Source: Parapedobacter tibetensis
GTDB taxonomy: Bacteria; Bacteroidota; Bacteroidia; Sphingobacteriales; Sphingobacteriaceae
Direction: 5' to 3'
Length of the DNA stretch: 64,000 bases
NCBI RefSeq assembly: GCF_024704835.1
Contig: NZ_JAMXBE010000002.1
Span: 434,001-498,000, forward strand
Below, in pieces: positions 1 to 64,000 of this stretch. The first letter of the stretch is position 1. Each line of letters opens with the position of its first letter. The notes under the pieces are model-generated. The model was given only the letters and a program-made list of their open reading frames with translations, was not told where the DNA came from and did no database searches. The position numbers and the translations under genes were made by a program.

Positions 1-2609
1 TTGCGCCGGATATTATTGTTCTGCCCCAATAGGTCATAAACATTCAGGCTGATTTCAGCCCATTCGCTTTTTAGCAATTTTTTCCCGATGGACATGTTTA
101 CGAGCAAGATACTATTGTCATAGCCTTCGGAAAGCCCGGTGTTAAGCTGATGGTTGATATCCAGCCGATATACGAGGCCTTGCCAAAGGATCCAGTTATA
201 ATTGATGCGCGTACTTTGGTTGAAATAATTGTTGCTCAATGCCGGACGGAGCGAATTTCTAACGGTATTATAGGCTGAGCGAGTCCAGATATTGAAGTCA
301 ATACGGTCACTTATGTTGCTGCTTAGCGATAAGCCACCGCTATAATGCATCGAGTTTACCGCGTTTACTTCTTCATTAATCATCCCCGGGCTATGGCTAT
401 AACGGATACCACCATGGATATTGAAATTAGAAGGGATAAAGCGAACGGGTATGCCGTAATTGAAATACGACCGCAGGTCCCAATATCCATCGAGGTTTAC
501 CGGCCGGGTTAGCTGTGAACCACGTTCTAGAACAATGCCTTCGGCAACTTCCGTGGGCTCCTCGGCGATCGTGGTACTGCTGACTACATTGTTCGCAGTG
601 AATGACGATTGGATATGGGCAAAGAAACTCTGCGCTGATTGCGGACTGTAACTTCGGTACCGCAGCCGCAACCTATTGCTGTATGATTGGTCGAGGTTCG
701 GATTTCCTGTGCGGAGATGCAAGGGGTTGGAGTTATCAATGACTCCCTGTAAATCGCCAATAGACGGCGTATTGGTTCGGGCATCGTAATCGAATTCTAA
801 ATTCTTGGAGTCCGTGAATTCATAGTCTACCCGGACTGATGGCAATAGGCTTTTGAATGTTCGCTCCAAGATAAACGGGCTAGGAAATTCCTGATCGTTT
901 TTCAACTGGGTATGCTGAAATTCCGCCTCCACTTGTACACGGAGTTTCTCCAGTCGGTATTGGTAGCCCATTTCAGCTTCCTGCGACAGGTACGTGCTGT
1001 TGAACGTATTGCTCAATGCGGTATCGAGATGCCTTGAAGTGCCCTCACCGCCTAAATCATCGATGTTATAGGTTAGCTTGTCTGAATCATTGTTATTGTT
1101 GCCGATTTCATATTCAAGCTCGATGATTCCGTTTCTACCGATTGGTTCGGTATAGGAGAGGTCCGTTTCCCAAGAAAAGCCCTTGCGGGCCCGCGTCGTA
1201 TGCTGGTTGATTATTTCTTCACGTTCCTCGGGATCGTAAAACACATTATTCGCTTGCCTATCGGCATCGTCATCATTTCTGTAGTTGCCTGTATGGAGCC
1301 CTACCGTAAGGCTTCGACCTTTTTTCCCCAATCGCCGGCTGTAAAACAACCGGTTGTCAAAATCAATATCAGTATTATGGGCTACTAAACCATTTTCTGT
1401 TTGATTGACAGGGCCATTTGCTGACACTGTATTCCCACTAAAATACGTGTTTTCCCTGTCTGCTTGTGTCGAAAAATTTGGCCGTATTAAGATTCGGTTG
1501 TTACTGTCAATATTGTATTCGAAACGCATATTGAATTGATGCTCCACATTCCTACGTGTATTATTACTCGATTCAGTATAGACCTGTCCATCGTCATCAG
1601 GCAGCACATACTCCCTGATCAACGAAGCTTCGCCTACGTTTTTCCGGTGGTTGAAGAGGTAGCTGGCATTGACTTCAATCTTCTCCCCCCAATCATCACT
1701 GAAATTCATCCCGATGCGGTTGGTATTGATGATGCCGTTTTGTGGGTGCGTTTCGCCTTGGCTGTTGGGATCGGCAGAATAGTCCATCGCGTTGATGTTG
1801 TTAGTCAAGCCGGTTATCGTGATCCGTTGATCTTCATTGAAAGCGTTAACACCAGCCCCTACCGAATACCGATCGGCACTGCCATACCCGGCTGACGACT
1901 TTCCGAATACACCTTTCCTGCTATTGGGCTTGGTAATGATGTTGATGGTCTTTTCCCGTTCACCATCGTCAAATCCGCTCAGTTCAGCTTTATCACTCAT
2001 CTTGTCAAACACCTGGATGCTTTCAATAATCTCAGCAGGTAAATTTTGCAGTGCAGCTTTGACATCTGTTCCGAAAAACGGTTTACCATCAACGAGGATT
2101 TGTACGATATTCTCGCCCTGCGCTTGGATGCTGCCATCCTCCGTTCTGATGCCTGGCATTTTTTCAATCAAACTTTGAGCACTGGCATCTTTCATGGTTT
2201 TAAACGCAGCGGCGTTAAACTGCGTGGTGTCGCCCTTCTGTTCACCTACGGCGATGCGGGCGTTGATGGTGATTTCCTGAAGCATTCTTGCGCCCGCTTT
2301 AAGATACAGTGCACCAACATCAATATGGCGATTGACCTCAACCGGCTTTTCTATTGTTTCATACCCCAAGTATTGCACGTTCAAGATATAGCCACCTGCA
2401 CGGATGTCTTCAAAATCAAAAGAGCCATCGGAATGTGTCACCATCTCTTGAACCAGCAATGAATCCGTAGCGCTCAAGAGACGGACTGTCACATTCGGAA
2501 ACGGACTGTTATCGCCTGCATCACGAACGACCCCATTGATAGTATGTTGTTGTGAAAAAGCAAGATTAGAACAACAAAAGCAGAGCATGGTATAAATGAA
2601 AAGTCGCAT
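1..2609 (-). CDS. TonB-dependent receptor-like outer membrane beta-barrel protein, C-terminus beyond window
   Basis: The reading frame is open from the ATG at 2609 to the left edge (about 869 codons), so the C-terminal end is missing. It starts with a signal peptide (about residues 1-19, ending CSNLAFSQ). A CarboxypepD-like beta-sandwich follows (about 22-105, typical NGVVRDAGDNSPFPNVTV start), then a plug-like segment (about 120-230) with the motif EKMPGIRTEDGSIQAQGENI and a VLVDGKPFF-like stretch (ILVDGKPFFGTD). The rest is a long aromatic-rich barrel. This is the layout of Bacteroidota outer-membrane receptors without a SusD partner. The substrate cannot be told and no SusD gene is adjacent. 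Confidence in the family is high. Confidence 0.88.
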   Translation of the reverse strand, partial: MRLFIYTMLCFCCSNLAFSQQHTINGVVRDAGDNSPFPNVTVRLLSATDSLLVQEMVTHSDGSFDFEDIRAGGYILNVQYLGYETIEKPVEVNRHIDVGALYLKAGARMLQEITINARIAVGEQKGDTTQFNAAAFKTMKDASAQSLIEKMPGIRTEDGSIQAQGENIVQILVDGKPFFGTDVKAALQNLPAEIIESIQVFDKMSDKAELSGFDDGEREKTINIITKPNSRKGVFGKSSAGYGSADRYSVGAGVNAFNEDQRITITGLTNNINAMDYSADPNSQGETHPQNGIINTNRIGMNFSDDWGEKIEVNASYLFNHRKNVGEASLIREYVLPDDDGQVYTESSNNTRRNVEHQFNMRFEYNIDSNNRILIRPNFSTQADRENTYFSGNTVSANGPVNQTENGLVAHNTDIDFDNRLFYSRRLGKKGRSLTVGLHTGNYRNDDDADRQANNVFYDPEEREEIINQHTTRARKGFSWETDLSYTEPIGRNGIIELEYEIGNNNNDSDKLTYNIDDLGGEGTSRHLDTALSNTFNSTYLSQEAEMGYQYRLEKLRVQVEAEFQHTQLKNDQEFPSPFILERTFKSLLPSVRVDYEFTDSKNLEFDYDARTNTPSIGDLQGVIDNSNPLHLRTGNPNLDQSYSNRLRLRYRSYSPQSAQSFFAHIQSSFTANNVVSSTTIAEEPTEVAEGIVLERGSQLTRPVNLDGYWDLRSYFNYGIPVRFIPSNFNIHGGIRYSHSPGMINEEVNAVNSMHYSGGLSLSSNISDRIDFNIWTRSAYNTVRNSLRPALSNNYFNQSTRINYNWILWQGLVYRLDINHQLNTGLSEGYDNSILLVNMSIGKKLLKSEWAEISLNVYDLLGQNNNIRR

Positions 2610-3117
2610 GAAACGGCAGTATTTATTTTAGTATCCATACAAAGTAAATAAATGTTTACGGACTGCGGGCAAAAAGCTGGGGGAAACACCTACTTCGTAT
2701 CAACTTTGTTAGATCCAGCTTTGAAACCGAGTCATTGAAAGGAAAGCAAGGGCTTCAAAAGGATGGCAGCTGTCAATGATATGCTACAAAACTGAAAATT
2801 AGCAGAAAAATTTGGTTTTTAAGAAAGATTGCTTAACTTAAAAATAAGTTGTTGATAGTTATGTAGTTACAATAAAACTATTGATGTCAATTCGGCTGGC
2901 AAGTATGTAAATCCCGACCTATGTAGATGATATCCTACAAGGGAAATATGCCCAAATACCCACTTTTGACGTAGGATAATTAACACTAAATGACGATGAA
3001 AAGTTAATTTTAGTCATTTTCATCGTGCCCATGCTCAGTATGGTACAAAAAGAAGGCACGCAATTCGCACTCAATTCGTAAGGCATCTTCTTGCTTTCCG
3101 CTTAATAATATGATCAG
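2610..3117. other. Gene-free intergenic region with one hairpin
   Basis: About 500 bases, AT-rich, with no supportable ORF on either strand. It lies between the start of the minus-strand receptor and a small plus-strand gene, so it probably holds promoters for both. No clean TAnnTTTG promoter was found. A perfect 10-base inverted repeat, ACGATGAAAA (2993-3002) and TTTTCATCGT (3017-3026), flanks a 14-base loop. It could be an operator or a weak terminator. Confidence 0.5.
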
Positions 3118-3348
3118 ATGAACAGACACTCAAAAATAACTAATGAATTGATTTTTGTACTCTTTGAGGGTTACGAAGGTGGGTATACGGCAATTGAGGG
3201 CAATGTGGGGTTAGTGGCAATGGGAGATGACGACACAACACTAGAGGAAGCAGTGCGATACGAGGTTGAAAAGTATTATGGAGGCACTTATCATGGTGTT
3301 ATACGCATTCGTAAATTAATGGATAAGGTCATTACTATTGCCCAATAG
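3118..3348 (+). CDS. Small HicB-like domain protein (76 aa)
   Basis: The 76-residue protein has the pattern of small HicB-like proteins, which are often misnamed 2-oxoisovalerate dehydrogenase in Bacteroidota: an early strand, FEGYEGGYTA, a GDD..TLEEAVRYEVEKYY helix, and a terminal strand close to IRIRKLMDKVI. In toxin-antitoxin pairs HicB neutralises the mRNA interferase HicA. No HicA-like ORF (a short basic protein with a conserved His) is visible on either side, so this is a solitary copy. An orphan antitoxin or an unrelated regulatory role are both possible. The family call rests on pattern likeness only. Confidence 0.5.
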   Translation: MNRHSKITNELIFVLFEGYEGGYTAIEGNVGLVAMGDDDTTLEEAVRYEVEKYYGGTYHGVIRIRKLMDKVITIAQ

Positions 3349-3395
3349 TACATGGCGGAAAAGGCCGAGTGCAATAAGAGCAACCGGGTGCAAGG

Positions 3396-3440
3396 CGCAA
3401 AGTCCCCAAACTTGCTTTTTTGCGTCTTAGCGACTTTGCG
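3396..3440. repeat. Intergenic inverted repeat (CGCAAAGT / ACTTTGCG)
   Basis: CGCAAAGT at 3396-3403 is mirrored by ACTTTGCG at 3433-3440 in the gap before the glycosidase gene. The wording around it (tgcgtcttagcgactttgcg) resembles a short intergenic repeat seen scattered in many Bacteroidota genomes. Only this copy was noticed in the window. The function is unknown. Confidence 0.4.
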
Positions 3441-3545
3441 TGAAAAATTTGCAAGCCACTAAGGCTCACGTCGCGAGCAATCGAGCAATGATGAATTTCT
3501 GTTGTGCACCTAGAGCAACCTAGCTAATAAATAATATATTTGTTT

Positions 3546-5555
3546 ATGAATATATTAACCCTTATTTCTATTATTTCGTGTCTTTCTTTATCAAATGTGG
3601 TAAGTGTTGCGCAGCAACCTGTTAGGTTGAAATCACCTAATGGGAATATTGATTTTACATTTCATGTTTCAGGACGTACATTAGCCTATTCTGTTTCTTT
3701 TATGGGTGAGCCGTTGGTTGAATCTTCAGAATTGGCGCTCGATTTCCAAAAAGGGGGAGAATTCGGTTCAGATGTGACGCTTTTGACACCCATCTACCGC
3801 GAAGATACCGAAATATACAAATTGATAGTGGGCAAAGCTAGCCAGGTTGAGCACCCATATCAGGAAGTACTGATACCCTTGCAAGAGCGTAAAGGAGCAA
3901 AGCGACTGGTGAATATTAGGGTGCGGATATTCGATGATGGGCTTGCTTTCCGATATGAGTTTCCCCAACAACCAAATTGGTCGGCCTATACGTTGGTCGA
4001 TGAACATAGCATGTTTAACGTGGCAGGCGATCCATTGGTCACGGCATTGTTTTCGGGGCATTACAATACTAGTCATGAAGGCCGTTACCATAAGATGCCA
4101 TTAAAGGAAGTAGCCATCGATACATTGATCGATATACCTGCATTATTTGAGTTTTCTGAAAACAGGTATATGGCCATTACCGAAGCAGGTTTGAGGGACT
4201 ATGCAGGGATGTACCTGGTGCGGAAAGCAGGGGCAACGCTGGTGAGCCAATTGTCACCATTGCAAGGACAGCAAATGGTGAAGGTAAATGCAACCCTGCC
4301 GCACCATACGCCTTGGAGGGTATTGATGATTGGTGATGAGATAGGCAAGCTGTTGGAGTCCCATATCTTGACCAGTTTGAACGAACCTCCCGCAGACATG
4401 GATTGGTCGTGGGTCAAACCCGGAAAAACATCCTTCCATTGGTGGAATGGCGATCAAGTACCCGATACCACGTTCGCTCCAGGAGTCAATTTCGAAACAA
4501 ATAAGTACTACATAGATTTTTGCGCAAGAAACGGGATTGAATATCATTCCGTTATCGGCTATGGTGGGGTATCATGGTATTACAATGACGGATTTAGCTA
4601 TGCGGATAGTGGGCCGAATGCAGACGTGACCAAGCCCCTGCCATCACTTGAGATAGAGAAAATATGCAATTATGCCGCCCAAAAGGGAGTTGGGATCCAC
4701 GTGTGGGTACACTGGGAGGCACTGTACCAAAACATAGACGCTGCGCTTTCCCAGTTTGAACGTTGGGGTATTCGCGGCATGATGGTAGATTTTCTGAACC
4801 GTGATGATCAGCAAATGGTGAATATACAGGAAGAAATATTGCGGAAATCTGCTAAGCATAAACTATACGTGCAGTTTCATGGCTCATTTAAACCCACTGG
4901 CCTGCATCGCACTTATCCCAATGAGTTCACCCGCGAAGGCACGTTCAATTACGAACACAATAAGTGGGGGAAAGATCCCATTAGCCCCGACCACGACTTG
5001 GATATTGTCTTTACACGATTGTTGGCAGGGGCTTCGGACTATCATTTGGGTGGTTTCAAGGCGGTAACGGAAGCCGAGTATCGGCCGTTATACACCAAGC
5101 CAATGATGATTGGTACACGGTGCCATATGCTGGCGATGTATGTGGTGTTAGAAAGTTATTTGCAGATGGTTGCTGATGCTCCTTCACACTACGAAGGACA
5201 GCCCGGGTTTGAATTCCTGCAACAGGTGCCAACGGTATGGGATGAAACCCGTGTGCCAGCCGCGCAGATGGGCCAATATGCGGTTGTCGCCCGTCGCAAA
5301 GGAGATGTCTGGTATATCGGTGCGATTAATGGTAGTCAGCAACGAATTATCGGTGTGCCGCTTAGTTTTTTATCCAGTGGTCAGTACCGTGCGGTTCGAT
5401 ATAAGGATGCACCTGATTCGGTTCAGCACCCCAATCAGTTGGTCAAAGAAGAAAGTATAGTAGAAAGCGATGACATCATCCAGATGAACCTGATTGGTGG
5501 AGGAGGGGAGGTTTTACAGCTGGAACCCATTGTGTCTGTTGAACTTAACGATTAG
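3546..5555 (+). CDS. Glycoside hydrolase family 97, probable retaining alpha-glycosidase
   Basis: About 669 residues. A signal peptide is followed by the GH97 N-terminal beta-sandwich (VRLKSPNGNIDFTFHVSG), a TIM barrel and a C-terminal beta domain. In the barrel, GMMVDFLNRDDQ places Asp near residue 415 where the retaining GH97 subgroup has its nucleophile. FHGSFKPTGLHRTYPNEF then leads to a Glu near residue 464 as likely acid/base. Inverting SusB-type enzymes lack this Asp. The predicted role is periplasmic release of alpha-linked galactose or glucose; the exact sugar cannot be read. The ATG at 3546 is preferred to a TTG six bases earlier. The gene stands alone, with no SusCD pair. Confidence 0.9.
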   Translation: MNILTLISIISCLSLSNVVSVAQQPVRLKSPNGNIDFTFHVSGRTLAYSVSFMGEPLVESSELALDFQKGGEFGSDVTLLTPIYREDTEIYKLIVGKASQVEHPYQEVLIPLQERKGAKRLVNIRVRIFDDGLAFRYEFPQQPNWSAYTLVDEHSMFNVAGDPLVTALFSGHYNTSHEGRYHKMPLKEVAIDTLIDIPALFEFSENRYMAITEAGLRDYAGMYLVRKAGATLVSQLSPLQGQQMVKVNATLPHHTPWRVLMIGDEIGKLLESHILTSLNEPPADMDWSWVKPGKTSFHWWNGDQVPDTTFAPGVNFETNKYYIDFCARNGIEYHSVIGYGGVSWYYNDGFSYADSGPNADVTKPLPSLEIEKICNYAAQKGVGIHVWVHWEALYQNIDAALSQFERWGIRGMMVDFLNRDDQQMVNIQEEILRKSAKHKLYVQFHGSFKPTGLHRTYPNEFTREGTFNYEHNKWGKDPISPDHDLDIVFTRLLAGASDYHLGGFKAVTEAEYRPLYTKPMMIGTRCHMLAMYVVLESYLQMVADAPSHYEGQPGFEFLQQVPTVWDETRVPAAQMGQYAVVARRKGDVWYIGAINGSQQRIIGVPLSFLSSGQYRAVRYKDAPDSVQHPNQLVKEESIVESDDIIQMNLIGGGGEVLQLEPIVSVELND

Positions 5556-5688
5556 CTTGTTCTGTTCCGAACCACGCTCAATTGTCACATCACTGATACG
5601 GCAATCTGATAAATGAACCTAATTTTTTGTGTTAATACAATATTTTGTATTTTTACACCATCGTACTGAACCATTCGAAAGCCACTTT

Positions 5689-7176
5689 ATGGAAATAAAG
5701 AGATACCCATTCCAAGACCTTTCTACGCCGCTACTACACGGGGAAGAGTGGAAAGACATCCCGAACGCCGGAGGACACTATCAGATTTCAAACAAAGGTA
5801 GGGCACGAAGGTTGGCCCACAACAAGAAGACCAAGCAAGGGATAAGCGTGTCATTACCCGCTTTGATTTTGTGCCAACAGGTACAGCCGAGTTACAATTC
5901 GTACACGAAAGATTACAGGTTTTACCTGCGCTTTTCCGTCACGATTAACGATAAGCGAATTAAAATCAATACCGCACGATTCGTTTATTATTGCTTCGTC
6001 GCGCCTTTCGACCTTAAAAACCTCAACCATATTATCTTATACCGGGATAATGATTCCCTCAATGTGTCCCCAGAAAACCTGTATTTGGGTGATCCCAAGG
6101 AAAAGGTTAAACGGATGATTGATAACAACCGCAGCAAAGATATGCGGTCCAAACTAAGTCCTGAAGAGCGCGAAGCCCGACAGCAAGCGCAGAAGAAGCG
6201 TAGCCAGGAAAAATCGAACGACAATTTGATTAGCCAATATGACTTGGAGGGCAATCTTATCCGTAGCTATGTCGATGCCGGAGCAGCATCCAAAGCAGTC
6301 AAGCTCAGCGCCTCACATATCGGCTCAGCGGCCAAAAACCGGGGCAGGTATACGGCAGGGGGATACCTTTGGCGGCGGGGCAAAGCGCCAATAATCGATA
6401 TTTCCGAAATTAAAGAAAAACTGGTAGGCATCCAGTCGAAACCGCAAGCCAAAGCCCAATGTATAGGGCAATATGACTTGCAGGGCAAATTGATCCGGAC
6501 ATTCCCCAATGCCCGAGCGGCCAGTTCCCACCTGGGCATGTTGAGCGATTCCAGCATCCGGGCGGCCACCAACGGCAAACAACACACCAGCCAAGGCTTC
6601 ATTTGGCGCAGGGGCGACGCCCCAAAAATTACGATAAAGAAAAGCACTTCCAATAAGTCTTCCCGTTTTTCTCCGTTGTCCGCTGAGGAGTTGAAAATCA
6701 CACAGTACGATTTTGACGGCATCCGTATCCGAACATATGCGGGCGTTAATGCAGCCAGTAGAGAAACAGGCATTTCCCGGTCGAGCATTCAACGTGCATT
6801 GAAAAAGGAATACGTTACTGGGAGTGGCTACCTGTGGCAGCACGGAGAGGCGCTGCGGATAGACCTCCGCCCGTTTAAGCAACACCCCGGATTTAATAGT
6901 TCTGCACTGGGGCGCCATTTGGAGGCTAAGCGGCAAAAAAATCTCGAGAAGATGGCTGGACGGATGGGCGGCGAAATCCGCAGTACGCCGTCACGCTCGG
7001 TGATCAGCTTATTGGAGGAAGCAGAGGCCAGAGGCTTCGAAAAAGGGAAAATCATGGTTTTGGATAACCTTATCCATCAGTTTGGTTTCAGTAATGAGGA
7101 GGCGGCTCGGGCCGCTGGCGTCCCTGTGGAGCTGGTACAAGGGGTTCGCGAGGCCGTACTTCAGCACCAGAAGTAG
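5689..7176 (+). CDS. NUMOD4 / HNH-like / triple NUMOD1 protein with a C-terminal helical tail
   Basis: From the ATG at 5689 the protein has 495 residues. NUMOD4 lies at about 19-41 (EEWKDIPNAGGHYQISNKG). An HNH_3-like stretch at about 95-140 keeps LNHI and ENL but is otherwise loose, so nuclease activity is doubtful. A basic linker leads to three NUMOD1 repeats at about 180-230, 257-310 and 335-390. Each repeat starts QYD..G and ends in a YLW or FIW motif. NUMOD motifs are DNA-recognition modules of homing endonucleases. The tail (about 425-495, AEARGFEKGKIMVLDNLIHQ) resembles the helical C-terminus of Rpn/PD-(D/E)XK transposase-like proteins. A tandem repeat array starts 18 bases after the stop. 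The function is unknown. Confidence 0.8.
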   Translation: MEIKRYPFQDLSTPLLHGEEWKDIPNAGGHYQISNKGRARRLAHNKKTKQGISVSLPALILCQQVQPSYNSYTKDYRFYLRFSVTINDKRIKINTARFVYYCFVAPFDLKNLNHIILYRDNDSLNVSPENLYLGDPKEKVKRMIDNNRSKDMRSKLSPEEREARQQAQKKRSQEKSNDNLISQYDLEGNLIRSYVDAGAASKAVKLSASHIGSAAKNRGRYTAGGYLWRRGKAPIIDISEIKEKLVGIQSKPQAKAQCIGQYDLQGKLIRTFPNARAASSHLGMLSDSSIRAATNGKQHTSQGFIWRRGDAPKITIKKSTSNKSSRFSPLSAEELKITQYDFDGIRIRTYAGVNAASRETGISRSSIQRALKKEYVTGSGYLWQHGEALRIDLRPFKQHPGFNSSALGRHLEAKRQKNLEKMAGRMGGEIRSTPSRSVISLLEEAEARGFEKGKIMVLDNLIHQFGFSNEEAARAAGVPVELVQGVREAVLQHQK

Positions 7177-7193
7177 GGCAGGCTGGGGGCACT

Positions 7194-7790
7194 GGAACCG
7201 TTCGCATTCCAGCTGGGTTCAGGTACATTTCACCCAGGCCCGGTAATACTTCGACTGGTTTGCTTCCAACATGGCCATGGAACCGTTCGCATTCCAGTTG
7301 GGTTCGGGTACATTTCACCCAGGCCCGGTAATACTTCGACTGGTTTACTTCCGACATGGCCATGGAACCGTTCGCATTCCAGTTGGGTTCGGGTACATGT
7401 CACCCCAATACCGTCCGTACTCCGCACGGCTTGTTTCCTACATGGCCATGGAATCGTTCGCGTTCCAGATGGGTTCAGGTACATTTCACCCAGGCCCGGT
7501 AATACTTCGACTGGTTTACTTCCGACATGGCCTTGGAACCGTTCGCATTCCAGTTGGGTTCGGGTACATGTCACCCAGGCCCGGTAATACTTCTACTGGT
7601 TTACTTCCGACATGGCCATGGAACCGTTCGCATTCCAGTTGGGTTCGGGTACATTTCACCCCAATACCGTCCGTACTCCGCACGGCTTGTTTCCAACATG
7701 GCCATGGAATCGTTCGCGTTCCAGATGGGTTCAGGTACATTTCACCCAGGCCCGGTAATACTCCGGATGGTTTACTTCCGGCATTCCCAT
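7194..7790. repeat. Seven-unit tandem repeat array (85-86 bp units, nested 256-bp duplication)
   Basis: Units start at 7194, 7279, 7364, 7450, 7535, 7620 and 7706, each with GGAAYCGTTCGC. There are three unit types, in the order A, A, B, C, A, B, C. Units 2-4 (7279-7534) and 5-7 (7535-7790) are therefore two copies of a 256-base block. Most unit junctions carry the palindrome CATGGCCATG. A-type units also contain a CCAGT...ACTGG inverted pair. Because 85 is not a multiple of 3 the reading frame rotates from unit to unit, so a repeat-protein gene is unlikely even though several frames lack stops. Confidence 0.95.
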
Positions 7791-8039
7791 AAAACCGGTT
7801 GGGCGTTGCATGGATCCGTTCCGGCGTGGAACGGGTTTATGTCTAGCGCTGTGATGGCACCAAAGCAAATCCAGCTGAAGATTACGCCTAAGCAAAACGC
7901 GGGGTGTTACCCAGCGATTTTCTATAGCGACATCGGTTCAACGGTCTTCTATGTCTTCTATTTGATTAAACTGTTGACGTGATCAATGCCGGTGCACTAC
8001 AAATAGGCTGGGTACCTCTTGAAAATTGGCCAGTGCCTA

Positions 8040-8265
8040 TTGCCTGCGCCGAGGGCTATAAAACAATTGCTTTCTCAAAAAATCCTTCATTTCCTTCTTC
8101 AGCTAACCTTCTTGAGCAAGGAGGAATGACCCTTGAAACAGCTACACCCTTTTTGTCGATGCCGCCATAGGCACCGGTGCAGCTCCAAAAACACCGGTTT
8201 GCCCTTCATGGGGAAATCGGGTATTCTTTTGCATAAGTATCTCTCAAACACTTTGCCTTGGTGGG
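8040..8265 (-). pseudogene. Remnant of an ISAon1-type transposase N-terminal ORF
   Basis: On the minus strand DFPMKGKPVFLELHRCLW matches the pattern DFPxxGKxVxLxxxRxxW, remembered from the N-terminal ORF of ISAon1-family elements. Downstream, after a frame change, LLAQEG and KEMKDFLRK match the family's next conserved block (VAQGTRMTQEF..FLKEI), with a stop inside. The frameshift plus stop indicate a dead copy. No terminal inverted repeats were identified. Identification is by recalled pattern only. Confidence 0.4.
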
Positions 8266-8295
8266 AGTGTGGCTGTATACACGTTATGGAGGTAA

Positions 8296-8424
8296 GCCCA
8301 CCGGAGATTTTATAGATTCCCCGCACTTACAGCGGCCGAAATGCTGGCCATTCTCGAGGATATCGGCGGCGATGCGCGATTTGAGTTGCAGGAAAATCGG
8401 ATAATCGTGCGCAAGGCCAATTGA
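8296..8424 (+). pseudogene. Fragment of unknown gene (C-terminal end)
   Basis: An open stretch without a start codon ends at a TGA at 8422 and reads MLAILEDIGGDARFELQENR followed by IIVRKAN. A helix followed by a strand-like terminal IIVRK resembles the end of STN or FecR-C-terminal domains. This is a weak likeness and chance is possible. Confidence 0.2.
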
Positions 8425-8430
8425 AAGGGG

Positions 8431-8595
8431 CTATCGCAGCATCAACCTCAAATTAAATCCGAAATTGGCATACGAGAAGGCAATCGGTATTTTTTGCTTT
8501 CCACAGACCTGATGGTGCCGCTGGTGTAACGAGCTGTTTTCTTCGTGGCGAATAGGGATTTCCTTTTGGAACAAGACGTGGGGTTTAGCCAACAT
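8431..8595 (-). pseudogene. Possible remnant of an outer-membrane protein C-terminus
   Basis: A 54-codon minus-strand frame ends IAFSYANFGFNLRLMLR, which has the alternating aromatic pattern of a final beta-barrel strand. The rest of the peptide is not recognisable and an in-frame stop lies just upstream. It is probably gene debris; coding status is doubtful. Confidence 0.2.
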
Positions 8596-8679
8596 GTCGG
8601 GAAATATTGGTATCTTTCAGGGTGCTTTATCAGCTAACTTTGTCATGTACCCACATATGTTAATAGAAAGGAAAACAAC

Positions 8680-9984
8680 ATGACACGAGAAAGAAAAAGA
8701 AGCCTAAAATGGCTTTGTTTTGCTGCAATGTCGCTGGTTATCGCAGCCTGTAAACGAGATGATAAAAAGCCAGCTGATCATATGACCACCATCACGGTGG
8801 AAAACGTGTTGGACGCGAAGCCCTTGGTTCAGTCAGGCACGTTCATGGGTGAGGGAACACCTCCTGTCGTTTTCCCGGGCCAATCCATAAGCATCCGGTT
8901 TTCTGCGGCGATGGGTCAATCGCTGACCTTCACAACGATGTACGGATGGTCAAAAGACCTCTTTTTTGCGCCTGAGAATCCGGGGATTATGCTGTATGAT
9001 GAGGATGGGACACCCATAGAGGGTGATGTATCATCACAAATAAAGCTTTGGGATAATGGCTCAAAGATAAACCAAGCACCGGGTTCCGATATTGGGGATA
9101 AGCCAACAATCGACGAAAGCAAAGCGATTTCGGAAATCACCGGGATGGACGAACAGGGGAATAACTATTTGCCGGCCTCACAGCTTGTTCAGGCCGACCT
9201 TAGCTATGATGGTGATTCTTATTTTACACTCACTTTAAAAAATACATCGGGGGGTACAGTTAATGAAACACCACTAAGCCCTGGCGTATGGGCCATTTCG
9301 TATGTGGCAGGAGGTGAGTTGCTTACCCCCACCCCCCTATACCATGCTGGCGAAATGACCACCGAAGAGCTTACCCTCCTCGCGGAGACCGGCGACAATA
9401 CCATGCTTGGTGAACACATTACCGGCATGACCGGTATATTCACACCGCTATCTCCCATCTTGGTGGTCGTGTATAGCGGAGATGAAAATCCGATTTTTAT
9501 GGAGGGGGAAAAAGATCGCGGCGAAGGATTGAAGGAGCTGGCGCAAATGGGTAGCACGGACATGCTGGTGGCTGCCTTGGAAGCCAAAGTGGCAGTCAAA
9601 TCCGTATATGTATTGCCCGCCGAAAACACCGGTGTATTGTTGCCCGTTATCAATGGGCAGCCCGGAAGTAGCGTTTCTATGGAATTCACCATAAACAAAG
9701 GAGATCGTTTGGCCATTGCCACCATGTATGGGCTTTCCAATGATTGGTTCTTTGCGACACCAGATGAAGGCATAGATGGCATGCGGAAAGGCGATATATC
9801 CAATCAAATCATGCTATATGATAATGGAACCGCGGTCAACGAATTCCCCGGTGCGGGGATGTCTCAGGCAGCCATGGGCGGCACACCAATTGCCGAAGAT
9901 GAGAACATTATGGCTGTACCAAACCCGAATGCCTTTACAACGCTCCCTCAAGTCAAGGATATGGTGCGCGTGAAATTGAACTAG
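8680..9984 (+). CDS. Lipoprotein with two spondin-like units
   Basis: 434 residues with a lipoprotein signal peptide (lipobox LVIAAC, Cys near 24), so probably anchored in the outer membrane or exported. Two related units are visible. The first (about 35-295) has a block near residue 73 with LTFTTMYGWSKDLFFAPENP and later KLWDNGSKINQAPG. It ends with the typical spondin_N closing segment (NPIFMEGEKDRGEGLKELAQ). The second (about 300-434) repeats AIATMYGLSNDWFFATP and MLYDNGTAVNEFPG but lacks the closing segment. The DNG..N..PG loop is the likely metal site. Single-unit bacterial spondin proteins are common; the doubled form is less usual. No partner gene is evident. Confidence 0.85.
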   Translation: MTRERKRSLKWLCFAAMSLVIAACKRDDKKPADHMTTITVENVLDAKPLVQSGTFMGEGTPPVVFPGQSISIRFSAAMGQSLTFTTMYGWSKDLFFAPENPGIMLYDEDGTPIEGDVSSQIKLWDNGSKINQAPGSDIGDKPTIDESKAISEITGMDEQGNNYLPASQLVQADLSYDGDSYFTLTLKNTSGGTVNETPLSPGVWAISYVAGGELLTPTPLYHAGEMTTEELTLLAETGDNTMLGEHITGMTGIFTPLSPILVVVYSGDENPIFMEGEKDRGEGLKELAQMGSTDMLVAALEAKVAVKSVYVLPAENTGVLLPVINGQPGSSVSMEFTINKGDRLAIATMYGLSNDWFFATPDEGIDGMRKGDISNQIMLYDNGTAVNEFPGAGMSQAAMGGTPIAEDENIMAVPNPNAFTTLPQVKDMVRVKLN

Positions 9985-9999
9985 CTTATTTGCCCTAAT

Positions 10000-10037
10000 G
10001 CAACGCTATGCAACCCACTTGGGTTGCATAGCGTTGC
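10000..10037 (+). terminator. Strong hairpin after the spondin lipoprotein gene
   Basis: A perfect 17-base stem (10000-10016 with 10021-10037) closes a 4-base loop (ACTT), 16 bases after the stop codon at 9984. The following bases are T-rich but not a pure T run (GTTTGGTTTGTT). It is the probable transcription terminator of the lipoprotein gene. Confidence 0.75.
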
Positions 10038-10193
10038 GTTTGGTTTGTTATCATTGCATACTGCTTTAGCCCACATTGTTTTATACTTTTGGAAGGGGTA
10101 AATGCGTTTTTACCATGAAACCTGCAATGACAGTTTCGCAAAAGGCGATGTAATGGAGGTTCCACGAAACCATTAGAAGGCAATTATTTACGA

Positions 10194-11054
10194 ATGAAAT
10201 GGAACTTTGAAGACCGTAATACAGGCGGGATGTTTGCCCTGATAAAGCAGGATTCCTCCCTAATGGGCGAAGGGATACTGAAAGATACCACGATCAATAG
10301 CATTGTATACAATAAGTATAAAACGCAATCCGTGGTAATCGACAACGTAGCCTACGCATTTCCGGTTAATACCGTACTGCCCCTGATGCTTAACCAGCAT
10401 TTTGTTTTTGAGCACCCCGAGGAGTTGGTGGCATGGCAATTCAACCGGGATTTCTATTGTATTGTCGACCATGATGCCGAGGTCGGTTGTGTGGGATTTC
10501 TTTTTTATGGAATCCAGCATCCGTTGTTTGTGCCGCTTTCTGAAGAGGAGATGCGGCATATCACGCTGATTGAAGAGTTATCGACGGAAGATATGCAAAC
10601 CAAAGATCGGATGCAGGGCGAGATGTTACGTACATTGCTGAAGCGATTGATTATTTACATCACGCGCATAGCAAAGCGGCAAATGGCACATTACGATATG
10701 CATGCCGAAGGTAAAATGGACCTGGTGCGGATGTTCAATGTGCTGGTGGAGTGTAATTTCAGGGAGGCACATGACGTGCAGTTTTTTGCGGATGCCTTGA
10801 ATAGATCACCTAAGACGCTTTCCAATCTCTTTGCATTGCTTAACTGCCCCCCGCCGTCAAGGCTGATTCAAAATAGAATTATCTTGGAAGCCAAGCGCCT
10901 CCTTCAATTTACTGATAAATCGGCCAAGGAAATTGCTTATGAACTTGGTTTTGACAACCCAGCACATTTCAGTCGGTTTTTTAAACAACATAATGGGAAT
11001 ACCATTTCCGATTTCCGCATCGCCAACCGATTATCCATACCTAGCGGCTCTTGA
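10194..11054 (+). CDS. AraC-family transcriptional regulator
   Basis: 286 residues. The N-terminal two thirds form a sensing domain with no clear ligand family. The C-terminal 100 residues carry the double helix-turn-helix of AraC/XylS proteins, including SAKEIAYELGFDNPAHFSRF for the second HTH, followed by FKQHNGNTISDFR. It probably binds DNA as a dimer. No divergent target gene is adjacent; the upstream lipoprotein gene is separated by a strong hairpin. TACTTTTG at 10084-10091 is a possible -7 box. Its regulon cannot be inferred. Confidence 0.92.
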   Translation: MKWNFEDRNTGGMFALIKQDSSLMGEGILKDTTINSIVYNKYKTQSVVIDNVAYAFPVNTVLPLMLNQHFVFEHPEELVAWQFNRDFYCIVDHDAEVGCVGFLFYGIQHPLFVPLSEEEMRHITLIEELSTEDMQTKDRMQGEMLRTLLKRLIIYITRIAKRQMAHYDMHAEGKMDLVRMFNVLVECNFREAHDVQFFADALNRSPKTLSNLFALLNCPPPSRLIQNRIILEAKRLLQFTDKSAKEIAYELGFDNPAHFSRFFKQHNGNTISDFRIANRLSIPSGS

Positions 11055-11190
11055 GCATATGAAGATGAATCATCGATTCCATCTACGTTGGGCACATGGT
11101 CGAAACAGCCCCCACAACCCAAAAAACCACAATGAGCATGGGAAAAACAGCGAACCAAAACCCAAAGTAAAAAAATAATTAACTAACTAT

Positions 11191-11220
11191 TTGATACTTA
11201 ATCTAAGTTTCCTATCTTTG
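11191..11220 (+). promoter_or_regulatory. Promoter of the ribosomal protein supercluster
   Basis: TTG at 11191-11193, 19 bases, then TATCTTTG at 11213-11220, a full match to the Bacteroidota vegetative promoter. A leader of about 70 bases follows to rplC. It contains CGAAGC...GCTTCG (near 11254-11271) and CCCT..AGGG hairpins that might serve autogenous control. Confidence 0.85.
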
Positions 11221-11296
11221 CCGTCCCTTTTAAGGGGATGGTATGTCTTGAACGAAGCCCTACTGCTTCGATGGACGTTAATAGATTAATAAAAAC

Positions 11297-11914
11297 ATGT
11301 CAGGAATTATTGGAAAAAAAGTAGGAATGACCAGCATTTTCGACGCAGCGGGGAAAAATATCCCGTGTACTGTGATTGAAGCTGGCCCGTGCGTGGTAAC
11401 GCATATACGCACGGATGACAAAGATGGCTATTCCGCTGTTCAGCTCGCATTTGATGATGCGAAGGAAAAGAACACCTCAGGCCCTTTGAAGGGGCACTTC
11501 GCCAAAGCGAAGACAACGCCCAAGCGTAAAATGGTAGAATTTAAAACCTTCCCCGACGAAAAGCAACTCGGTGACTTGGTGACTGTTTCCATTTTTGAAG
11601 AAGGCGACTACATCGATGTGGTGGGCACTTCAAAAGGAAAAGGCTTCCAAGGTGTAATGAAACGCCATGGTTTTGGCGGTGTCGGTGGGGCTACCCACGG
11701 ACAGCACAACCGCTTACGTGCACCCGGTTCATTGGGTGCTTCGTCATGGCCTTCACGTGTATTTAAAGGCACGCGCATGGCAGGCCGTACAGGGGGTGAT
11801 CGCGTGAAGATTCAGAACTTACAAGTGCTGAAAATTTACGAAGAGCAAAACCTGCTTGTGGTCAGCGGTTCCATCCCAGGGGCCAAAGGTTCTTACGTAA
11901 TCGTAGATAAATAA
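11297..11914 (+). CDS. rplC: 50S ribosomal protein L3
   Basis: 205 residues, close to the usual 209. It begins [16 protein letters not shown] and has the conserved central block [20 protein letters not shown] that reaches the peptidyl transferase region. L3 is an early 23S rRNA assembly protein. It is the first gene of the cluster. In most S10 operons rpsJ precedes it, but here a promoter does and rpsJ is absent. rplD follows after 4 bases. Confidence 0.98.
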
Positions 11915-11918
11915 GGAG

Positions 11919-12548
11919 ATGGAAGTTAATATTTTAGATATATCAGGTAAAGAAACAGGTGCCAAGGTGCAACTTCCTGAATCGGTATTCGCGGTGGAAC
12001 CTAATGACCATGCAATTTACTTGGATGTGAAACAATACCTTGCTAACCAACGCCAGGGAACACATAAATCCAAGCAACGTAATGAGATTGCTGGCTCTAC
12101 CCGTAAGCTGCACAAGCAAAAGGGGACAGGTGGTGCCCGTGCTGGTAGCATCAAATCTCCTTTGTTCAATGGCGGTGGCCGTATTTTCGGTCCGCAACCC
12201 CGTGATTACAGCTTTAAATTGAACAAGAAACTTAAAGCATTGGCGCGGAAATCCGCATTGAGCTATAAGGCTAAGGAAAACAACATCGTTGTGCTGAGTG
12301 AAGTGAATTTCGATTCCTTCAAAACCAAAAACTACGTGAGTTTGATCAACAGCCTGAACGTAGCCAATGAAAAAACCCTATTGGTTTTACCTGCGCAAAA
12401 TAATAACGTGTATTTATCAAGCAGAAATCTGAAGAAAGCAAAAGTAACTACCGCAGCCGAATTGAATACGTATGACGTATTGAACGCGAGCAAGCTCTTG
12501 TTGACCGCAGATTCTGTCAAAATATTGGAGGAGGCATTTGCCAAGTAA
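11919..12548 (+). CDS. rplD: 50S ribosomal protein L4
   Basis: 209 residues (E. coli 201). The basic loop [16 protein letters not shown], which extends into the exit tunnel, is intact, as is [15 protein letters not shown]. In E. coli L4 is the autogenous repressor of the S10 operon; whether that holds here is not shown by the sequence. Its stop lies one base before the rplW start. Confidence 0.97.
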
Positions 12549-12549
12549 T

Positions 12550-12840
12550 ATGGAAATCATTAAGAAACCCGTATTGACCGAGAAAGCATCGGCGCTTACC
12601 GAAAAGCGGAACCGCTATGCGTTCAAGGTAGATCACAGGGCAAACAAGATACAAATTAAGCAAGCCGTGGAACAGATGTTTGGCGTGACCGTACTGGCCG
12701 TGAACACCATGGTAGTGGGCGGCAAGGCGAAAAGCCGCTATACCAAGGCAGGGTTTGTATCGGGAAAGACCCCGAAGTATAAGAAAGCCATCATTACAAT
12801 CAAAGATGGCGAAACGATTGACTTTTATAGTACTATATAA
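12550..12840 (+). CDS. rplW: 50S ribosomal protein L23
   Basis: 96 residues from the ATG at 12550, which directly follows the L4 stop; an in-frame TTG four codons earlier is less likely. MEIIKKPVLTEKASALTEKR is the standard start. L23 sits at the tunnel exit and docks trigger factor and SRP. Length and the central NKIQIKQAVEQMFGV helix fit the family. Confidence 0.97.
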   Translation: MEIIKKPVLTEKASALTEKRNRYAFKVDHRANKIQIKQAVEQMFGVTVLAVNTMVVGGKAKSRYTKAGFVSGKTPKYKKAIITIKDGETIDFYSTI

Positions 12841-12846
12841 TAAGAG

Positions 12847-13671
12847 ATGGCAGTTAAAAGATTTAAACCGGTTACCCCTGGTACTCGATTCCGAGTAGGG
12901 GGAGACTATTCTGATGTCACAACCAACGTTCCTGAGAAGTCGTTGGTAGTGAAAATCAAGAAATCAGGCGGTAGGAACCATTCCGGTAAAATGACTATGC
13001 GTTACCTCGGTGGGGGGCATAAAAAAGCATACCGATTGATAGATTTTAAACGCGATAAAAAAGATATCCCCGCAAAAGTTGCTACGATAGAGTATGATCC
13101 TAACCGTACAGCACGTATTGCCTTGTTGCATTACGTAGACGGCGAAAAGCGCTACATCATCGCGCCGGAAGGACTCAAAGTAGGGCAGACGATCGTGTCA
13201 AGTGATAACGCGGCCCCAGAGGTAGGAAATACATTACCGTTGCAAAACATTCCTTTGGGTTCTATTGTTCATAACATTGAATTGAACCCGGGTCAGGGTG
13301 GTTCCATCGCACGCAGTGCTGGCACGTATGCTCAGCTTTCCGCTCGGGATGGCAAGTATGCCATCATCAAGTTGCCATCTGGCGAGAGCCGTATGATTTT
13401 GGCAACCTGTTTGGCCACTATCGGCTCCGTATCCAATGCCGAAAAAGCCAACCAAGTGTTGGGTAAGGCAGGGAGGAAGCGTTGGTTGGGTCGCCGGCCA
13501 CGTGTACGTGGTGTAGCGATGAACCCTGTGGATCACCCGATGGGTGGTGGCGAGGGCCGTTCATCCGGTGGTCATCCACGCTCGCGCACAGGGCTGTTGG
13601 CTAAAGGTTACAAAACCCGTAGTAAGAAAAAAATATCGAATCGTTACATCATTGAGAGAAGGAAGAAATAA
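12847..13671 (+). CDS. rplB: 50S ribosomal protein L2
   Basis: 274 residues (usual 273). It has the RNA-binding OB and SH3-like domains and the C-terminal loop [20 protein letters not shown]. That loop includes the conserved His required at the peptidyl transferase centre. Its TAA shares the final A with the ATG of rpsS, which suggests translational coupling. Confidence 0.98.
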
Positions 13672-13937
13672 TGGCTCGTTCAATTAAAAAAGGTCCTTAT
13701 ATCGACCACAACTTAGAAAGAAAGGTTCTTTCTATGAATGAAACAAACAAGAAATCAGTAGTTAAGACTTGGTCTCGTAGATCCATGATTTCACCTGATT
13801 TTGTTGGCCATACCTTCGCAGTGCACAACGGAAATAAATTTATTCCCGTATATGTAACGGAAAATATGGTTGGTCACAAGCTTGGTGAATTTGCGCCTAC
13901 GCGCACATTCAGGGGTCACGCAGAAAGAAGAAAATAA
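13671..13937 (+). CDS. rpsS: 30S ribosomal protein S19
   Basis: 88 residues, beginning [18 protein letters not shown] and containing [20 protein letters not shown], the standard S19 core. S19 forms part of the 30S head with S13 and bridges to the 50S subunit. Its start codon overlaps the rplB stop by one base. Confidence 0.98.
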
Positions 13938-13943
13938 TAGGCA

Positions 13944-14378
13944 ATGGAAGCAACAAGAAAACTAAAAAAGTCTGTTATCATAAAACAGCGCAAAGAGCAG
14001 GAAAAAGCTCAGGTAGGAGGAGCTTCTACTGCCAAGTTATTGAACTGCCCGACCTCGCCGCGTAAGATGCGCTTGGTGGTAGACCTCATCCGTGGCGAGA
14101 AGGTGGAGCATGCTTTGTTTATCCTTAAACATACCAACAAGGAAGCAGCGATCCGTGTGGAGAAGCTTTTGCTCTCGGCTATCAAAAACTGGGAAACAAA
14201 GAACGAAGATAAATCCGTGGAAGAAAGTGAATTATTCGTCAAGGATATTTTCGTCGGTGGAGGTCGCCAATTGAAAAGGTTACGTCCGGCACCACAAGGC
14301 CGTGGATACCGTATCCGTAAGCGTTCGAACCACGTCACACTGGTCGTAGACAGCAAAAACAACGTAGCACAAAACTAA
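13944..14378 (+). CDS. rplV: 50S ribosomal protein L22
   Basis: 144 residues against 110 in E. coli. The extra length is an N-terminal basic stretch and an insertion near residue 90 ([20 protein letters not shown]). The tunnel loop [19 protein letters not shown] is intact. The core helix reads [18 protein letters not shown]. Similar N-terminal extensions are seen in other Bacteroidota L22 proteins. Confidence 0.97.
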
Positions 14379-14390
14379 TTTTATCAAGTA

Positions 14391-15203
14391 ATGGGACAAA
14401 AAGCAAATCCAATAGGAAACAGATTAGGAATCATAAAAGGTTGGGATTCCAATTGGTTCGGAGGCAAGGACTATTCCGATAAATTAGTTGAAGACGAGAA
14501 AATCAGGAAATACCTCTCGGCTCGTATCGCCAAAGGAGGCGTGGCCAAAGTGGTCATCGAGCGCACATTGAAGCGTATTACGGTAACCATCCATACGGCA
14601 CGTCCGGGCATTGTGATCGGCAAAGGTGGACAGGAAGTGGACAAGATTAAGGAAGAGTTGAAGAAGCTCACTAAGAAGGATGTCCAAATCAACATTTTCG
14701 AAATCAAGCGCCCCGAGTTGGAAGCTCAGTTGGTAGCCGAAGGTATTGCCAAGCAGCTTGAAGCACGTATCTCATTCCGTCGGGCTATGAAAACCTCGAT
14801 TGCCGCTACCATGCGTATGGGTGCCGAGGGTATCAAGGTCATGTGCTCCGGCCGTTTAGGCGGCGCCGAAATGGCCCGTACCGAGCAATATAAGGATGGA
14901 CGTATCCCATTGCACACGTTTCGTGCGGATATCGACTACGCGTTGGTAGAAGCATTGACCACCTACGGTAAAATCGGTGTGAAAGTATGGATATGCAAGG
15001 GCGAGGTATACGGTAAGCGCGATTTGTCGCCCAACGTAGGCCAAACTTCAGGTGTGAAATCACGTGGCGAAGGTGGCGAACAGCGCCGTGGCGACCGCAG
15101 GGGCGGGGGAGATCAACGCCGTGGCGGAGGCGACCAACGTAGAGGCGGTGGTGGTGGCGACCAACGTCGTGGTGGAAACCGCGGTGGTGGTAGCAGAGGA
15201 TAA
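14391..15203 (+). CDS. rpsC: 30S ribosomal protein S3 with Gly/Arg-rich tail
   Basis: 270 residues (E. coli 233). The start [13 protein letters not shown], the KH domain with [14 protein letters not shown] and the S3 C-terminal domain with [20 protein letters not shown] are all present. Residues from about 215 form a low-complexity tail of repeated GGDQRRGGG units, which resembles an RGG RNA-binding tail. The tail DNA (about 15060-15200) is repetitive and so a place for length variation. Confidence 0.97.
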
Positions 15204-15264
15204 ATTAAGATTGATAAGCATTAATAATAATCCCGAGTTATCGGGAAGCTAATAAGATACGAAC

Positions 15265-15681
15265 ATGTTACAGCCAAAAAGAACAAAGTTCAGGAAGATG
15301 CAGAAAGGCCGCATGAAAGGCAACGCTACCCGTGGGGCGGAGTTGGCTTTCGGTTCATTCGGCATCAAGTCAATGGAGCCGGCATGGATTACCAGCCGTC
15401 AAATCGAAGCAGCCCGTATCGCGGTGACCCGCTTTATGAAACGTGAAGGACAGGTTTGGATCCGTGTATTCCCTGATAAGCCCGTAACCAAAAAACCCGC
15501 AGAAGTGCGGATGGGTAAGGGTAAGGGAGCTCCCGAATACTGGGTAGCTGTGGTACGCCCAGGCCGTATGTTGTTTGAAGCAGAAGGCGTGCCTTTGGAA
15601 GTGGCCAAAGAAGCACTGCGCCTTGCCGCCCAAAAGCTGCCGGTACAAACCAAATTTGTGATACGTAGGGACTACGTATAA
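15265..15681 (+). CDS. rplP: 50S ribosomal protein L16
   Basis: 138 residues, beginning [19 protein letters not shown]. It contains [19 protein letters not shown] and [18 protein letters not shown], all standard. L16 organises the A-site side of the peptidyl transferase centre. An unusual 180-base gap follows before rpmC. Confidence 0.97.
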
Positions 15682-15861
15682 GCATGAATACGCTGGCGCT
15701 GTCTAACGTTTCTGCCCTGCCGCCGTTACCGGCAAGTGGCATCTAAAGCGGATGATACCCAGCAACACAATTGAAATGAAGCATTTTCATGTCGAGCTTA
15801 ACGATAAGTTGTTCATGAATGTTCCATTTGGCCATTGAAAGGCAAAAAATTTTCAAATGAA

Positions 15862-16095
15862 ATGAAGAATTCAGAAATTTTAGAATTATCACAAGAGGAC
15901 TTAGTGGCCAAAATCGCTGAAGAGAAGGCTGCCCTCACAAAAATGAAGTTTGCACATGCTGTTTCAGCCATTGAAAATCCAAACCGGATCAAATATGCGC
16001 GCAAGACGATTGCACGTTTGATGACCGAGTTGACCAAACGTAAGAAAGCCGCTCAAGCGGCCAACGTAACGTCTGAAACAGCCGCTGAGGCATAA
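15862..16095 (+). CDS. rpmC: 50S ribosomal protein L29
   Basis: 77 residues from the ATG at 15862 (MKNSEILELSQEDLVAKIAE), with an Ala-rich C-terminal extension past the usual 63 residues. An in-frame TTG at 15835 is a less likely start. The core two-helix hairpin ends KYARKTIARLMTELTKRK. L29 lies beside L23 at the tunnel exit. Confidence 0.95.
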   Translation: MKNSEILELSQEDLVAKIAEEKAALTKMKFAHAVSAIENPNRIKYARKTIARLMTELTKRKKAAQAANVTSETAAEA

Positions 16096-16111
16096 ATAAT
16101 TAAAAGTCGAA

Positions 16112-16366
16112 ATGGAAAGAAATTTAAGAAAAACAAGAATCGGCTTGGTAGTGAGCGACAAAATGGACAAGTCCATCGTGGTGGCTGTGGAACGAAAGGT
16201 AAAGCACCCCATTTATGGTAAGTTCGTGAAGAAAACTACCAAATTCAAGGCTCATGACGAAACAAACACCTGCGGTATCGGCGATATGGTGTTGATTATG
16301 GAAACGCGTCCGCTGAGTAAGACCAAGAATTGGAGATTAGTTGAAATTTTAGAAAGGGCTAAGTAA
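16112..16366 (+). CDS. rpsQ: 30S ribosomal protein S17
   Basis: 84 residues, the same as E. coli. The OB-fold protein shows [20 protein letters not shown] and [19 protein letters not shown], both diagnostic. It is an early 16S rRNA binder. One base separates its stop from the next start. Confidence 0.97.
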
Positions 16367-16367
16367 C

Positions 16368-16736
16368 ATGGTACAACAGGAATCAAGACTCAATGTAGCC
16401 GACAATAGCGGAGCTAAAGAAGTTTTAGTTATCCGGGTATTGGGAGGCACCGGCAAACGCTATGCATCGATAGGTGATAAAGTCGTTGTTACCGTAAAAA
16501 GTGCTTTACCCTCTGGAAACATAAAAAAAGGAACGGTTTCCAGGGCAGTGGTCGTAAGGACAAAGAAAGAAATCCGCCGCAAAGACGGATCTTATATCCG
16601 TTTTGACGACAACGCTGCCGTATTATTGAACAATCAGGACGAACCGCGGGGAACACGTATCTTTGGACCGGTAGCCCGGGAATTGCGTGAAAAGCAGTTC
16701 ATGAAAATCGTATCATTAGCACCGGAGGTATTATAA
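16368..16736 (+). CDS. rplN: 50S ribosomal protein L14
   Basis: 122 residues. It begins [20 protein letters not shown] and ends [19 protein letters not shown], both highly conserved. L14 forms intersubunit bridges and is the docking site for RsfS. No unusual features. Confidence 0.98.
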
Positions 16737-16738
16737 TC

Positions 16739-17089
16739 ATGAGACAGACAAAAACATCGACACATAAAATCAAGATCCGTACAGGAGATTTGGTGAAAGT
16801 CATCGCTGGCAACTCCAAAGGAGCCCAAGGCAAAGTGTTGGAAGTGGTGGTAGCTAAGAACCGGGCAATCGTGGAAGGCGTAAATCTTGTGAAAAAGCAT
16901 ACCAAACCGAATGCTGCCAACCCTAATGGAGGAATCATTGAAAAAGAAGCCGCCATCCATATTTCAAACTTGGCTTATGTCGACCCTAAATCGGGTAAGC
17001 CTACCCGTATCGGGCGTAAAGTGAAAGAAGTAGATGGCGGGCAAAAAATTGTACGTATAGCAAAAAAATCAGGGGAGGAGATCGACTAA
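16739..17089 (+). CDS. rplX: 50S ribosomal protein L24
   Basis: 116 residues with the KOW motif [20 protein letters not shown] near the N-terminus. L24 initiates 50S assembly. Its stop overlaps the ATG of rplE by one base. Confidence 0.97.
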
Positions 17090-17658
17090 TGGCTTACACA
17101 CCAAGATTGAAGGCGAAGTATAAGGATGAAATCCGTACGGCGCTAAAAGATAAATTCCAATATAAAAGTGTCATGCAGGTTCCAAAGCTTGAGAAAATTT
17201 CTGTGAGCCAAGGAATAGGTGCTGCCACTGCCGATAAGAAATTGATTGATAGCGCCATCAATGAAATGACATTGGTTACTGGCCAAAAGGCTGTGGCAAC
17301 CAAGTCCAAGAAAGATATATCCAATTTCAAATTGCGTAAAGGAATGCCGATCGGCGTGAGGGTAACACTTCGCGACAGCAAAATGTATGAATTCCTCGAT
17401 AGGCTGGTGGCCGTGGCTTTGCCCCGTATCCGCGATTTCCGCGGCATCAACGACAAAGGTTTTGACGGAAGAGGCAACTATACATTAGGTGTTACCGAGC
17501 AGATTATTTTTCCTGAAATTGACATTGATAAAATCAACCAGATTCAGGGGATGGACATTACCTTTGTGACCAGCGCAAATACAGATGTCGAAGCATTGGA
17601 ATTGTTGAAGCAATTCGGATTACCATTTAAAAATCAAACTATAACAACTAATGGCTAA
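17089..17658 (+). CDS. rplE: 50S ribosomal protein L5
   Basis: 189 residues. Conserved blocks include [18 protein letters not shown] and [21 protein letters not shown]5 binds 5S rRNA in the central protuberance. The last codons overlap the start of rpsN by eight bases. Confidence 0.98.
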
Positions 17659-17920
17659 AGAAGGAATCAAAGCACGCGAAATAAAACGCGCCAAATTGGT
17701 TGCGAAGTATGCGGAAAAACGCGCTGCCCTGAAAGCTGCAGGTGATTACGCTGCCTTGGATAAACTGCCGAAAAACGCTTCACCGGTTCGCCTGCACAAC
17801 CGTTGCAAACTAACCGGACGCCCAAAGGGCTATATGCGCCAATTCGGCATTTCGCGGGTTACTTTCCGTGAAATGGCTTTGGCTGGTAAAATCCCGGGGG
17901 TGAAGAAAGCTTCCTGGTAA
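17651..17920 (+). CDS. rpsN: 30S ribosomal protein S14 (zinc-free form)
   Basis: 89 residues. The core [20 protein letters not shown] and the end [11 protein letters not shown] fit S14. Only one Cys is present, so the CxxC...CxxC zinc ribbon of the other S14 type is lacking. The start at 17651 lies inside the rplE end, so coupled translation is likely. Confidence 0.96.
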
Positions 17921-17977
17921 GCGATAAGTTGGGGTTTCTCGACTGCCTGCAAAGAATAGAATTATTAACAGATAATA

Positions 17978-18007
17978 GGTCCGAAGCCATGGTGGCATGC
18001 GGATACC
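17978..18007 (+). promoter_or_regulatory. Hairpin between rpsN and rpsH
   Basis: GGT-CCG-AA-GCCA pairs with TGGC-AT-GCGGATACC around a 3-base loop, with small bulges. It sits 23 bases before the rpsH start in an otherwise empty 109-base gap. S8 (rpsH) is a known autogenous repressor in E. coli, where it binds a helix near rplE. This hairpin could play a comparable part; that is inference only. Confidence 0.4.
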
Positions 18008-18029
18008 GTTATCACAATGGATATAATTA

Positions 18030-18428
18030 ATGAATACAGATCCAATAGCGGATTACCTTACCCGAGTAAGGAATGCCATTAAGGCCAACCACAGGGTTGT
18101 TGAAATTCCTGCATCAAACCTTAAAAAGGAGATTACCAAAGTCCTCTTTGACAAAGGTTATATTGCCAATTACAAATTCGAGGAAGACAACGTACAAGGC
18201 ACCATCAAAATAGCCTTGAAGTATCATCCAGTAAGTAAAATTCCGGCCATCCGTACGTTGAAACGCGTGAGTAAACCCGGTCTGAGGAAATATACAGGAG
18301 TAGATAATATGCCCCGGGTGTTGAATGGTTTGGGGATAGCCATCATGTCCACTTCGAAAGGAGTGATGACTGACAAGGAAGCCAGTGTGCAGAATGTCGG
18401 TGGCGAGGTTTTATGTTATGTGTATTAA
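18030..18428 (+). CDS. rpsH: 30S ribosomal protein S8
   Basis: 132 residues, beginning [20 protein letters not shown]. The C-terminal RNA-binding motif [17 protein letters not shown] is intact. S8 nucleates the 16S central domain. A bulged hairpin precedes it. Confidence 0.98.
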
Positions 18429-18446
18429 TCAGGAGGAACACGCAAG

Positions 18447-19004
18447 ATGTCAAGAATAGGAAAAGCGCCTATCGCCATACCCGCTGGGGTAACAATTACC
18501 GTATCAGATAAGAATTTGGTAACGGTAAAAGGGCCGAAAGGGGAATTAACGCAACAAGTGGATTCAGCCATTTCAGTTGTCCAAGAAGATGGACAGCTCG
18601 TGGTAAAACGTCCCACCGAACAGAAGAAACATAAAGCACTGCATGGCTTGTACCGTTCACTCTTGAACAACATGGTCATCGGCGTTACTGATGGGTATAA
18701 AACCGTTCAGGAATTGGTGGGTGTAGGTTATCGTGCCACTGCTCAAGGCAGCACGCTAGACCTGACACTGGGATTCTCGCACCAAGTAGTGCTTATTCTT
18801 CCAAAGGAAGTGAAGGTGTCTACAACATCTGAAAAAGGGAAGAACCCTACCATTACACTGGAATCCATCGACAAACAATTAATAGGACAAGTAGCCGCAA
18901 AGATTCGTTCATTGCGTACACCGGAACCTTATAAAGGAAAAGGTATTAAATTTGCTGGTGAGCAGTTGCGCAGGAAAGCAGGCAAATCAGCAGCTAAAAA
19001 ATAG
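18447..19004 (+). CDS. rplF: 50S ribosomal protein L6
   Basis: 185 residues, beginning [15 protein letters not shown], with the C-terminal signature [21 protein letters not shown]6 is built of two similar domains and sits near the factor-binding site. Nothing unusual. Confidence 0.98.
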
Positions 19005-19012
19005 TAACCATC

Positions 19013-19366
19013 ATGGCAGGAAATAAAACATCGCGTAGGGAGCGAATTAAAAGAGGGATCAGGAAGCATCTTTCCGGATCTGCGGAGCGTCCACGCTTAT
19101 CTGTATACAGGAGTAATAAGGGCATTTATGCTCAAGTGATTGATGACCGAGCAGGTATAACCCTGGTTTCGGCATCATCCCTCGCCAAGGAATTTTCGAC
19201 ATCAGGAACCAAGGTTGAGCAATCTAAAGCCGTTGGTAAAATGATTGCGGAGAAAGCGCTGGCAGCAGGAATTAGTAAAGTAGTTTTTGACCGTAATGGG
19301 TATTTGTACCATGGCCGTGTGAAATCACTGGCCGAGGGCGCCCGCGAAGCAGGTTTGGATTTTTAA
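19013..19366 (+). CDS. rplR: 50S ribosomal protein L18
   Basis: 117 residues. Its N-terminus is basic, followed by [20 protein letters not shown], and it ends [16 protein letters not shown]18 works with L5 and L25-type proteins on 5S rRNA. Confidence 0.98.
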
Positions 19367-19377
19367 TCAATCGAGAA

Positions 19378-19896
19378 ATGTCATTAAGCAACATAAAAAG
19401 AGTAAAATCGAGTGAAATCGAGCTAAAAGACCGCCTGGTAAGCATACAACGTGTGGCAAAGGTGACCAAAGGTGGCCGTACATTCAGCTTCTCAGCCATT
19501 GTGATCGTAGGCGATGAAAATGGTGTGGTAGGCTATGGCCTCGGCAAGGCAAAAGAGGTAACCGAAGCCATCACCAAAGGGATTGATGACGCGAAGAAAA
19601 ACCTGATTAAGGTGCCTATCATCAAAGGTACAGTGCCGCACGAGCAATATGGCAAGTACTCAGGGGGCAATGTATTGATTAAGCCCGCAGTACATGGTAC
19701 TGGCGTGTTGGCTGGTGGTGCTATGCGTGCCGTGTTGGAAAGTGCTGGGGTAACTGACGTATTGGCCAAATCGTTAGGGTCATCCAACCCGCACAATGTG
19801 GTGAAAGCTACCATCGATGCATTGTTGAAAATGCGCGATGCCTATACGGTAGCCCAACAGCGAGGTGTCGATTTAAATAAGGTATTTAACGGATAA
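19378..19896 (+). CDS. rpsE: 30S ribosomal protein S5
   Basis: 172 residues. The dsRNA-binding-like N-terminal domain has [20 protein letters not shown], and the second domain has [21 protein letters not shown]5 contributes to decoding fidelity and mRNA entry. rpmD follows after 11 bases. Confidence 0.98.
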
Positions 19897-19907
19897 CGAT
19901 AACTATC

Positions 19908-20087
19908 ATGGCAAAGATCAGAATCACGCAAATAAAGAGCATAATCGATAGGAGCGAGCGCCAAAAGCGGACGATAAAAGCTTTGGGGTTACGCAAAATC
20001 AACCATACGGTGGAAGTGGACGTTACGCCATCCATCATGGGTATGGTACGGAAGGTGAACCACCTTATAGCGATTGAACAAGTATAA
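19908..20087 (+). CDS. rpmD: 50S ribosomal protein L30
   Basis: 59 residues starting at the ATG at 19908 (MAKIRITQIKSIIDRSERQK) and ending LIAIEQV. The size and the IKALGLRKINHTVEV block match bacterial L30. It occupies the expected place between rpsE and rplO. Two hairpins lie between its stop and rplO. Confidence 0.97.
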   Translation: MAKIRITQIKSIIDRSERQKRTIKALGLRKINHTVEVDVTPSIMGMVRKVNHLIAIEQV

Positions 20088-20091
20088 AAAA

Positions 20092-20169
20092 GCATGCCGG
20101 AAAGGTTCTGCCTTTCGGGTATGCCATACATTAATCGCTGTACCTGTATAGTGAAAGCGAAGGTACAGC
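20092..20169 (+). promoter_or_regulatory. Two consecutive hairpins between rpmD and rplO
   Basis: The first hairpin pairs 20092-20105 with 20111-20125 (AAAGG / CCTTT core, GC-rich, 5-base loop). The second is a perfect 8-base pair GCTGTACC (20137-20144) with GGTACAGC (20162-20169). No T run follows, so full termination is unlikely. A partial attenuator, an RNase processing site or a protein-binding site are possible. Confidence 0.5.
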
Positions 20170-20187
20170 ACAATATCAGATTCAAAG

Positions 20188-20634
20188 ATGAACTTAGGTA
20201 ATCTAAAACCCGCAAAAGGATCAATAAAAAACAGGAAACGTATTGGACGCGGTACTGGCTCGGGCCGAGGCGGCACTTCCACACGTGGACATAAAGGAGC
20301 GCAGTCGCGTTCAGGCTATAGCAGAAAGATTGGTTTCGAAGGCGGACAGATGCCGCTACAGCGGCGTGTACCCAAATCCGGTTTCAAGAATCCCAATCGT
20401 GTGGAATATGTGGGCATCAACTTGGATGTGTTGCAAGGTCTAGTAGAAAAATTCAGCTTGTCTTCTGTTGACTTCGACGCGTTTAAATTACACGGATTGG
20501 TTTCCAAGAACGATTTGGTGAAGATTTTGGGCAGGGGAGAATTGACCTCCAAAATTGAAGTAAAAGCGCATGCATTTTCTGCGACAGCGCAGAAGGCGAT
20601 TGAAGCAGCCGGGGGCTCGGTTGTAAAACTTTAA
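20188..20634 (+). CDS. rplO: 50S ribosomal protein L15
   Basis: 148 residues. The Gly/Arg-rich N-terminus ([19 protein letters not shown]) and [20 protein letters not shown] are standard for L15. Its stop is three bases before secY, the normal order in bacteria. Confidence 0.98.
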
Positions 20635-20637
20635 TAC

Positions 20638-21975
20638 ATGAAGAAGCTAATCACAACCTTAACCAATATCTGGAAGATCGATGATTTAAGAACGCGTATC
20701 TTGAATACGCTCTTGTTTCTTCTGATATATCGTGTGGGATGCCACATCGTACTACCCGGTGTCAACCCTGCTGCGCTCCAAACTGAAGCCAAAGAGGGAT
20801 TGCTCGGATTGTTGGATATGTTTGCCGGAGGATCGTTTTCCCGTTCGGCAATATTTGCATTAGGGGTAATGCCCTATATATCGGCATCGATCGTCGTACA
20901 ATTGCTTGGAATAGCTGTGCCTTATTTCCAAAAGATGCAGAAGGAAGGCGAAAGTGGACGCAAGAAGATGACGCAGATTACCCGCTACCTTACACTGGCC
21001 ATTACACTGGTACAGTCTATTGCATACGTACGTACGCAAATAGATGGAGGGGCAAAAATGATTGCAGATCCCATGTTTACCATACTGTCTACCTTTGTAC
21101 TTACGGCTGGAACGCTGTTTGTCATGTGGTTGGGTGAAAAAATTACCGATAAAGGTATCGGAAACGGTATCTCGTTGATTATTATGGTAGGTATCATTGC
21201 ACAACTGCCCAGTGGTATCACGGCCGAATGGTTTTCAAGGATGAGTACTGGAGGAGGTGGCCCAATTCCACTCTTATTGGAGTTTGTTGCCTTATTTTTC
21301 GTGGTTATCTTCACCATTCTCATTGTGCAAGGTGTGCGTAAGATACCGGTACAATATGCCAAGAAGATCGTAGGTAATAAACAATATGGTGGCGTGCGGC
21401 AGTATATTCCATTGAAAGTGAATGCCGCTGGGGTTATGCCCATCATCTTTGCGCAGGCCATCATGTTTGTGCCGATGAGCCTTGGTCAGTTTTTTCCTGA
21501 CATGCAATCGCCATTTTTGACATCCTTGAGTAATTATACTTCGGTGGCATATAATGTGACATTTGCTGTCCTGATCATTGCATTTACATTCTTCTATACG
21601 GCCATTATGGTTAATCCGCAGCAAATGTCTGAAGATATGAAGAAAAACGGAGGGTTCATCCCCGGTGTGAAACCCGGACAGGCCACCAATTTTTACATAG
21701 ACGGTGTGATATCGAAAATCACGTTGCCAGGGGCGATCTTTTTAGCTGTAATTGCCATCTTGCCAGCTATTGCAAGTCTTTTTGGAGTAAACAACCAGTT
21801 TGCCCATTTCTATGGAGGCACTTCATTGCTTATTCTGGTAGGCGTGGTATTGGATACCTTGCAACAGATAGAAAGCCATCTATTGATGCGCCATTATGAT
21901 GGATTGATGAAGACCGGCCGAATCAAGGGACGTACCCCTGTGGCTTCGGGTGGTCCTGCCCAATCAGTCATATAG
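20638..21975 (+). CDS. secY: Protein translocase subunit SecY
   Basis: 445 residues with ten predicted membrane helices. Conserved parts are FAGGSFSRSAIFALGVMPYI (plug/TM2 region), GIGNGISLIIMVGI, and the last cytoplasmic loop ending RHYDGLMKTGRIKGR. It forms the Sec channel with SecE and with SecG, whose gene is also in this window at 59.2 kb. It is co-transcribed with the ribosomal genes. Confidence 0.98.
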   Translation: MKKLITTLTNIWKIDDLRTRILNTLLFLLIYRVGCHIVLPGVNPAALQTEAKEGLLGLLDMFAGGSFSRSAIFALGVMPYISASIVVQLLGIAVPYFQKMQKEGESGRKKMTQITRYLTLAITLVQSIAYVRTQIDGGAKMIADPMFTILSTFVLTAGTLFVMWLGEKITDKGIGNGISLIIMVGIIAQLPSGITAEWFSRMSTGGGGPIPLLLEFVALFFVVIFTILIVQGVRKIPVQYAKKIVGNKQYGGVRQYIPLKVNAAGVMPIIFAQAIMFVPMSLGQFFPDMQSPFLTSLSNYTSVAYNVTFAVLIIAFTFFYTAIMVNPQQMSEDMKKNGGFIPGVKPGQATNFYIDGVISKITLPGAIFLAVIAILPAIASLFGVNNQFAHFYGGTSLLILVGVVLDTLQQIESHLLMRHYDGLMKTGRIKGRTPVASGGPAQSVI

Positions 21976-21983
21976 CCTTTAGC

Positions 21984-22769
21984 ATGTCTAAAGTATATTA
22001 CAAGTCGGCCGAAGATATTGAACAACTGCGAAAGTCCGCCACGGTACTTTCGCAGTTGCTTGGCGAAATAGCAAAGGAAATCGGACCCGGCGTCACTACC
22101 GGATCCTTGGATAAACTGGCACATGATTATATCCATGACCATGGAGGACGGCCGGCTTTCCTCAATTATCATGGTTTCCCCAATTCCCTGTGCATCTCGG
22201 TGAATGATCAAGTAGTGCACGGCTTGCCAAGCGGTTATGAACTTCGTGATGGCGACATTGTATCGGTGGATGGTGGGGTAGAATTGAATAATTACATCAG
22301 TGACTCCGCCTATACGTTTGCGGTAGGTGACGTAACCGATGAGGTAAAGCAACTCATGCAGGTAACATTGGAGTCGCTCAACTTGGCCACCGAGCAGGCC
22401 GTTGCGGGTAAGCGGGTTGGCGACATCGCCTATGCTGTACAAGAGCATGTGGGGCGATATGGTTATGGTATCGTCCGTGAGTTGGTGGGGCATGGCGTGG
22501 GATATAAGCTCCACGAAAAACCGGAAGTGCCCAATTATGGAAAACGGGGCACAGGTGCCAAGTTGGAAGAGGGGTTGGTCATCTGCATTGAACCCATGAT
22601 CAACATGGGGAAAGCAGGGGTGAAGTTTTGGGACGACGGATGGACGGTAAGCACAGTAGATGGTAAACCCTCAGCACATTATGAGCACATGGTGGCAGTA
22701 CGGAAGGGCAAACCGGATATATTAACTACGTTTGCGTATATTGAGGAAGTTTTGCGCAAAAAGAATTGA
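21984..22769 (+). CDS. map: Methionine aminopeptidase type I
   Basis: 261 residues. It removes the N-terminal Met from nascent proteins. The metal ligands are visible: Asp in SVDGGVELNNYISDSAY (two Asp), His in LVGHGVGYKLHEKP, Glu in VICIEPMINMG, and Glu in AHYEHMVAV. It lies eight bases after secY, the usual neighbour in Bacteroidota. A promoter for infA lies at its 3' end. Confidence 0.97.
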   Translation: MSKVYYKSAEDIEQLRKSATVLSQLLGEIAKEIGPGVTTGSLDKLAHDYIHDHGGRPAFLNYHGFPNSLCISVNDQVVHGLPSGYELRDGDIVSVDGGVELNNYISDSAYTFAVGDVTDEVKQLMQVTLESLNLATEQAVAGKRVGDIAYAVQEHVGRYGYGIVRELVGHGVGYKLHEKPEVPNYGKRGTGAKLEEGLVICIEPMINMGKAGVKFWDDGWTVSTVDGKPSAHYEHMVAVRKGKPDILTTFAYIEEVLRKKN

Positions 22770-22795
22770 CATTCTATTTTTTTTGCTTATCTTTG
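22766..22795 (+). promoter_or_regulatory. Promoter of infA
   Basis: TTG at 22766-22768, a 19-base spacer, then TATCTTTG at 22788-22795. The spacing is identical to the rplC promoter. It overlaps the map stop and should start transcripts about 40 bases before infA, giving infA, rpmJ and the downstream alpha operon an extra start point. Confidence 0.85.
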
Positions 22796-22841
22796 CATCC
22801 CTGTTTATATGGGGGTATAATTAGATAATAATCAAGACTAT

Positions 22842-23060
22842 ATGGCTAAACAAGCCTCAATTGAGTTAGACGGAGTTATCAAAGAAGCGCTTTCCAATGC
22901 GATGTTTCGCGTAGAGTTAGAAAATGGGCATGAAATAATCGCCCATATTTCGGGAAAAATGCGGATGCATTACATTAAAATCTTACCGGGTGACCGGGTA
23001 AAATTGGAAATGTCGCCCTATGACTTAACAAAGGGAAGAATAACATATCGATATAAATAA
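22842..23060 (+). CDS. infA: Translation initiation factor IF-1
   Basis: 72 residues, the usual length. The S1/OB fold shows [20 protein letters not shown] and ends [12 protein letters not shown]. It blocks the A site during initiation. It has its own promoter. Confidence 0.98.
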
Positions 23061-23117
23061 AGCGGCGGCCTGCTTGATATCAAAAGAGGCTAATGCGATA
23101 AGGAATAGTATAAGATC

Positions 23118-23234
23118 ATGAAAGTCAGAGCATCCATCAAAAAGCGCAGCGCGGATTGTAAGATTATCCGTCGCAAAGGCAAAGTATTTGTAATCAACAA
23201 GAAAAACCCAAAGTTCAAACAACGTCAAGGGTAA
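23118..23234 (+). CDS. rpmJ: 50S ribosomal protein L36 (zinc site lost)
   Basis: 38 residues starting [20 protein letters not shown] and ending NPKFKQRQG. It is in the expected place after infA. The zinc-binding form has CxxC...C...H; here only one of the ligands (Cys 14) is kept and the final His is Phe, so this is the zinc-independent form. Confidence 0.97.
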
Positions 23235-23235
23235 G

Positions 23236-23316
23236 GAATTGTAGATTTTAGATTTACGGTTGCTACGCGTTATAAGCAATTCACCAATCTAAAATCTAAA
23301 ATCTAAAATCGTAAAT
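23236..23316. repeat. AT-rich inverted and direct repeat between rpmJ and rpsM
   Basis: TAGATTTTAGATT (23242-23254) is the inverted copy of AATCTAAAATCTA (23286-23298), which is itself part of a threefold TCTAAAA direct repeat. A second pair, GAATTG (23236-23241) with CAATTC (23277-23282), is arranged so the two pairings would cross. The end (AAATCGTAAATC) recurs inverted near 30304-30317. Confidence 0.6.
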
Positions 23317-23329
23317 CATTAAATAATAT

Positions 23330-23707
23330 ATGGCAAGGATCGCAGGTATAGATTTACCTAAAAACAAGAGGGGGGAGATTGGCCTCACATACATTTACGG
23401 GATTGGTCGTTCTACCGCCCAACGCATTTTGAACAAAGCCGGTATCGATTACGATGTGAAGGTACAGGACTGGGATGATGACCAGTTGTCAGCCATTCGT
23501 AATGTGATCACGGAAGAGATTAAAGTGGAAGGGTCACTTCGTTCGGAAGTCCAGTTGAATATCAAGCGCCTGATGGATATTGGCTGTTATCGTGGCCTTC
23601 GTCATCGTAAGCACCTTCCTGTTCGCGGTCAACGCACCAAAAACAATTCACGTACGCGTAAAGGAAAGCGTAAGACGGTTGCAAACAAGAAGAAAGCTAC
23701 TAAATAA
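23330..23707 (+). CDS. rpsM: 30S ribosomal protein S13
   Basis: 125 residues, beginning [20 protein letters not shown] and containing [21 protein letters not shown]13 contacts the P-site tRNA and L5. It is the first gene of the alpha operon part of the cluster. Confidence 0.98.
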
Positions 23708-23723
23708 TAATTGAGAAGAGACA

Positions 23724-24113
23724 ATGGCTAAGAGTAAAAAAATAAGCAAAAAGCGTGTTGTAGCTATTGAAGCTGTAGGCGAAGCACATATCAACGCTAC
23801 CTTCAATAATATCATCATTACACTTACCAACAACCAAGGGCAGACCATCTCATGGTCAAGCGCTGGTAAAATGGGTTTTAGGGGTTCAAAGAAAAACACC
23901 CCTTATGCTGCTTCTCAGGCGGCTGCCGATTGTGGTAAAGTAGCACACGATTTGGGATTGCGCAAAGTGGAGGTTTATGTAAAAGGACCAGGTGCCGGGC
24001 GTGAGTCGGCCATTAGGACACTACAAAACTCAGGGATTGAAGTGACTGCCATCCGGGACATCACCCCACTTCCCCACAATGGATGCCGCCCCCCAAAACG
24101 CAGAAGAGTATAA
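23724..24113 (+). CDS. rpsK: 30S ribosomal protein S11
   Basis: 129 residues. It contains [20 protein letters not shown] and ends [18 protein letters not shown], both strongly conserved. It forms the 30S platform with S6 and S18. Confidence 0.98.
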
Positions 24114-24178
24114 CACAATTTTTTAAAGCTAAGATTCTTCAGCTATAGGCTGAAAGATACTTTAAATCCAATAACTAT

Positions 24179-24787
24179 ATGGCAAGATATACAGGACCAA
24201 AGTCCAAAATCGCTCGGAAATTTAGAGAACCTATTTTCGGGCCTGACAAAGCATTAGAACGTAAGAATTATCCTCCGGGACAACACGGAGTTTCAAAACG
24301 GAGAGGAAAGCAGTCTGAATATGCCGTACAATTGCTTGAAAAGCAAAAGGCTAAGTATACCTATGGTGTACTTGAACGTCAGTTTGCTAATTTGTTTGCC
24401 AAAGCTTCATCCAAGCATGGCATCACCGGTGAGATTTTCCTTAAGCTTTTGGAAGCGCGTCTAGACAATACGGTTTACCGTTTGGGGATTGCCCCTACGC
24501 GCTCTGCTGCTCGCCAATTGGTAGGCCACAAGCACATTACCGTCAATGGCGAATTGGTGAACATTCCTTCATATAGCCTCCGTCCGGGTGATGTCATTGC
24601 TGTTCGTGAACGGTCGAAGTCACTCGAAGCGATTTCCGACTCTGTAGCTGGCCGCAAAATCAACAAATTCAGTTGGTTGGAATGGGATGCAAATGGGTTG
24701 ACCGGTAAATTCCTCAATTACCCTGAGCGCTCGGAAATTCCGGAAAACATCAAAGAAAACTTAATTGTCGAGTTGTACTCCAAATAA
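24179..24787 (+). CDS. rpsD: 30S ribosomal protein S4
   Basis: 202 residues. The S4 RNA-binding domain is at about 92-150 ([20 protein letters not shown]). The N-terminus has [10 protein letters not shown], the form without the zinc Cys knuckle. S4 nucleates 16S rRNA folding and, in E. coli, represses the alpha operon. Confidence 0.98.
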
Positions 24788-24873
24788 GTAACACACAGGA
24801 AAAGCATAGCCTATGGGTATATGTTATTTCTGGTGTATAGCAATTATTGTAAACAAACATTAAGAATAAATAC

Positions 24874-25866
24874 ATGGCAATCTTAGCATTTCAAAGACCT
24901 GATAAAGTTATCATGCAGAAATCCACGGATTTTGATGGCACATTTGAATTTCGGCCGTTGGAACCTGGTTTTGGTGTGACCATTGGTAATGCTTTACGCC
25001 GTATTCTATTGTCCTCACTGGAAGGATATGCAATTACGTCGGTTCGTTTCTCAGGTGTATCGCACGAATTCTCTACCATCAAGGGGGTTGTAGAGGATGT
25101 TACTGAAATTATCCTGAACTTGAAGCAAGTACGTTTCAAGAAGACGGGAGATTTGGGCGACTCGGACAAGGTTTTCATGGTCATCAATGGACAAGACCAA
25201 CTGACCGCAGGTGATATCACCAAGTTCTCGAGCAACTTCACCGTATTGAATCCCGACTTGGTTATCTGTAACATGGAAAGTTCAGTGACCTTGGAGCTAG
25301 AACTCAATGTGTCCAAAGGAAGAGGATATATCAACGCCGAGGAAAACAAGGTGACTGACGGACCAGTAGGTGTGATTGCAGTAGACTCGATTTTTACACC
25401 CATTAAGAATGTAAAATATACCATCGAGAACTATCGTGTGGAACAAAAGACTGACTATGAGAAATTGTTGTTGGACATTTCTACTGATGGTTCCATTCAC
25501 CCAGAGGAGGCCCTGAAAGAGGCAGCCAAAATTCTTATTCAGCATTTCATGCTGTTCTCGGATGAGAACATGCTACTTGAGTCACAAGCCAAGGAAGAGA
25601 CCAAGGTGGTGGACGAGGAAATCCTGCATATGCGTAAGATCCTTAAAACCGAGTTGGTAGATTTGGATTTGTCTGTACGTGCCCTTAACTGCCTGAAAGC
25701 AGCAGATATCCGTACGCTTGCCGAATTGGTGACGTATGACGTAGCAGATATGCTCAAATTCAGAAATTTCGGGAAAAAGTCATTGAGCGAAATCCAAGAA
25801 TTGGTTAAATCGAAGGGCTTGTCGTTTGGCATGAACTTGGCCAAATACAAATTAGACGAAGAGTAA
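24874..25866 (+). CDS. rpoA: RNA polymerase alpha subunit
   Basis: 330 residues. The N-terminal dimerisation domain has [20 protein letters not shown], and the C-terminal DNA-binding domain (about 250-325) has [20 protein letters not shown]. The gene is complete. It lies in the standard order rpsM-rpsK-rpsD-rpoA-rplQ. Confidence 0.99.
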
Positions 25867-25965
25867 TTATAATTCAATGCCTGCTTTTTTGCGGGTAGTT
25901 AGCGACCTGTTGCATAATTCCTTCCCGAGAAATCAGGAGCGGTATGCACAAATTTCAAAATTAAA

Positions 25966-26592
25966 ATGAGACACGGAAAAAAATTCAATCACTTAGGCCG
26001 CACAGCAAGTCATCGTAAAGCGATGTTGTCGAATATGGCCACATCGCTTATCAAGCACAAGCGAATCACTACTACATTGGCTAAAGCCAAGGCTTTGCGT
26101 AAGTATGTGGAACCATTGATTACCAAATCGAAAAGTGATACGACACATTCACGTCGTACGGTATTCAGTTACCTTCAAGATAAGGAAGCAGTGACCATTC
26201 TTTTTCGCGAAATATCCGAAAAAGTAGCTACCCGCCCAGGAGGGTATACCCGTATCATTAAAATGGAAAACCGTTTTGGCGATAATGCCGAAATGGCCTT
26301 CATTGAACTGGTAGATTACAACGAGGTGTACAAGAAGGATGGCGCTGGTACTGAACACAAGTCTACACGACGACGTGGTAGGAAAAAGGCCGGAGCAGGT
26401 AAAGAAGCTGCTGCTACTGAAGTAGTGGCAGATAGCAACACTGCTGAAGAGGAAGTGGTTGCCGCCGCTGCGGAGACAGTGGAAACTGAATCTCCCGAGA
26501 CTCCGGAAGAACCTGTTGCCGACGTAAGTGAGGCGGCAGAAGATGCTACAGAAACGGAAGAGACTCCAAAGGAGGACAAGAAAGAGGACTAA
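25966..26592 (+). CDS. rplQ: 50S ribosomal protein L17 with long acidic tail
   Basis: 208 residues against about 127 in E. coli. The core (1-120) shows [20 protein letters not shown] and [21 protein letters not shown] short basic piece ([11 protein letters not shown]) is followed by about 75 residues rich in Ala, Glu, Val and Thr. Acidic tails of this kind are common on Bacteroidota L17. It is the last gene of the supercluster and is followed by a terminator. Confidence 0.97.
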
Positions 26593-26616
26593 GAATTAGT
26601 TCATTGAAATGAGTTC

Positions 26617-26653
26617 AACCCGTTTTTTGATTTCAAAAAGCGGGTTTTTTTTA
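26617..26653 (+). terminator. Intrinsic terminator after rplQ
   Basis: AACCCG and TTTTTTG pair with CAAAAA and GCGGGTT around a short loop. A run of eight T follows. It lies 25 bases after the rplQ stop and closes the ribosomal protein cluster. Confidence 0.9.
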
Positions 26654-26664
26654 TTTCCTTTCTT

Positions 26665-26695
26665 TTTCGGGACACCTATCATTAATGTAAATTTG
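26665..26695 (+). promoter_or_regulatory. Promoter of the first arginine cluster
   Basis: TTTC at 26665-26668, a 19-base spacer and TAAATTTG at 26688-26695. The -7 box matches fully and the -33 box is one base off TTTG. The predicted start is about 18 bases before argD. Confidence 0.65.
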
Positions 26696-26719
26696 CTGAC
26701 TATTTTATTTTGATTGAAT

Positions 26720-27856
26720 ATGAACCTATTTGACGTTTATCCCATCAATCCCATTGAAATCGTAAGGGCTCAAGGTAGTACCGTGTGGGATGCGCAAGGA
26801 AACGAATACTTAGACCTATATGGTGGCCATGCAGTCATCGCCATCGGCCATACACATCCCCACTATGTGAAGCGCATTACAGAACAATTGAATCGGATTG
26901 GTTTTTATTCGAATTCTATTGAAATACCCCCACAAGTACAACTGGCCAATTTACTTGGGAAGATTTCCAACAAAGATGATTACCAGTTGTTTCTATGTAA
27001 CTCAGGAGCCGAAGCCAACGAAAATGCACTTAAACTCGCTTCCTTTCACAATGGCCGGAAGAAAGTAATCGCTTTCAAAGGAGCCTTTCACGGACGTACC
27101 TCTTTGGCTGTGGCCGCTACAGACAATCCCAAAATCGTGGCACCAGTAAACCAAACAGATAATGTCATCTTCCTTCCTTTCAATGATGAGGATGCATTGG
27201 AGCATGCTTTCGCATCACATGGCGAACAAATCTCATCGGTCATCATCGAAGGTATCCAAGGAGTAGGCGGAATCCAAGTCGCTACCATAAATTTCCTCCA
27301 GAAGATACGCGCACTCACAACGCAATACGGAGCCGTGTTTGTCGCTGATTCGGTGCAATGTGGGTATGGCCGAACCGGCAAGTTCTACGCGCACGACCAC
27401 GCCGGCGTGGAAGCCGATATCTACAGTATGGCCAAAGGAATGGGCAACGGATTTCCAATAGGCGGTATAGCCATATCACCCAAAATAAAGCCATGGTTTG
27501 GCATGCTCGGCACTACTTTTGGTGGCAACCACCTTGCTTGCGCAGCAGCCTTGGCTGTATTGGAAGTGGTGGAACAGGACGGCTTGATTCGTAATGCAGC
27601 CGAAGTAGGCAACTACCTCATTGGTGAATTGGGCAAGCTTGACCGCATCCGTGAAGTGCGTGGACGCGGCCTCATGATCGGCATCGACCTGCCAGAGGAA
27701 CTGTCGTCTATCAAGAAGGATTTATTAATCAAAAACCGTATCTTCACCGGCGAAGCCAAACCGAACGTAATTCGGTTGCTTCCGGCGCTGAATATGACAA
27801 AAACCCACGCTGATCGCTTCTTGGAAGCGTTGGATGAACGGCTAAGGGATTATTAA
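26720..27856 (+). CDS. argD: N-acylornithine aminotransferase
   Basis: 378 residues from the ATG at 26720. It is a class-III PLP aminotransferase. The Schiff-base Lys is in YSMAKGMGNGFPIGG, and the PLP site shows CNSGAEANENALKLA and ADSVQCGYGRTGKF. It converts N-acylglutamate semialdehyde to N-acylornithine. It is first in a tight six-gene arginine cluster. Whether the acyl group is acetyl or succinyl cannot be read from this protein; the next gene points to succinyl. Confidence 0.95.
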   Translation: MNLFDVYPINPIEIVRAQGSTVWDAQGNEYLDLYGGHAVIAIGHTHPHYVKRITEQLNRIGFYSNSIEIPPQVQLANLLGKISNKDDYQLFLCNSGAEANENALKLASFHNGRKKVIAFKGAFHGRTSLAVAATDNPKIVAPVNQTDNVIFLPFNDEDALEHAFASHGEQISSVIIEGIQGVGGIQVATINFLQKIRALTTQYGAVFVADSVQCGYGRTGKFYAHDHAGVEADIYSMAKGMGNGFPIGGIAISPKIKPWFGMLGTTFGGNHLACAAALAVLEVVEQDGLIRNAAEVGNYLIGELGKLDRIREVRGRGLMIGIDLPEELSSIKKDLLIKNRIFTGEAKPNVIRLLPALNMTKTHADRFLEALDERLRDY

Positions 27857-27924
27857 CTATATTTTATTTTTTTAAGGCACCAAAGAATCCGATATGTCGG
27901 GTTTCTAGATTGACGATTATACCC

Positions 27925-28887
27925 ATGAAGCAATTTTTTTCGGTCGCGGATGTCGATAACCTATCGGGTATCGTAGATGAAGCATTGGGGTTGAAAAAGA
28001 ACCCCTTTGCCTATGAACAACTAGGGAAACGGAGAACCTTGGGCTTGGTTTTCCTCAACCCGAGTTTACGTACACGCCTGAGTACACAGAAAGCCGCAAC
28101 CAATTTGGGGATGGAGGTGATGATAATGAATATGGACAAGGATGGTTGGGCGCTCGAAACCAAGGATGGTGTGGTGATGGATGGCAATACGGTAGAGCAT
28201 ATCCGCGAGGCTGCCGCCGTGATGGGTCAATATTGTGATGTATTGGGTATGCGGTCATTTCCGAAGCTTCAAAATCGTGAAGAGGACTACAGCGAGGATT
28301 TGTTCAAAAAATTCATCAGATTTTGCGGTGTGCCCGTGGTGAGCTTGGAAAGTGCCACTCGCCATCCTTTGCAGAGCCTTACTGACCTCATCACGATTCG
28401 CGAACACTGGCAAAAGGAAGGAAAGCCCAAGGTGGTGTTGGCATGGGCGCCCCACGTGAAGGCATTACCACAAGCCGTACCCAATTCATTTGCCGAATGG
28501 ATGTGCCGCGCACAAGCAGAAGGCTTGGTGGACTTCAGCATTGCACATCCAGATGGGTATGCGCTTTCCGAAGAATTTACCGAAGGTGCAACCATTACGA
28601 ATGTATTAGACGAAGCATTGATGGCTGCAGACTTCGTCTATGTGAAGAATTGGTCTTCCTACACAGATTATGGTAAAATTTATTCCGTGGATGAACGTTG
28701 GCTGCTTGATAATGCCAAATTGGAATTGACAAACATGGCCAAGGTAATGCATTGTTTACCTGTACGGCGTGATTTGGAATTGGCAAGTGAAGTGTTGGAT
28801 GGGCCACATTCACTGGTCGTCCAAGAAGCTGGGAATCGTGTATGGGCGGCACAGGTCGTGTTGAAACGTATGCTCGAACAGTTATAA
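27925..28887 (+). CDS. argF': N-acylornithine transcarbamylase, predicted N-succinylornithine type
   Basis: 320 residues from the ATG at 27925. It carbamoylates an N-acylated ornithine rather than free ornithine. SLRTRLSTQKAATNLGMEV binds carbamoyl phosphate, RHPLQSLTDL and AVPNSFAEWM are typical of this subfamily, and MHCLPVRRD closes the active site. Residue 90 is Val (MDGNTV), aligned with Pro90 of the Bacteroides fragilis succinylornithine enzyme and Glu92 of the Xanthomonas acetylornithine enzyme. Published substitutions of that Glu by Pro, Ser, Val or Ala change preference to the succinyl substrate. I therefore predict succinylornithine. Confidence 0.92.
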   Translation: MKQFFSVADVDNLSGIVDEALGLKKNPFAYEQLGKRRTLGLVFLNPSLRTRLSTQKAATNLGMEVMIMNMDKDGWALETKDGVVMDGNTVEHIREAAAVMGQYCDVLGMRSFPKLQNREEDYSEDLFKKFIRFCGVPVVSLESATRHPLQSLTDLITIREHWQKEGKPKVVLAWAPHVKALPQAVPNSFAEWMCRAQAEGLVDFSIAHPDGYALSEEFTEGATITNVLDEALMAADFVYVKNWSSYTDYGKIYSVDERWLLDNAKLELTNMAKVMHCLPVRRDLELASEVLDGPHSLVVQEAGNRVWAAQVVLKRMLEQL

Positions 28888-28897
28888 CGAACAACAC

Positions 28898-29497
28898 TTG
28901 ATACAATTTGACTTTACATCGGATTATGTGCTTGAGGACGAGGTGACGTTGCTCCGTCCACTCACTATGGATGACCACCATAACCTACTGCCATTTGCCA
29001 TTCACGAACCTGAGTTATGGCAGTATTCCATGGTTCCGGTAGTCGGGGATGATGGATTGACAAATTACTTGGATAGGGCTGTTGGGGGAAGATCGGACGG
29101 GAAGCAGTATCCTTTTATTGTGTTTGACAAACGGGTAGACCAGTATGCTGGATGTACACGATATTACGACATTCAGTTGGTTGAGCAGACGCTACAATTG
29201 GGGTACACTTGGTATGGGAAACAATTCCAACGTACAGGACTCAATAGGCATTGCAAGTACCTGTTATTGCAGTTTGCATTTGAACAAATGGGTATGGAGC
29301 GGGTAGAATTCAGAGCAGACCATAACAATCAACGCAGTATTGAGGCGATGAAGGCCATTGGTTGCCAGGAAGAAGGAATACTGCGAAAGAATGGTAGGTG
29401 TTCGGATGGAACACGGCGTGATAGTATTGTGCTGAGCATTTTGCGAGAAGAATGGTTTAGCAAGGTAAGAACAGGATTGCAAAATAAAATATATTAA
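28898..29497 (+). CDS. GNAT-family N-acetyltransferase (RimJ/RimL-like)
   Basis: 199 residues. The N-terminus is DFTSDYVLEDEVTLLRPLTM, and the acetyl-CoA region includes LGYTWYGKQFQRTGLNRHCK and RSIEAMKAIGCQEEGILRKN. These are typical of the RimJ/RimL-like group that acetylates protein N-termini or small molecules. TTG at 28898 is the probable start; no ATG fits near it. It lies between the transcarbamylase and argB with 10 and 1 bases spacing, so it is co-transcribed. A direct arginine role is not shown. Confidence 0.85.
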   Translation: MIQFDFTSDYVLEDEVTLLRPLTMDDHHNLLPFAIHEPELWQYSMVPVVGDDGLTNYLDRAVGGRSDGKQYPFIVFDKRVDQYAGCTRYYDIQLVEQTLQLGYTWYGKQFQRTGLNRHCKYLLLQFAFEQMGMERVEFRADHNNQRSIEAMKAIGCQEEGILRKNGRCSDGTRRDSIVLSILREEWFSKVRTGLQNKIY

Positions 29498-29498
29498 T

Positions 29499-30293
29499 AT
29501 GCCAACATTACGGCTATGGGTCATTAAGATTGGTGGAAATATAATCGACCATCCCGAAGGATTAAGTCGCTTTTTGGAGCGGTTTTCAACCTTGAGGGGG
29601 AACAAGATTTTGGTGCATGGAGGAGGTAAGATTGCCACGCGTACGGCAGCTGAGCTTGGCGTAGAAGCAAAGCTGGTGGAAGGACGCCGAATCACTGATG
29701 AGGCGATGCTGCGTGTGGTGACCATGGTGTATGCCGGACTGACCAACAAGCAAATTGTGACGGGTTTGCAGAAACATGGTTGCAATGCCATCGGGCTTAG
29801 CGGAGCGGATGGTAATAGCATTAGAACAGTAAAGCGGCCGGTGAAGGAAATAGACTTCGGATTTGTGGGTGATATCCTACCCGGGTCGGTGGACACGCAA
29901 ACGATCTCCACGTTGGTGGAAGGTGGTTTGACTCCGGTATTTTCAGCCATTACGCATGATGGGCATGGGCAATTGCTGAATACCAATGCCGATACCATCG
30001 CTTCGGCACTGGCCGTGGCATTGTCGTCCCTGTACGATACATCGTTGGTGTATTGTTTTGAAAAAAAAGGGGTGCTTCGTGATGTCCATGATGAAAACTC
30101 AACTATACCGGAAATACGAGCCGGAGAGTTTGAACAATTAAAGGCTTCGGGTATCATTGCAGACGGCATGGTGCCTAAGCTATACAATGCCTTTGATGCC
30201 ATCGGCAAGGGAGTGTATGAAGTCTGCATTGGGCATGCCGATGACTTGCACTTGCTGCGTGAACAGCGATTTGGCACGCGAATGATTAAATAA
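29499..30293 (+). CDS. argB: N-acylglutamate kinase
   Basis: 264 residues of the amino acid kinase family. Visible are KIGGNIID near the N-terminus, the phosphate-binding KILVHGGGK, GLSGADGN, and the nucleotide site LNTNADTIASALAVALSS. It phosphorylates N-acylglutamate, the second step of arginine synthesis. In many bacteria ArgB is feedback-inhibited by arginine through an N-terminal helix; this protein starts directly at the first strand, so such control is unlikely. Confidence 0.95.
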   Translation: MPTLRLWVIKIGGNIIDHPEGLSRFLERFSTLRGNKILVHGGGKIATRTAAELGVEAKLVEGRRITDEAMLRVVTMVYAGLTNKQIVTGLQKHGCNAIGLSGADGNSIRTVKRPVKEIDFGFVGDILPGSVDTQTISTLVEGGLTPVFSAITHDGHGQLLNTNADTIASALAVALSSLYDTSLVYCFEKKGVLRDVHDENSTIPEIRAGEFEQLKASGIIADGMVPKLYNAFDAIGKGVYEVCIGHADDLHLLREQRFGTRMIK

Positions 30294-30330
30294 TATAATT
30301 TACGATTTACGATTTTAACTTTCATCACAA

Positions 30331-31134
30331 ATGAACAAGATAACCATTATCGGAAGCGGGAACATCGGTCTTTCCCTGGCAAAAGGATTAGTAAATAAAG
30401 CATACTGCCAAGCCGAAGATATTACCTTAACCCGCAGGAGCCTTAAATCGCTGAGCGAAGAAGCTACCGAGGGATTCAAGGTGAGTGATAACAACAAAGT
30501 GGCCATTTATGATGCCTGTGTTATTGTACTGGCGGTATTGCCTCAGCAATTGAAAGGCGTATTGGAAGAGATTGCTCCCGCCGTTTCTCCGGAAAAGCAG
30601 ATTGTGGTTTCGGTAGTATCTGGGGTTACTTGCAGCGATGTCCGCGACAAATTGGGTAACAATGTACAAGTAATTCGTGCTATGCCCAATACGGCCATTG
30701 CCATTGGCCAATCTATGACGTGTATTGCCTCAGACAATGCCTCGGATGAACAAATGGAGCGGGTGACCAAGATGTTTGAGACCGTAGGCGCGGTTGTCAC
30801 CATCAACGAAGATTTAATGACTTCGGCAACAGCATTATGCGCATGTGGCATCGCCTTTTTCCTCCGCAGTATCCGCGCAGCTTCGCAAGGAGGGGTAGAG
30901 ATTGGGTTCCATGCCCATGATGCATTGAAAATGGCGGTGCAGACGGCTAAAGGCGCTGCCGATTTGCTATTGCAAACCCAAAGCCATCCAGAAGGGGAGA
31001 TCGATAAAGTGACTTCTCCCAAGGGCTGTACTATTGCCGGATTAAATGAGATGGAGCACAATGGTTTCAGTTCGGCCTTCATTAAGGGAATCAAATTGTC
31101 GGCACTCAAGGCTGGGGGATTATATAATGGTTGA
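30331..31134 (+). CDS. proC: Pyrroline-5-carboxylate reductase
   Basis: 267 residues. The N-terminal Rossmann fold has ITIIGSGNIGLSLAKGLV, then VIRAMPNTAIAIGQSMT, and the C-terminal dimer domain has SPKGCTIAGLNEMEHNGFSS. It makes proline from pyrroline-5-carboxylate with NAD(P)H. It sits inside the arginine cluster and its last codons overlap the next gene by eight bases, so proline and arginine synthesis are likely co-regulated. A dispersed AT-rich repeat lies just before it. Confidence 0.95.
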   Translation: MNKITIIGSGNIGLSLAKGLVNKAYCQAEDITLTRRSLKSLSEEATEGFKVSDNNKVAIYDACVIVLAVLPQQLKGVLEEIAPAVSPEKQIVVSVVSGVTCSDVRDKLGNNVQVIRAMPNTAIAIGQSMTCIASDNASDEQMERVTKMFETVGAVVTINEDLMTSATALCACGIAFFLRSIRAASQGGVEIGFHAHDALKMAVQTAKGAADLLLQTQSHPEGEIDKVTSPKGCTIAGLNEMEHNGFSSAFIKGIKLSALKAGGLYNG

Positions 31135-32191
31135 AAAGTTAATACAAGATAGTACCAATTTATTGCGTGATCTCATCCGTGTTCCCTCATTCAGTAAGGA
31201 GGAAAATCAAACGGGTGATACCATCGAGCGGTTTTTGCAGCAAAGAGGAGTAAAGACCTACCGCAAGCTGAATAACGTATGGGCATACAATAAATTTTTC
31301 GATGCAGGGAAACCCACCATACTGCTCAATTCGCATCATGATACCGTAAAACCCAATACAGGCTATACGCGCAACCCGTTCTCGCCCGATTTCGAGGATG
31401 GCAAGTTATATGGATTAGGAAGTAATGACGCAGGGGGATGTTTGGTATCGCTGATTGCTGCTTTTCTGCATTTCTATCCAGAAGAAGACCTCCAATACAA
31501 TTTTTGCATTGCTGCTACGGCAGAGGAAGAAATATCCGGCACCAATGGCTTGGAGTTGGTTATCCCCGATTTAGGCCCGTTGGATTTTGCCATTGTGGGC
31601 GAACCAACGTTGATGCAATTGGCCGTAGCTGAACGCGGGCTGATGGTGCTGGACTGCGTTGCACATGGCAAAGCTGGCCATGCTGCCCGTGAGGAAGGTG
31701 ATAATGCCATCTACAAAGCGCTTAAAGACATTGAATGGTTCATCAGTTACCGCTTCCCCAGGGAATCCGAGGAGTTTGGTCCCATCAAGATGAGCGTTAC
31801 CGTCATCCACGCTGGGTCACAGCATAATGTGGTACCGGCCACCTGCGAGTTCGTGGTAGATATCCGGGTTACCGATGCTTACCGCAATGATGAGGTGCTC
31901 GATCTCATACGTCGGCATGTGAGCTGCGAAGTGAAACCCAGATCAGTAAGGCTTAAACCTTCATCCATTCTGAAGGAACACCCCGTGGTGCAGGCAGGTC
32001 TTGCCCTTGGACGCACCACGTATGGCTCACCAACTACGAGTGACCAAGCCTTGCTCGATATCCCGTCACTCAAGCTCGGCCCCGGTGATTCAGCCCGCTC
32101 TCACATGGCTGATGAGTTTATCTATGTGAATGAGATTGGAGAGGGAATCGGGCTGTATATTGCCGTTTTGGAACGGGTTGTGAAAGCGTAG
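31127..32191 (+). CDS. argE: M20-family N-acylornithine/N-acylcitrulline deacylase
   Basis: 354 residues from the ATG at 31127 inside the end of proC. It is an M20 metallopeptidase. LLNSHHDTVKPN holds a metal-binding His and Asp, LGSNDAGGCL the bridging Asp, and ATAEEEISGTNG the catalytic and metal Glu. The lid domain has HAGSQHNVVPATC. In pathways with an acylornithine transcarbamylase this enzyme is expected to release citrulline from N-acylcitrulline. It is the last gene of the cluster; no clear terminator follows. Confidence 0.92.
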   Translation: MVEKLIQDSTNLLRDLIRVPSFSKEENQTGDTIERFLQQRGVKTYRKLNNVWAYNKFFDAGKPTILLNSHHDTVKPNTGYTRNPFSPDFEDGKLYGLGSNDAGGCLVSLIAAFLHFYPEEDLQYNFCIAATAEEEISGTNGLELVIPDLGPLDFAIVGEPTLMQLAVAERGLMVLDCVAHGKAGHAAREEGDNAIYKALKDIEWFISYRFPRESEEFGPIKMSVTVIHAGSQHNVVPATCEFVVDIRVTDAYRNDEVLDLIRRHVSCEVKPRSVRLKPSSILKEHPVVQAGLALGRTTYGSPTTSDQALLDIPSLKLGPGDSARSHMADEFIYVNEIGEGIGLYIAVLERVVKA

Positions 32192-32264
32192 AAAATATTT
32201 CAGCCAGTTTTTTTATTTTTCTGAGGATTTAACCGTGCAAGATTTTCTCCAAGGTATCAGCATG

Positions 32265-33122
32265 TTAATATATTATATTAAGTTGCCGAATTAGTGTTCG
32301 ATGAGCGTGGGTGGCCTGGTCAGAAAAGTCATCCCACCGTGCCTCTACGGCTATCCCTCCGCTGTAGCCGATTTGCTTCAGGGCACGCAGGTAAGCTCCG
32401 AAGTCTGTATCCTGGACTCCGGGCGGTGTACGTTTTTCACGCTCAGCGATGTCGCAAATAAGGATGTAGTCCCTAGCTTTTAATATGTTTTTTGCCGGTT
32501 CATCTTCCTTCAACATGTGATAAATATCCACATTTACACCGAAATTTGGCATATTCACCTGTTCGCAGATTTCAACGGCTGCTTCAACCGTATTGATTAG
32601 ATTGGTTTCTTCCCTGTTCAGGTTTTCCAAGGCGATTTTCACATCGTACTGTTGAGCCAATTTCGAAAGTTCTATACACAATTGGGTAAATTGTTTTACT
32701 GCCAGATTTTTGCTAAACCCATCCGGAATGGCTCTCGCACCCCCACTGCCAAATACGATGATAGGTACCCCAACTTGCTTGGCCCGCTTGAATACGATTT
32801 TGGCATAAGCCAAAACCGAATCCATGTTTGAAGTTGGTCCCACACACTTCATTTTTGATGGAAAAAAAATGTTACACGCAAAAACCGGTGGAAGGTTCTC
32901 ATTGGCTACAATATCCGAGAATTGATCATCCGTTAGGTGGGGCTTGAGGTAGGAGCTGACACTGGGGACAATAAATTCAAACCCCGCATCTTTTGCTTGG
33001 GTAATGTGATCGTCTGACACGCAAACGCCAATAGCTGGCCTTGCTGGCTTATCCTGGTCTTGAGCAGCAGCAAAAAGCGGCAAAGCCATCAGCCAATAAA
33101 AAAAGTAATAGTGTTTGAGCAT
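32265..33122 (-). CDS. Secreted sugar phosphate isomerase/epimerase-like TIM-barrel protein
   Basis: 285 residues with a signal peptide (ending ALPLFAAAQ), so exported to the periplasm. The AP-endonuclease-2/xylose-isomerase-like TIM barrel shows metal-site candidates in VKIALENLNR (Glu), FGVNVDIYHM (Asp, His) and GGIAVEARWDDF (Glu). In Bacteroidota such proteins often act in sugar or inositol catabolism. The substrate is unknown and no sugar genes adjoin. Confidence 0.88.
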   Translation of the reverse strand: MLKHYYFFYWLMALPLFAAAQDQDKPARPAIGVCVSDDHITQAKDAGFEFIVPSVSSYLKPHLTDDQFSDIVANENLPPVFACNIFFPSKMKCVGPTSNMDSVLAYAKIVFKRAKQVGVPIIVFGSGGARAIPDGFSKNLAVKQFTQLCIELSKLAQQYDVKIALENLNREETNLINTVEAAVEICEQVNMPNFGVNVDIYHMLKEDEPAKNILKARDYILICDIAEREKRTPPGVQDTDFGAYLRALKQIGYSGGIAVEARWDDFSDQATHAHRTLIRQLNIIY

Positions 33123-33357
33123 TGTCTATCGCTGTTAAGTATATTTTTTGAGGCTTTATTACCATCGGTAATACCAAACATAAGGATTTTTTTGGAAATG
33201 CAGCCTACGGTTGCTATAGAAGGGAGCTCTTCATTTACAATTCACAGGTTATGTTTATTCCTCCATATCAAAAGCATATTTATCGTAAGTCGGTCGTCTA
33301 TTGCTTTATTTTTTAGTAGATTTGAACCAATGGTTTTACCTAAACAAATAATAATTT

Positions 33358-34353
33358 ATGTTAGATAAAAATTATGAGGTCAATTTCAATCCGGAATGGA
33401 TCAAGAAATACCTTAGCAAAATTATCATTGGGATAGTTGTACTAATCGCTATATTCACTTCTTTTCGTACGGTAGGTCCAGAAGAAGAAGGAGTCGTTGT
33501 CCAGTTAGGCGAATATAGTCGTACGGATTCACCAGGATTGAATTTTATACTGCCTTTTGGTATTGAGAAAATGTATAAAATACCTGTTCAGAGACAACTA
33601 AAGCAGGAGTTTGGATTTCGGACCACTTCCGCTGGACAACAATCTCAGTACAGCAAGGAAGGGTATGTTGATGAATCCATCATGTTGACGGGAGACTTGA
33701 ACCTGACTGATGTGGAATGGGTGGTCCAATACAGGATTAGCGATTCATATAAGTATCTTTTTAAGGTAAGGAATGCAGACAAGACCCTTAGGGACATGTC
33801 TGAGTCGGCCATGAGGAAAATCGTTGGTGACCGGACGGTCAATGAAGTACTGACAGTGGGCAGGCAAGCGGTAGCGACCAGCGTGGAGCAGTTGCTACAA
33901 GAACTTTGTGATGAATATGAAAACGGTATCCGGATTGATCAAGTGGTCCTTCAGGATGTAAACCCCCCTGATCCGGTAAAACCGTCTTTCAATGCGGTGA
34001 ACGAGGCTCAACAAGAAAGAGAGACCCTCATCAATCAAGCCGAGGCCGATTACAATCGGGTAATACCGAGGGCTAGTGGCGAAGCACAGGAAACCATCGA
34101 ACTGGCGGAGGCCTATGCACTCAATCGGGTAAACAGGGCTACGGGGGAGGCCGATCGCTTCAACTCCCTTTTTAACGAATATGTGAAAGCTCCGGAAGTA
34201 ACCAAGCAGCGGATCTATTTGGAAACGATGGAAAAGGTGCTTCCCAAACTGGGGAATAAGGTCATCGTGGATGAAAAGGGGAGCAATGTATTGCCACTCT
34301 TAAATATTGATAAGAAAGTAACTGTTGACAAGAAAGGAAGTGTTGAAAAATGA
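33358..34353 (+). CDS. hflK: FtsH protease modulator HflK
   Basis: 331 residues. One N-terminal membrane helix (about 20-37, LSKIIIGIVVLIAIFTS) is followed by the SPFH/band-7 domain (TVGPEEEGVVVQLGEYSRTD). A coiled coil comes next (NEAQQERETLINQAEADYNR). With HflC it forms a large periplasmic cage around FtsH. TAGATTTG at 33317-33324 is a possible -7 box. It overlaps hflC by four bases. Confidence 0.95.
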   Translation: MLDKNYEVNFNPEWIKKYLSKIIIGIVVLIAIFTSFRTVGPEEEGVVVQLGEYSRTDSPGLNFILPFGIEKMYKIPVQRQLKQEFGFRTTSAGQQSQYSKEGYVDESIMLTGDLNLTDVEWVVQYRISDSYKYLFKVRNADKTLRDMSESAMRKIVGDRTVNEVLTVGRQAVATSVEQLLQELCDEYENGIRIDQVVLQDVNPPDPVKPSFNAVNEAQQERETLINQAEADYNRVIPRASGEAQETIELAEAYALNRVNRATGEADRFNSLFNEYVKAPEVTKQRIYLETMEKVLPKLGNKVIVDEKGSNVLPLLNIDKKVTVDKKGSVEK

Positions 34354-35288
34354 AGAAACTTTATATCGTTTATATCGTCATCGGGGTTATATTGCTGATC
34401 TTAGCCAACAGCAGCATATATATCCTGGATGAAACCAAGCAAGCTATTGTCACCCAATTCGGGAAACCTGTAGGCAAACCCCGAACATCGCCTGGCATGA
34501 ATTTTAAGGTGCCCTTTTTACATAAAGTGCAATTCTTTGACAAACGGTATCTGGAATGGGATGGGGATAAAAACCAAGTGCCAACGAAGGATAAAAAATT
34601 CATTTTCGTAGATACTTATGCTCGGTGGGAAATCACTGACCCGTTGCAGTTTTTTATCCGGTTGCGGGATGAACGATCTGCTCAATCTCGGTTGGATGAT
34701 ATTTTGGATGGGGAAACCAGGAATGCAATAGCAAGCAATGAGTTGTTGGATATTGTCCGCTCCACCAATAGGGATCCGGAAGTGACAGAGGATTTTATGG
34801 AAGAAATAGAGATTTTGGAAAATATTTCTGTGGGAAGGGAAAAGATAGAGGAAATCATCCTAAAAAAGGCCAATGAAAGGACAGCGGACCTTGGTGTCAG
34901 GGTATTAGATTTTAGGTTTAAGCGCATGAATTATGTAGATGAGGTGCGAGATCGGGTACATGACCGGATGATAAGCGAACGGAATCGTATTGCAGACCAA
35001 TTCCGCTCCGAAGGACAAGGTGAAGCCCGGAAGATCCAAGGTGACAAGGAGCGGGACTTGGCAAAGATTCAATCGGAAGCTTTCCGTGAAGCAGAAGAGA
35101 TCAAGGGACGGGCCGATGCAGAAGCTGCGGCAATCTATGCATCTGCCTATAATAAGAATAGACAAGCGGTTGATCTGTACAAGTTTATACGGACCATGGA
35201 GAGTTTTGAGAAATCGTTGGATGAAAACACCAGCATCATTCTATCCACGGAAAGTGAGTTTTTTCGGTACCTGAATAAGTTGAATTAA
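34350..35288 (+). CDS. hflC: FtsH protease modulator HflC
   Basis: 312 residues. The N-terminal membrane helix (VIGVILLILANSSIYIL) leads into the SPFH domain (LDETKQAIVTQFGKPVGKPR). The C-terminal coiled coil is rich in Glu, Ala and Arg. It is the partner of HflK and is translationally coupled to it (ATGA overlap). It ends before the convergent recA. Confidence 0.95.
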   Translation: MKKLYIVYIVIGVILLILANSSIYILDETKQAIVTQFGKPVGKPRTSPGMNFKVPFLHKVQFFDKRYLEWDGDKNQVPTKDKKFIFVDTYARWEITDPLQFFIRLRDERSAQSRLDDILDGETRNAIASNELLDIVRSTNRDPEVTEDFMEEIEILENISVGREKIEEIILKKANERTADLGVRVLDFRFKRMNYVDEVRDRVHDRMISERNRIADQFRSEGQGEARKIQGDKERDLAKIQSEAFREAEEIKGRADAEAAAIYASAYNKNRQAVDLYKFIRTMESFEKSLDENTSIILSTESEFFRYLNKLN

Positions 35289-35401
35289 TGGAGTATAAGC
35301 GATAAGATTTTACTCGCAATCAATTTGGGAAATTTCGGTAAATGTAGGTTGGGTTCTACTTATACCATGCGTTTGGAGACAGGGCTAAACTAGAAGAACC
35401 A

Positions 35402-36409
35402 TTATAGCTCCTCTAGCTTTTCTGCCGTTACTTCCGCTTTGATTTTTGCTTCCAGCTCGTCCATCAAATCCGGGTTGTCGAGTAGCAGTGCTTTTACAGC
35501 ATCTCTCCCTTGCCCGAGTTTGGTATCGCCATAACTAAACCAGGAACCTGCTTTTTTGATGATGTTGAAATCAACACCCAAATCAATGATTTCACCAGAC
35601 TTAGAGATGCCCTCACCAAACATGATATCGAATTCCGCAATACGGAACGGGGGAGCCACTTTGTTTTTAACAATTTTGACTTTCACACGGTTGCCAGCCA
35701 CCTCGTCTGCATCCTTGATTTGTGCCATTCGGCGAATGTCAAGACGTACGGAAGCATAGAATTTAAGGGCATTACCGCCAGTGGTAGTTTCAGGGTTGCC
35801 AAACATCACACCGATTTTTTCGCGTAATTGATTGATGAAAATGCAGCAACAATTGGTTTTGGAAATGGTACCCGTCAGTTTACGTAGCGCCTGTGACATG
35901 AGCCGAGCCTGCAGACCCATTTTGGAGTCGCCCATCTCGCCTTCGATTTCACTCTTGGGTACCAGAGCGGCAACGGAGTCAATCACAATTACATCAATGG
36001 CACCCGACCGGATAAGGTTGTCTGCAATCTCAAGAGCTTGCTCGCCGTTGTCAGGCTGAGAAATCAAGAGATTTTCGATATCCACGCCAAGCTTCCTAGC
36101 ATAGTATTTGTCAAAGGCATGTTCGGCGTCGATGATGGCCGCAATGCCCCCTTTTTTCTGGGCTTCGGCAACAATATGTGTGGCCAGCGTGGTCTTGCCC
36201 GAAGATTCGGGGCCGTAGATTTCGATGACCCGACCTTTTGGTACACCACCGATACCTAAGGCAATATCCAGTCCGATGGAACCTGTGGAAATGGATTCTA
36301 TGGTTTCTACAGCAGAATCGCCCAATTTCATGACGGTGCCTTTGCCGTAGGACTTTTCCAATTTATCTAATGTGAGTTGTAGTGCTTTCAGTTTGTCTTG
36401 ATTGCTCAT
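35402..36409 (-). CDS. recA: Recombinase RecA
   Basis: 335 residues. Walker A is [11 protein letters not shown], Walker B lies in [12 protein letters not shown], and the DNA-binding loops include [20 protein letters not shown]. It pairs homologous strands and triggers the SOS response. CAAAGGTA at 36430-36437 reads as TACCTTTG on the minus strand, a -7 box for this gene, but no good -33 box was found. No LexA-type box was recognised. Confidence 0.99.
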
Positions 36410-36502
36410 GGTTTTAGTAATTATTTAGCCAAAGGTAAAGTTAATAATTTTATTTTGCTAATATTTTTCGTTTTTTTTCGGCTGTCAGCTATCAGCCAGT
36501 CG

Positions 36503-37195
36503 TTAGCTGTTAGCTAAATCTTGCTTTCCGTCTTCCTGTCCCTCGGACTTCCCAACTTCCCTACTCTCCTCATAATACCGGCACATCCATGTGATGGGGC
36601 ATTCTTCGCATTTAGGCTTACGGGCCAGGCAGATATATCGGCCATGTAAAATTAGCCAATGATGCGCAATTGCCAAAGTTTCTTCAGGTAAATATTTTAC
36701 CAATTGCCTTTCCGCAGCAAGAGGAGTCTTAGCGTTGTTGGTGAGACCAATACGGTTGGCGACACGGAATACATGGGTATCTACAGCCATGGCAGGGGCC
36801 TTATACACAACGGAAGCAATGACATTGGCAGTCTTTCGACCTACGCCAGGTAACTTTTGCAGGTCATCAATCTTCTCAGGCACGACCCCATCGAAGTCCG
36901 ACAGCAGTTTTTGTGCCATACCCACTAAGTGCTTGGATTTGTTGTTGGGATAGCTCACGCTACGGATGTAGGTGAATACTTCTTCAGGCGTACTGGCAGC
37001 AAGGCTTTCGACATCGGGAAAGCGACTGAACAACGCCGGAGTCACCTGGTTGATCCGTTTGTCGGTACATTGCGCCGACAAGATTACAGCCACCAAAAGT
37101 TCATAAGGAGTACTGTAGTTTAGCTCAGTTTGGGCATTTGGATTATGTGCAGAAAAATAGGCTACAAATGCCCGGTATCGTTCTTTTTTGAGCAT
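36503..37195 (-). CDS. nth: Endonuclease III (DNA glycosylase/AP lyase)
   Basis: 230 residues from the ATG at 37195. The helix-hairpin-helix LPGVGRKTANVIASV carries the catalytic Lys, and AVDTHVFRVANRIGL the catalytic Asp. CLARKPKCEECPITWMC is the C-x6-C-x2-C-x5-C cluster that binds 4Fe-4S. It removes oxidised pyrimidines in base-excision repair. A short hydrophilic tail (after residue 210) is poorly conserved. Confidence 0.97.
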   Translation of the reverse strand: MLKKERYRAFVAYFSAHNPNAQTELNYSTPYELLVAVILSAQCTDKRINQVTPALFSRFPDVESLAASTPEEVFTYIRSVSYPNNKSKHLVGMAQKLLSDFDGVVPEKIDDLQKLPGVGRKTANVIASVVYKAPAMAVDTHVFRVANRIGLTNNAKTPLAAERQLVKYLPEETLAIAHHWLILHGRYICLARKPKCEECPITWMCRYYEESREVGKSEGQEDGKQDLANS

Positions 37196-37261
37196 AGCCA
37201 AACATAATCAAAATTACGTTGATTATAAAGTAATCCTAACAGGTTTTTCCACTATCCCCTT

Positions 37262-37468
37262 TTACAAAGGTGTTCTCAAAGCTTTCGAATAAGATGTGAT
37301 TTTGCTTATGCTCTCCGCTTGTGGTTGACGGATCAGAATATCCATCCTGTTTTTGAGGAAATCATAAAAAAGCTCATCATCAAAGTCTAGTTGAGGGTTT
37401 TCTCGGCTTAATTTCTTGACAATCCCGGGGACTGATTTTTTAGTAGTATAAGTTTCTGTCATAAGCAT
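37262..37468 (-). CDS. Hypothetical protein (68 aa)
   Basis: A charged protein of 68 residues (or 66 from the ATG at 37462) with no membrane segment or recognisable motif. The part ENPQLDFDDELFYDFLKNRM looks helical. It lies between nth and a subtilase gene on the same strand. I do not recognise a family; it could be a small cytoplasmic regulator. Its coding status is plausible but unproven. Confidence 0.5.
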   Translation of the reverse strand: MLMTETYTTKKSVPGIVKKLSRENPQLDFDDELFYDFLKNRMDILIRQPQAESISKITSYSKALRTPL

Positions 37469-37539
37469 TTATTTGTCGCGTATATAACGTAATAACGCCT
37501 CAAATAAGGTATTAGTATGAACAGAAGCGTTTTTTGGTT

Positions 37540-39183
37540 TTATTTTTTCTTTGCCGGCTCCAATGCCTGTTGCTCCGCTAGCAGAAGTGCCTTATATGCA
37601 TTGACAATTCCTCCTGTCACACAGATGTCGTTCATGGATACTCTCCTATTCTGTCCATCAGGCCCCGTCACCTTTACCCGTTGATCCACACGTGTCACAG
37701 ATTGCATAATGATTCGTTTTACCTCCATGGCGGGTAATTCCGGGTAATAGGAGCGGATTAACGAGGCGAGGCCAGCCACTACTGGGGCGGCCATACTGGT
37801 GCCTTGCTGATCTTTGTATTTTGATCCGGGCATGGTAGCGTATATCTTTACCCCCGGGGCGAATACATCTACAGATCGGCGCCCATAGTTGGAAAATGAA
37901 GCCACCAAATCATTATCATTCTTCCATTGGCTGGCACCTACCTCTATCCAAGCGCCTGCCTCCCCTTTATTGATACCTAAGCTATCCACATAATTACGAT
38001 TGGGAAAATTGGGTGTAGCGTCATTGTCTTGGCCATCGTTTCCGGCGGCATGGATAATCAAGACATCATTTTCCAGTGCAAACTTCACGGCATCATCCAC
38101 TACCTGCTTGTCTTTGACGAAAGCTTTCCCAAAACTCATGTTGATGACTTTTGCGCCGTTCTCTACGGCATAACGGATGGAATTAGCTACATCCTTATCG
38201 CGTTCGTCACCATCGGGAACGGTACGTATCGCCATGATACGAACATTGTCTGCTACCCCTTTTATACCAATGCCGTTATCGCGTATGGCGCCGATGATGC
38301 CAGCCACGTGAGTGCCATGGTCTGCATCGGGTCCGGTTACATCAGGATTGCCATAATAACGTTCTTGGCTATTCTCATAGTCGTCGCCGACGGTGGGTCG
38401 CGAGTCATATTCCTTGTTGAGATGATAATTTACTTGGTTGTTGAAATGTGTTACCCCTTCCTCAAGTTCTTCATAAAATTTGCCGAAATCCGGTTCATCT
38501 TTCAATTCTTTTTTGACAATTCGCAAAGCCATCTTTTCCAGGTCACCACTAGCGTTATATTTATCGAAATCGGCCAATGTAGGTTTCTCTTTGCCAATCC
38601 GAACAACCATGGTGTCTACAGCTCTTTTCAGTCCAGTATAGCTAATCTGCCCAAAGCGGGCCTCTTGCATTTTATTGGCATAGTAGGTCACCATCTTTTG
38701 GTATTCAGCAAACTCTCTTCGTTCTTCTCCACTCATCGGGGTAGAAGGTAATACGGATACATATTTCGGTTCAAGTTTATGTACCAGACGAGTCACTTCA
38801 AGATTGTCGTACTGCACGTTTTCGCCATTGGCATTACCCAGGAAATTCCAACCATACTTGTCATTGATATAACCATTTCCATCTTCATCATTGCCCGTAG
38901 CTGCGCTGTCCTTTTCGTTGATCCAAATGATATCCTTAAGGTCTTCATGGCGCACATCCACACCCCCATCTATCACAGCTACCACCACAGGCGTGCTTTT
39001 TTTATCTTTTAACAATAAATCATACGCCTTTTCCGTGCTGATACCCATTACACCGTCCCGCTCGAAGTCAAGGTTGAACCAGTTGGAAGGTGGAGCATCT
39101 TTTGCCTGTCCTAGGGAAAATAACGGGAGAAAAACAATAACGAGTGCATGGAGCAATTTCCGAAACGCCATATGAGGTGCCAT
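37540..39183 (-). CDS. Secreted S8 (subtilisin-type) serine protease with large insertion
   Basis: 547 residues from the ATG at 39183 (MAPHMAFRK). A signal peptide ends near residue 27 (LPLFSLGQA). The catalytic triad is Asp72 (VVAVIDGGVDV), His289 (DADHGTHVAG, counting the first His) and Ser463 (QQGTSMAAP). The oxyanion Asn lies in IIHAAGNDG. About 215 residues separate Asp and His, far more than the 30-60 of typical subtilisins. The insert is largely helical and charged. No C-terminal sorting domain is seen, so it is likely periplasmic or outer-membrane associated. Confidence 0.95.
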   Translation of the reverse strand: MAPHMAFRKLLHALVIVFLPLFSLGQAKDAPPSNWFNLDFERDGVMGISTEKAYDLLLKDKKSTPVVVAVIDGGVDVRHEDLKDIIWINEKDSAATGNDEDGNGYINDKYGWNFLGNANGENVQYDNLEVTRLVHKLEPKYVSVLPSTPMSGEERREFAEYQKMVTYYANKMQEARFGQISYTGLKRAVDTMVVRIGKEKPTLADFDKYNASGDLEKMALRIVKKELKDEPDFGKFYEELEEGVTHFNNQVNYHLNKEYDSRPTVGDDYENSQERYYGNPDVTGPDADHGTHVAGIIGAIRDNGIGIKGVADNVRIMAIRTVPDGDERDKDVANSIRYAVENGAKVINMSFGKAFVKDKQVVDDAVKFALENDVLIIHAAGNDGQDNDATPNFPNRNYVDSLGINKGEAGAWIEVGASQWKNDNDLVASFSNYGRRSVDVFAPGVKIYATMPGSKYKDQQGTSMAAPVVAGLASLIRSYYPELPAMEVKRIIMQSVTRVDQRVKVTGPDGQNRRVSMNDICVTGGIVNAYKALLLAEQQALEPAKKK

Positions 39184-39312
39184 TTTAGTAATGTGGGCAA
39201 ATATAATGTTAATACCATGAAGATAACTGTTAAATTTTGATAAATCTGGTTCCAAATGGTTTAATCGTATGATTATATTTCGTTCATTTGTATTTGTATA
39301 ATCTTAAGCCCC

Positions 39313-41469
39313 ATGAACTATAAATCCATAAATTATATATTGCCAATGAGCATGATTGTTGCCTCCTGTTCCTCCCCTGAATTTTCCCAGACACCATACG
39401 AATGGCCTGACGAAAAGCCTCCCATTGCATCCATTAAACCATACACTCGTGCGCTACATGGCGACACCGTAGTGGATAACTATTATTGGCTCAATGACTA
39501 CTTCAAAAAAGGACCGGATACGGCCTCCGTCATCGAATACCTCAACGCTGAGAATGCGTATACCGATGCGATGATGAAAAATACGGAAACATTGCAAGCC
39601 AAATTGTTTGATGAGATGAAGGGTCGTATCAAGGAACAAGATGAATCGGTACCCTATTTAAAGAATGGATACTATTATTATACGCGTACAGAGGAAGGTA
39701 AGCAGTATTACAAATTTTGTCGCAAAAAGGGTAGCCTTGATGCTGCTGAAGAGGTGCTCCTCGATGTAGATGCCATGGCTGAGGGCCATGCCTATTATGC
39801 AGTAGGGGGCTTTAATGTAAGCCCCGACAATAAATTTTTGGCATATGGAGTAGATACCGTATCGCGACGGGAATATACGATCCATGTGAAGAACCTGGAA
39901 ACAGGAGCATTGCTTACCGATGCCATATCCCGCACCACCGGAGGTTCGGTTTGGGCCAACGACAACAAAACCTTGTTTTACACCAGCAAAAACCCAGTGA
40001 CCTTGCTGACCGAGAAAATCATGCGGCACATATTGGGTTCAGACAGCAAAACAGATATCGTGGTGTACCATGAGGTGGACAACACCAATTACATTGGCGT
40101 GAATAAAGCCAAATCAGGCAAATTTATTTATATCTATTCCGGAGGCACACTTTCTTCGGAGACACGGTATTTGGATGCAAATAACCCGTTGGGTACATTT
40201 AAGGTGTTCCAGCCTCGTATTAACGATGTATTATATAATGTAACGGCGCTGGAGGATCGATTCCTTATCGTGACCAATCAAGATGCCAAAAACTTCAAGT
40301 TGATGGAATGCCCCTTTGATAATACAGGGCTGGAACATTGGAAAGAGGTGATTCCTCACCGCGAAGATGTGCTGTTGGAAGGTGTAGATGAGTTTAAGGA
40401 CTTCTTGGTCATTTCTGAACGGAAAAATGGCCTTGCGCAGTTGGCTATTCGCCACCTGAGAGACGGGAAGGAACATTATTTGGATTTCGGTGAGGAAGCC
40501 TACGCAGCTTATACTTCTACCAACGCTGAATACGAGACATCCATATTGCGCTATGGATATACTTCACTGACCACACCGTCCTCTACGTATGACTATGATA
40601 TGAATAGCCGTGAGAAAACGTTGATGAAACAGCAGGAAGTAGTAGGGGGGTATAACATTACAGACTATGTAACTAAACGTTTGTATGCCACGGCCAAAGA
40701 TGGAACGAAGGTGCCCATTTCATTAGTGTACAAAAAAGGCTTCAAGCAGAATGGTAGTGCACCCTTACTTTTGTATGGTTACGGATCATACGGCAACTCG
40801 ATTGATACATGGTTCAGTTCCTCCCGATTAAGTCTACTCGACCGTGGTTTTGTGTTTGCTATTGCCCATATACGCGGAGGGCAAGAAATGGGCAGACAAT
40901 GGTATGAAGATGGGAAGATGATGAACAAAGTCAATACGTTTACAGATTTCATTGCCTGTGGGGAGTACTTGGTTGATGAGAAATATACCGCTCAACAACA
41001 TCTGTACGCCCAAGGTGGAAGTGCTGGAGGACTATTGATGGGTGCAGTTGTTAATATGGCGCCCAACTTATGGAACGGTATCATCGCTCAGGTACCCTTT
41101 GTTGATGTGGTAAATACGATGCTGGATGAAACTATTCCATTGACTACCAATGAATATGACGAATGGGGTAATCCCAATGACAAGGCAGCTTATGAGTATT
41201 TGAAAGGGTATTCACCTTATGAAAATATTGAAGCGAAGGCATATCCTAATATGTTGGTAACTACTGGACTTCATGATAGCCAGGTCCAGTATTTCGAGCC
41301 GGCCAAATGGGTGGCCAGGCTACGTGCCACCAAGACTGATGATAAGGTGTTGCTTCTGAAGACGGAAATGGACTACGGGCATGGAGGTGCGTCGGGGCGA
41401 TTTGACTACCTCAAGGAGATAGCACTGGAATATGCATTTTTATTTGCGCTGGAAGGGATAACGGATTAA
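39313..41469 (+). CDS. S9A prolyl oligopeptidase family (oligopeptidase B-like) lipoprotein
   Basis: 718 residues. It starts with a lipoprotein-type signal (SMIVASCSS). The seven-bladed propeller runs from about 80 to 430. The alpha/beta hydrolase domain has Ser570 in QGGSAGG, Asp655 in LHDSQVQYFEPAKW and His690 in DYGHGGASGR. The sequence around Ser and the YGYGSYG motif are those of oligopeptidase B, which cleaves short peptides after Arg or Lys. It stands alone and is followed by a two-way terminator. Confidence 0.95.
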   Translation: MNYKSINYILPMSMIVASCSSPEFSQTPYEWPDEKPPIASIKPYTRALHGDTVVDNYYWLNDYFKKGPDTASVIEYLNAENAYTDAMMKNTETLQAKLFDEMKGRIKEQDESVPYLKNGYYYYTRTEEGKQYYKFCRKKGSLDAAEEVLLDVDAMAEGHAYYAVGGFNVSPDNKFLAYGVDTVSRREYTIHVKNLETGALLTDAISRTTGGSVWANDNKTLFYTSKNPVTLLTEKIMRHILGSDSKTDIVVYHEVDNTNYIGVNKAKSGKFIYIYSGGTLSSETRYLDANNPLGTFKVFQPRINDVLYNVTALEDRFLIVTNQDAKNFKLMECPFDNTGLEHWKEVIPHREDVLLEGVDEFKDFLVISERKNGLAQLAIRHLRDGKEHYLDFGEEAYAAYTSTNAEYETSILRYGYTSLTTPSSTYDYDMNSREKTLMKQQEVVGGYNITDYVTKRLYATAKDGTKVPISLVYKKGFKQNGSAPLLLYGYGSYGNSIDTWFSSSRLSLLDRGFVFAIAHIRGGQEMGRQWYEDGKMMNKVNTFTDFIACGEYLVDEKYTAQQHLYAQGGSAGGLLMGAVVNMAPNLWNGIIAQVPFVDVVNTMLDETIPLTTNEYDEWGNPNDKAAYEYLKGYSPYENIEAKAYPNMLVTTGLHDSQVQYFEPAKWVARLRATKTDDKVLLLKTEMDYGHGGASGRFDYLKEIALEYAFLFALEGITD

Positions 41470-41493
41470 AAAAGAGATGGCCATCTCTTTTTT
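41468..41493. terminator. Bidirectional terminator between convergent genes
   Basis: A perfect 13-base palindrome, AAAAAAGAGATGG with its mirror image, has an A run on one side and a T run on the other. It can stop transcripts from both directions. It overlaps the stop region of the oligopeptidase gene and touches the stop of the convergent small membrane protein gene. Confidence 0.9.
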
Positions 41494-41711
41494 TAATGAC
41501 TTTTCTCCTGAGCTTCTTTTTTTCGTAGTTCGAAATTAGCTGCGGCATTACCGCTCGCCCGTATAGCTACATATGATGCTCCAATTGCCAGTAACAAGAC
41601 AATTATAATACCCCATATCCCTTTGCGCTTATCTTGCTTCATTAACCAAATAAGAAAAGCAATCAATGGGATTGCAAAAATTAAAATGAAAAACCAGCTT
41701 GCTCCAACCAT
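41493..41711 (-). CDS. Small membrane protein (72 aa)
   Basis: 72 residues with two hydrophobic segments (about 4-24, ASWFFILIFAIPLIAFLIWL, and 32-50, GIWGIIIVLLLAIGASYVAI) joined by a KQDKRKG turn. A charged C-terminal tail (ELRKKEAQEKSH) follows. Both ends are probably on the same side of the inner membrane. I do not recognise the family; similar small two-helix proteins are common and uncharacterised. Confidence 0.65.
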   Translation of the reverse strand: MVGASWFFILIFAIPLIAFLIWLMKQDKRKGIWGIIIVLLLAIGASYVAIRASGNAAANFELRKKEAQEKSH

Positions 41712-41840
41712 CTTTCTACGTGAATAAATTACACCTTCCTCGCTAGAAGGTAGCAGGCAAAGGTCGGAAGAAAACCTGCGGTATCCAAATATGGTTTTCC
41801 GAAAAGAAGAGGCAATTGATTGCGAAAAGCCTAGAAATTC

Positions 41841-41872
41841 TTGTGGAAAAGAAAAATTATTTCATACATTTG
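41841..41872 (+). promoter_or_regulatory. Predicted promoter of the second arginine cluster
   Basis: TTG at 41841-41843, a 21-base spacer, then TACATTTG at 41865-41872. The -7 box is a full match but the spacer is two bases longer than in the rplC promoter. The predicted start would leave a leader of about 300 bases before the GNAT gene. The small hairpin TACGGC-TTT-GCCGTA lies at 41883-41897. Confidence 0.6.
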
Positions 41873-41908
41873 TCCCTTACATTACGGCTTTGCCGTAGTA
41901 GATTAGCA

Positions 41909-42043
41909 ATGAACACAAAAAAATATATAACGGCATCTCCCTTATTATGCTTTCAGCATGACTTGAAGGGCTTTTTTTGTGAATTTTATATGACCGAAAG
42001 ACCGGTTATCCGGCTCCGACGACCCATATTGCCCCGGGCTTAA
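41909..42043 (+). CDS. Putative arginine-rich leader peptide (44 aa)
   Basis: A 44-codon ORF from the ATG at 41909 to the TAA at 42041. Its last 14 residues, ERPVIRLRRPILPRA without the leading E, contain five Arg codons (AGA, CGG, CGA, CGA, CGG). It lies between a promoter and the second arginine cluster, with a hairpin downstream. These are the features of ribosome-mediated attenuation, where stalling at Arg codons would change the downstream fold. No Shine-Dalgarno is obvious, which is normal in this phylum. It could equally be a chance ORF. Confidence 0.45.
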   Translation: MNTKKYITASPLLCFQHDLKGFFCEFYMTERPVIRLRRPILPRA

Positions 42044-42067
42044 AAATGGGGCGTCCCTCTCCAAAAC

Positions 42068-42112
42068 TGTACAACATGGAGTCCGATAGTTGTACATTAT
42101 CAGTAGTTTTTT
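42068..42112 (+). promoter_or_regulatory. Hairpin with downstream T run: possible attenuator or operator
   Basis: TGTACAAC (42068-42075) pairs perfectly with GTTGTACA (42089-42096). A six-T run is at 42107-42112, ten bases after the stem, which is farther than in a classic terminator. Upstream, CTCC (42059-42062) could instead pair with GGAG (42078-42081) in the loop, and GCCCC (42031-42035) with GGGGC (42048-42052) across the end of the leader ORF. Alternatively the palindrome is a protein-binding operator. Confidence 0.45.
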
Positions 42113-42184
42113 AACGTTTTATAGTATCACTAAAACACAACTTATTAGGTTGATTGTTTTCAATTTTTGGGGTCGTATATTCCA

Positions 42185-42892
42185 ATGGAACTTTCAGATT
42201 TCGTAATTATTCCAGCAGGTGCACACCATATAGGTTACGCACAGCAAATTTGTGACGAGATGGCCGAATCGGCCAAAGCCCGAGGGACCGGCATTGCCCG
42301 CCGTAGCCCGGAGTACGTGGCAAATAAAATGAAAGAGGGTAAAGCCGTGATTGCCTTGCACCGCGATGGCACATGGGCTGGTTTTTGCTACATCGAAACA
42401 TGGAGCCATGGGGACTTTGTAGCCAACTCGGGATTAGTCGTCAGCCCCAAATTTCGTAAAGCGGGGTTGGCCAAGGCCATAAAAAAGCGTATCTTCGACC
42501 TTTCCCGGGAAAAGTACCCGAAGGCTAAGATTTTTGGCCTCACTACAGGACTGGCTGTGATGAAAATCAATTCGGATTTGGGATACGAACCAGTAACCTA
42601 TTCGGAGCTTACCCAAGATGAGGAATTCTGGAAAGGTTGCCAAAGTTGCGTAAACTATGATATCCTTACCATGAAAGAACGCAAAAACTGTATGTGTACA
42701 GCGATGTTGTGGGATCCCGTGGAAAAGGAAAAGGAGTTGCGTGAGCGGATAGAGATGAAAGCCAAAGCGAAGGAGCGGTTGAAGCAAATCACCAAGAAAT
42801 CATCGCTTTTGAAACGTATCGAAGCCAAACTATGGAAATCTACCAAAAAGATGGTTACGACCATTATCACAAGATATCCAAAGCCTATTTGA
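42185..42892 (+). CDS. GNAT acyltransferase, candidate glutamate N-acyltransferase (argA role)
   Basis: 235 residues from the ATG at 42185. The acetyl-CoA fold shows AGFCYIETWSHGDFVANSGL, VVSPKFRKAGLAKAIKKRIF and NSDLGYEPVTYSEL. A four-Cys set (Cys152, Cys155, Cys169, Cys171: CQSC and CMC) sits near residue 160, perhaps a metal site. A basic helix-rich tail follows. It is 67 bases before argG, and Bacteroidota arginine clusters often carry a GNAT in this place, so I infer it acylates glutamate (acetyl or succinyl). It is not related to classical two-domain ArgA. Confidence 0.75.
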   Translation: MELSDFVIIPAGAHHIGYAQQICDEMAESAKARGTGIARRSPEYVANKMKEGKAVIALHRDGTWAGFCYIETWSHGDFVANSGLVVSPKFRKAGLAKAIKKRIFDLSREKYPKAKIFGLTTGLAVMKINSDLGYEPVTYSELTQDEEFWKGCQSCVNYDILTMKERKNCMCTAMLWDPVEKEKELRERIEMKAKAKERLKQITKKSSLLKRIEAKLWKSTKKMVTTIITRYPKPI

Positions 42893-42959
42893 GTAGTTTA
42901 ACTGATCTTACAGAGGCCATAAGGCAAACTATGTAGGATCATATTATATATAGTTATCA

Positions 42960-44144
42960 ATGAAAAAAGTCGTATTAGCATTTAGCGGAGGATTGGACAC
43001 CTCATTTTGTTGCATTTATCTATCAAAGGATTTGGGATTGGAAGTCCATTCGGTTATCGTCAATACCGGAGGATTTTCGGATGAAGAACTTGCGGAAATC
43101 GAAAAACGGGCCTATGCATTGGGTGTCAAATCGCATGCTGTTGTAGATGAAACCCAAAACTATTACCATAGTAGTATCAAATACCTCATCTTCGGCAATG
43201 TATTGAAGAATGCAACCTATCCGCTATCGGTGAGTGCCGAACGGGTGAGCCAAGCCACGGCGATTGCCGATTATGCGAAGAAAATCGATGCAACTTATGT
43301 GGCTCACGGGAGCACGGGAGCTGGCAATGATCAGGTGCGGTTTGATATGATATTCAATACGCTTATCCCCGGAGTAGAAATTATTACCCCCATCCGCGAT
43401 CTTAAGTTGAGCCGCGAAGCCGAAATCGAATACTTGCACAAGCACGGCGTTGAATTCAATGCCGAAAAAGCCAAATATTCTATCAACAAAGGAATCTGGG
43501 GGACATCCGTAGGGGGAAAAGAAACATTGACCTCGCATGAAACACTCCCTGAGGAAGCATGGCCTACGCCTGCTACCTCCACAATCCCCCGCCGTATCAC
43601 CATCGATTTCGAAAAGGGAGAGCCCGCAGCATTGGATGGCAATAGGATCGGCCCGGTGCAAGTGATACAGGAACTACAAGCCATTGCTCAGCCGTATGGC
43701 ATTGGCCGTGATATCCATGTGGGCGATACCATCATCGGTATCAAGGGCCGAGTGGGTTTTGAAGCGGCCGCACCCCTTATCATCATCAAGGCACATCATA
43801 CGTTGGAAAAACATACACTCACCAAATGGCAGTTGAGCTGGAAGGATCAATTAGCTGCATTTTATGGCAATTGGATGCATGAGGGGCAGATGCATGATCC
43901 GGTGATGCGCGATATCGAAGCGTTTTTGCAAAGCGCGCAACAAACCGTAACGGGCAAAGTCTTCGTGGAATTGAATCCATACCGATTCCACATCATTGGT
44001 ATCGAATCTGAGCACGATCTGATGTCCAATGCATTTGGCAGCTATGGCGAAATGAACAATGCCTGGACAGGAGATGATGTGAAGGGCTTCTCCAAAATAT
44101 TTGGTAACCAAACGATGATTTGGCATAAGGTAAACGGAAAATAG
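42960..44144 (+). CDS. argG: Argininosuccinate synthase
   Basis: 394 residues. The ATP-binding loop is KKVVLAFSGGLDTSFCCIYL, followed by VAHGSTGAGNDQVRFD and the conserved NKGIWGTSVGG. It joins citrulline and aspartate with ATP. argC follows after 45 bases. argH, the next enzyme, is not in the window. Confidence 0.97.
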   Translation: MKKVVLAFSGGLDTSFCCIYLSKDLGLEVHSVIVNTGGFSDEELAEIEKRAYALGVKSHAVVDETQNYYHSSIKYLIFGNVLKNATYPLSVSAERVSQATAIADYAKKIDATYVAHGSTGAGNDQVRFDMIFNTLIPGVEIITPIRDLKLSREAEIEYLHKHGVEFNAEKAKYSINKGIWGTSVGGKETLTSHETLPEEAWPTPATSTIPRRITIDFEKGEPAALDGNRIGPVQVIQELQAIAQPYGIGRDIHVGDTIIGIKGRVGFEAAAPLIIIKAHHTLEKHTLTKWQLSWKDQLAAFYGNWMHEGQMHDPVMRDIEAFLQSAQQTVTGKVFVELNPYRFHIIGIESEHDLMSNAFGSYGEMNNAWTGDDVKGFSKIFGNQTMIWHKVNGK

Positions 44145-44189
44145 ATACCGGATGGAAAGCGTCATCCATGTTCTAATAAATAACAAAGC

Positions 44190-45209
44190 ATGACAAAAAT
44201 AAAGGCAGGCATTATCGGTTCAGCGGGTTATACGGGGGGCGAATTATTACGGATACTTATTCATCATCCGCAAGTTGAAATCGTGTTTGCCAATAGTGGC
44301 AGTAATGCCGGCAATAAGCTATCAGACGTACATACCGATTTATTGGGTGATACGGACCTAACGTTTACAGCTAGCATGTCTGATCATATTGATGTACTTT
44401 TTCTTTGTGTTGGCCATGGCGATGCGCGGAAGTTTTTGGACGCCAATGGTATAGCGCCCCATGTGAAAATTATCGATTTATCGCAGGACTATAGGCTAAA
44501 AGCAAATACCACTTACCAAAACAAGTCATTTGTATACGGCCTACCCGAATTGCAACGAGAAGCCATCCAGTCAGCACATTACATCGCTAACCCCGGCTGT
44601 TTCGCCACAGGAATCCAATTGGCACTATTGCCTTTGGCCGCCAAGGGGCTCCTTCCCAATGAAATCCACATCAATGCCACCACGGGCTCCACAGGAGCCG
44701 GACAGAAGCCATCGGCCACCTCGCACTTCAGTTGGCGCAGTAACAACTTGTCGGTTTATAAGGCGTTTGAACACCAGCATTTGCAGGAAATCAGTGAATC
44801 GCTAGATCAATTGCAACCGGGTTTCTTACCCGATAATGAAGGAACCCTACTGCAACGGGCCATGGAGCGCATCAACATCATTCCCCAACGGGGAAGTTTC
44901 CCGAGGGGTATTCTATCTACCATTTATATGGATAGTGACTTGAGTGAAGGTGAGGCATATGCACAGTACGAGGCATATTATGCATCACATCCTTTTACCC
45001 ACATCAGCAAAGCGAATATCGATTTGAAGCAAGTGGTTAATACGAATAAATGCATTATCCATTTGGAAAAACATGGTAATAAACTGTTTATCAACAGCAT
45101 CATCGACAACCTGCTCAAAGGGGCGAGCGGTCAAGCCGTTCAGAATATGAACCTGTTGTTTGGGGTGAAAGAAACTGCTGGGTTGAAGTTGAAAAGCGTA
45201 GGTTTTTAG
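44190..45209 (+). CDS. argC: N-acylglutamyl-phosphate reductase
   Basis: 339 residues. The Rossmann motif is AGIIGSAGYTGGELLRILIH. The catalytic Cys is in HYIANPGCFATGIQLALLPL, and the His in PQRGSFPRGILSTIYM and neighbours fits the family. It reduces N-acylglutamyl phosphate to the semialdehyde used by ArgD. It is last in the second arginine cluster and converges on hemL with 16 bases between stops. Confidence 0.97.
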   Translation: MTKIKAGIIGSAGYTGGELLRILIHHPQVEIVFANSGSNAGNKLSDVHTDLLGDTDLTFTASMSDHIDVLFLCVGHGDARKFLDANGIAPHVKIIDLSQDYRLKANTTYQNKSFVYGLPELQREAIQSAHYIANPGCFATGIQLALLPLAAKGLLPNEIHINATTGSTGAGQKPSATSHFSWRSNNLSVYKAFEHQHLQEISESLDQLQPGFLPDNEGTLLQRAMERINIIPQRGSFPRGILSTIYMDSDLSEGEAYAQYEAYYASHPFTHISKANIDLKQVVNTNKCIIHLEKHGNKLFINSIIDNLLKGASGQAVQNMNLLFGVKETAGLKLKSVGF

Positions 45210-45225
45210 TCAGACTCCCAGTTTT

Positions 45226-46545
45226 TTAACCAAACACTACTTCCAAGCTCTCAAAGATAGCCTGCTGGGCTTTTTCCAATTCGACTTTATTATGGGCGGC
45301 TGATATAAATCCGACCTCATAACCCGATGGGCCGAGGTAAACTCCACGGTTGAGTAGTTCGCGATGGAATACTTTGTAATAGTCCATGCTACTATGGTCG
45401 ATATCACGCGCTGCCCTAATGTTTTCTTGGTTGGTAAACGCAAACCAAAAGATGGATCCAATGTGGAAGACCTTGAATGTGTAGTTTTTAGCCGCAACAA
45501 ATTCTTGGATGGCCACTACAAATTCTTCTGCCTTTGTGTTGAGGTTTTTATAGAAGTTGTTGCTCCTGAGCTCAGTCAGCTGTGCTATCCCTGCTGCCAT
45601 GGCCACCGGGTTGCCCGATAAGGTTCCAGCTTGATACACACCTCCATCCGGAGAGATATGGCCCATCAGTTCAGCGGACGCACCATAAGCCCCCACGGGC
45701 ATGCCACCGCCGATGATTTTGCCATAGGTTATGATATCGGGCTGCACCCCATAATGAGCTGCGGCACCCTCAAACCCCATTCGAAAACCGGTAATTACTT
45801 CATCAAAGATCAGCAGCGCCTTATTTTGTTTTGTGATATCCCTCAAGAAATGGATATACGCTTCCTCTTGGATAAGCAATCCATTATTGGCAGGTACCCC
45901 TTCAATAATCACGGCGGCAATTTGCCGGTTGAATTGGGTAAAGGCTGTTTCTACGGCTTTCCGGTCATTGAGTGGAATAACAATAGTTTCATCGGCAAAC
46001 GATTTGGGTACGCCGGCTGATGAGGTTTCACCAAAGGTGACCAGCCCCGACCCAGCTTTGACCAACAACGAATCTGAATGCCCGTGATAACAACCCTCGA
46101 ATTTGATGATTTTATCGCGACCGGTATATCCCCTTGCCAGCCGGATGGCTGACATCACGGCTTCAGTGCCCGAGCTAACGAACCGGATTTTTTCGAGATA
46201 CTTGTTATGTTCAAGGATGAGTTCGGCAAGTTCGTTTTCTAAAGCGGTGGGCGCGCCGAAACTTAATCCTCTTTCCAAGGTTTGGGTTACTTTTTCACGA
46301 ATCTTAGCATGGTTGTGCCCCAATATCAGCGGTCCCCATGAACAACAGAAATCGATGAATTGGTTTCCATCGGCATCCCAGATAAAACAACCGTCGCCGC
46401 GCTCGATAAATAATGGGGTGCCATATACGGATTTGAATGCCCGCACAGGGGAGTTTACGCCTCCCGGGAAATACTGCTTCGCTTTTTTATATAACTCGGC
46501 TGATTTCTCACGGGAAATATCGCTTTTTTTGGATGTATTCAACAT
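45226..46545 (-). CDS. hemL: Glutamate-1-semialdehyde 2,1-aminomutase
   Basis: 439 residues. The PLP Lys is in YGKIIGGGMPVGAYG, with FVSSGTEAVMSAIRLARGYT and FDEVITGFRMGF around the cofactor. It forms 5-aminolevulinate, the C5-pathway product. It is last of four haem genes; the stop-to-start gap from hemB is 33 bases. Confidence 0.97.
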   Translation of the reverse strand: MLNTSKKSDISREKSAELYKKAKQYFPGGVNSPVRAFKSVYGTPLFIERGDGCFIWDADGNQFIDFCCSWGPLILGHNHAKIREKVTQTLERGLSFGAPTALENELAELILEHNKYLEKIRFVSSGTEAVMSAIRLARGYTGRDKIIKFEGCYHGHSDSLLVKAGSGLVTFGETSSAGVPKSFADETIVIPLNDRKAVETAFTQFNRQIAAVIIEGVPANNGLLIQEEAYIHFLRDITKQNKALLIFDEVITGFRMGFEGAAAHYGVQPDIITYGKIIGGGMPVGAYGASAELMGHISPDGGVYQAGTLSGNPVAMAAGIAQLTELRSNNFYKNLNTKAEEFVVAIQEFVAAKNYTFKVFHIGSIFWFAFTNQENIRAARDIDHSSMDYYKVFHRELLNRGVYLGPSGYEVGFISAAHNKVELEKAQQAIFESLEVVFG

Positions 46546-46578
46546 GTGTAATATAAATATGTCGGTATTCCGATTCAG

Positions 46579-47562
46579 TTAGAGCCACTTCTTGGCCAAC
46601 ACTTCCTTGGCATGGTAGGTGAGGATGACCGAGGCCCCTGCCCGTCGGATGCCCATGAGTACTTCCATCGTGGCGCGTTGCTCATCCAGCCAGCCGTTGC
46701 GTGCCGATGCTTTAATCATGGCATATTCACCACTTACATTATATGCCGCGATGGGCAGGTCAAAATTGTCCTTCAGTAGTTTAACCACATCCAAATACGG
46801 CAAAGCGGGTTTTACCATCAGGAAATCTGCCCCTTCCTGCGTATCCAATTCGGCCTCTATCAGCGCTTCCCGTTGATTTGTCGGGTTCATTTGGTAGGTC
46901 TTTTTATCCCCATGCTTCGGTGCCGAATTGAGCGCATCGCGGAATGGCCCATAGAATGCACTGGCATACTTGGCCGTGTATGACATCAGTGATATGTTCG
47001 TAAACCCGTTTTCATCCAATTTATTGCGGATATAACCGATTCGTCCGTCCATCATGTCTGAAGGTGCGATGATATCTGCACCTGCCTGCGCATGTGCCAA
47101 AGCCATCATGGCCAAGATCTCCAAAGTTTCATCATTAAGGATTTCGCCATTTTCCACGATACCATCGTGGCCGTCACTGCTATAGGGATCCATGGCTACG
47201 TCGGTTACCACACAGGCCTCTGGAAAACGGCTTTTTACTTCGCTAATGGTTCTCAAGTAAAGGCTGCCCTCCTTGGTGCTTTCTGAGGCATGTTTATCCT
47301 TTAGCGACTCTTCAATGTTGGGGAATAAATCAAACGCACGGAGCCCGAGATTCATGCAACTTTCCACTTCCCGTAACAGGTTGTCTATTGAATAGCGGTA
47401 GATCCCGGGCATGGAAGATACCGCTGTTTTAATGTTGCTACCTTCAACAATAAATATGGGGAAAATCAGGTTGGCGGCATTCAGATGGGTTTCCTGCACC
47501 ATATCACGTATTACCGCGGATTTGCGGTTCCTTCTTGGTCTTTTCAACATACCTTCAATCAT
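46579..47562 (-). CDS. hemB: Porphobilinogen synthase (ALA dehydratase)
   Basis: 327 residues from the ATG at 47562; the ATG at 47550 (MLKRPRRNRKS) matches homologue starts better. The two Schiff-base Lys are in SYTAKYASAFYGPFRDA and FLMVKPALPYLD. The region after TDVAMDPYSSDGHDG lacks the Cys-rich zinc site, so it is of the magnesium-type metal pattern. It condenses two ALA. Confidence 0.96.
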   Translation of the reverse strand: MIEGMLKRPRRNRKSAVIRDMVQETHLNAANLIFPIFIVEGSNIKTAVSSMPGIYRYSIDNLLREVESCMNLGLRAFDLFPNIEESLKDKHASESTKEGSLYLRTISEVKSRFPEACVVTDVAMDPYSSDGHDGIVENGEILNDETLEILAMMALAHAQAGADIIAPSDMMDGRIGYIRNKLDENGFTNISLMSYTAKYASAFYGPFRDALNSAPKHGDKKTYQMNPTNQREALIEAELDTQEGADFLMVKPALPYLDVVKLLKDNFDLPIAAYNVSGEYAMIKASARNGWLDEQRATMEVLMGIRRAGASVILTYHAKEVLAKKWL

Positions 47563-47622
47563 ATTTTACGACACCGCAAATCCATATTCATTTGCTCAAT
47601 CCATGTCATCCGTGTTCTATAA

Positions 47623-49260
47623 TTAATAATCCAACCCAAAGACGGCTTCAGCCAATCCAATTTCATCCGGTGAATAAGGGAGAGTATAAGTAAGACCTAA
47701 TTCCTCAATCTTCTGGCCCGTGGAGTGCCCAATGCAGATGATTTTTTGGCCAGGATCAACCAAGTTGTCCACAAAGTAAGCCTCTACATTAGTAGGGCTA
47801 GTGAAGATAAGCACATCTGCGTTGGATTTGGAGACATTGGTGTCAATACGGGTTTGGTAAACAGGCAGATTGATTATTTTTGTATCTCCAGTAAGTGATT
47901 TCTGGATGGTTTCCAGTGAATCTTTCGCTCTGGGAATCAAAACCGTTGTCCCAGATGCTATCTTTGCAAATTCAGCAGCGATTTTTTCCATATTGATGCC
48001 TAGCCTTTCGCCGGAGAAATCTGGGGCATGGTCATGTTGTCTTAGCATTTCTTCGGATCCCCTGCCGATTACGGCAAATTTTGTCCGTTTGCTGAGACGA
48101 GGTTCAAGTTTAAAGAAATTTTCAATACCATTCTTGCTGCCGAAAAATATCCAATCAACATATTTTAGAATATATGGGTCTAATTTATTGATTATCGAGT
48201 ATATTCGAATTAGTGAGCGCCCTTCCACGGCGATACCATGTTTCGCCATAGCCCTGTGAAAGTAGCTGCTTTCCGATACATCACGTGTGATGAAGACGTG
48301 TGTAGGCAGTTTCCTGTCCTTATCATATTTGCTTACAATTTTCTCAACCAAACCATCTGTATGGTCGGCTGAAACGTATAAACGGTCAGGGAACTGCTCA
48401 TCGGTATCCGCCTTGGATGTCCACACTTCATACTTGCCGTCTTGCTTGCGGCAATAACAACCCAACGGAGCGTGACATCCACCATCGAAAAGCTGGAGGA
48501 CTTTGCGTTCGATGGCGAGGGTATCGGCCACATCGGCATCGTTTATTGTTTGGAGAACGGTATACAGCTCTTGGTCATTATCTCTGATTTGAACAGCCAG
48601 CACCCCTTGGGCAGGAGCCGGAATAATTTCCACTGGGGGCAATTCCTCCACATGGAAATCGCTTAAATCTGCGCCTATCCGTGTGATCCCCGCTTTGGCC
48701 AACATGATGGCATCATAGTTTTCGTCACGGAGCTTTTCAATACGAGTCATCACATTGCCTCGTAGGTCGTCAAACTCAAGATCGGGGCGTATAGCTAGCA
48801 ATTGGGCTTTTCGGCGGTTAGACGAAGTTCCTACAACAGCGTTGTGCTTAAGTGAAAGCCTTTTTTTTAAATCCACACAGTCTTTGTGAATAATCAGTAG
48901 CTCAGAAGCATCTTCACGAGTAGTCACCGCTGCGATGGTCAGGCCTGGCGGATTAGCTGTAGGAAGGTCTTTGTGGGAATGGACAGCCAGGTCAACCGTC
49001 CCATTCAACAGCTCCTCTTCCAATTCCTTGGTGAAAAACCCTTTCCCTTCCAGTTTGTCCAACCTCAGGTGTTGCACGATGTCACCTTGGGTCTTGATAA
49101 TTTTAAGTTCAGCTTCAATGCCGATACCGGCCAATTTGCTTTTGATGTAATTGGCCTGCCATAGGGCCAATTCACTGCCACGCGTACCGATAACAAGCGT
49201 TCGGTCCACTTTATGTGTGCTTTTTGCGACAGTTTTAGTCAAAGGTTCCTCTATTAGCAT
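47623..49260 (-). CDS. hemCD: HemC-HemD fusion: hydroxymethylbilane synthase + uroporphyrinogen-III synthase
   Basis: 545 residues from the ATG at 49260. The first 310 residues are HemC: IGTRGSELALWQANYIKSKL, GTSSNRRKAQL, LRGNV and the dipyrromethane cofactor Cys262 in FDGGCHAPLG. From about 315 to the end comes a HemD domain: HVFITRDVSESSYFHR, FAVIGRGSEEML, VLIPRAKDSLETIQKSL and a late ADVLIFTSPTNVEAYF. The fusion would pass the unstable hydroxymethylbilane directly to ring closure. It lies between hemA and hemB. Confidence 0.95.
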   Translation of the reverse strand: MLIEEPLTKTVAKSTHKVDRTLVIGTRGSELALWQANYIKSKLAGIGIEAELKIIKTQGDIVQHLRLDKLEGKGFFTKELEEELLNGTVDLAVHSHKDLPTANPPGLTIAAVTTREDASELLIIHKDCVDLKKRLSLKHNAVVGTSSNRRKAQLLAIRPDLEFDDLRGNVMTRIEKLRDENYDAIMLAKAGITRIGADLSDFHVEELPPVEIIPAPAQGVLAVQIRDNDQELYTVLQTINDADVADTLAIERKVLQLFDGGCHAPLGCYCRKQDGKYEVWTSKADTDEQFPDRLYVSADHTDGLVEKIVSKYDKDRKLPTHVFITRDVSESSYFHRAMAKHGIAVEGRSLIRIYSIINKLDPYILKYVDWIFFGSKNGIENFFKLEPRLSKRTKFAVIGRGSEEMLRQHDHAPDFSGERLGINMEKIAAEFAKIASGTTVLIPRAKDSLETIQKSLTGDTKIINLPVYQTRIDTNVSKSNADVLIFTSPTNVEAYFVDNLVDPGQKIICIGHSTGQKIEELGLTYTLPYSPDEIGLAEAVFGLDY

Positions 49261-49403
49261 GAGCAAATTTAACGAATAAAAGTATTACCCGAACGGATAT
49301 GTTAAAGAATTGTACGGTATAGAAGGATATTTATATGATTTTCCGATTGGAAAACCGCTATTAATTAGTGCCCGCCTATATACTCAACGACGCTGAAAAG
49401 ACA

Positions 49404-50690
49404 CTAATTAATGTCGGATTGGTTAGTTCTGACTAGTATATCCTTTGCCATGACCATCGGCACCTTAATGTATTTTTTCTCCATATAGTCAATCACCTTT
49501 TCAAGTACTTCCCTCGAATTAGCATCCAATGCACCTACCTCGGTAGCAAAAACCTCATTGAGTGCAAACGACCGTATTTCCTTCACTTTTTCTGGTACCT
49601 CACGCATAGCCAATTCCACGCGGCGCTGTTTGAGTAAGGGCAGGAATTCACCGATATTGTCCGAGATGATTTGTTCGGCATGGGCCAGCTCGTCATAGCG
49701 CTCCTGGAGGTTTTTGGATGCTATCGCTTGTAAGCTGTATACTTCAATATAGTGTATGGGATAATTTTTGGGAACATCCGGATGGATGTCGTTTGGTATA
49801 GCCAAATCCACAAGGATCTTTTTGTCGGTTTCCCCATTGAGGAGCGATTGATAGCACTCACTGTCAACAATGGGTTCAGACGCCCCCGTGCAGGAAATCA
49901 AGATGTCAAACCCTCCCTTATATTGGTTTAGTTCACTAAGTGAATAAGCCTTGGCATTCAACTCAGCTCCTAATACCTGCGCTTTTTCCAATGTGCGATT
50001 GAATACTACAAAATTGGAAAAACGATGTTTTTGTAGATATTTGGCTATATTCTTGTTAGTTTCCCCCGCCCCGATGATAAGGATGCGCGGATTATCGTGC
50101 AACTTGATTTCTCGCAATTTTCTATAAGCCAATGAAACCACGGAAACCGGATTTCGGGATATACGTGTGTGTGTATACACCTCTTTGGCCGTTTTGACGA
50201 GGCGGTCCATCACTAATCGCAGAAAATCACCGGTAAATCCGCTTTTACGGCAGCGCTCATAGGCCTTGCGTACTTGGGCTAGGATTTCCTTTTCACCTAC
50301 TACTAGGCTTTCCAACGAGCAAGACATGCGCAACAGGTGGTTGAGCGCATCCATGCCTTCGTAAGTGGTTACCTGCCCAAGAAAACATTCCAAGCGTTCA
50401 CTAGGAACACAGAAGTTGAGCTTATGCATGAATTCCTTGATGAAACCCGGTGTCAGTTCATGAGCACCGTAAAAAACAAATTCTACGCGGTTGCAGGTGC
50501 CGATATAAAAAATTTCGGGAATGTCAAAACTGTGTTTGAGGTTGATTAGTCGGCTTTCCACCTCTTCGTTGCAAATCACAAGATTGCCCAAATCTTTCAA
50601 ATCCACATGCTTGTGTGTGAATGCTATGACTTTGAGATTTTTCAAGATTTTTCTATGCTCACTTAATTTCTGGTAACAAAAGTACGACAT
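49404..50690 (-). CDS. hemA: Glutamyl-tRNA reductase
   Basis: 428 residues. The catalytic Cys is in YIGTCNRVEFVFYG; the NADPH domain shows RILIIGAGETNKNIAKYL, and SCTGASEP follows. The first committed step of the C5 pathway. The ATG at 50690 gives about 15 extra N-terminal residues before the conserved LKVIAFTHK; a TTG at about 50645 is an alternative start. It is divergent from the riboswitch and receptor gene. Confidence 0.96.
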   Translation of the reverse strand: MSYFCYQKLSEHRKILKNLKVIAFTHKHVDLKDLGNLVICNEEVESRLINLKHSFDIPEIFYIGTCNRVEFVFYGAHELTPGFIKEFMHKLNFCVPSERLECFLGQVTTYEGMDALNHLLRMSCSLESLVVGEKEILAQVRKAYERCRKSGFTGDFLRLVMDRLVKTAKEVYTHTRISRNPVSVVSLAYRKLREIKLHDNPRILIIGAGETNKNIAKYLQKHRFSNFVVFNRTLEKAQVLGAELNAKAYSLSELNQYKGGFDILISCTGASEPIVDSECYQSLLNGETDKKILVDLAIPNDIHPDVPKNYPIHYIEVYSLQAIASKNLQERYDELAHAEQIISDNIGEFLPLLKQRRVELAMREVPEKVKEIRSFALNEVFATEVGALDANSREVLEKVIDYMEKKYIKVPMVMAKDILVRTNQSDIN

Positions 50691-50844
50691 ATCGCCCCAG
50701 TGCTGTGTCAGAAACGTGTCAAACGAAAATATTTAGAATGGTTATAAATTATGTTAATTTTAGGTGAATATCATGTGTAGTCAATACTTGTGGGGAAACC
50801 CATAACCGCCCTCATCGCTGGCTCATTTCATTATACTTCATGAT

Positions 50845-50875
50845 TTGGCTGGATGTAAAAAAACCGTTATCTTTG
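50845..50875 (+). promoter_or_regulatory. Promoter of the riboswitch transcript
   Basis: TTG at 50845-50847, a 20-base spacer, and TATCTTTG at 50868-50875. Transcription would start just before the TPP aptamer. Confidence 0.85.
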
Positions 50876-50885
50876 TGTTATCATT

Positions 50886-50992
50886 TAGGGGTGCCTTGTT
50901 TGGATAACAAACACAAATAAAGGCTGAGATTATACCCATTGGCACCTTGGTGCCAAGCACCTGATCCGGGTAATGCCGGCGTAGGGAGTAAG
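50886..50992 (+). promoter_or_regulatory. TPP (thiamine pyrophosphate) riboswitch
   Basis: All consensus blocks are present in order: GGGGTGCC (50888-50895), GGCTGAGA (50922-50929), ACCC (50934-50937), ACCTGAT (50959-50965), CCGG-GTAATG-CCGG (50966-50979) and CGTAGGGA (50980-50987). There are two extra stems: TGTTTG/CAAACA near 50897-50913, and the optional P3a as a perfect palindrome at 50939-50956. After the aptamer, GTCATTGC (51008-51015) pairs with GCAATGAC (51025-51032) before the start codon, a possible expression platform with no T run. It should lower expression of the receptor when TPP is plentiful. Confidence 0.95.
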
Positions 50993-51054
50993 GTTGTTAA
51001 CTAGTAGGTCATTGCCAACCCCTTGCAATGACGGTTTAACTCAAAACAATAACA

Positions 51055-53517
51055 ATGATCAAAAGGCTATTGACAGTAACTATACTGTCGTTCTTCGTAG
51101 GTATGGCAATGGCTCAACATTCCCTGACTATTCATGTGACGGACGCAGATAGAAATGAGCCGCTTTTGGGAGCTTCCGTACGATTATCAGGTACGCTTTA
51201 TCGTGGACAGACCAACGCGTCGGGTGTGGTGGTCCTACGCAATGTCAGGGCGGGGACCTATGATATACAAGTAAGTTATATCGGCTATGAGCCGCAGACG
51301 CAGCAAGCCGCTGTGACGGAGAATCAAGATGTACGTTTCGCATTATCACGTGCTACCGTACTCGCAGACGAGGTGGTGGTGAGAGCCACCCGGGCCGGCG
51401 AAAATATGGCGACCACTTACAAAAACATGAGTGAGGAAGACATCGCCAAGAACAACCTTGGTCAGGACCTCCCTTACTTGCTTGACCAAACGCCGGGCGT
51501 GGTCATTTCTTCGGACGCCGGAGCAGGCATCGGATACACCAGTATGCGCATCCGGGGGAGTGATGGACAGCGTACGAATGTCACCATCAACGGCATACCG
51601 CTCAATGATGCGGAAAGTCTAGGTTCTTTTTTCGTCAACCTACCTGATTTCGCTTCTTCTGTTGACAATATACAGATACAGCGAGGAGTAGGGACTTCCA
51701 CCAATGGTGCTGGCGCCTTTGGTGCCAGCCTCAATATCCAAACCAATACGCTCAATAAAGATGCTTATGCTGAATTGGACAATTCCTACGGCTCCTATAA
51801 CTCTTGGAAAAACACCGTGCGTCTGGGAACTGGGTTGATTGACGGCAAATTCAGCTTTGACGGGCGCTTATCGCGTATCAAAAGCGATGGCTATATAGAC
51901 CGGGCTATGTCTGACATGCAATCCTTTTTCTTGTCTGGAGCTTGGCATGGCAAGAATAGCTTACTCCGTGCCAATGTGTTCGGCGGCAAGGAAAAAACCT
52001 ACCAGGCTTGGTATGGTACGCCCGAATCACGGCTTATTGGCGATGTAGATGGCATGCATGCATATGCAGATGAGGAGTTGACCAACTACGAGCGTGAAAA
52101 CCTGCTGCGTTCAGACCGGAGGTATAATAAATACCTGTATGATAATGAAACAGATAATTATCAGCAAACGCATTACCAACTGTTGTTTTCCTCGGCCTTG
52201 ACTGACCAATTGACATTGAATACGGCATTGCATTATACGCGTGGAAAGGGTTATTATGAGCAATTCCGCGATGATGACGCCTATGTGGATTATGGGCTAT
52301 TGCCGGTCGTGATAAATGGTAGTACCATAAACCAATTGGATTTGGTGCGTCAGCGATGGCTGGATAATCATTTTTATGGTGGAACATATTCCTTGGCATA
52401 TAAGGATAGTAAAGGATTGGAAATTACATGGGGAGGAGCCTATAACCAATATGAAGGTGGGCATTACGGTGACATCGTATGGTCTCAATATCCTTTGTTT
52501 ACGGATGACGCCCTCCCTGTTGATGGAGACGGGTCTTTCAAAACTTCATATCGGTATTATAACGGAGATGCTACTAAAAAGGACTTCAATACGTATTTGA
52601 AGGCTTCTTACCAACTGAACAAATTGTTCCTATTTGCAGATGTGCAATACCGGCATATCAATTATGCGATCGCCGGAATAGATAACGACCTGCGTGATCT
52701 TACGCAAGATGCTTCGTTTGATTTTTTCAATCCGAAAGTAGGGCTTACTTATCAGCTGTCGGCGGCAAGTAATGTATACGCCTCGTATGCGCTGGCCAAT
52801 AAGGAACCCGTGCGCAGTGATTTCACCGATTGGCCTATTGGTCAAACGCCCAAGGCCGAACAATTGCATGACATCGAGGTGGGTTACCGTATCAGGTCGC
52901 AACAGTTCAATATAGGTGTAAACGGTTATGCCATGCTGTACAAAAACCAGCTGGTGCCTACCGGTCAACTTAATGATGTGGGTAGCACCTTGAGGAGAAA
53001 TGTGGACGATAGCTACCGCATCGGACTGGAGTTTGATGGTCGATGGGCTCCCACACGTTGGTTTTCATGGGGTGCCACGCTGGCTTATAGCCAAAATAAG
53101 ATTAAGAACTTCACCGAGGTCGTAGGCGATGTGGAGAATTTCTACGAGACGACAGTTATCTCATTTTCACCAAATTGGGTCGCTTCAAGCGAGTTGGCTT
53201 TCAAGCCCTGGAAACCGGTTGAATTGGCTTTGCTTAGTAAATATGTATCCAGGCAGTATCTAGACAACACGGGTAATAAAGATCGTAGTATCGATGGCTT
53301 TTTTGTAAATAATATCCGAGTGGCTTATAATACTTCCTTATGGAAATTGAAAAATCTAGGACTGACATTATTAGTCAACAACATATTCAATGAAAAATAC
53401 GCATCAAGTGGATACACTTGGGGTTATTATTTGTCAGAAGCGGACAGAGTTGATTATAATTTCTATTATCCCCAAGCCACTGCCAACTTCCTACTGGGAT
53501 TGAATTTAAAATTCTAA
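51055..53517 (+). CDS. TonB-dependent receptor under TPP riboswitch control (probable thiamine-type uptake)
   Basis: 820 residues. Signal peptide to about residue 21 (VGMAMAQ), CarboxypepD-like domain (about 23-105, with ASVRLSG and IQVSYIGYEP), plug (about 115-240, LLDQTPGVVI, SMRIRGSDGQRTNVTINGIP, QRGVGTSTNGAGAFGASLNI) and a barrel ending in Phe (LLGLNLKF). Energy comes from TonB-ExbBD. The riboswitch points to thiamine, its phosphates or a precursor as ligand. No inner-membrane transporter or thi genes lie next to it. Confidence 0.93.
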   Translation: MIKRLLTVTILSFFVGMAMAQHSLTIHVTDADRNEPLLGASVRLSGTLYRGQTNASGVVVLRNVRAGTYDIQVSYIGYEPQTQQAAVTENQDVRFALSRATVLADEVVVRATRAGENMATTYKNMSEEDIAKNNLGQDLPYLLDQTPGVVISSDAGAGIGYTSMRIRGSDGQRTNVTINGIPLNDAESLGSFFVNLPDFASSVDNIQIQRGVGTSTNGAGAFGASLNIQTNTLNKDAYAELDNSYGSYNSWKNTVRLGTGLIDGKFSFDGRLSRIKSDGYIDRAMSDMQSFFLSGAWHGKNSLLRANVFGGKEKTYQAWYGTPESRLIGDVDGMHAYADEELTNYERENLLRSDRRYNKYLYDNETDNYQQTHYQLLFSSALTDQLTLNTALHYTRGKGYYEQFRDDDAYVDYGLLPVVINGSTINQLDLVRQRWLDNHFYGGTYSLAYKDSKGLEITWGGAYNQYEGGHYGDIVWSQYPLFTDDALPVDGDGSFKTSYRYYNGDATKKDFNTYLKASYQLNKLFLFADVQYRHINYAIAGIDNDLRDLTQDASFDFFNPKVGLTYQLSAASNVYASYALANKEPVRSDFTDWPIGQTPKAEQLHDIEVGYRIRSQQFNIGVNGYAMLYKNQLVPTGQLNDVGSTLRRNVDDSYRIGLEFDGRWAPTRWFSWGATLAYSQNKIKNFTEVVGDVENFYETTVISFSPNWVASSELAFKPWKPVELALLSKYVSRQYLDNTGNKDRSIDGFFVNNIRVAYNTSLWKLKNLGLTLLVNNIFNEKYASSGYTWGYYLSEADRVDYNFYYPQATANFLLGLNLKF

Positions 53518-53575
53518 TTGGATAAATTAAACTTCATCGGTTGCGCCCCAGTGCCATTGAATGCAAACAAAGACC

Positions 53576-53600
53576 ATGGGAAACCTATGAGGTTTCCCAT
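53576..53600 (+). terminator. Hairpin after the receptor gene
   Basis: A perfect 10-base stem, ATGGGAAACC (53576-53585) and GGTTTCCCAT (53591-53600), with a 5-base loop lies 58 bases after the receptor stop. No T run follows, so it may only partly terminate or protect the 3' end. Confidence 0.5.
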
Positions 53601-53637
53601 ATAGTCATTATCTTGGCCTCGATTCGTATAAAGTAAT

Positions 53638-54096
53638 ATGAGAGCAGTCATACAGCGTGTATCCGAAGCATCCTGTACCGTAGCTGGGGTGGTCACAGGA
53701 CAAATCACCAACGGTTTCGTTGTGTTACTTGGTATTGAGGAGACTGATGGTAACAAAGACCTGCAATGGCTAGCCCAGAAAATCATCAATTTACGTGTAT
53801 TTGGTGATGAAAATGGACTGATGAACAAGTCTATCAACGATGTCCATGGTCATATCTTATTGATTTCCCAGTTCACGCTGTTTGCGCAAACAAAAAAGGG
53901 CAATCGTCCATCCTTTATCCGTGCCGCCAAACCAGCTCAAGCGATTCCGTTATATGAAACAATGGCCGCTGAACTTTCAGCCCTTTTGGGCAAGGAAGTT
54001 GCCACTGGAATATTCGGTGCAGACATGAAGATCTCACTGGTGAATGATGGCCCGGTTACGATCATGATGGATACCAAGGATAAGGAAAACCATTGA
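53638..54096 (+). CDS. dtd: D-aminoacyl-tRNA deacylase
   Basis: 152 residues. The active-site motifs SQFTLFA (near 80) and NDGPVTIMMD (near 140) are both present, with the start MRAVIQRVSEASCTV. It hydrolyses D-amino acids from tRNA. A MazG-like gene follows after 66 bases, which is a common pairing in Bacteroidota. Confidence 0.97.
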   Translation: MRAVIQRVSEASCTVAGVVTGQITNGFVVLLGIEETDGNKDLQWLAQKIINLRVFGDENGLMNKSINDVHGHILLISQFTLFAQTKKGNRPSFIRAAKPAQAIPLYETMAAELSALLGKEVATGIFGADMKISLVNDGPVTIMMDTKDKENH

Positions 54097-54162
54097 TTTG
54101 CTAGATGCAGGTTGGGTAAAAAGAATGATAAAACGCTTGAATTGAAAATTAAAACTTAAAAC

Positions 54163-54489
54163 ATGACGATCAAAGAAGCCCAAGAACTAGTAGACACGTG
54201 GATAAACACCACGGGCATACGTTATTTCAATGAGCTGACCAACACAGCTATCCTGATGGAGGAAGTGGGAGAAGTGGCCCGTATTATGGCTCGTAAATAT
54301 GGCGAACAATCCTTTAAGAAGTCAGATGAAGCGGTAAACCTTGCGGATGAAATGGCCGATGTTTTGTTTGTACTGATATGCTTGGCCAACCAGACGGGAA
54401 TCAATCTGACGGAAGCCATGGAAAACAACCTGACGAAGAAAAGCATACGGGATGCAGACCGTCATAAAAATAACGATAAGCTGATATAA
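54163..54489 (+). CDS. MazG-like nucleotide pyrophosphohydrolase
   Basis: 108 residues. The all-alpha NTP-PPase fold shows the ExxE motif in EEVGEVARIMARKYG and the ExxD motif in NLADEMADVLFVLICLANQ, which bind Mg. It would hydrolyse (d)NTPs to monophosphates, perhaps for nucleotide-pool cleaning. The short single-domain form is not the full two-domain MazG. It is convergent with the phosphate transporter gene. Confidence 0.88.
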   Translation: MTIKEAQELVDTWINTTGIRYFNELTNTAILMEEVGEVARIMARKYGEQSFKKSDEAVNLADEMADVLFVLICLANQTGINLTEAMENNLTKKSIRDADRHKNNDKLI

Positions 54490-54504
54490 TGATATCCAGC
54501 CAAC

Positions 54505-56751
54505 TCAGTTTTCAAACCGCCCATATATCTTGCATAATCGGAATAGCACCGCTTGTATGTCTCTACTTTGCAGAAACATACTAGTTTGCAAGAGTGCTTG
54601 CTTGCTGCCAGTATTTTTGTTGCGGATGATATCTAATTGTGTTCCGAAATGCATGTTGATAAATGTGCGCACCTCATTTCTTCTCTCACGCAACTTTGCA
54701 ATATCGGGTCCTTGGTTGTCTTTAAGCTCTTCAATCACAAGGTCAAATAAATCGCCCATTTTTCCATTAAGTTCCTCCAGTACGGCAATAAAAGCATCGT
54801 CCAATGGCTCGTGTAGATTTTCCAGGTATTGGAGGCTTTCTTCGCTGAGGAACTTGGCCGATTGGATTAGGTCTTGCAACAAATCTGCTCCATGCACGAT
54901 TACTTCTGCAGATTTTTTATCATGGCCATATAACTCACGGATGGCACGCAGGCTTTTCCGCTTGAGTTTATAGCTGTACTGAACGAGCTCTTCCAGTTCC
55001 TTATCCACCGTCTTGAGCATAGCTGACCGATTGGTACGGATACCATTGAGTATGGTGTTATAATGTTGTGCTAAATCAATGATTAGCGATACCAACAGGT
55101 TTTTGTTTCTCACATACACATCGATGTCAGCCCCTTCAAGCATGCTAAACCGACTTTTTTCCTTTTGCGCATATTTTTCCCTTTTGGTAAATTTGACATG
55201 AGACAATACAATGTAAGAAAGGATAATTCCTATTAATACACAAGTGCCTATTACCCCTCCTTTATAAATAATCAAAGCAAATATGGCGGCCACGGAAAAA
55301 GCGATGAGGGCTGTGATAAACCATCCGCCAATGACACTCAATACCCCGGTGACTCGATAAACTGCTGATTCCCTTCCCCATGCTTTATCGGCCAATGATG
55401 TGCCCATGGCTACCATAAATGTCACATAAGTGGTAGAGAGGGGCAATTTCTTGGATGTGGCCCAAGCAATGAGGATACTAGCCACAACCAAATTGGTGGC
55501 GGCGCGCAGCAAATCAAAGGCTGGCGACATGCCATCCACTTGCGTGGCTTGGCGTAGTTTTTCCTTTTCGAAGCTTAGGTTATAATTGCGCATTACATTT
55601 TTGGGAATGAAAGCCGTTATTACATTTCCCAACAGGAATGCTGATTTAACCACACTTCGGGAAACTGCATTTGGCCTAAATTGCTCATCGCTGCCTTCAC
55701 CATCGTCCTGCCTGCCTAGGTTGATCTCCGTTTCGGTGACCTTGCGGGCCTTGGCGCTGAGCCAGAGGGTGCCCGCCATTACTATGCCGGCTATCAACAA
55801 CATATAATTGGGTACAACCACATCGTTGCTTGCGAGAAAAACTTGATAATGCTCATTTGCGGCCACTCCGCTGGCCGCCCAATTTTGATAAGCCAGCAAT
55901 CCGGAGATGGGTACCCCGATGAAATTGACCAAATCATTGCCGGCAAAGGCCATGGCTAGCGAAAACGTGCCTGCAAGTACCACTATTTTCAAGGGATTGA
56001 TTTTGAAATAACGCTGCAAAAATAGGCACAAAAGTGTGAAACCGATGAAAATCCCGCCCAACAAGGGCAGGGTATTATCCAACAACCGCTCTACCCAAGG
56101 CCCTTGCAACAGTGTAGTGCCTTTCAATCCCTTAATGAGTAGGAAATAGATGATTGCTGTAATGCCTATTCCCGAGAATATGGAGCCAAGTTTGGCAAGT
56201 CTACGTTCGTACTGGAAACTAAATGCCAAGCGGCAGAGATATTGTATCAACGCTCCTGCCGTGAACGCGATTAATATGGAAAGGAAGATGCCAGAAATAA
56301 TGGATACGGTACTGCTGAAATTGATGTAACTCATCGCCTCTCCTATTGATGCTTGCTTTTCTGCTGAAAAAAGCAAACCAGTCATCAAGGCAGCACCCAA
56401 CAATTCAAATATAATGGATACGGTAGTGGATGTGGGCAGCCCCATGGTATTGAAAACGTCAAGCAGAACGATATCGGTAAGCATGACAGCCAGAAAAATC
56501 CATATCACTTTATCAAATGTAAAATATTCAGGATGGAATATTCCCCGACGAGCTATTTCCATGATGCCGCTGGAAAAAAATGCGCCAACTAGGATGCCCG
56601 CTGACGCAATAATGATAATCGTCTTGTATGAAGCTACCCTGCTTCCTATGGCAGAATTAAGGAAATTAACTGCATCGTTGCTTACCCCTACGATAAGATC
56701 TACGATAGCCAATACCAACAATACCACCAACAAGATAAATAAGAAATCCAT
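54505..56751 (-). CDS. PiT-family inorganic phosphate transporter with PhoU-like C-terminal part
   Basis: 748 residues. The two PiT signature regions are VGVSNDAVNFLNSAIGSRVA near the N-terminus and AFAGNDLVNFIGVPISGLLA in the second half, with about ten to twelve membrane helices. From about 520 onward the chain is soluble and helical (AQHYNTILNGIRTNRSAML, SYKLKRKSLRAI), resembling a PhoU-type regulator fused to the transporter. It should take up phosphate with a cation. A terminator separates it from groEL upstream. Confidence 0.92.
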   Translation of the reverse strand: MDFLFILLVVLLVLAIVDLIVGVSNDAVNFLNSAIGSRVASYKTIIIIASAGILVGAFFSSGIMEIARRGIFHPEYFTFDKVIWIFLAVMLTDIVLLDVFNTMGLPTSTTVSIIFELLGAALMTGLLFSAEKQASIGEAMSYINFSSTVSIISGIFLSILIAFTAGALIQYLCRLAFSFQYERRLAKLGSIFSGIGITAIIYFLLIKGLKGTTLLQGPWVERLLDNTLPLLGGIFIGFTLLCLFLQRYFKINPLKIVVLAGTFSLAMAFAGNDLVNFIGVPISGLLAYQNWAASGVAANEHYQVFLASNDVVVPNYMLLIAGIVMAGTLWLSAKARKVTETEINLGRQDDGEGSDEQFRPNAVSRSVVKSAFLLGNVITAFIPKNVMRNYNLSFEKEKLRQATQVDGMSPAFDLLRAATNLVVASILIAWATSKKLPLSTTYVTFMVAMGTSLADKAWGRESAVYRVTGVLSVIGGWFITALIAFSVAAIFALIIYKGGVIGTCVLIGIILSYIVLSHVKFTKREKYAQKEKSRFSMLEGADIDVYVRNKNLLVSLIIDLAQHYNTILNGIRTNRSAMLKTVDKELEELVQYSYKLKRKSLRAIRELYGHDKKSAEVIVHGADLLQDLIQSAKFLSEESLQYLENLHEPLDDAFIAVLEELNGKMGDLFDLVIEELKDNQGPDIAKLRERRNEVRTFINMHFGTQLDIIRNKNTGSKQALLQTSMFLQSRDIQAVLFRLCKIYGRFEN

Positions 56752-56889
56752 AACCTATTTAATTTTGGCGTCAAGGTGCAATATTCCCATGTTTTATGTG
56801 TTATTGTAATATTAAATTTATGTAAAGTACAAATTAAGTTTAAAAGGTGGATAAAGTTTAGGCAAATCACATCTTTGTTAGGAAGAGAT

Positions 56890-56923
56890 GAAAAAAAGAG
56901 CCCGCTGTCTGTTGGCGGGCTCT
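56890..56923 (-). terminator. Intrinsic terminator after groEL
   Basis: On the minus strand GAGCCCGC pairs with GCGGGCTC and is followed by seven T. It is 35 bases after the groEL stop and has the textbook form. Confidence 0.95.
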
Positions 56924-56958
56924 AATAGTTATTGAAAAGAATGTTTTAGGAGGGGGTA

Positions 56959-58596
56959 TTACATCATACCGCCCATGCCTCCACCCATAGGGGGAGCGCC
57001 TGCACCAGCTTTCTCTTCTTCCGGTTCGTCTGCTAGCACCACCTCGGTGGTCAGTAGCATAGCAGCGATAGAAGCGGCATTTTCCAATGCAATACGTGTG
57101 ACCTTCGTGGGATCAATTACCCCAGCGCCAATCAAGTTTTCGTATACATCGGTGCGGGCATTATATCCGTAGTCGGCTTTGCCTTCCTTCACTTTCTGTA
57201 CCACTACAGCACCTTCGATGCCGGAGTTATTGCAGATTTGGCGCAAAGGCTCTTCGATGGCTCGTTTTATGATTTCAATGCCAATGTTTTCGTCCTCGTT
57301 GGCACCTTTTAGGTCCTTCAAAACTTCTCCAGCACGTATGAAGGCTACACCGCCTCCGGCTACGATACCTTCTTCTACTGCAGCGCGGGTAGCATGCAAA
57401 GCATCGTCTACACGATCCTTTTTCTCTTTCATTTCCACTTCAGTGGCAGCACCTACATATAATACGGCTACACCACCAGCTAACTTAGCTAAACGCTCTT
57501 GCAATTTCTCGCGGTCGTAGTCTGAAGTAGTGGTTTCGATTTGTGCTTTGATTTGGTTAACACGGCCTTTGATGTCATCCACATTACCTGAACCATTGAT
57601 GATGGTGGTATTATCTTTATCGATAACAACCTTCTCAGCTTGACCGAGGTATGAAAGCTCAGCGTTTTCGAGTTTGTAACCCCTTTCTTCAGAGATAACG
57701 GTACCACCAGTGAGGATTGCGATATCTTCTAACATCGCTTTACGGCGGTCGCCGAATCCAGGAGCTTTCACAGCAGCCACTTTCAGTGAGCCGCGGATCT
57801 TGTTTACGACCAGTGTAGCCAATGCTTCACCGTCAAGGTCCTCAGCGATGATAAGCAACGGTTTGCCGGTTTGTACTTGTTTTTCGAGGATGGGAAGCAA
57901 TTCCTTCATGTTGCTGATTTTCTTGTCGTAAATCAGAATGTAAGGGTTTTCCAAATCTGCTTCCATCTTGTCCGTATTGGTTACGAAGTAAGGCGACAGG
58001 TAACCGCGGTCGAATTGCATCCCTTCTACGGTCTTCACCTCAGTTTCGGTACCCTTGGCTTCCTCTACGGTGATTACGCCATCCTTGCCTACTTTTTCCA
58101 TGGCTTCAGCGATCAGCGCACCGATCAAGTCATCATTATTGGCAGAGATGCTGGCCACTTGCTTGATTTTGCTGTTGTCTTCACCAACGGTTTGCGATTG
58201 CGTCTTCAAGCTGCCTACCACGGCGGCAACAGCTTTATCGATGCCACGCTTCAAATCCATTGGGTTGGCTCCAGCAGCCACGCTTTTCAAACCTGGAGCG
58301 ATAATGGCTTGAGCCAATACCGTAGCCGTAGTAGTGCCATCACCAGCTTGGTCAGCTGTTTTGGAAGCCACTTCTTTAACCATTTGTGCACCCATGTTTT
58401 CCAAGGCGTCTTTCAATTCAATTTCCTTAGCTACCGTGACACCGTCTTTGGTGATGGAAGGAGAACCAAATTTCTTCTCAATGATTACATTACGGCCACG
58501 TGGGCCCAACGTTACCTTTACTGCATTTGCCAACGTATCTACACCCTTCTTGAGTGCATCACGTGCTTCTACATTATACTTAACTTGTTTTGCCAT
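56959..58596 (-). CDS. groEL: Chaperonin GroEL
   Basis: 545 residues. The ATP site [19 protein letters not shown] and [14 protein letters not shown], and the C-terminal tail ending [11 protein letters not shown] are standard. It folds proteins in a double ring capped by GroES. groES lies upstream, 113 bases apart; the gap holds a direct repeat around TGATTTGAGA. Confidence 0.99.
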
Positions 58597-58709
58597 TTTT
58601 TGAATAAGATTTGAGACGTGAGATATATGATTTGAGATGTGAAAATTAAAATTTACAGCAGCTCCATATGGTCATATGCTCACATCGTTTTTACGTTAAA
58701 ATTATTGGT

Positions 58710-58985
58710 CTACAGTATTGCGTAGATGTCGGATTCTTTCATAATCAAGTACTCTTTCCCTTCATAAGTGATTTCAGTGCCGGAATACTTGCCATATAAC
58801 ACTTCGTCTCCTACTTTTACTGTTAATGGCTCATCAGTTTTTCCTGCGCCAACAGCTACTACGGTTCCACGTTGTGGTTTTTCCTTGGCAGTATCCGGAA
58901 TATAGATGCCGGATGCGGTCTTTTCCTCTGCAGGGGCGGCTTCTACCACCACTCTGTCTCCGATAGGTTTAATACTTAATGCCAT
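58710..58985 (-). CDS. groES: Co-chaperonin GroES
   Basis: 91 residues. It begins [20 protein letters not shown], has the mobile loop [19 protein letters not shown], and ends [11 protein letters not shown]. No CIRCE element and no clear TAnnTTTG promoter was found upstream, so its heat-shock control is not visible. Confidence 0.98.
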
Positions 58986-59174
58986 AATTTGATACTATTA
59001 ATTATTTGTTATTACTAATATGTTTATGTTCCAGTTTTATATCCTTCATCAACTATGCCAAGCCATCGATTTACCCCTTATCCTTGCCATTTTTTCACGT
59101 TAACATGGCGGCGAAAGGGATTGGTTCAGTCGGCAGCGTGTCAGGATGTCAGTTTGAGCCTGTCGAACCAACGA

Positions 59175-59209
59175 CAAAAAAGCTTCATCTGCCATTAAGC
59201 GGATGAAGC
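59175..59209 (-). terminator. Intrinsic terminator after secG
   Basis: On the minus strand GCTTCATC (59202-59209 complement) pairs with GATGAAGC (59182-59189 complement), followed by six T. It ends the miaB-to-secG series. Confidence 0.85.
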
Positions 59210-59236
59210 CTTATCATGGGTGTCATGATTTCGTTG

Positions 59237-59581
59237 TTACTGTGTAGTATCGGTATCTGTTTCCAAGATAGCTTCAGGAACCTCCGTAGCCGGAAGCGGT
59301 GTTGAGGTGGGTGCCGATGGGTTAATCTGATCCATCAACTCATTACCTCCTGAACCTGAAGAAGGTCCTGAAACATTCATGATTAAAGAAAATACGATAA
59401 TCGAGATTATCAGCCCCCAAGTACCTTTCTCCAAGATGTCTCCTGTACGCTTCACGCCCATCAAATTAGTACCTCCGGCAAATCCGGAAGCCAACCCTCC
59501 TCCTTTCGGATTTTGGATTAAGATGAGGAAAGATAACAGAATACTGGCCAAAATAATCAATATGATCAATAACGTTTGCAT
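59237..59581 (-). CDS. secG: Preprotein translocase subunit SecG
   Basis: 114 residues. Two membrane helices (LLIILIILASILLSFLILIQ, and IISIIVFSLIMNVSG) flank the conserved loop NPKGGGLASGFAGGTNLMGV. A Pro/Thr/Glu-rich tail follows. It assists SecYE during protein export. It lies 13 bases after the TPR-like gene. Confidence 0.95.
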   Translation of the reverse strand: MQTLLIILIILASILLSFLILIQNPKGGGLASGFAGGTNLMGVKRTGDILEKGTWGLIISIIVFSLIMNVSGPSSGSGGNELMDQINPSAPTSTPLPATEVPEAILETDTDTTQ

Positions 59582-59594
59582 CTTTTATATTTTG

Positions 59595-60779
59595 TTAAGT
59601 TAATTTGTTCTCTAATTCAGCAATTTGAGCGGCAAAGTAAGCACTTTTTTCGGGATATTTCAAACTTAATTTTTTATAGATGGCTATTGCTTTTGGATAT
59701 AACCCTTGTTCAACATATATTTTTGCCAATGTCTCAGAGACGAGTGTTGATTGGTCCTCAGCGCTTTTCCGTGCCTTGTTTTCCAAATCTATTTTGTCCG
59801 CTGGAGGAGGTTTGATTTGGGGATCCTCGCGGATAAAACGTTCAATTACGGGGTCTATCTTTTTAGGCACCTTGAAAGATATGGTTTTTAGCTGGTGGTC
59901 GGCGCTCAGTTTTTCCTCTGGAGCCTGCAAATGGAATATGGTTTCCCTGATCTGCTGATCCAATACCCGCTCTTCACCAAGTTTGAGATTCCGACTGGGG
60001 GCGTATGATGCGTTATTATTAAGTGGCGCATACGGTTGGTAGGTATGTGCGTGGTCCATCCGGGTTTTATTGAGCCACCAAAGGAAACTATATGGCATAT
60101 GGTTGTCATTGTAAAGGCTCACCTTCTCATGTGGAGTGGCTTGCGACAAAGGCACCATTTCTTGGCGTGTATCATCCTGTTCCGTCTCCGAATCTGTTTC
60201 TTTCAGTTCTTCATATGCCAGGTAATCCATAGCGATAGGATGTTCAGGTATCCATCCATCATCCAATCCATCAGCTTGTTCGTTTCCTTCATTGTCATCG
60301 ACCACATCCCCTTGATGTATTTCGAATTCATCCAAATCAGGCACCACGGTTTCTATTTCAGGAGCGGTGGAGGTTTCATCGGTCTGGTATGCTGTTTCCT
60401 GCGCTTCCATTGTCATCAAGATCTCATCCGCCGCCTGCGCCTCTGCATCATCAATGTCGAAAGAAAAATCAGGGACAGAAGAAGGAGGAGGGGCAATGCG
60501 ATCTGCGGAATCGTCGGCTTCATCGTCGGCAGCTATATACCCATAAAGCCAGTCGGGAAAACCGGTATACAGCAATGCGATTCCGGCATCATTTTCTTCA
60601 CTATTTGTCTGAAACTGCTTCCGCGCTTGCAGGTACCGCAATGGTTGTGAATAGGGATACCGATCGATCAATAGCGCAATGGTTGCCTCTTCACTTTCCG
60701 AAGGATTGGATAATATAGAGTTATAAGTTTCTTTATCGTCTGTATGTTTCACGTCGATCCATTTTATCGGGGTTACCAA
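59595..60779 (-). CDS. TPR-like cytoplasmic protein of unknown function
   Basis: 394 residues from a TTG at 60779, overlapping the lptE stop by seven bases; a GTG at 60752 is another possible start. There is no signal peptide or membrane helix. The middle (about 80-200) is acidic and low in complexity. The last 60 residues form a TPR-like pair ([20 protein letters not shown]). The gene is kept in the lptE-secG neighbourhood of Bacteroidota, but I cannot assign a function. Confidence 0.7.
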
Positions 60780-61294
60780 TTCGCGAAGGCCCTGTTGTAA
60801 ATGTCTTCGGTCAGCATCTCGTTTATATCCCTGATGAGCGATTCTTCCTGCGCCTGTATGGAGGAGCTGGCAGAGGAGAAATCTTTGAACCGTGTAAATG
60901 GCTCCTCAAAACTGTCTTCGGGTTTGATGCTGTTCGTGTATTTGACACTGATAGTAATCGAAAGCCTATTGAGCGCGGCACGGTCTGTGCCTGCCTCCAC
61001 CGCTGCGGGCGCGATACTGTATCCCGTAATTCGCCCTTCGAATATGGCATCGCCATTGTTACTTACTTGGCTGAGGCTCGACTGGTTACGTATCCGGTCT
61101 TTGAGTGCCTCCGTGAAGCTCTGGCTCAGTGTAGGGTAGACAATCGGAGCCGTGTTTTCGAAAAACTCCACGGTCACGGTTTTCATATCCTCGGGAATGG
61201 AGCCCCCAGTGAAGCCATATTTTACACCACAACCTTGGATAAGCGAGGTTGCCAATAGAATCCACACACAATGAAACGCTTGCTTAATTATCAT
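60773..61294 (-). CDS. lptE: LPS assembly lipoprotein LptE
   Basis: 173 residues with a lipoprotein signal ([17 protein letters not shown], Cys near 22). The core strands [20 protein letters not shown] and [13 protein letters not shown] are those of the Bacteroidota LptE group. It plugs LptD in the outer membrane for LPS insertion. lptD is not in the window. Confidence 0.92.
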
Positions 61295-61308
61295 AGCCTA
61301 TAACCTTA

Positions 61309-62559
61309 TCAATTGAGGTTCAAATCTTTTATCTTTCTATACAATGTCCTTTCGGATATGCCCAATTCGTGCGCTGCAGATTTACGTTTGCCCTTGTGTT
61401 TTTTTAAGGCTTTTTTAATCAAATCCGATTCCTTTTCCACCAATGAAAGCGATTCTTCCTCCACTTCTTCAGCCTCTTGTGTGTGGAGGTGGAAATCTTC
61501 TTTTCGATTGGCCTGTGGTTGGTGAATGGTCAAGGTGGACGATGCGCCCAGCTGTTCTTGGTTGGGAGGATTATCTACTTCCCGATATAATTTATTGATA
61601 TACGGCGAGTTTTCCTCAAAAGTCGATGAATTAGCTCCGTTTTGGATAATCTCGACTACCAATTTTTTTAACTCGACCATATCTTTTTTCATATCGAATA
61701 GCACCTTGTACAGCAAATCCCGCTCGGAAAAATCTTCCTTGCTGCCGGAAGCGACATGCACAGGCAAGTTGCTTCTATTGTCAAGCGGCAAATAATTTTG
61801 GAGTATCTTCGCATCAATCACTCGTTCTTTTTCCAACACGGCAATTTGTTCGGCAATGTTCTTCAGTTGCCTCACATTACCAGGCCAAGCATAGTTGGCG
61901 AGCAGTTGCTGCGCATCTTCGGTTAGTTGCACATTGGGGCTACGGTATTTATCGGTAAAATCGGCCACGAATTTGCGAAAAAGCAGGTGGATGTCTTCCT
62001 TGCGGTTGCGTAAGGATGGGATACGCAAGGGTACAGTATTGAGTCGGTAATAGAGGTCTTCCCTGAACCTGCCTTTTTGCACGGCTTCATAAATATCAAC
62101 ATTAGTGGCCGCCACTACCCGTACATTGGTTTTTTGCACTTTCGAGGAGCCCACACGGATATATTCGCCAGACTCCAATATGCGCAATAAACGAGCTTGC
62201 GTGCTCAAGGGCAATTCACCCACCTCATCCAAGAAGATGGTGCCTCCATCAACCACCTCAAAATATCCCTTTCGTGCTTCATGTGCACCGGTGAAGGAGC
62301 CTTTTTCATGTCCGAAAAGCTCGGAATCTATCGTTCCTTCCGGAATGGCCCCACAGTTTACCGCAATGAAGGGGCCATGTTTGCGTGTGCTGAGCTGATG
62401 GATAATGTGTGAATACACTTCCTTACCGCTTCCACTTTCACCAGTAATCAGCACAGAAATATCGGTGGGCGCCACTTGTTGCGCGATATCGATAGCCCGA
62501 TTGAGCAATGGCGAGTTACCAATGATGCCAAATCTATTTTTTATATCTTGAATGTCCAT
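61309..62559 (-). CDS. Sigma-54-dependent transcriptional activator without receiver domain
   Basis: 416 residues. The AAA+ domain starts directly: Walker A GESGSGKEVYSH, the sigma-54 contact loop GSFTGA (usual GAFTGA), Walker B TIFLDEVGELPL and NTVPLRIPSLRNR. After a linker, a Fis-type HTH (KRKSAAHELGISERTLYRKI) ends the protein. The absence of a receiver or GAF domain means its activity is set by other means. It is co-linear between miaB and lptE, a layout kept in Bacteroidota. Confidence 0.95.
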   Translation of the reverse strand: MDIQDIKNRFGIIGNSPLLNRAIDIAQQVAPTDISVLITGESGSGKEVYSHIIHQLSTRKHGPFIAVNCGAIPEGTIDSELFGHEKGSFTGAHEARKGYFEVVDGGTIFLDEVGELPLSTQARLLRILESGEYIRVGSSKVQKTNVRVVAATNVDIYEAVQKGRFREDLYYRLNTVPLRIPSLRNRKEDIHLLFRKFVADFTDKYRSPNVQLTEDAQQLLANYAWPGNVRQLKNIAEQIAVLEKERVIDAKILQNYLPLDNRSNLPVHVASGSKEDFSERDLLYKVLFDMKKDMVELKKLVVEIIQNGANSSTFEENSPYINKLYREVDNPPNQEQLGASSTLTIHQPQANRKEDFHLHTQEAEEVEEESLSLVEKESDLIKKALKKHKGKRKSAAHELGISERTLYRKIKDLNLN

Positions 62560-62584
62560 TTTTTTTCAACGCTATACGCAATTA

Positions 62585-64000
62585 TTAATCTACAATCCGT
62601 CCAATCAACGTTGCCGATGTGCACCGATCTGCATAAACCTTTACGTAATCGCCCACATGATAGCGCTCATCCACGGGGAAAACCACCATGGCGTTTTGGT
62701 CATTCCGGCCGCAGTAATCTTTATCCGAACGCTTAGATAACCCCTCGATGAGCACGCTATGCGTTTTACCTACATAGGTCTGCAAGCGTTCAAGGCTATG
62801 TTCGCGTTGCTTATTCACCACTTCCGTCAGGCGTCTTTTTTTCACTTCTTCTGGCACATCATCGGCATAGCGTTTTGCTGCCAACGTGCCCGGTCTTTCG
62901 GAATAGGCAAACATATATGCATAATCATACTTCACATAATCCATCATCGAAAGCGTGTCTTGATGTTCCTCCTCAGTTTCGCTACAGAAACCGGTGATGA
63001 CATCGGTAGAAATCCCACAATTGGGGATAATCCTGCGGATGGCATCCACGCGTTCCTTATACCACTCGCGGTCATACGTTCGGTTCATGAGGTTCAGCAC
63101 CCTGGAATTGCCAGACTGTATAGGCAGGTGGATGTATTTGCAAATGTTTTCGTACTTCCCCATCGTGTGCAACACCTCATCGGTGATATCTTTTGGATGC
63201 GATGTGGAAAAGCGAACACGTAGCAGTGGATTCACTTGAGCCACCAATTCCAGCAGGTTGGCAAAGTTGACTGCCGGTTCCTCACCATCAGCAGTGGGAG
63301 CGGCATATTTATAGGAGTCTACGTTTTGCCCCAAGAGCGTCACTTCTCGATATCCCGCATGGAAGAGGTCCTGGGCTTCCTTCACGATGGATTGTGGGTC
63401 GCGGCTACGTTCTCGGCCCCGGGTGAATGGCACCACACAAAACGAACACATGTTGTCGCAACCCCGCATAATGGAGATGAATGCCGTCACCCCATTCGAG
63501 TTGAGGCGTACAGGGCTAATATCTGCATAAGTCTCTTCGCGCGAAAGCAATACATTCACCGCACGCGAGCCTTCGTCTACCTTTTCGATGAGGTTGGGTA
63601 GGTCACGGTAGGCATCAGGCCCCACCACCACGTCAACCAACTTTTCCTCCTCAAGGAATTTAGATTTCAGCCGTTCAGCCATGCAACCTAGCACACCCAC
63701 CACCATACCTGGGTTTTTGGCTTTCGCCGATTCAAATTCCTTCAACCGATTGCGTACACGCTGCTCGGCATTTTCTCGGATGGAACAGGTGTTGATGAAG
63801 ATGACATCAGCCTCCTTATAATCTCGCGTGGTCTCAAAACCACTGTCGAGCAGGATGGATGCGACGATCTCACTGTCAGAAAAATTCATCTGGCAGCCAT
63901 AACTTTCGATATACAGCTTGCGCCCATTGTGTTTTTTTGGGTCTTTTTCCAAAAGCAATGCCTCGCCTTGCCGCGATTCGTCGTGTTGTTTTGCGCTTGT
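62585..64000 (-). CDS. miaB: tRNA-2-methylthio-N6-dimethylallyladenosine synthase, N-terminus beyond window
   Basis: The frame is open to the right edge (ending upstream with [17 protein letters not shown]), so the start codon is outside. About 472 codons are visible. The N-terminal cluster Cys are in [16 protein letters not shown] and LGCMAERLK. The radical-SAM CxxxCxxC is in [24 protein letters not shown] domain is at the C-terminus. It methylthiolates A37 of tRNAs reading UNN codons. Confidence 0.97.

Follow-up and report, generated by a model that had tools for sequence, protein, structure and literature searches.

We propose that the short open reading frame (ORF) upstream of the GNAT, argG and argC genes of Parapedobacter tibetensis is an arginine-sensing leader peptide gene that acts by translational attenuation, a reading to which we assign a probability of roughly two in three. 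The frame lies in a window of 64,000 nucleotides, the whole stretch of DNA that was analysed. Comparison with related sequences supplies a conserved peptide, a conserved choice of codons, conserved and covarying helices and a promoter box, together with the lack of a conserved terminator and of an ArgR match; what we infer is that ribosomes stall when arginine is low, which sign the response has, and that initiation is the step controlled. The pairing of most weight is probably the one that joins the Arg-Arg-Pro codons of the leader to the bases preceding the GNAT start, here called P0. The locus is laid out as follows:

41841-41872, forward strand: promoter, a TTG and a Bacteroidota -7 type box, TACATTTG, at 41865-41872 (from the sequence)
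41909-42043, forward strand: leader peptide gene, 44 codons and a stop, MNTKKYITASPLLCFQHDLKGFFCEFYMTERPVIRLRRPILPRA (kept in 8 of 8 named Parapedobacter; pN/pS)
42017-42022, forward strand: invariant CGA CGA pair, Arg-9 and Arg-8 when the stop is counted as -1 (75 Arg-Arg leaders)
42185-42892, forward strand: GNAT acetyltransferase gene, the first past the leader (Pfam PF00583)
42960-44144, forward strand: argG, argininosuccinate synthase (Pfam; NCBIfam TIGR00032 above cut-off)
44190-45209, forward strand: argC, N-acetyl-gamma-glutamyl-phosphate reductase (NCBIfam TIGR01850 above cut-off)

An earlier note on this DNA, made from the letters alone, had placed a possible arginine leader region before GNAT-argG-argC, and this was borne out, the ORF at 41909-42043 being a conserved leader ahead of these genes. 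GNAT was named by Pfam alone, and argG and argC by NCBIfam above its cut-offs. The GNAT gene is present in all nine genomes of the window's genus, and the closest named relatives of its protein belong to eight Parapedobacter species (among the best 80 of 291 related loci). GNAT is followed by argG in 55 of the 56 alignment loci described below, window included, the exception (L024) sitting near a contig end; this order was checked in the alignment loci and not in the distant loci of the class. The prolyl oligopeptidase gene of the window has at its end a palindromic hairpin, AAAAAAGAGATGGCCATCTCTTTTTTT (41468-41494), which looks like a two-way terminator that would shield the leader from upstream transcription. 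On the minus strand, 41493-41711 form a divergent ORF of 72 residues; its product has a hydrophobic stretch and matches no Pfam family, and similar sequence stands at the same position in several Parapedobacter loci. Past the end of argC, the minus-strand neighbours at 45226-49266 are convergent to it; from their translations we take them to be haem synthesis genes (glutamate-1-semialdehyde aminotransferase, porphobilinogen synthase and hydroxymethylbilane synthase).

Judged by comparison with its relatives, the ORF at 41909-42043 is a real, conserved leader peptide under selection. The earlier note had described it as 44 codons with five Arg among the last 14 residues, with coordinates that are exact. 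The same frame can also be read from a TTG further 5', at 41816 (75 aa); the conserved start is the ATG at 41909, which is also the sole start of the frame downstream of the promoter box. This ATG, the 44 codons and the RRPILPRA-stop end are kept in all eight named Parapedobacter relatives. L002, L006 and L078 have the reading frame open beyond this ATG on its 5' side, with starts that in L002 and L078 precede the promoter box. Most other Sphingobacteriaceae loci have the leader with a drifted front. Its conserved end reads P-[VI]-L-R-[FL]-RRPILPRA-stop in most Parapedobacter and Sphingobacterium, RRPIMPRA in Olivibacter, RRPMLPRA in bacterium A37T11, RRRL[FY][IM]PRV in most Mucilaginibacter and KHRRSFRPRA in one Pedobacter. 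The length is exactly 44 codons from ATG in 62 of the 64 RRP leaders and 44 codons from GTG in L012, a start codon because of which our scripts overlooked that leader. An Arg-Arg leader is present in 74 of the best 80 of 291 related loci, and in L012 as well; L052, L053, L055, L060 and L066 (Flavobacteriaceae by their titles) have none, the loose pattern having matched an Arg-Ala end only. What an attenuator calls for, a translatable short ORF ahead of the operon with Arg codons near its end, is thus found here. A degenerate leader motif is matched in 60 of 151 family genomes, in a single copy each, and its reversed form matches once; the other 91 genomes are without a match, and L002 goes unmatched because its stop is TAG. 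The stricter motif occurs once in the window's genome, and the peptide has no match in Pfam or NCBIfam.

Across the 62 aligned 44-codon leaders, pN/pS is 0.81 for codons 2-28 vs 0.19 for the last 13 residues. At Pro-14, Leu-12 and Arg-11 the pS values are 0.67, 1.01 and 0.74 and the pN values 0.09, 0.18 and 0.08, that is, codon changes are free and residue changes are rare (Arg-11 is replaced by Lys in L054 and L093 and by Asn in L009). Because these three residues are constrained and lie 5' of every helix, selection acts on the peptide itself, beyond what codon choice and RNA pairing require; Arg-9 and Arg-8 are conserved as codons too. Selection on residues other than Arg suggests that the nascent peptide also matters.

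The promoter proposed in the earlier note, a TTG (41841-41843), 21 bases and TACATTTG (41865-41872), is present in the sequence as described. Of 62 leaders, 60 have a TAnnTTTG box, a type which we take to be the promoter consensus of the phylum Bacteroidota, starting 31-47 nt (once 76 nt) ahead of their ATG; shuffling predicts 2.3 leaders with one. A TTG in the -33 region accompanies it in 18 of these 60.

The Arg-Arg pair is conserved down to its codons. CGA stands at position -9 in all 75 Arg-Arg leaders, window included, and at -8 in 67 of them, the remaining eight having CGA CGA AGG at -10 to -8. The codons of Arg-11 (CGG, CGA, CGC, AGA, AGG) and Arg-3 (CGG, CGA, AGA, AGG) are mixed, and CGA makes up 71 of the 652 Arg codons (10.9%) across 31 window ORFs. 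That the codon CGA is invariant, and not merely the arginine, points to tRNA supply. Where no UCG anticodon exists, CGA is decoded by the inosine form of the ACG anticodon, which is a slow pairing. The tRNA search of the window's genome gave 43 hits, 42 of them typed, with Arg anticodons UCU, ACG, CCG and CCU; no UCG anticodon occurs among the 42, though a tRNA-Arg(UCG) may have been missed, as one hit (36.9 bits) was not called by ARAGORN and the first pass scored 150 of 238 candidates. If UCG is indeed lacking, the CGA pair would be a sensitive gauge of charged tRNA-Arg.

The RNA from the control codons to the GNAT start contains the following helices:

42019-42025, forward strand: 5' arm of P0, ACGACCC, within the Arg-Arg-Pro codons, pairing with 42170-42176
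42170-42176, forward strand: 3' arm of P0, GGGTCGT, ending 8 nt before the GNAT ATG (GGTC core in 55 of 56 loci; folds)
42029-42054, forward strand: P1, a hairpin around the leader stop that pairs TTGCCCC (42029-42035) with GGGGCGT (42048-42054) (covariation)
42036-42040, forward strand: 5' strand of P4, GGGCT, in the P1 loop and the last Arg-Ala codons, pairing with 42080-42084
42068-42096, forward strand: P2, the hairpin of the earlier note, whose loop holds the 3' strand of P4, AGTCC (42080-42084) (conserved stem)
42132-42160, forward strand: P3, an A/U-rich hairpin, AAAACACAAC / GTTGATTGTTTT, then a short T run (folds; Parapedobacter alignment)

These were studied in an alignment (A2) of 56 distinct sequences out of the 64 RRP loci, L068, L069, L071, L072 and identical copies being left out. 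In it, conserved RNA structure overlaps the control codons: P1 and P4 covary, and 55 of the 56 loci have an arm of P0. In P1 the Leu-Pro codons are joined to bases past the leader stop; 97.4% of its cells are paired and three pairs show two-sided changes, the outermost pair being T-T in the window and in six others. Its arms read TTGCCCC with GGGGC in Parapedobacter, CTGCCTC:GAGGCAG in most Sphingobacterium, CTACCTC:GAGGTAG in the S. multivorum group and ATGCCC:GGGCAT in Olivibacter. P4 is a loop-loop pairing between P1 and P2, either GGGCT:AGTCC or GAGCT:AGCTC, with 96.1% of cells paired; its pair 30-103 is A-U in 31 sequences and G-C in 22. P2 contains the perfect 8-base inverted repeat seen in the earlier note, TGTACAAC and GTTGTACA at 42068-42075 and 42089-42096, and in 54 of 56 loci the P4 strand is enclosed by a stem of at least 5 pairs, vs 23.6 expected. 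The arms of P3 are found in 8 of 9 Parapedobacter sequences.

The alternative pairings that the earlier note had listed fared unequally. GCCCC (42031-42035) with GGGGC (42048-42052) is conserved with changes on both sides; CTCC with GGAG was rejected as a conserved pairing, both words occurring in only 3 of 9 Parapedobacter sequences; and the pairing of the Arg-Arg-Pro codons with the bases before GNAT (P0) was missing from its list. That note had also called for an alignment of relatives, and in ours the Arg codons and GCCCC:GGGGC are conserved and the front of the peptide drifts.

When P1 and P4 are taken together over the 56 sequences, 96.9% of cells are paired vs 91.8% in shuffles (0 of 500 reaching it), slid controls give 30.0-51.7%, and two-sided changes number 48 vs 15.6 in shuffles (again 0 of 500), both the paired cells and the change counts being inflated by relatedness. 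The number of pairs with two-sided changes (4 vs 3.7) and the number of pair types (12 vs 11.9) show no excess over shuffles. On a tree, P1 shows four double changes, one of which leads to the non-pair T-T, and pair 30-103 of P4 and the variable pair of P0 show about two apiece; these counts are approximate, as basal nodes are poorly supported and some non-pair states are reconstructed at the L010 branch. Natural deletions also occur. L004 is without P3 and keeps the leader, P1, P2 and P0; L029 is without P2 and P4; both keep P0 and P1. Helices P0 to P4 are mutually compatible and no competing helix was identified among them. No Rfam family matched the window or 18 related loci at its gathering score, the best sub-threshold match in 41850-42200 being snoR32_R81 (E 1.1). 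A stop-codon hairpin like P1 reached p<=0.05 in 3 of 25 blindly called distant leaders of the class (combined P 0.011) and gave P 0.24 in five distant leaders added by eye; its presence through the whole class is only suggested by these values.

P0 is the helix that links the leader to the GNAT start. Its partner core, GGTC, starts 12-15 nt 5' of the GNAT ATG in 55 of the 56 distinct loci. The four core pairs are invariant. In 53 of these 55 loci the adjoining position is C-G, T-A or T-G, and of the outer pairs one forms in 46 and the other in 20 of the 55; only one pair varies with compensation. Taken singly, P0 is non-significant in most loci. The helix was not found in L024 and L204. We then have 20 extra loci, of which 16 were counted as new, the repeats, recognised by contigs of equal length, being L196/L012, L197/L010, L198/L069 and L212/L038; in L197 the script chose the wrong start codon for the P0 test. 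Among new loci of Parapedobacter, Sphingobacterium, Olivibacter or A37T11 type, P0 is found in 3 of 4 (single-locus stem p 0.011, 0.092 and 0.291), and among those of Pedobacter or Mucilaginibacter type, a label assigned from the leader motif, in 0 of 12, though the leader and CGA CGA are kept there. P0 has been seen only in Parapedobacter, Sphingobacterium, Olivibacter and A37T11. In L069/L198 (Hufsiella) a GACCGTTT:AAACGGTT pairing is ambiguous, its arm being shared with a local hairpin.

Minimum-energy folds of the window, L038 and L056, three distant species, each contain P0, P1, P2 and a P3-like hairpin. The z values of fold stability are -1.13, -1.39 and -4.31, respectively, so that only L056 is unusually stable. 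To model a waiting ribosome, pairing was forbidden under its footprint. With the footprint at CGA-9, the mean cost of opening GNAT -18..+6 falls from 10.3 to 6.8 kcal/mol; it is 6.7 with the footprint at Arg-11, 7.0 at CGA-8, 7.1 at Arg-3, 8.4 at the stop codon and 10.2 at an early position. In 52 of the 56 loci a footprint at CGA-9 saves more than 1 kcal/mol, the window's own gain being small (1.1 kcal/mol). By these modelled energies, the Arg codons -11 to -3 therefore sit where a waiting ribosome would break P0. A GNAT start closed by a pairing that a stalled ribosome would open, as expected of a translational attenuator, is thus found in the model (P0 arm in 55 of 56).

The earlier note had instead read hairpin 42068-42096 and the six-T run at 42107-42112 as a terminator. 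The T run is present in the sequence and belongs to no conserved terminator; a terminator role for the two was rejected, as only 8 of 62 leaders have a terminator-like site between the leader stop and GNAT and no terminator was called on the plus strand of 41470-42200. That note's wider claim, an Arg leader on which a stalled ribosome alters the fold, agrees with the conservation of peptide and pairing and fails in its terminator part. If control were transcriptional, a stalled ribosome would prevent a terminator hairpin and the polymerase would continue into GNAT. P3 and its T run do resemble a weak terminator in Parapedobacter, the 8 leaders exceed the 2.4 expected, some relatives have hairpins with T runs directly 5' of GNAT (AAAGACTAAAAACGTAGTCTTTTTT in L068, and others), and the excerpted text of a paper on F. 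psychrophilum reports strong clues for leader-peptide attenuation ahead of amino-acid operons (PMC9723704). However, no intrinsic terminator is conserved between leader and GNAT: 54 of the 62 leaders are without such a site, five of the eight sites are one hairpin of one Sphingobacterium group, and the region of the window itself yields none. L004 lacks P3 and keeps the leader, P1, P2 and P0; P0 itself stops 8 nt short of the ATG and is followed by no T run; and P3 is nested in P0, hence the two do not exclude each other. We consider transcriptional attenuation unlikely. Six Pedobacter-/Daejeonella-type loci (L068, L072, L093, L195, L200 and L201) have two successive hairpins with T runs in the interval between leader and GNAT, for example AAAGACTA..TAGTCTTTTTT and TCCG..CGGATTTT. 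These are possibly terminators, in which case the downstream half of the switch would differ by lineage. Pedobacter-/Mucilaginibacter-type loci have other hairpins before GNAT, some with T runs, and may use termination.

Translational attenuation takes its target from the same observations: P0 lies just before the GNAT start with no T run and terminators are not conserved, therefore initiation is the likely point of control. According to the excerpted text of PMC6847099, this is a phylum without Shine-Dalgarno sequences, in which initiation is tuned by mRNA structure. Transcription would begin just past TACATTTG, and ribosomes would translate the 44-codon leader. With plentiful arginine they would pass CGA CGA and the last Arg codon, finish at the stop and depart; the freed RNA would form P1, P2, the loop pairing between them and P0, and the latter, by binding the Arg-Arg-Pro codons to the bases just 5' of the GNAT start, would close that start. 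With scarce arginine the charged tRNA for CGA would be depleted and a ribosome would pause within codons -11 to -3. Its footprint would cover the 5' arm of P0, leaving the GNAT start open, and GNAT, with argG and argC, would be translated. The competitor of P0 would then be the ribosome itself, in place of a rival helix. The nascent chain may strengthen the pause, as suggested by the selection on Pro-14 and Leu-12.

A start that opens when arginine is short fits a biosynthetic operon, and the opposite sign, wrong for such an operon, would follow if excess arginine caused the stall. This bears on the alternative that the conserved end of the peptide responds, inside the ribosome tunnel, to free arginine or to a signal linked to arginine, and halts translation at Arg-Arg-Pro or the stop codon. 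Stalling of this kind is known from the arrest peptides TnaC and SpeFL and from the fungal arginine attenuator peptide. The selection on Pro-14 and Leu-12, where codons vary and residues rarely do (as at Arg-11), is not predicted by plain starvation sensing and counts against translational attenuation in its simple form; the distant leaders retain hydrophobic residues ahead of their stop-adjacent Arg, and the length is constant at 44 codons from ATG in nearly all RRP leaders and from GTG in L012. Yet a stall at high arginine would open P0 and let the product raise its own synthesis, and the invariance of the CGA codon, beyond that of Arg, indicates tRNA supply, so that nascent-chain arrest as the explanation seems to us rather improbable. 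An arginine riboswitch, to which the ORF is incidental, would also suit a fold of several helices in which two loops pair and one arm shuts a start region. We hold this to be very unlikely, since residues 5' of every helix are under selection, the promoter box is positioned for the ORF, distant relatives with a different RNA keep an Arg-tailed ORF at the same place, and Rfam gave no match. That the ORF encodes a functional small protein with no regulatory link, as its conserved length and end might suggest, is scarcely credible given the near-neutral drift of codons 2-28, the lack of a Pfam or NCBIfam family, and the single copy of both the strict motif (in the window's genome) and the looser one (in 60 family genomes).

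In the class, GNAT is present in 59 of 158 genomes drawn. We fetched 58 loci and set apart five with argR beside GNAT, which left 53, including three of the window's family (L092-L094). An Arg-tailed ORF (15-70 codons, at least 3 Arg in the last 13 residues, right place) precedes GNAT in 28 of the 53, vs 2.2 expected from dinucleotide shuffles and 4 on the reverse strand; seven of these hits (L102, L106, L111, L123, L130, L135 and L148) may be fortuitous, being short or in an odd position. Distant leaders end in PVRPVFCIRR, SRVPFFPRR, RRFYRSRI or RRRYFFRV, with Arg near the stop and hydrophobic residues before. The word CCTACG is often found 3' of distant leaders: L099, L103, L114, L115, L117 and L124 carry it between the leader stop and GNAT, usually in the form CCTACG[CT]GG and, as it seems, within the loop of a hairpin. 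ArgR (PF01316) was matched neither in the window's genome nor in 12 other genomes of the family; the inverted repeat was considered as an ArgR operator, and the window's genome is without a PF01316 match. Matches to PF01316 occur in 6 of 67 genomes, in five of which the gene is upstream of and beside GNAT, and in these five genomes no Arg-tailed ORF was found. Hence argR and the leader appear to replace one another at one operon position, five genomes being few.

The trp, his and leu leaders control amino-acid operons by ribosome-mediated transcription attenuation. As in those attenuators (PMC1183508, in its excerpted text), a short leader ORF with codons for the product amino acid near its end stands ahead of a biosynthetic operon, and the position of a ribosome would set the state of the RNA. 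Unlike them, the present element has no conserved intrinsic terminator, its control codons form one strand of a helix shutting off the first gene's start, and residues other than Arg are selected too. In translational attenuation of the ermC type, stalling on a leader peptide opens a downstream start region and the signal is a macrolide. Here a leader stall would likewise open the start region of the downstream gene, but the signal would be shortage of an amino acid, the target is a biosynthetic operon, and the closing helix is long-range, built on leader codons and provided with a loop-loop contact. The excerpted text on S. aureus rbfL describes a short upstream ORF whose Arg codons sense arginine restriction and which acts on translation initiation; in that system the ribosome, once paused, occludes the start region of rbf and a biofilm regulator is repressed, whereas here the pause would open the start of genes for arginine synthesis (PMC13009471). 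With TnaC (PMC8429421, in part), SpeFL and the fungal arginine attenuator peptide the leader shares residues conserved up to the stop and a link to an amino acid; unlike in these, codon identity is conserved too and the expected sign would be opposite. ArgR, whose gene occupies the same place before GNAT in five class genomes, differs from the leader in being a DNA-binding protein. Within the open PubMed Central text, and among the matches listed, we found no paper on an arginine leader in Bacteroidota or on arginine control without ArgR there; the F. psychrophilum transcriptome paper reports leader-peptide attenuation upstream of amino-acid operons, and its main text mentions arginine once, in connection with cyanophycin (PMC9723704).

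Leader-peptide attenuation is thus a known kind of control; what would be new are control codons that close the next start, the loop-loop lock and the selection on the peptide. A leader built in this way would be a compact design fitting a phylum without Shine-Dalgarno sequences (PMC6847099, in part), and the apparent exchange of argR and leader at the same operon position would be a case of one type of regulator replacing another. It is possible, and we advance it tentatively, that a so far undescribed Bacteroidia element stands in for ArgR, in which the nascent chain and CGA CGA jointly sense arginine and the same bases form the loop-locked, start-closing fold; this would be the equivalent, in bacteria, of the fungal arginine attenuator peptide. 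If so, one short sequence would serve as control codons, arrest peptide and sequestering helix together. The element may also offer an arginine-responsive switch for the genetics of Bacteroidota.
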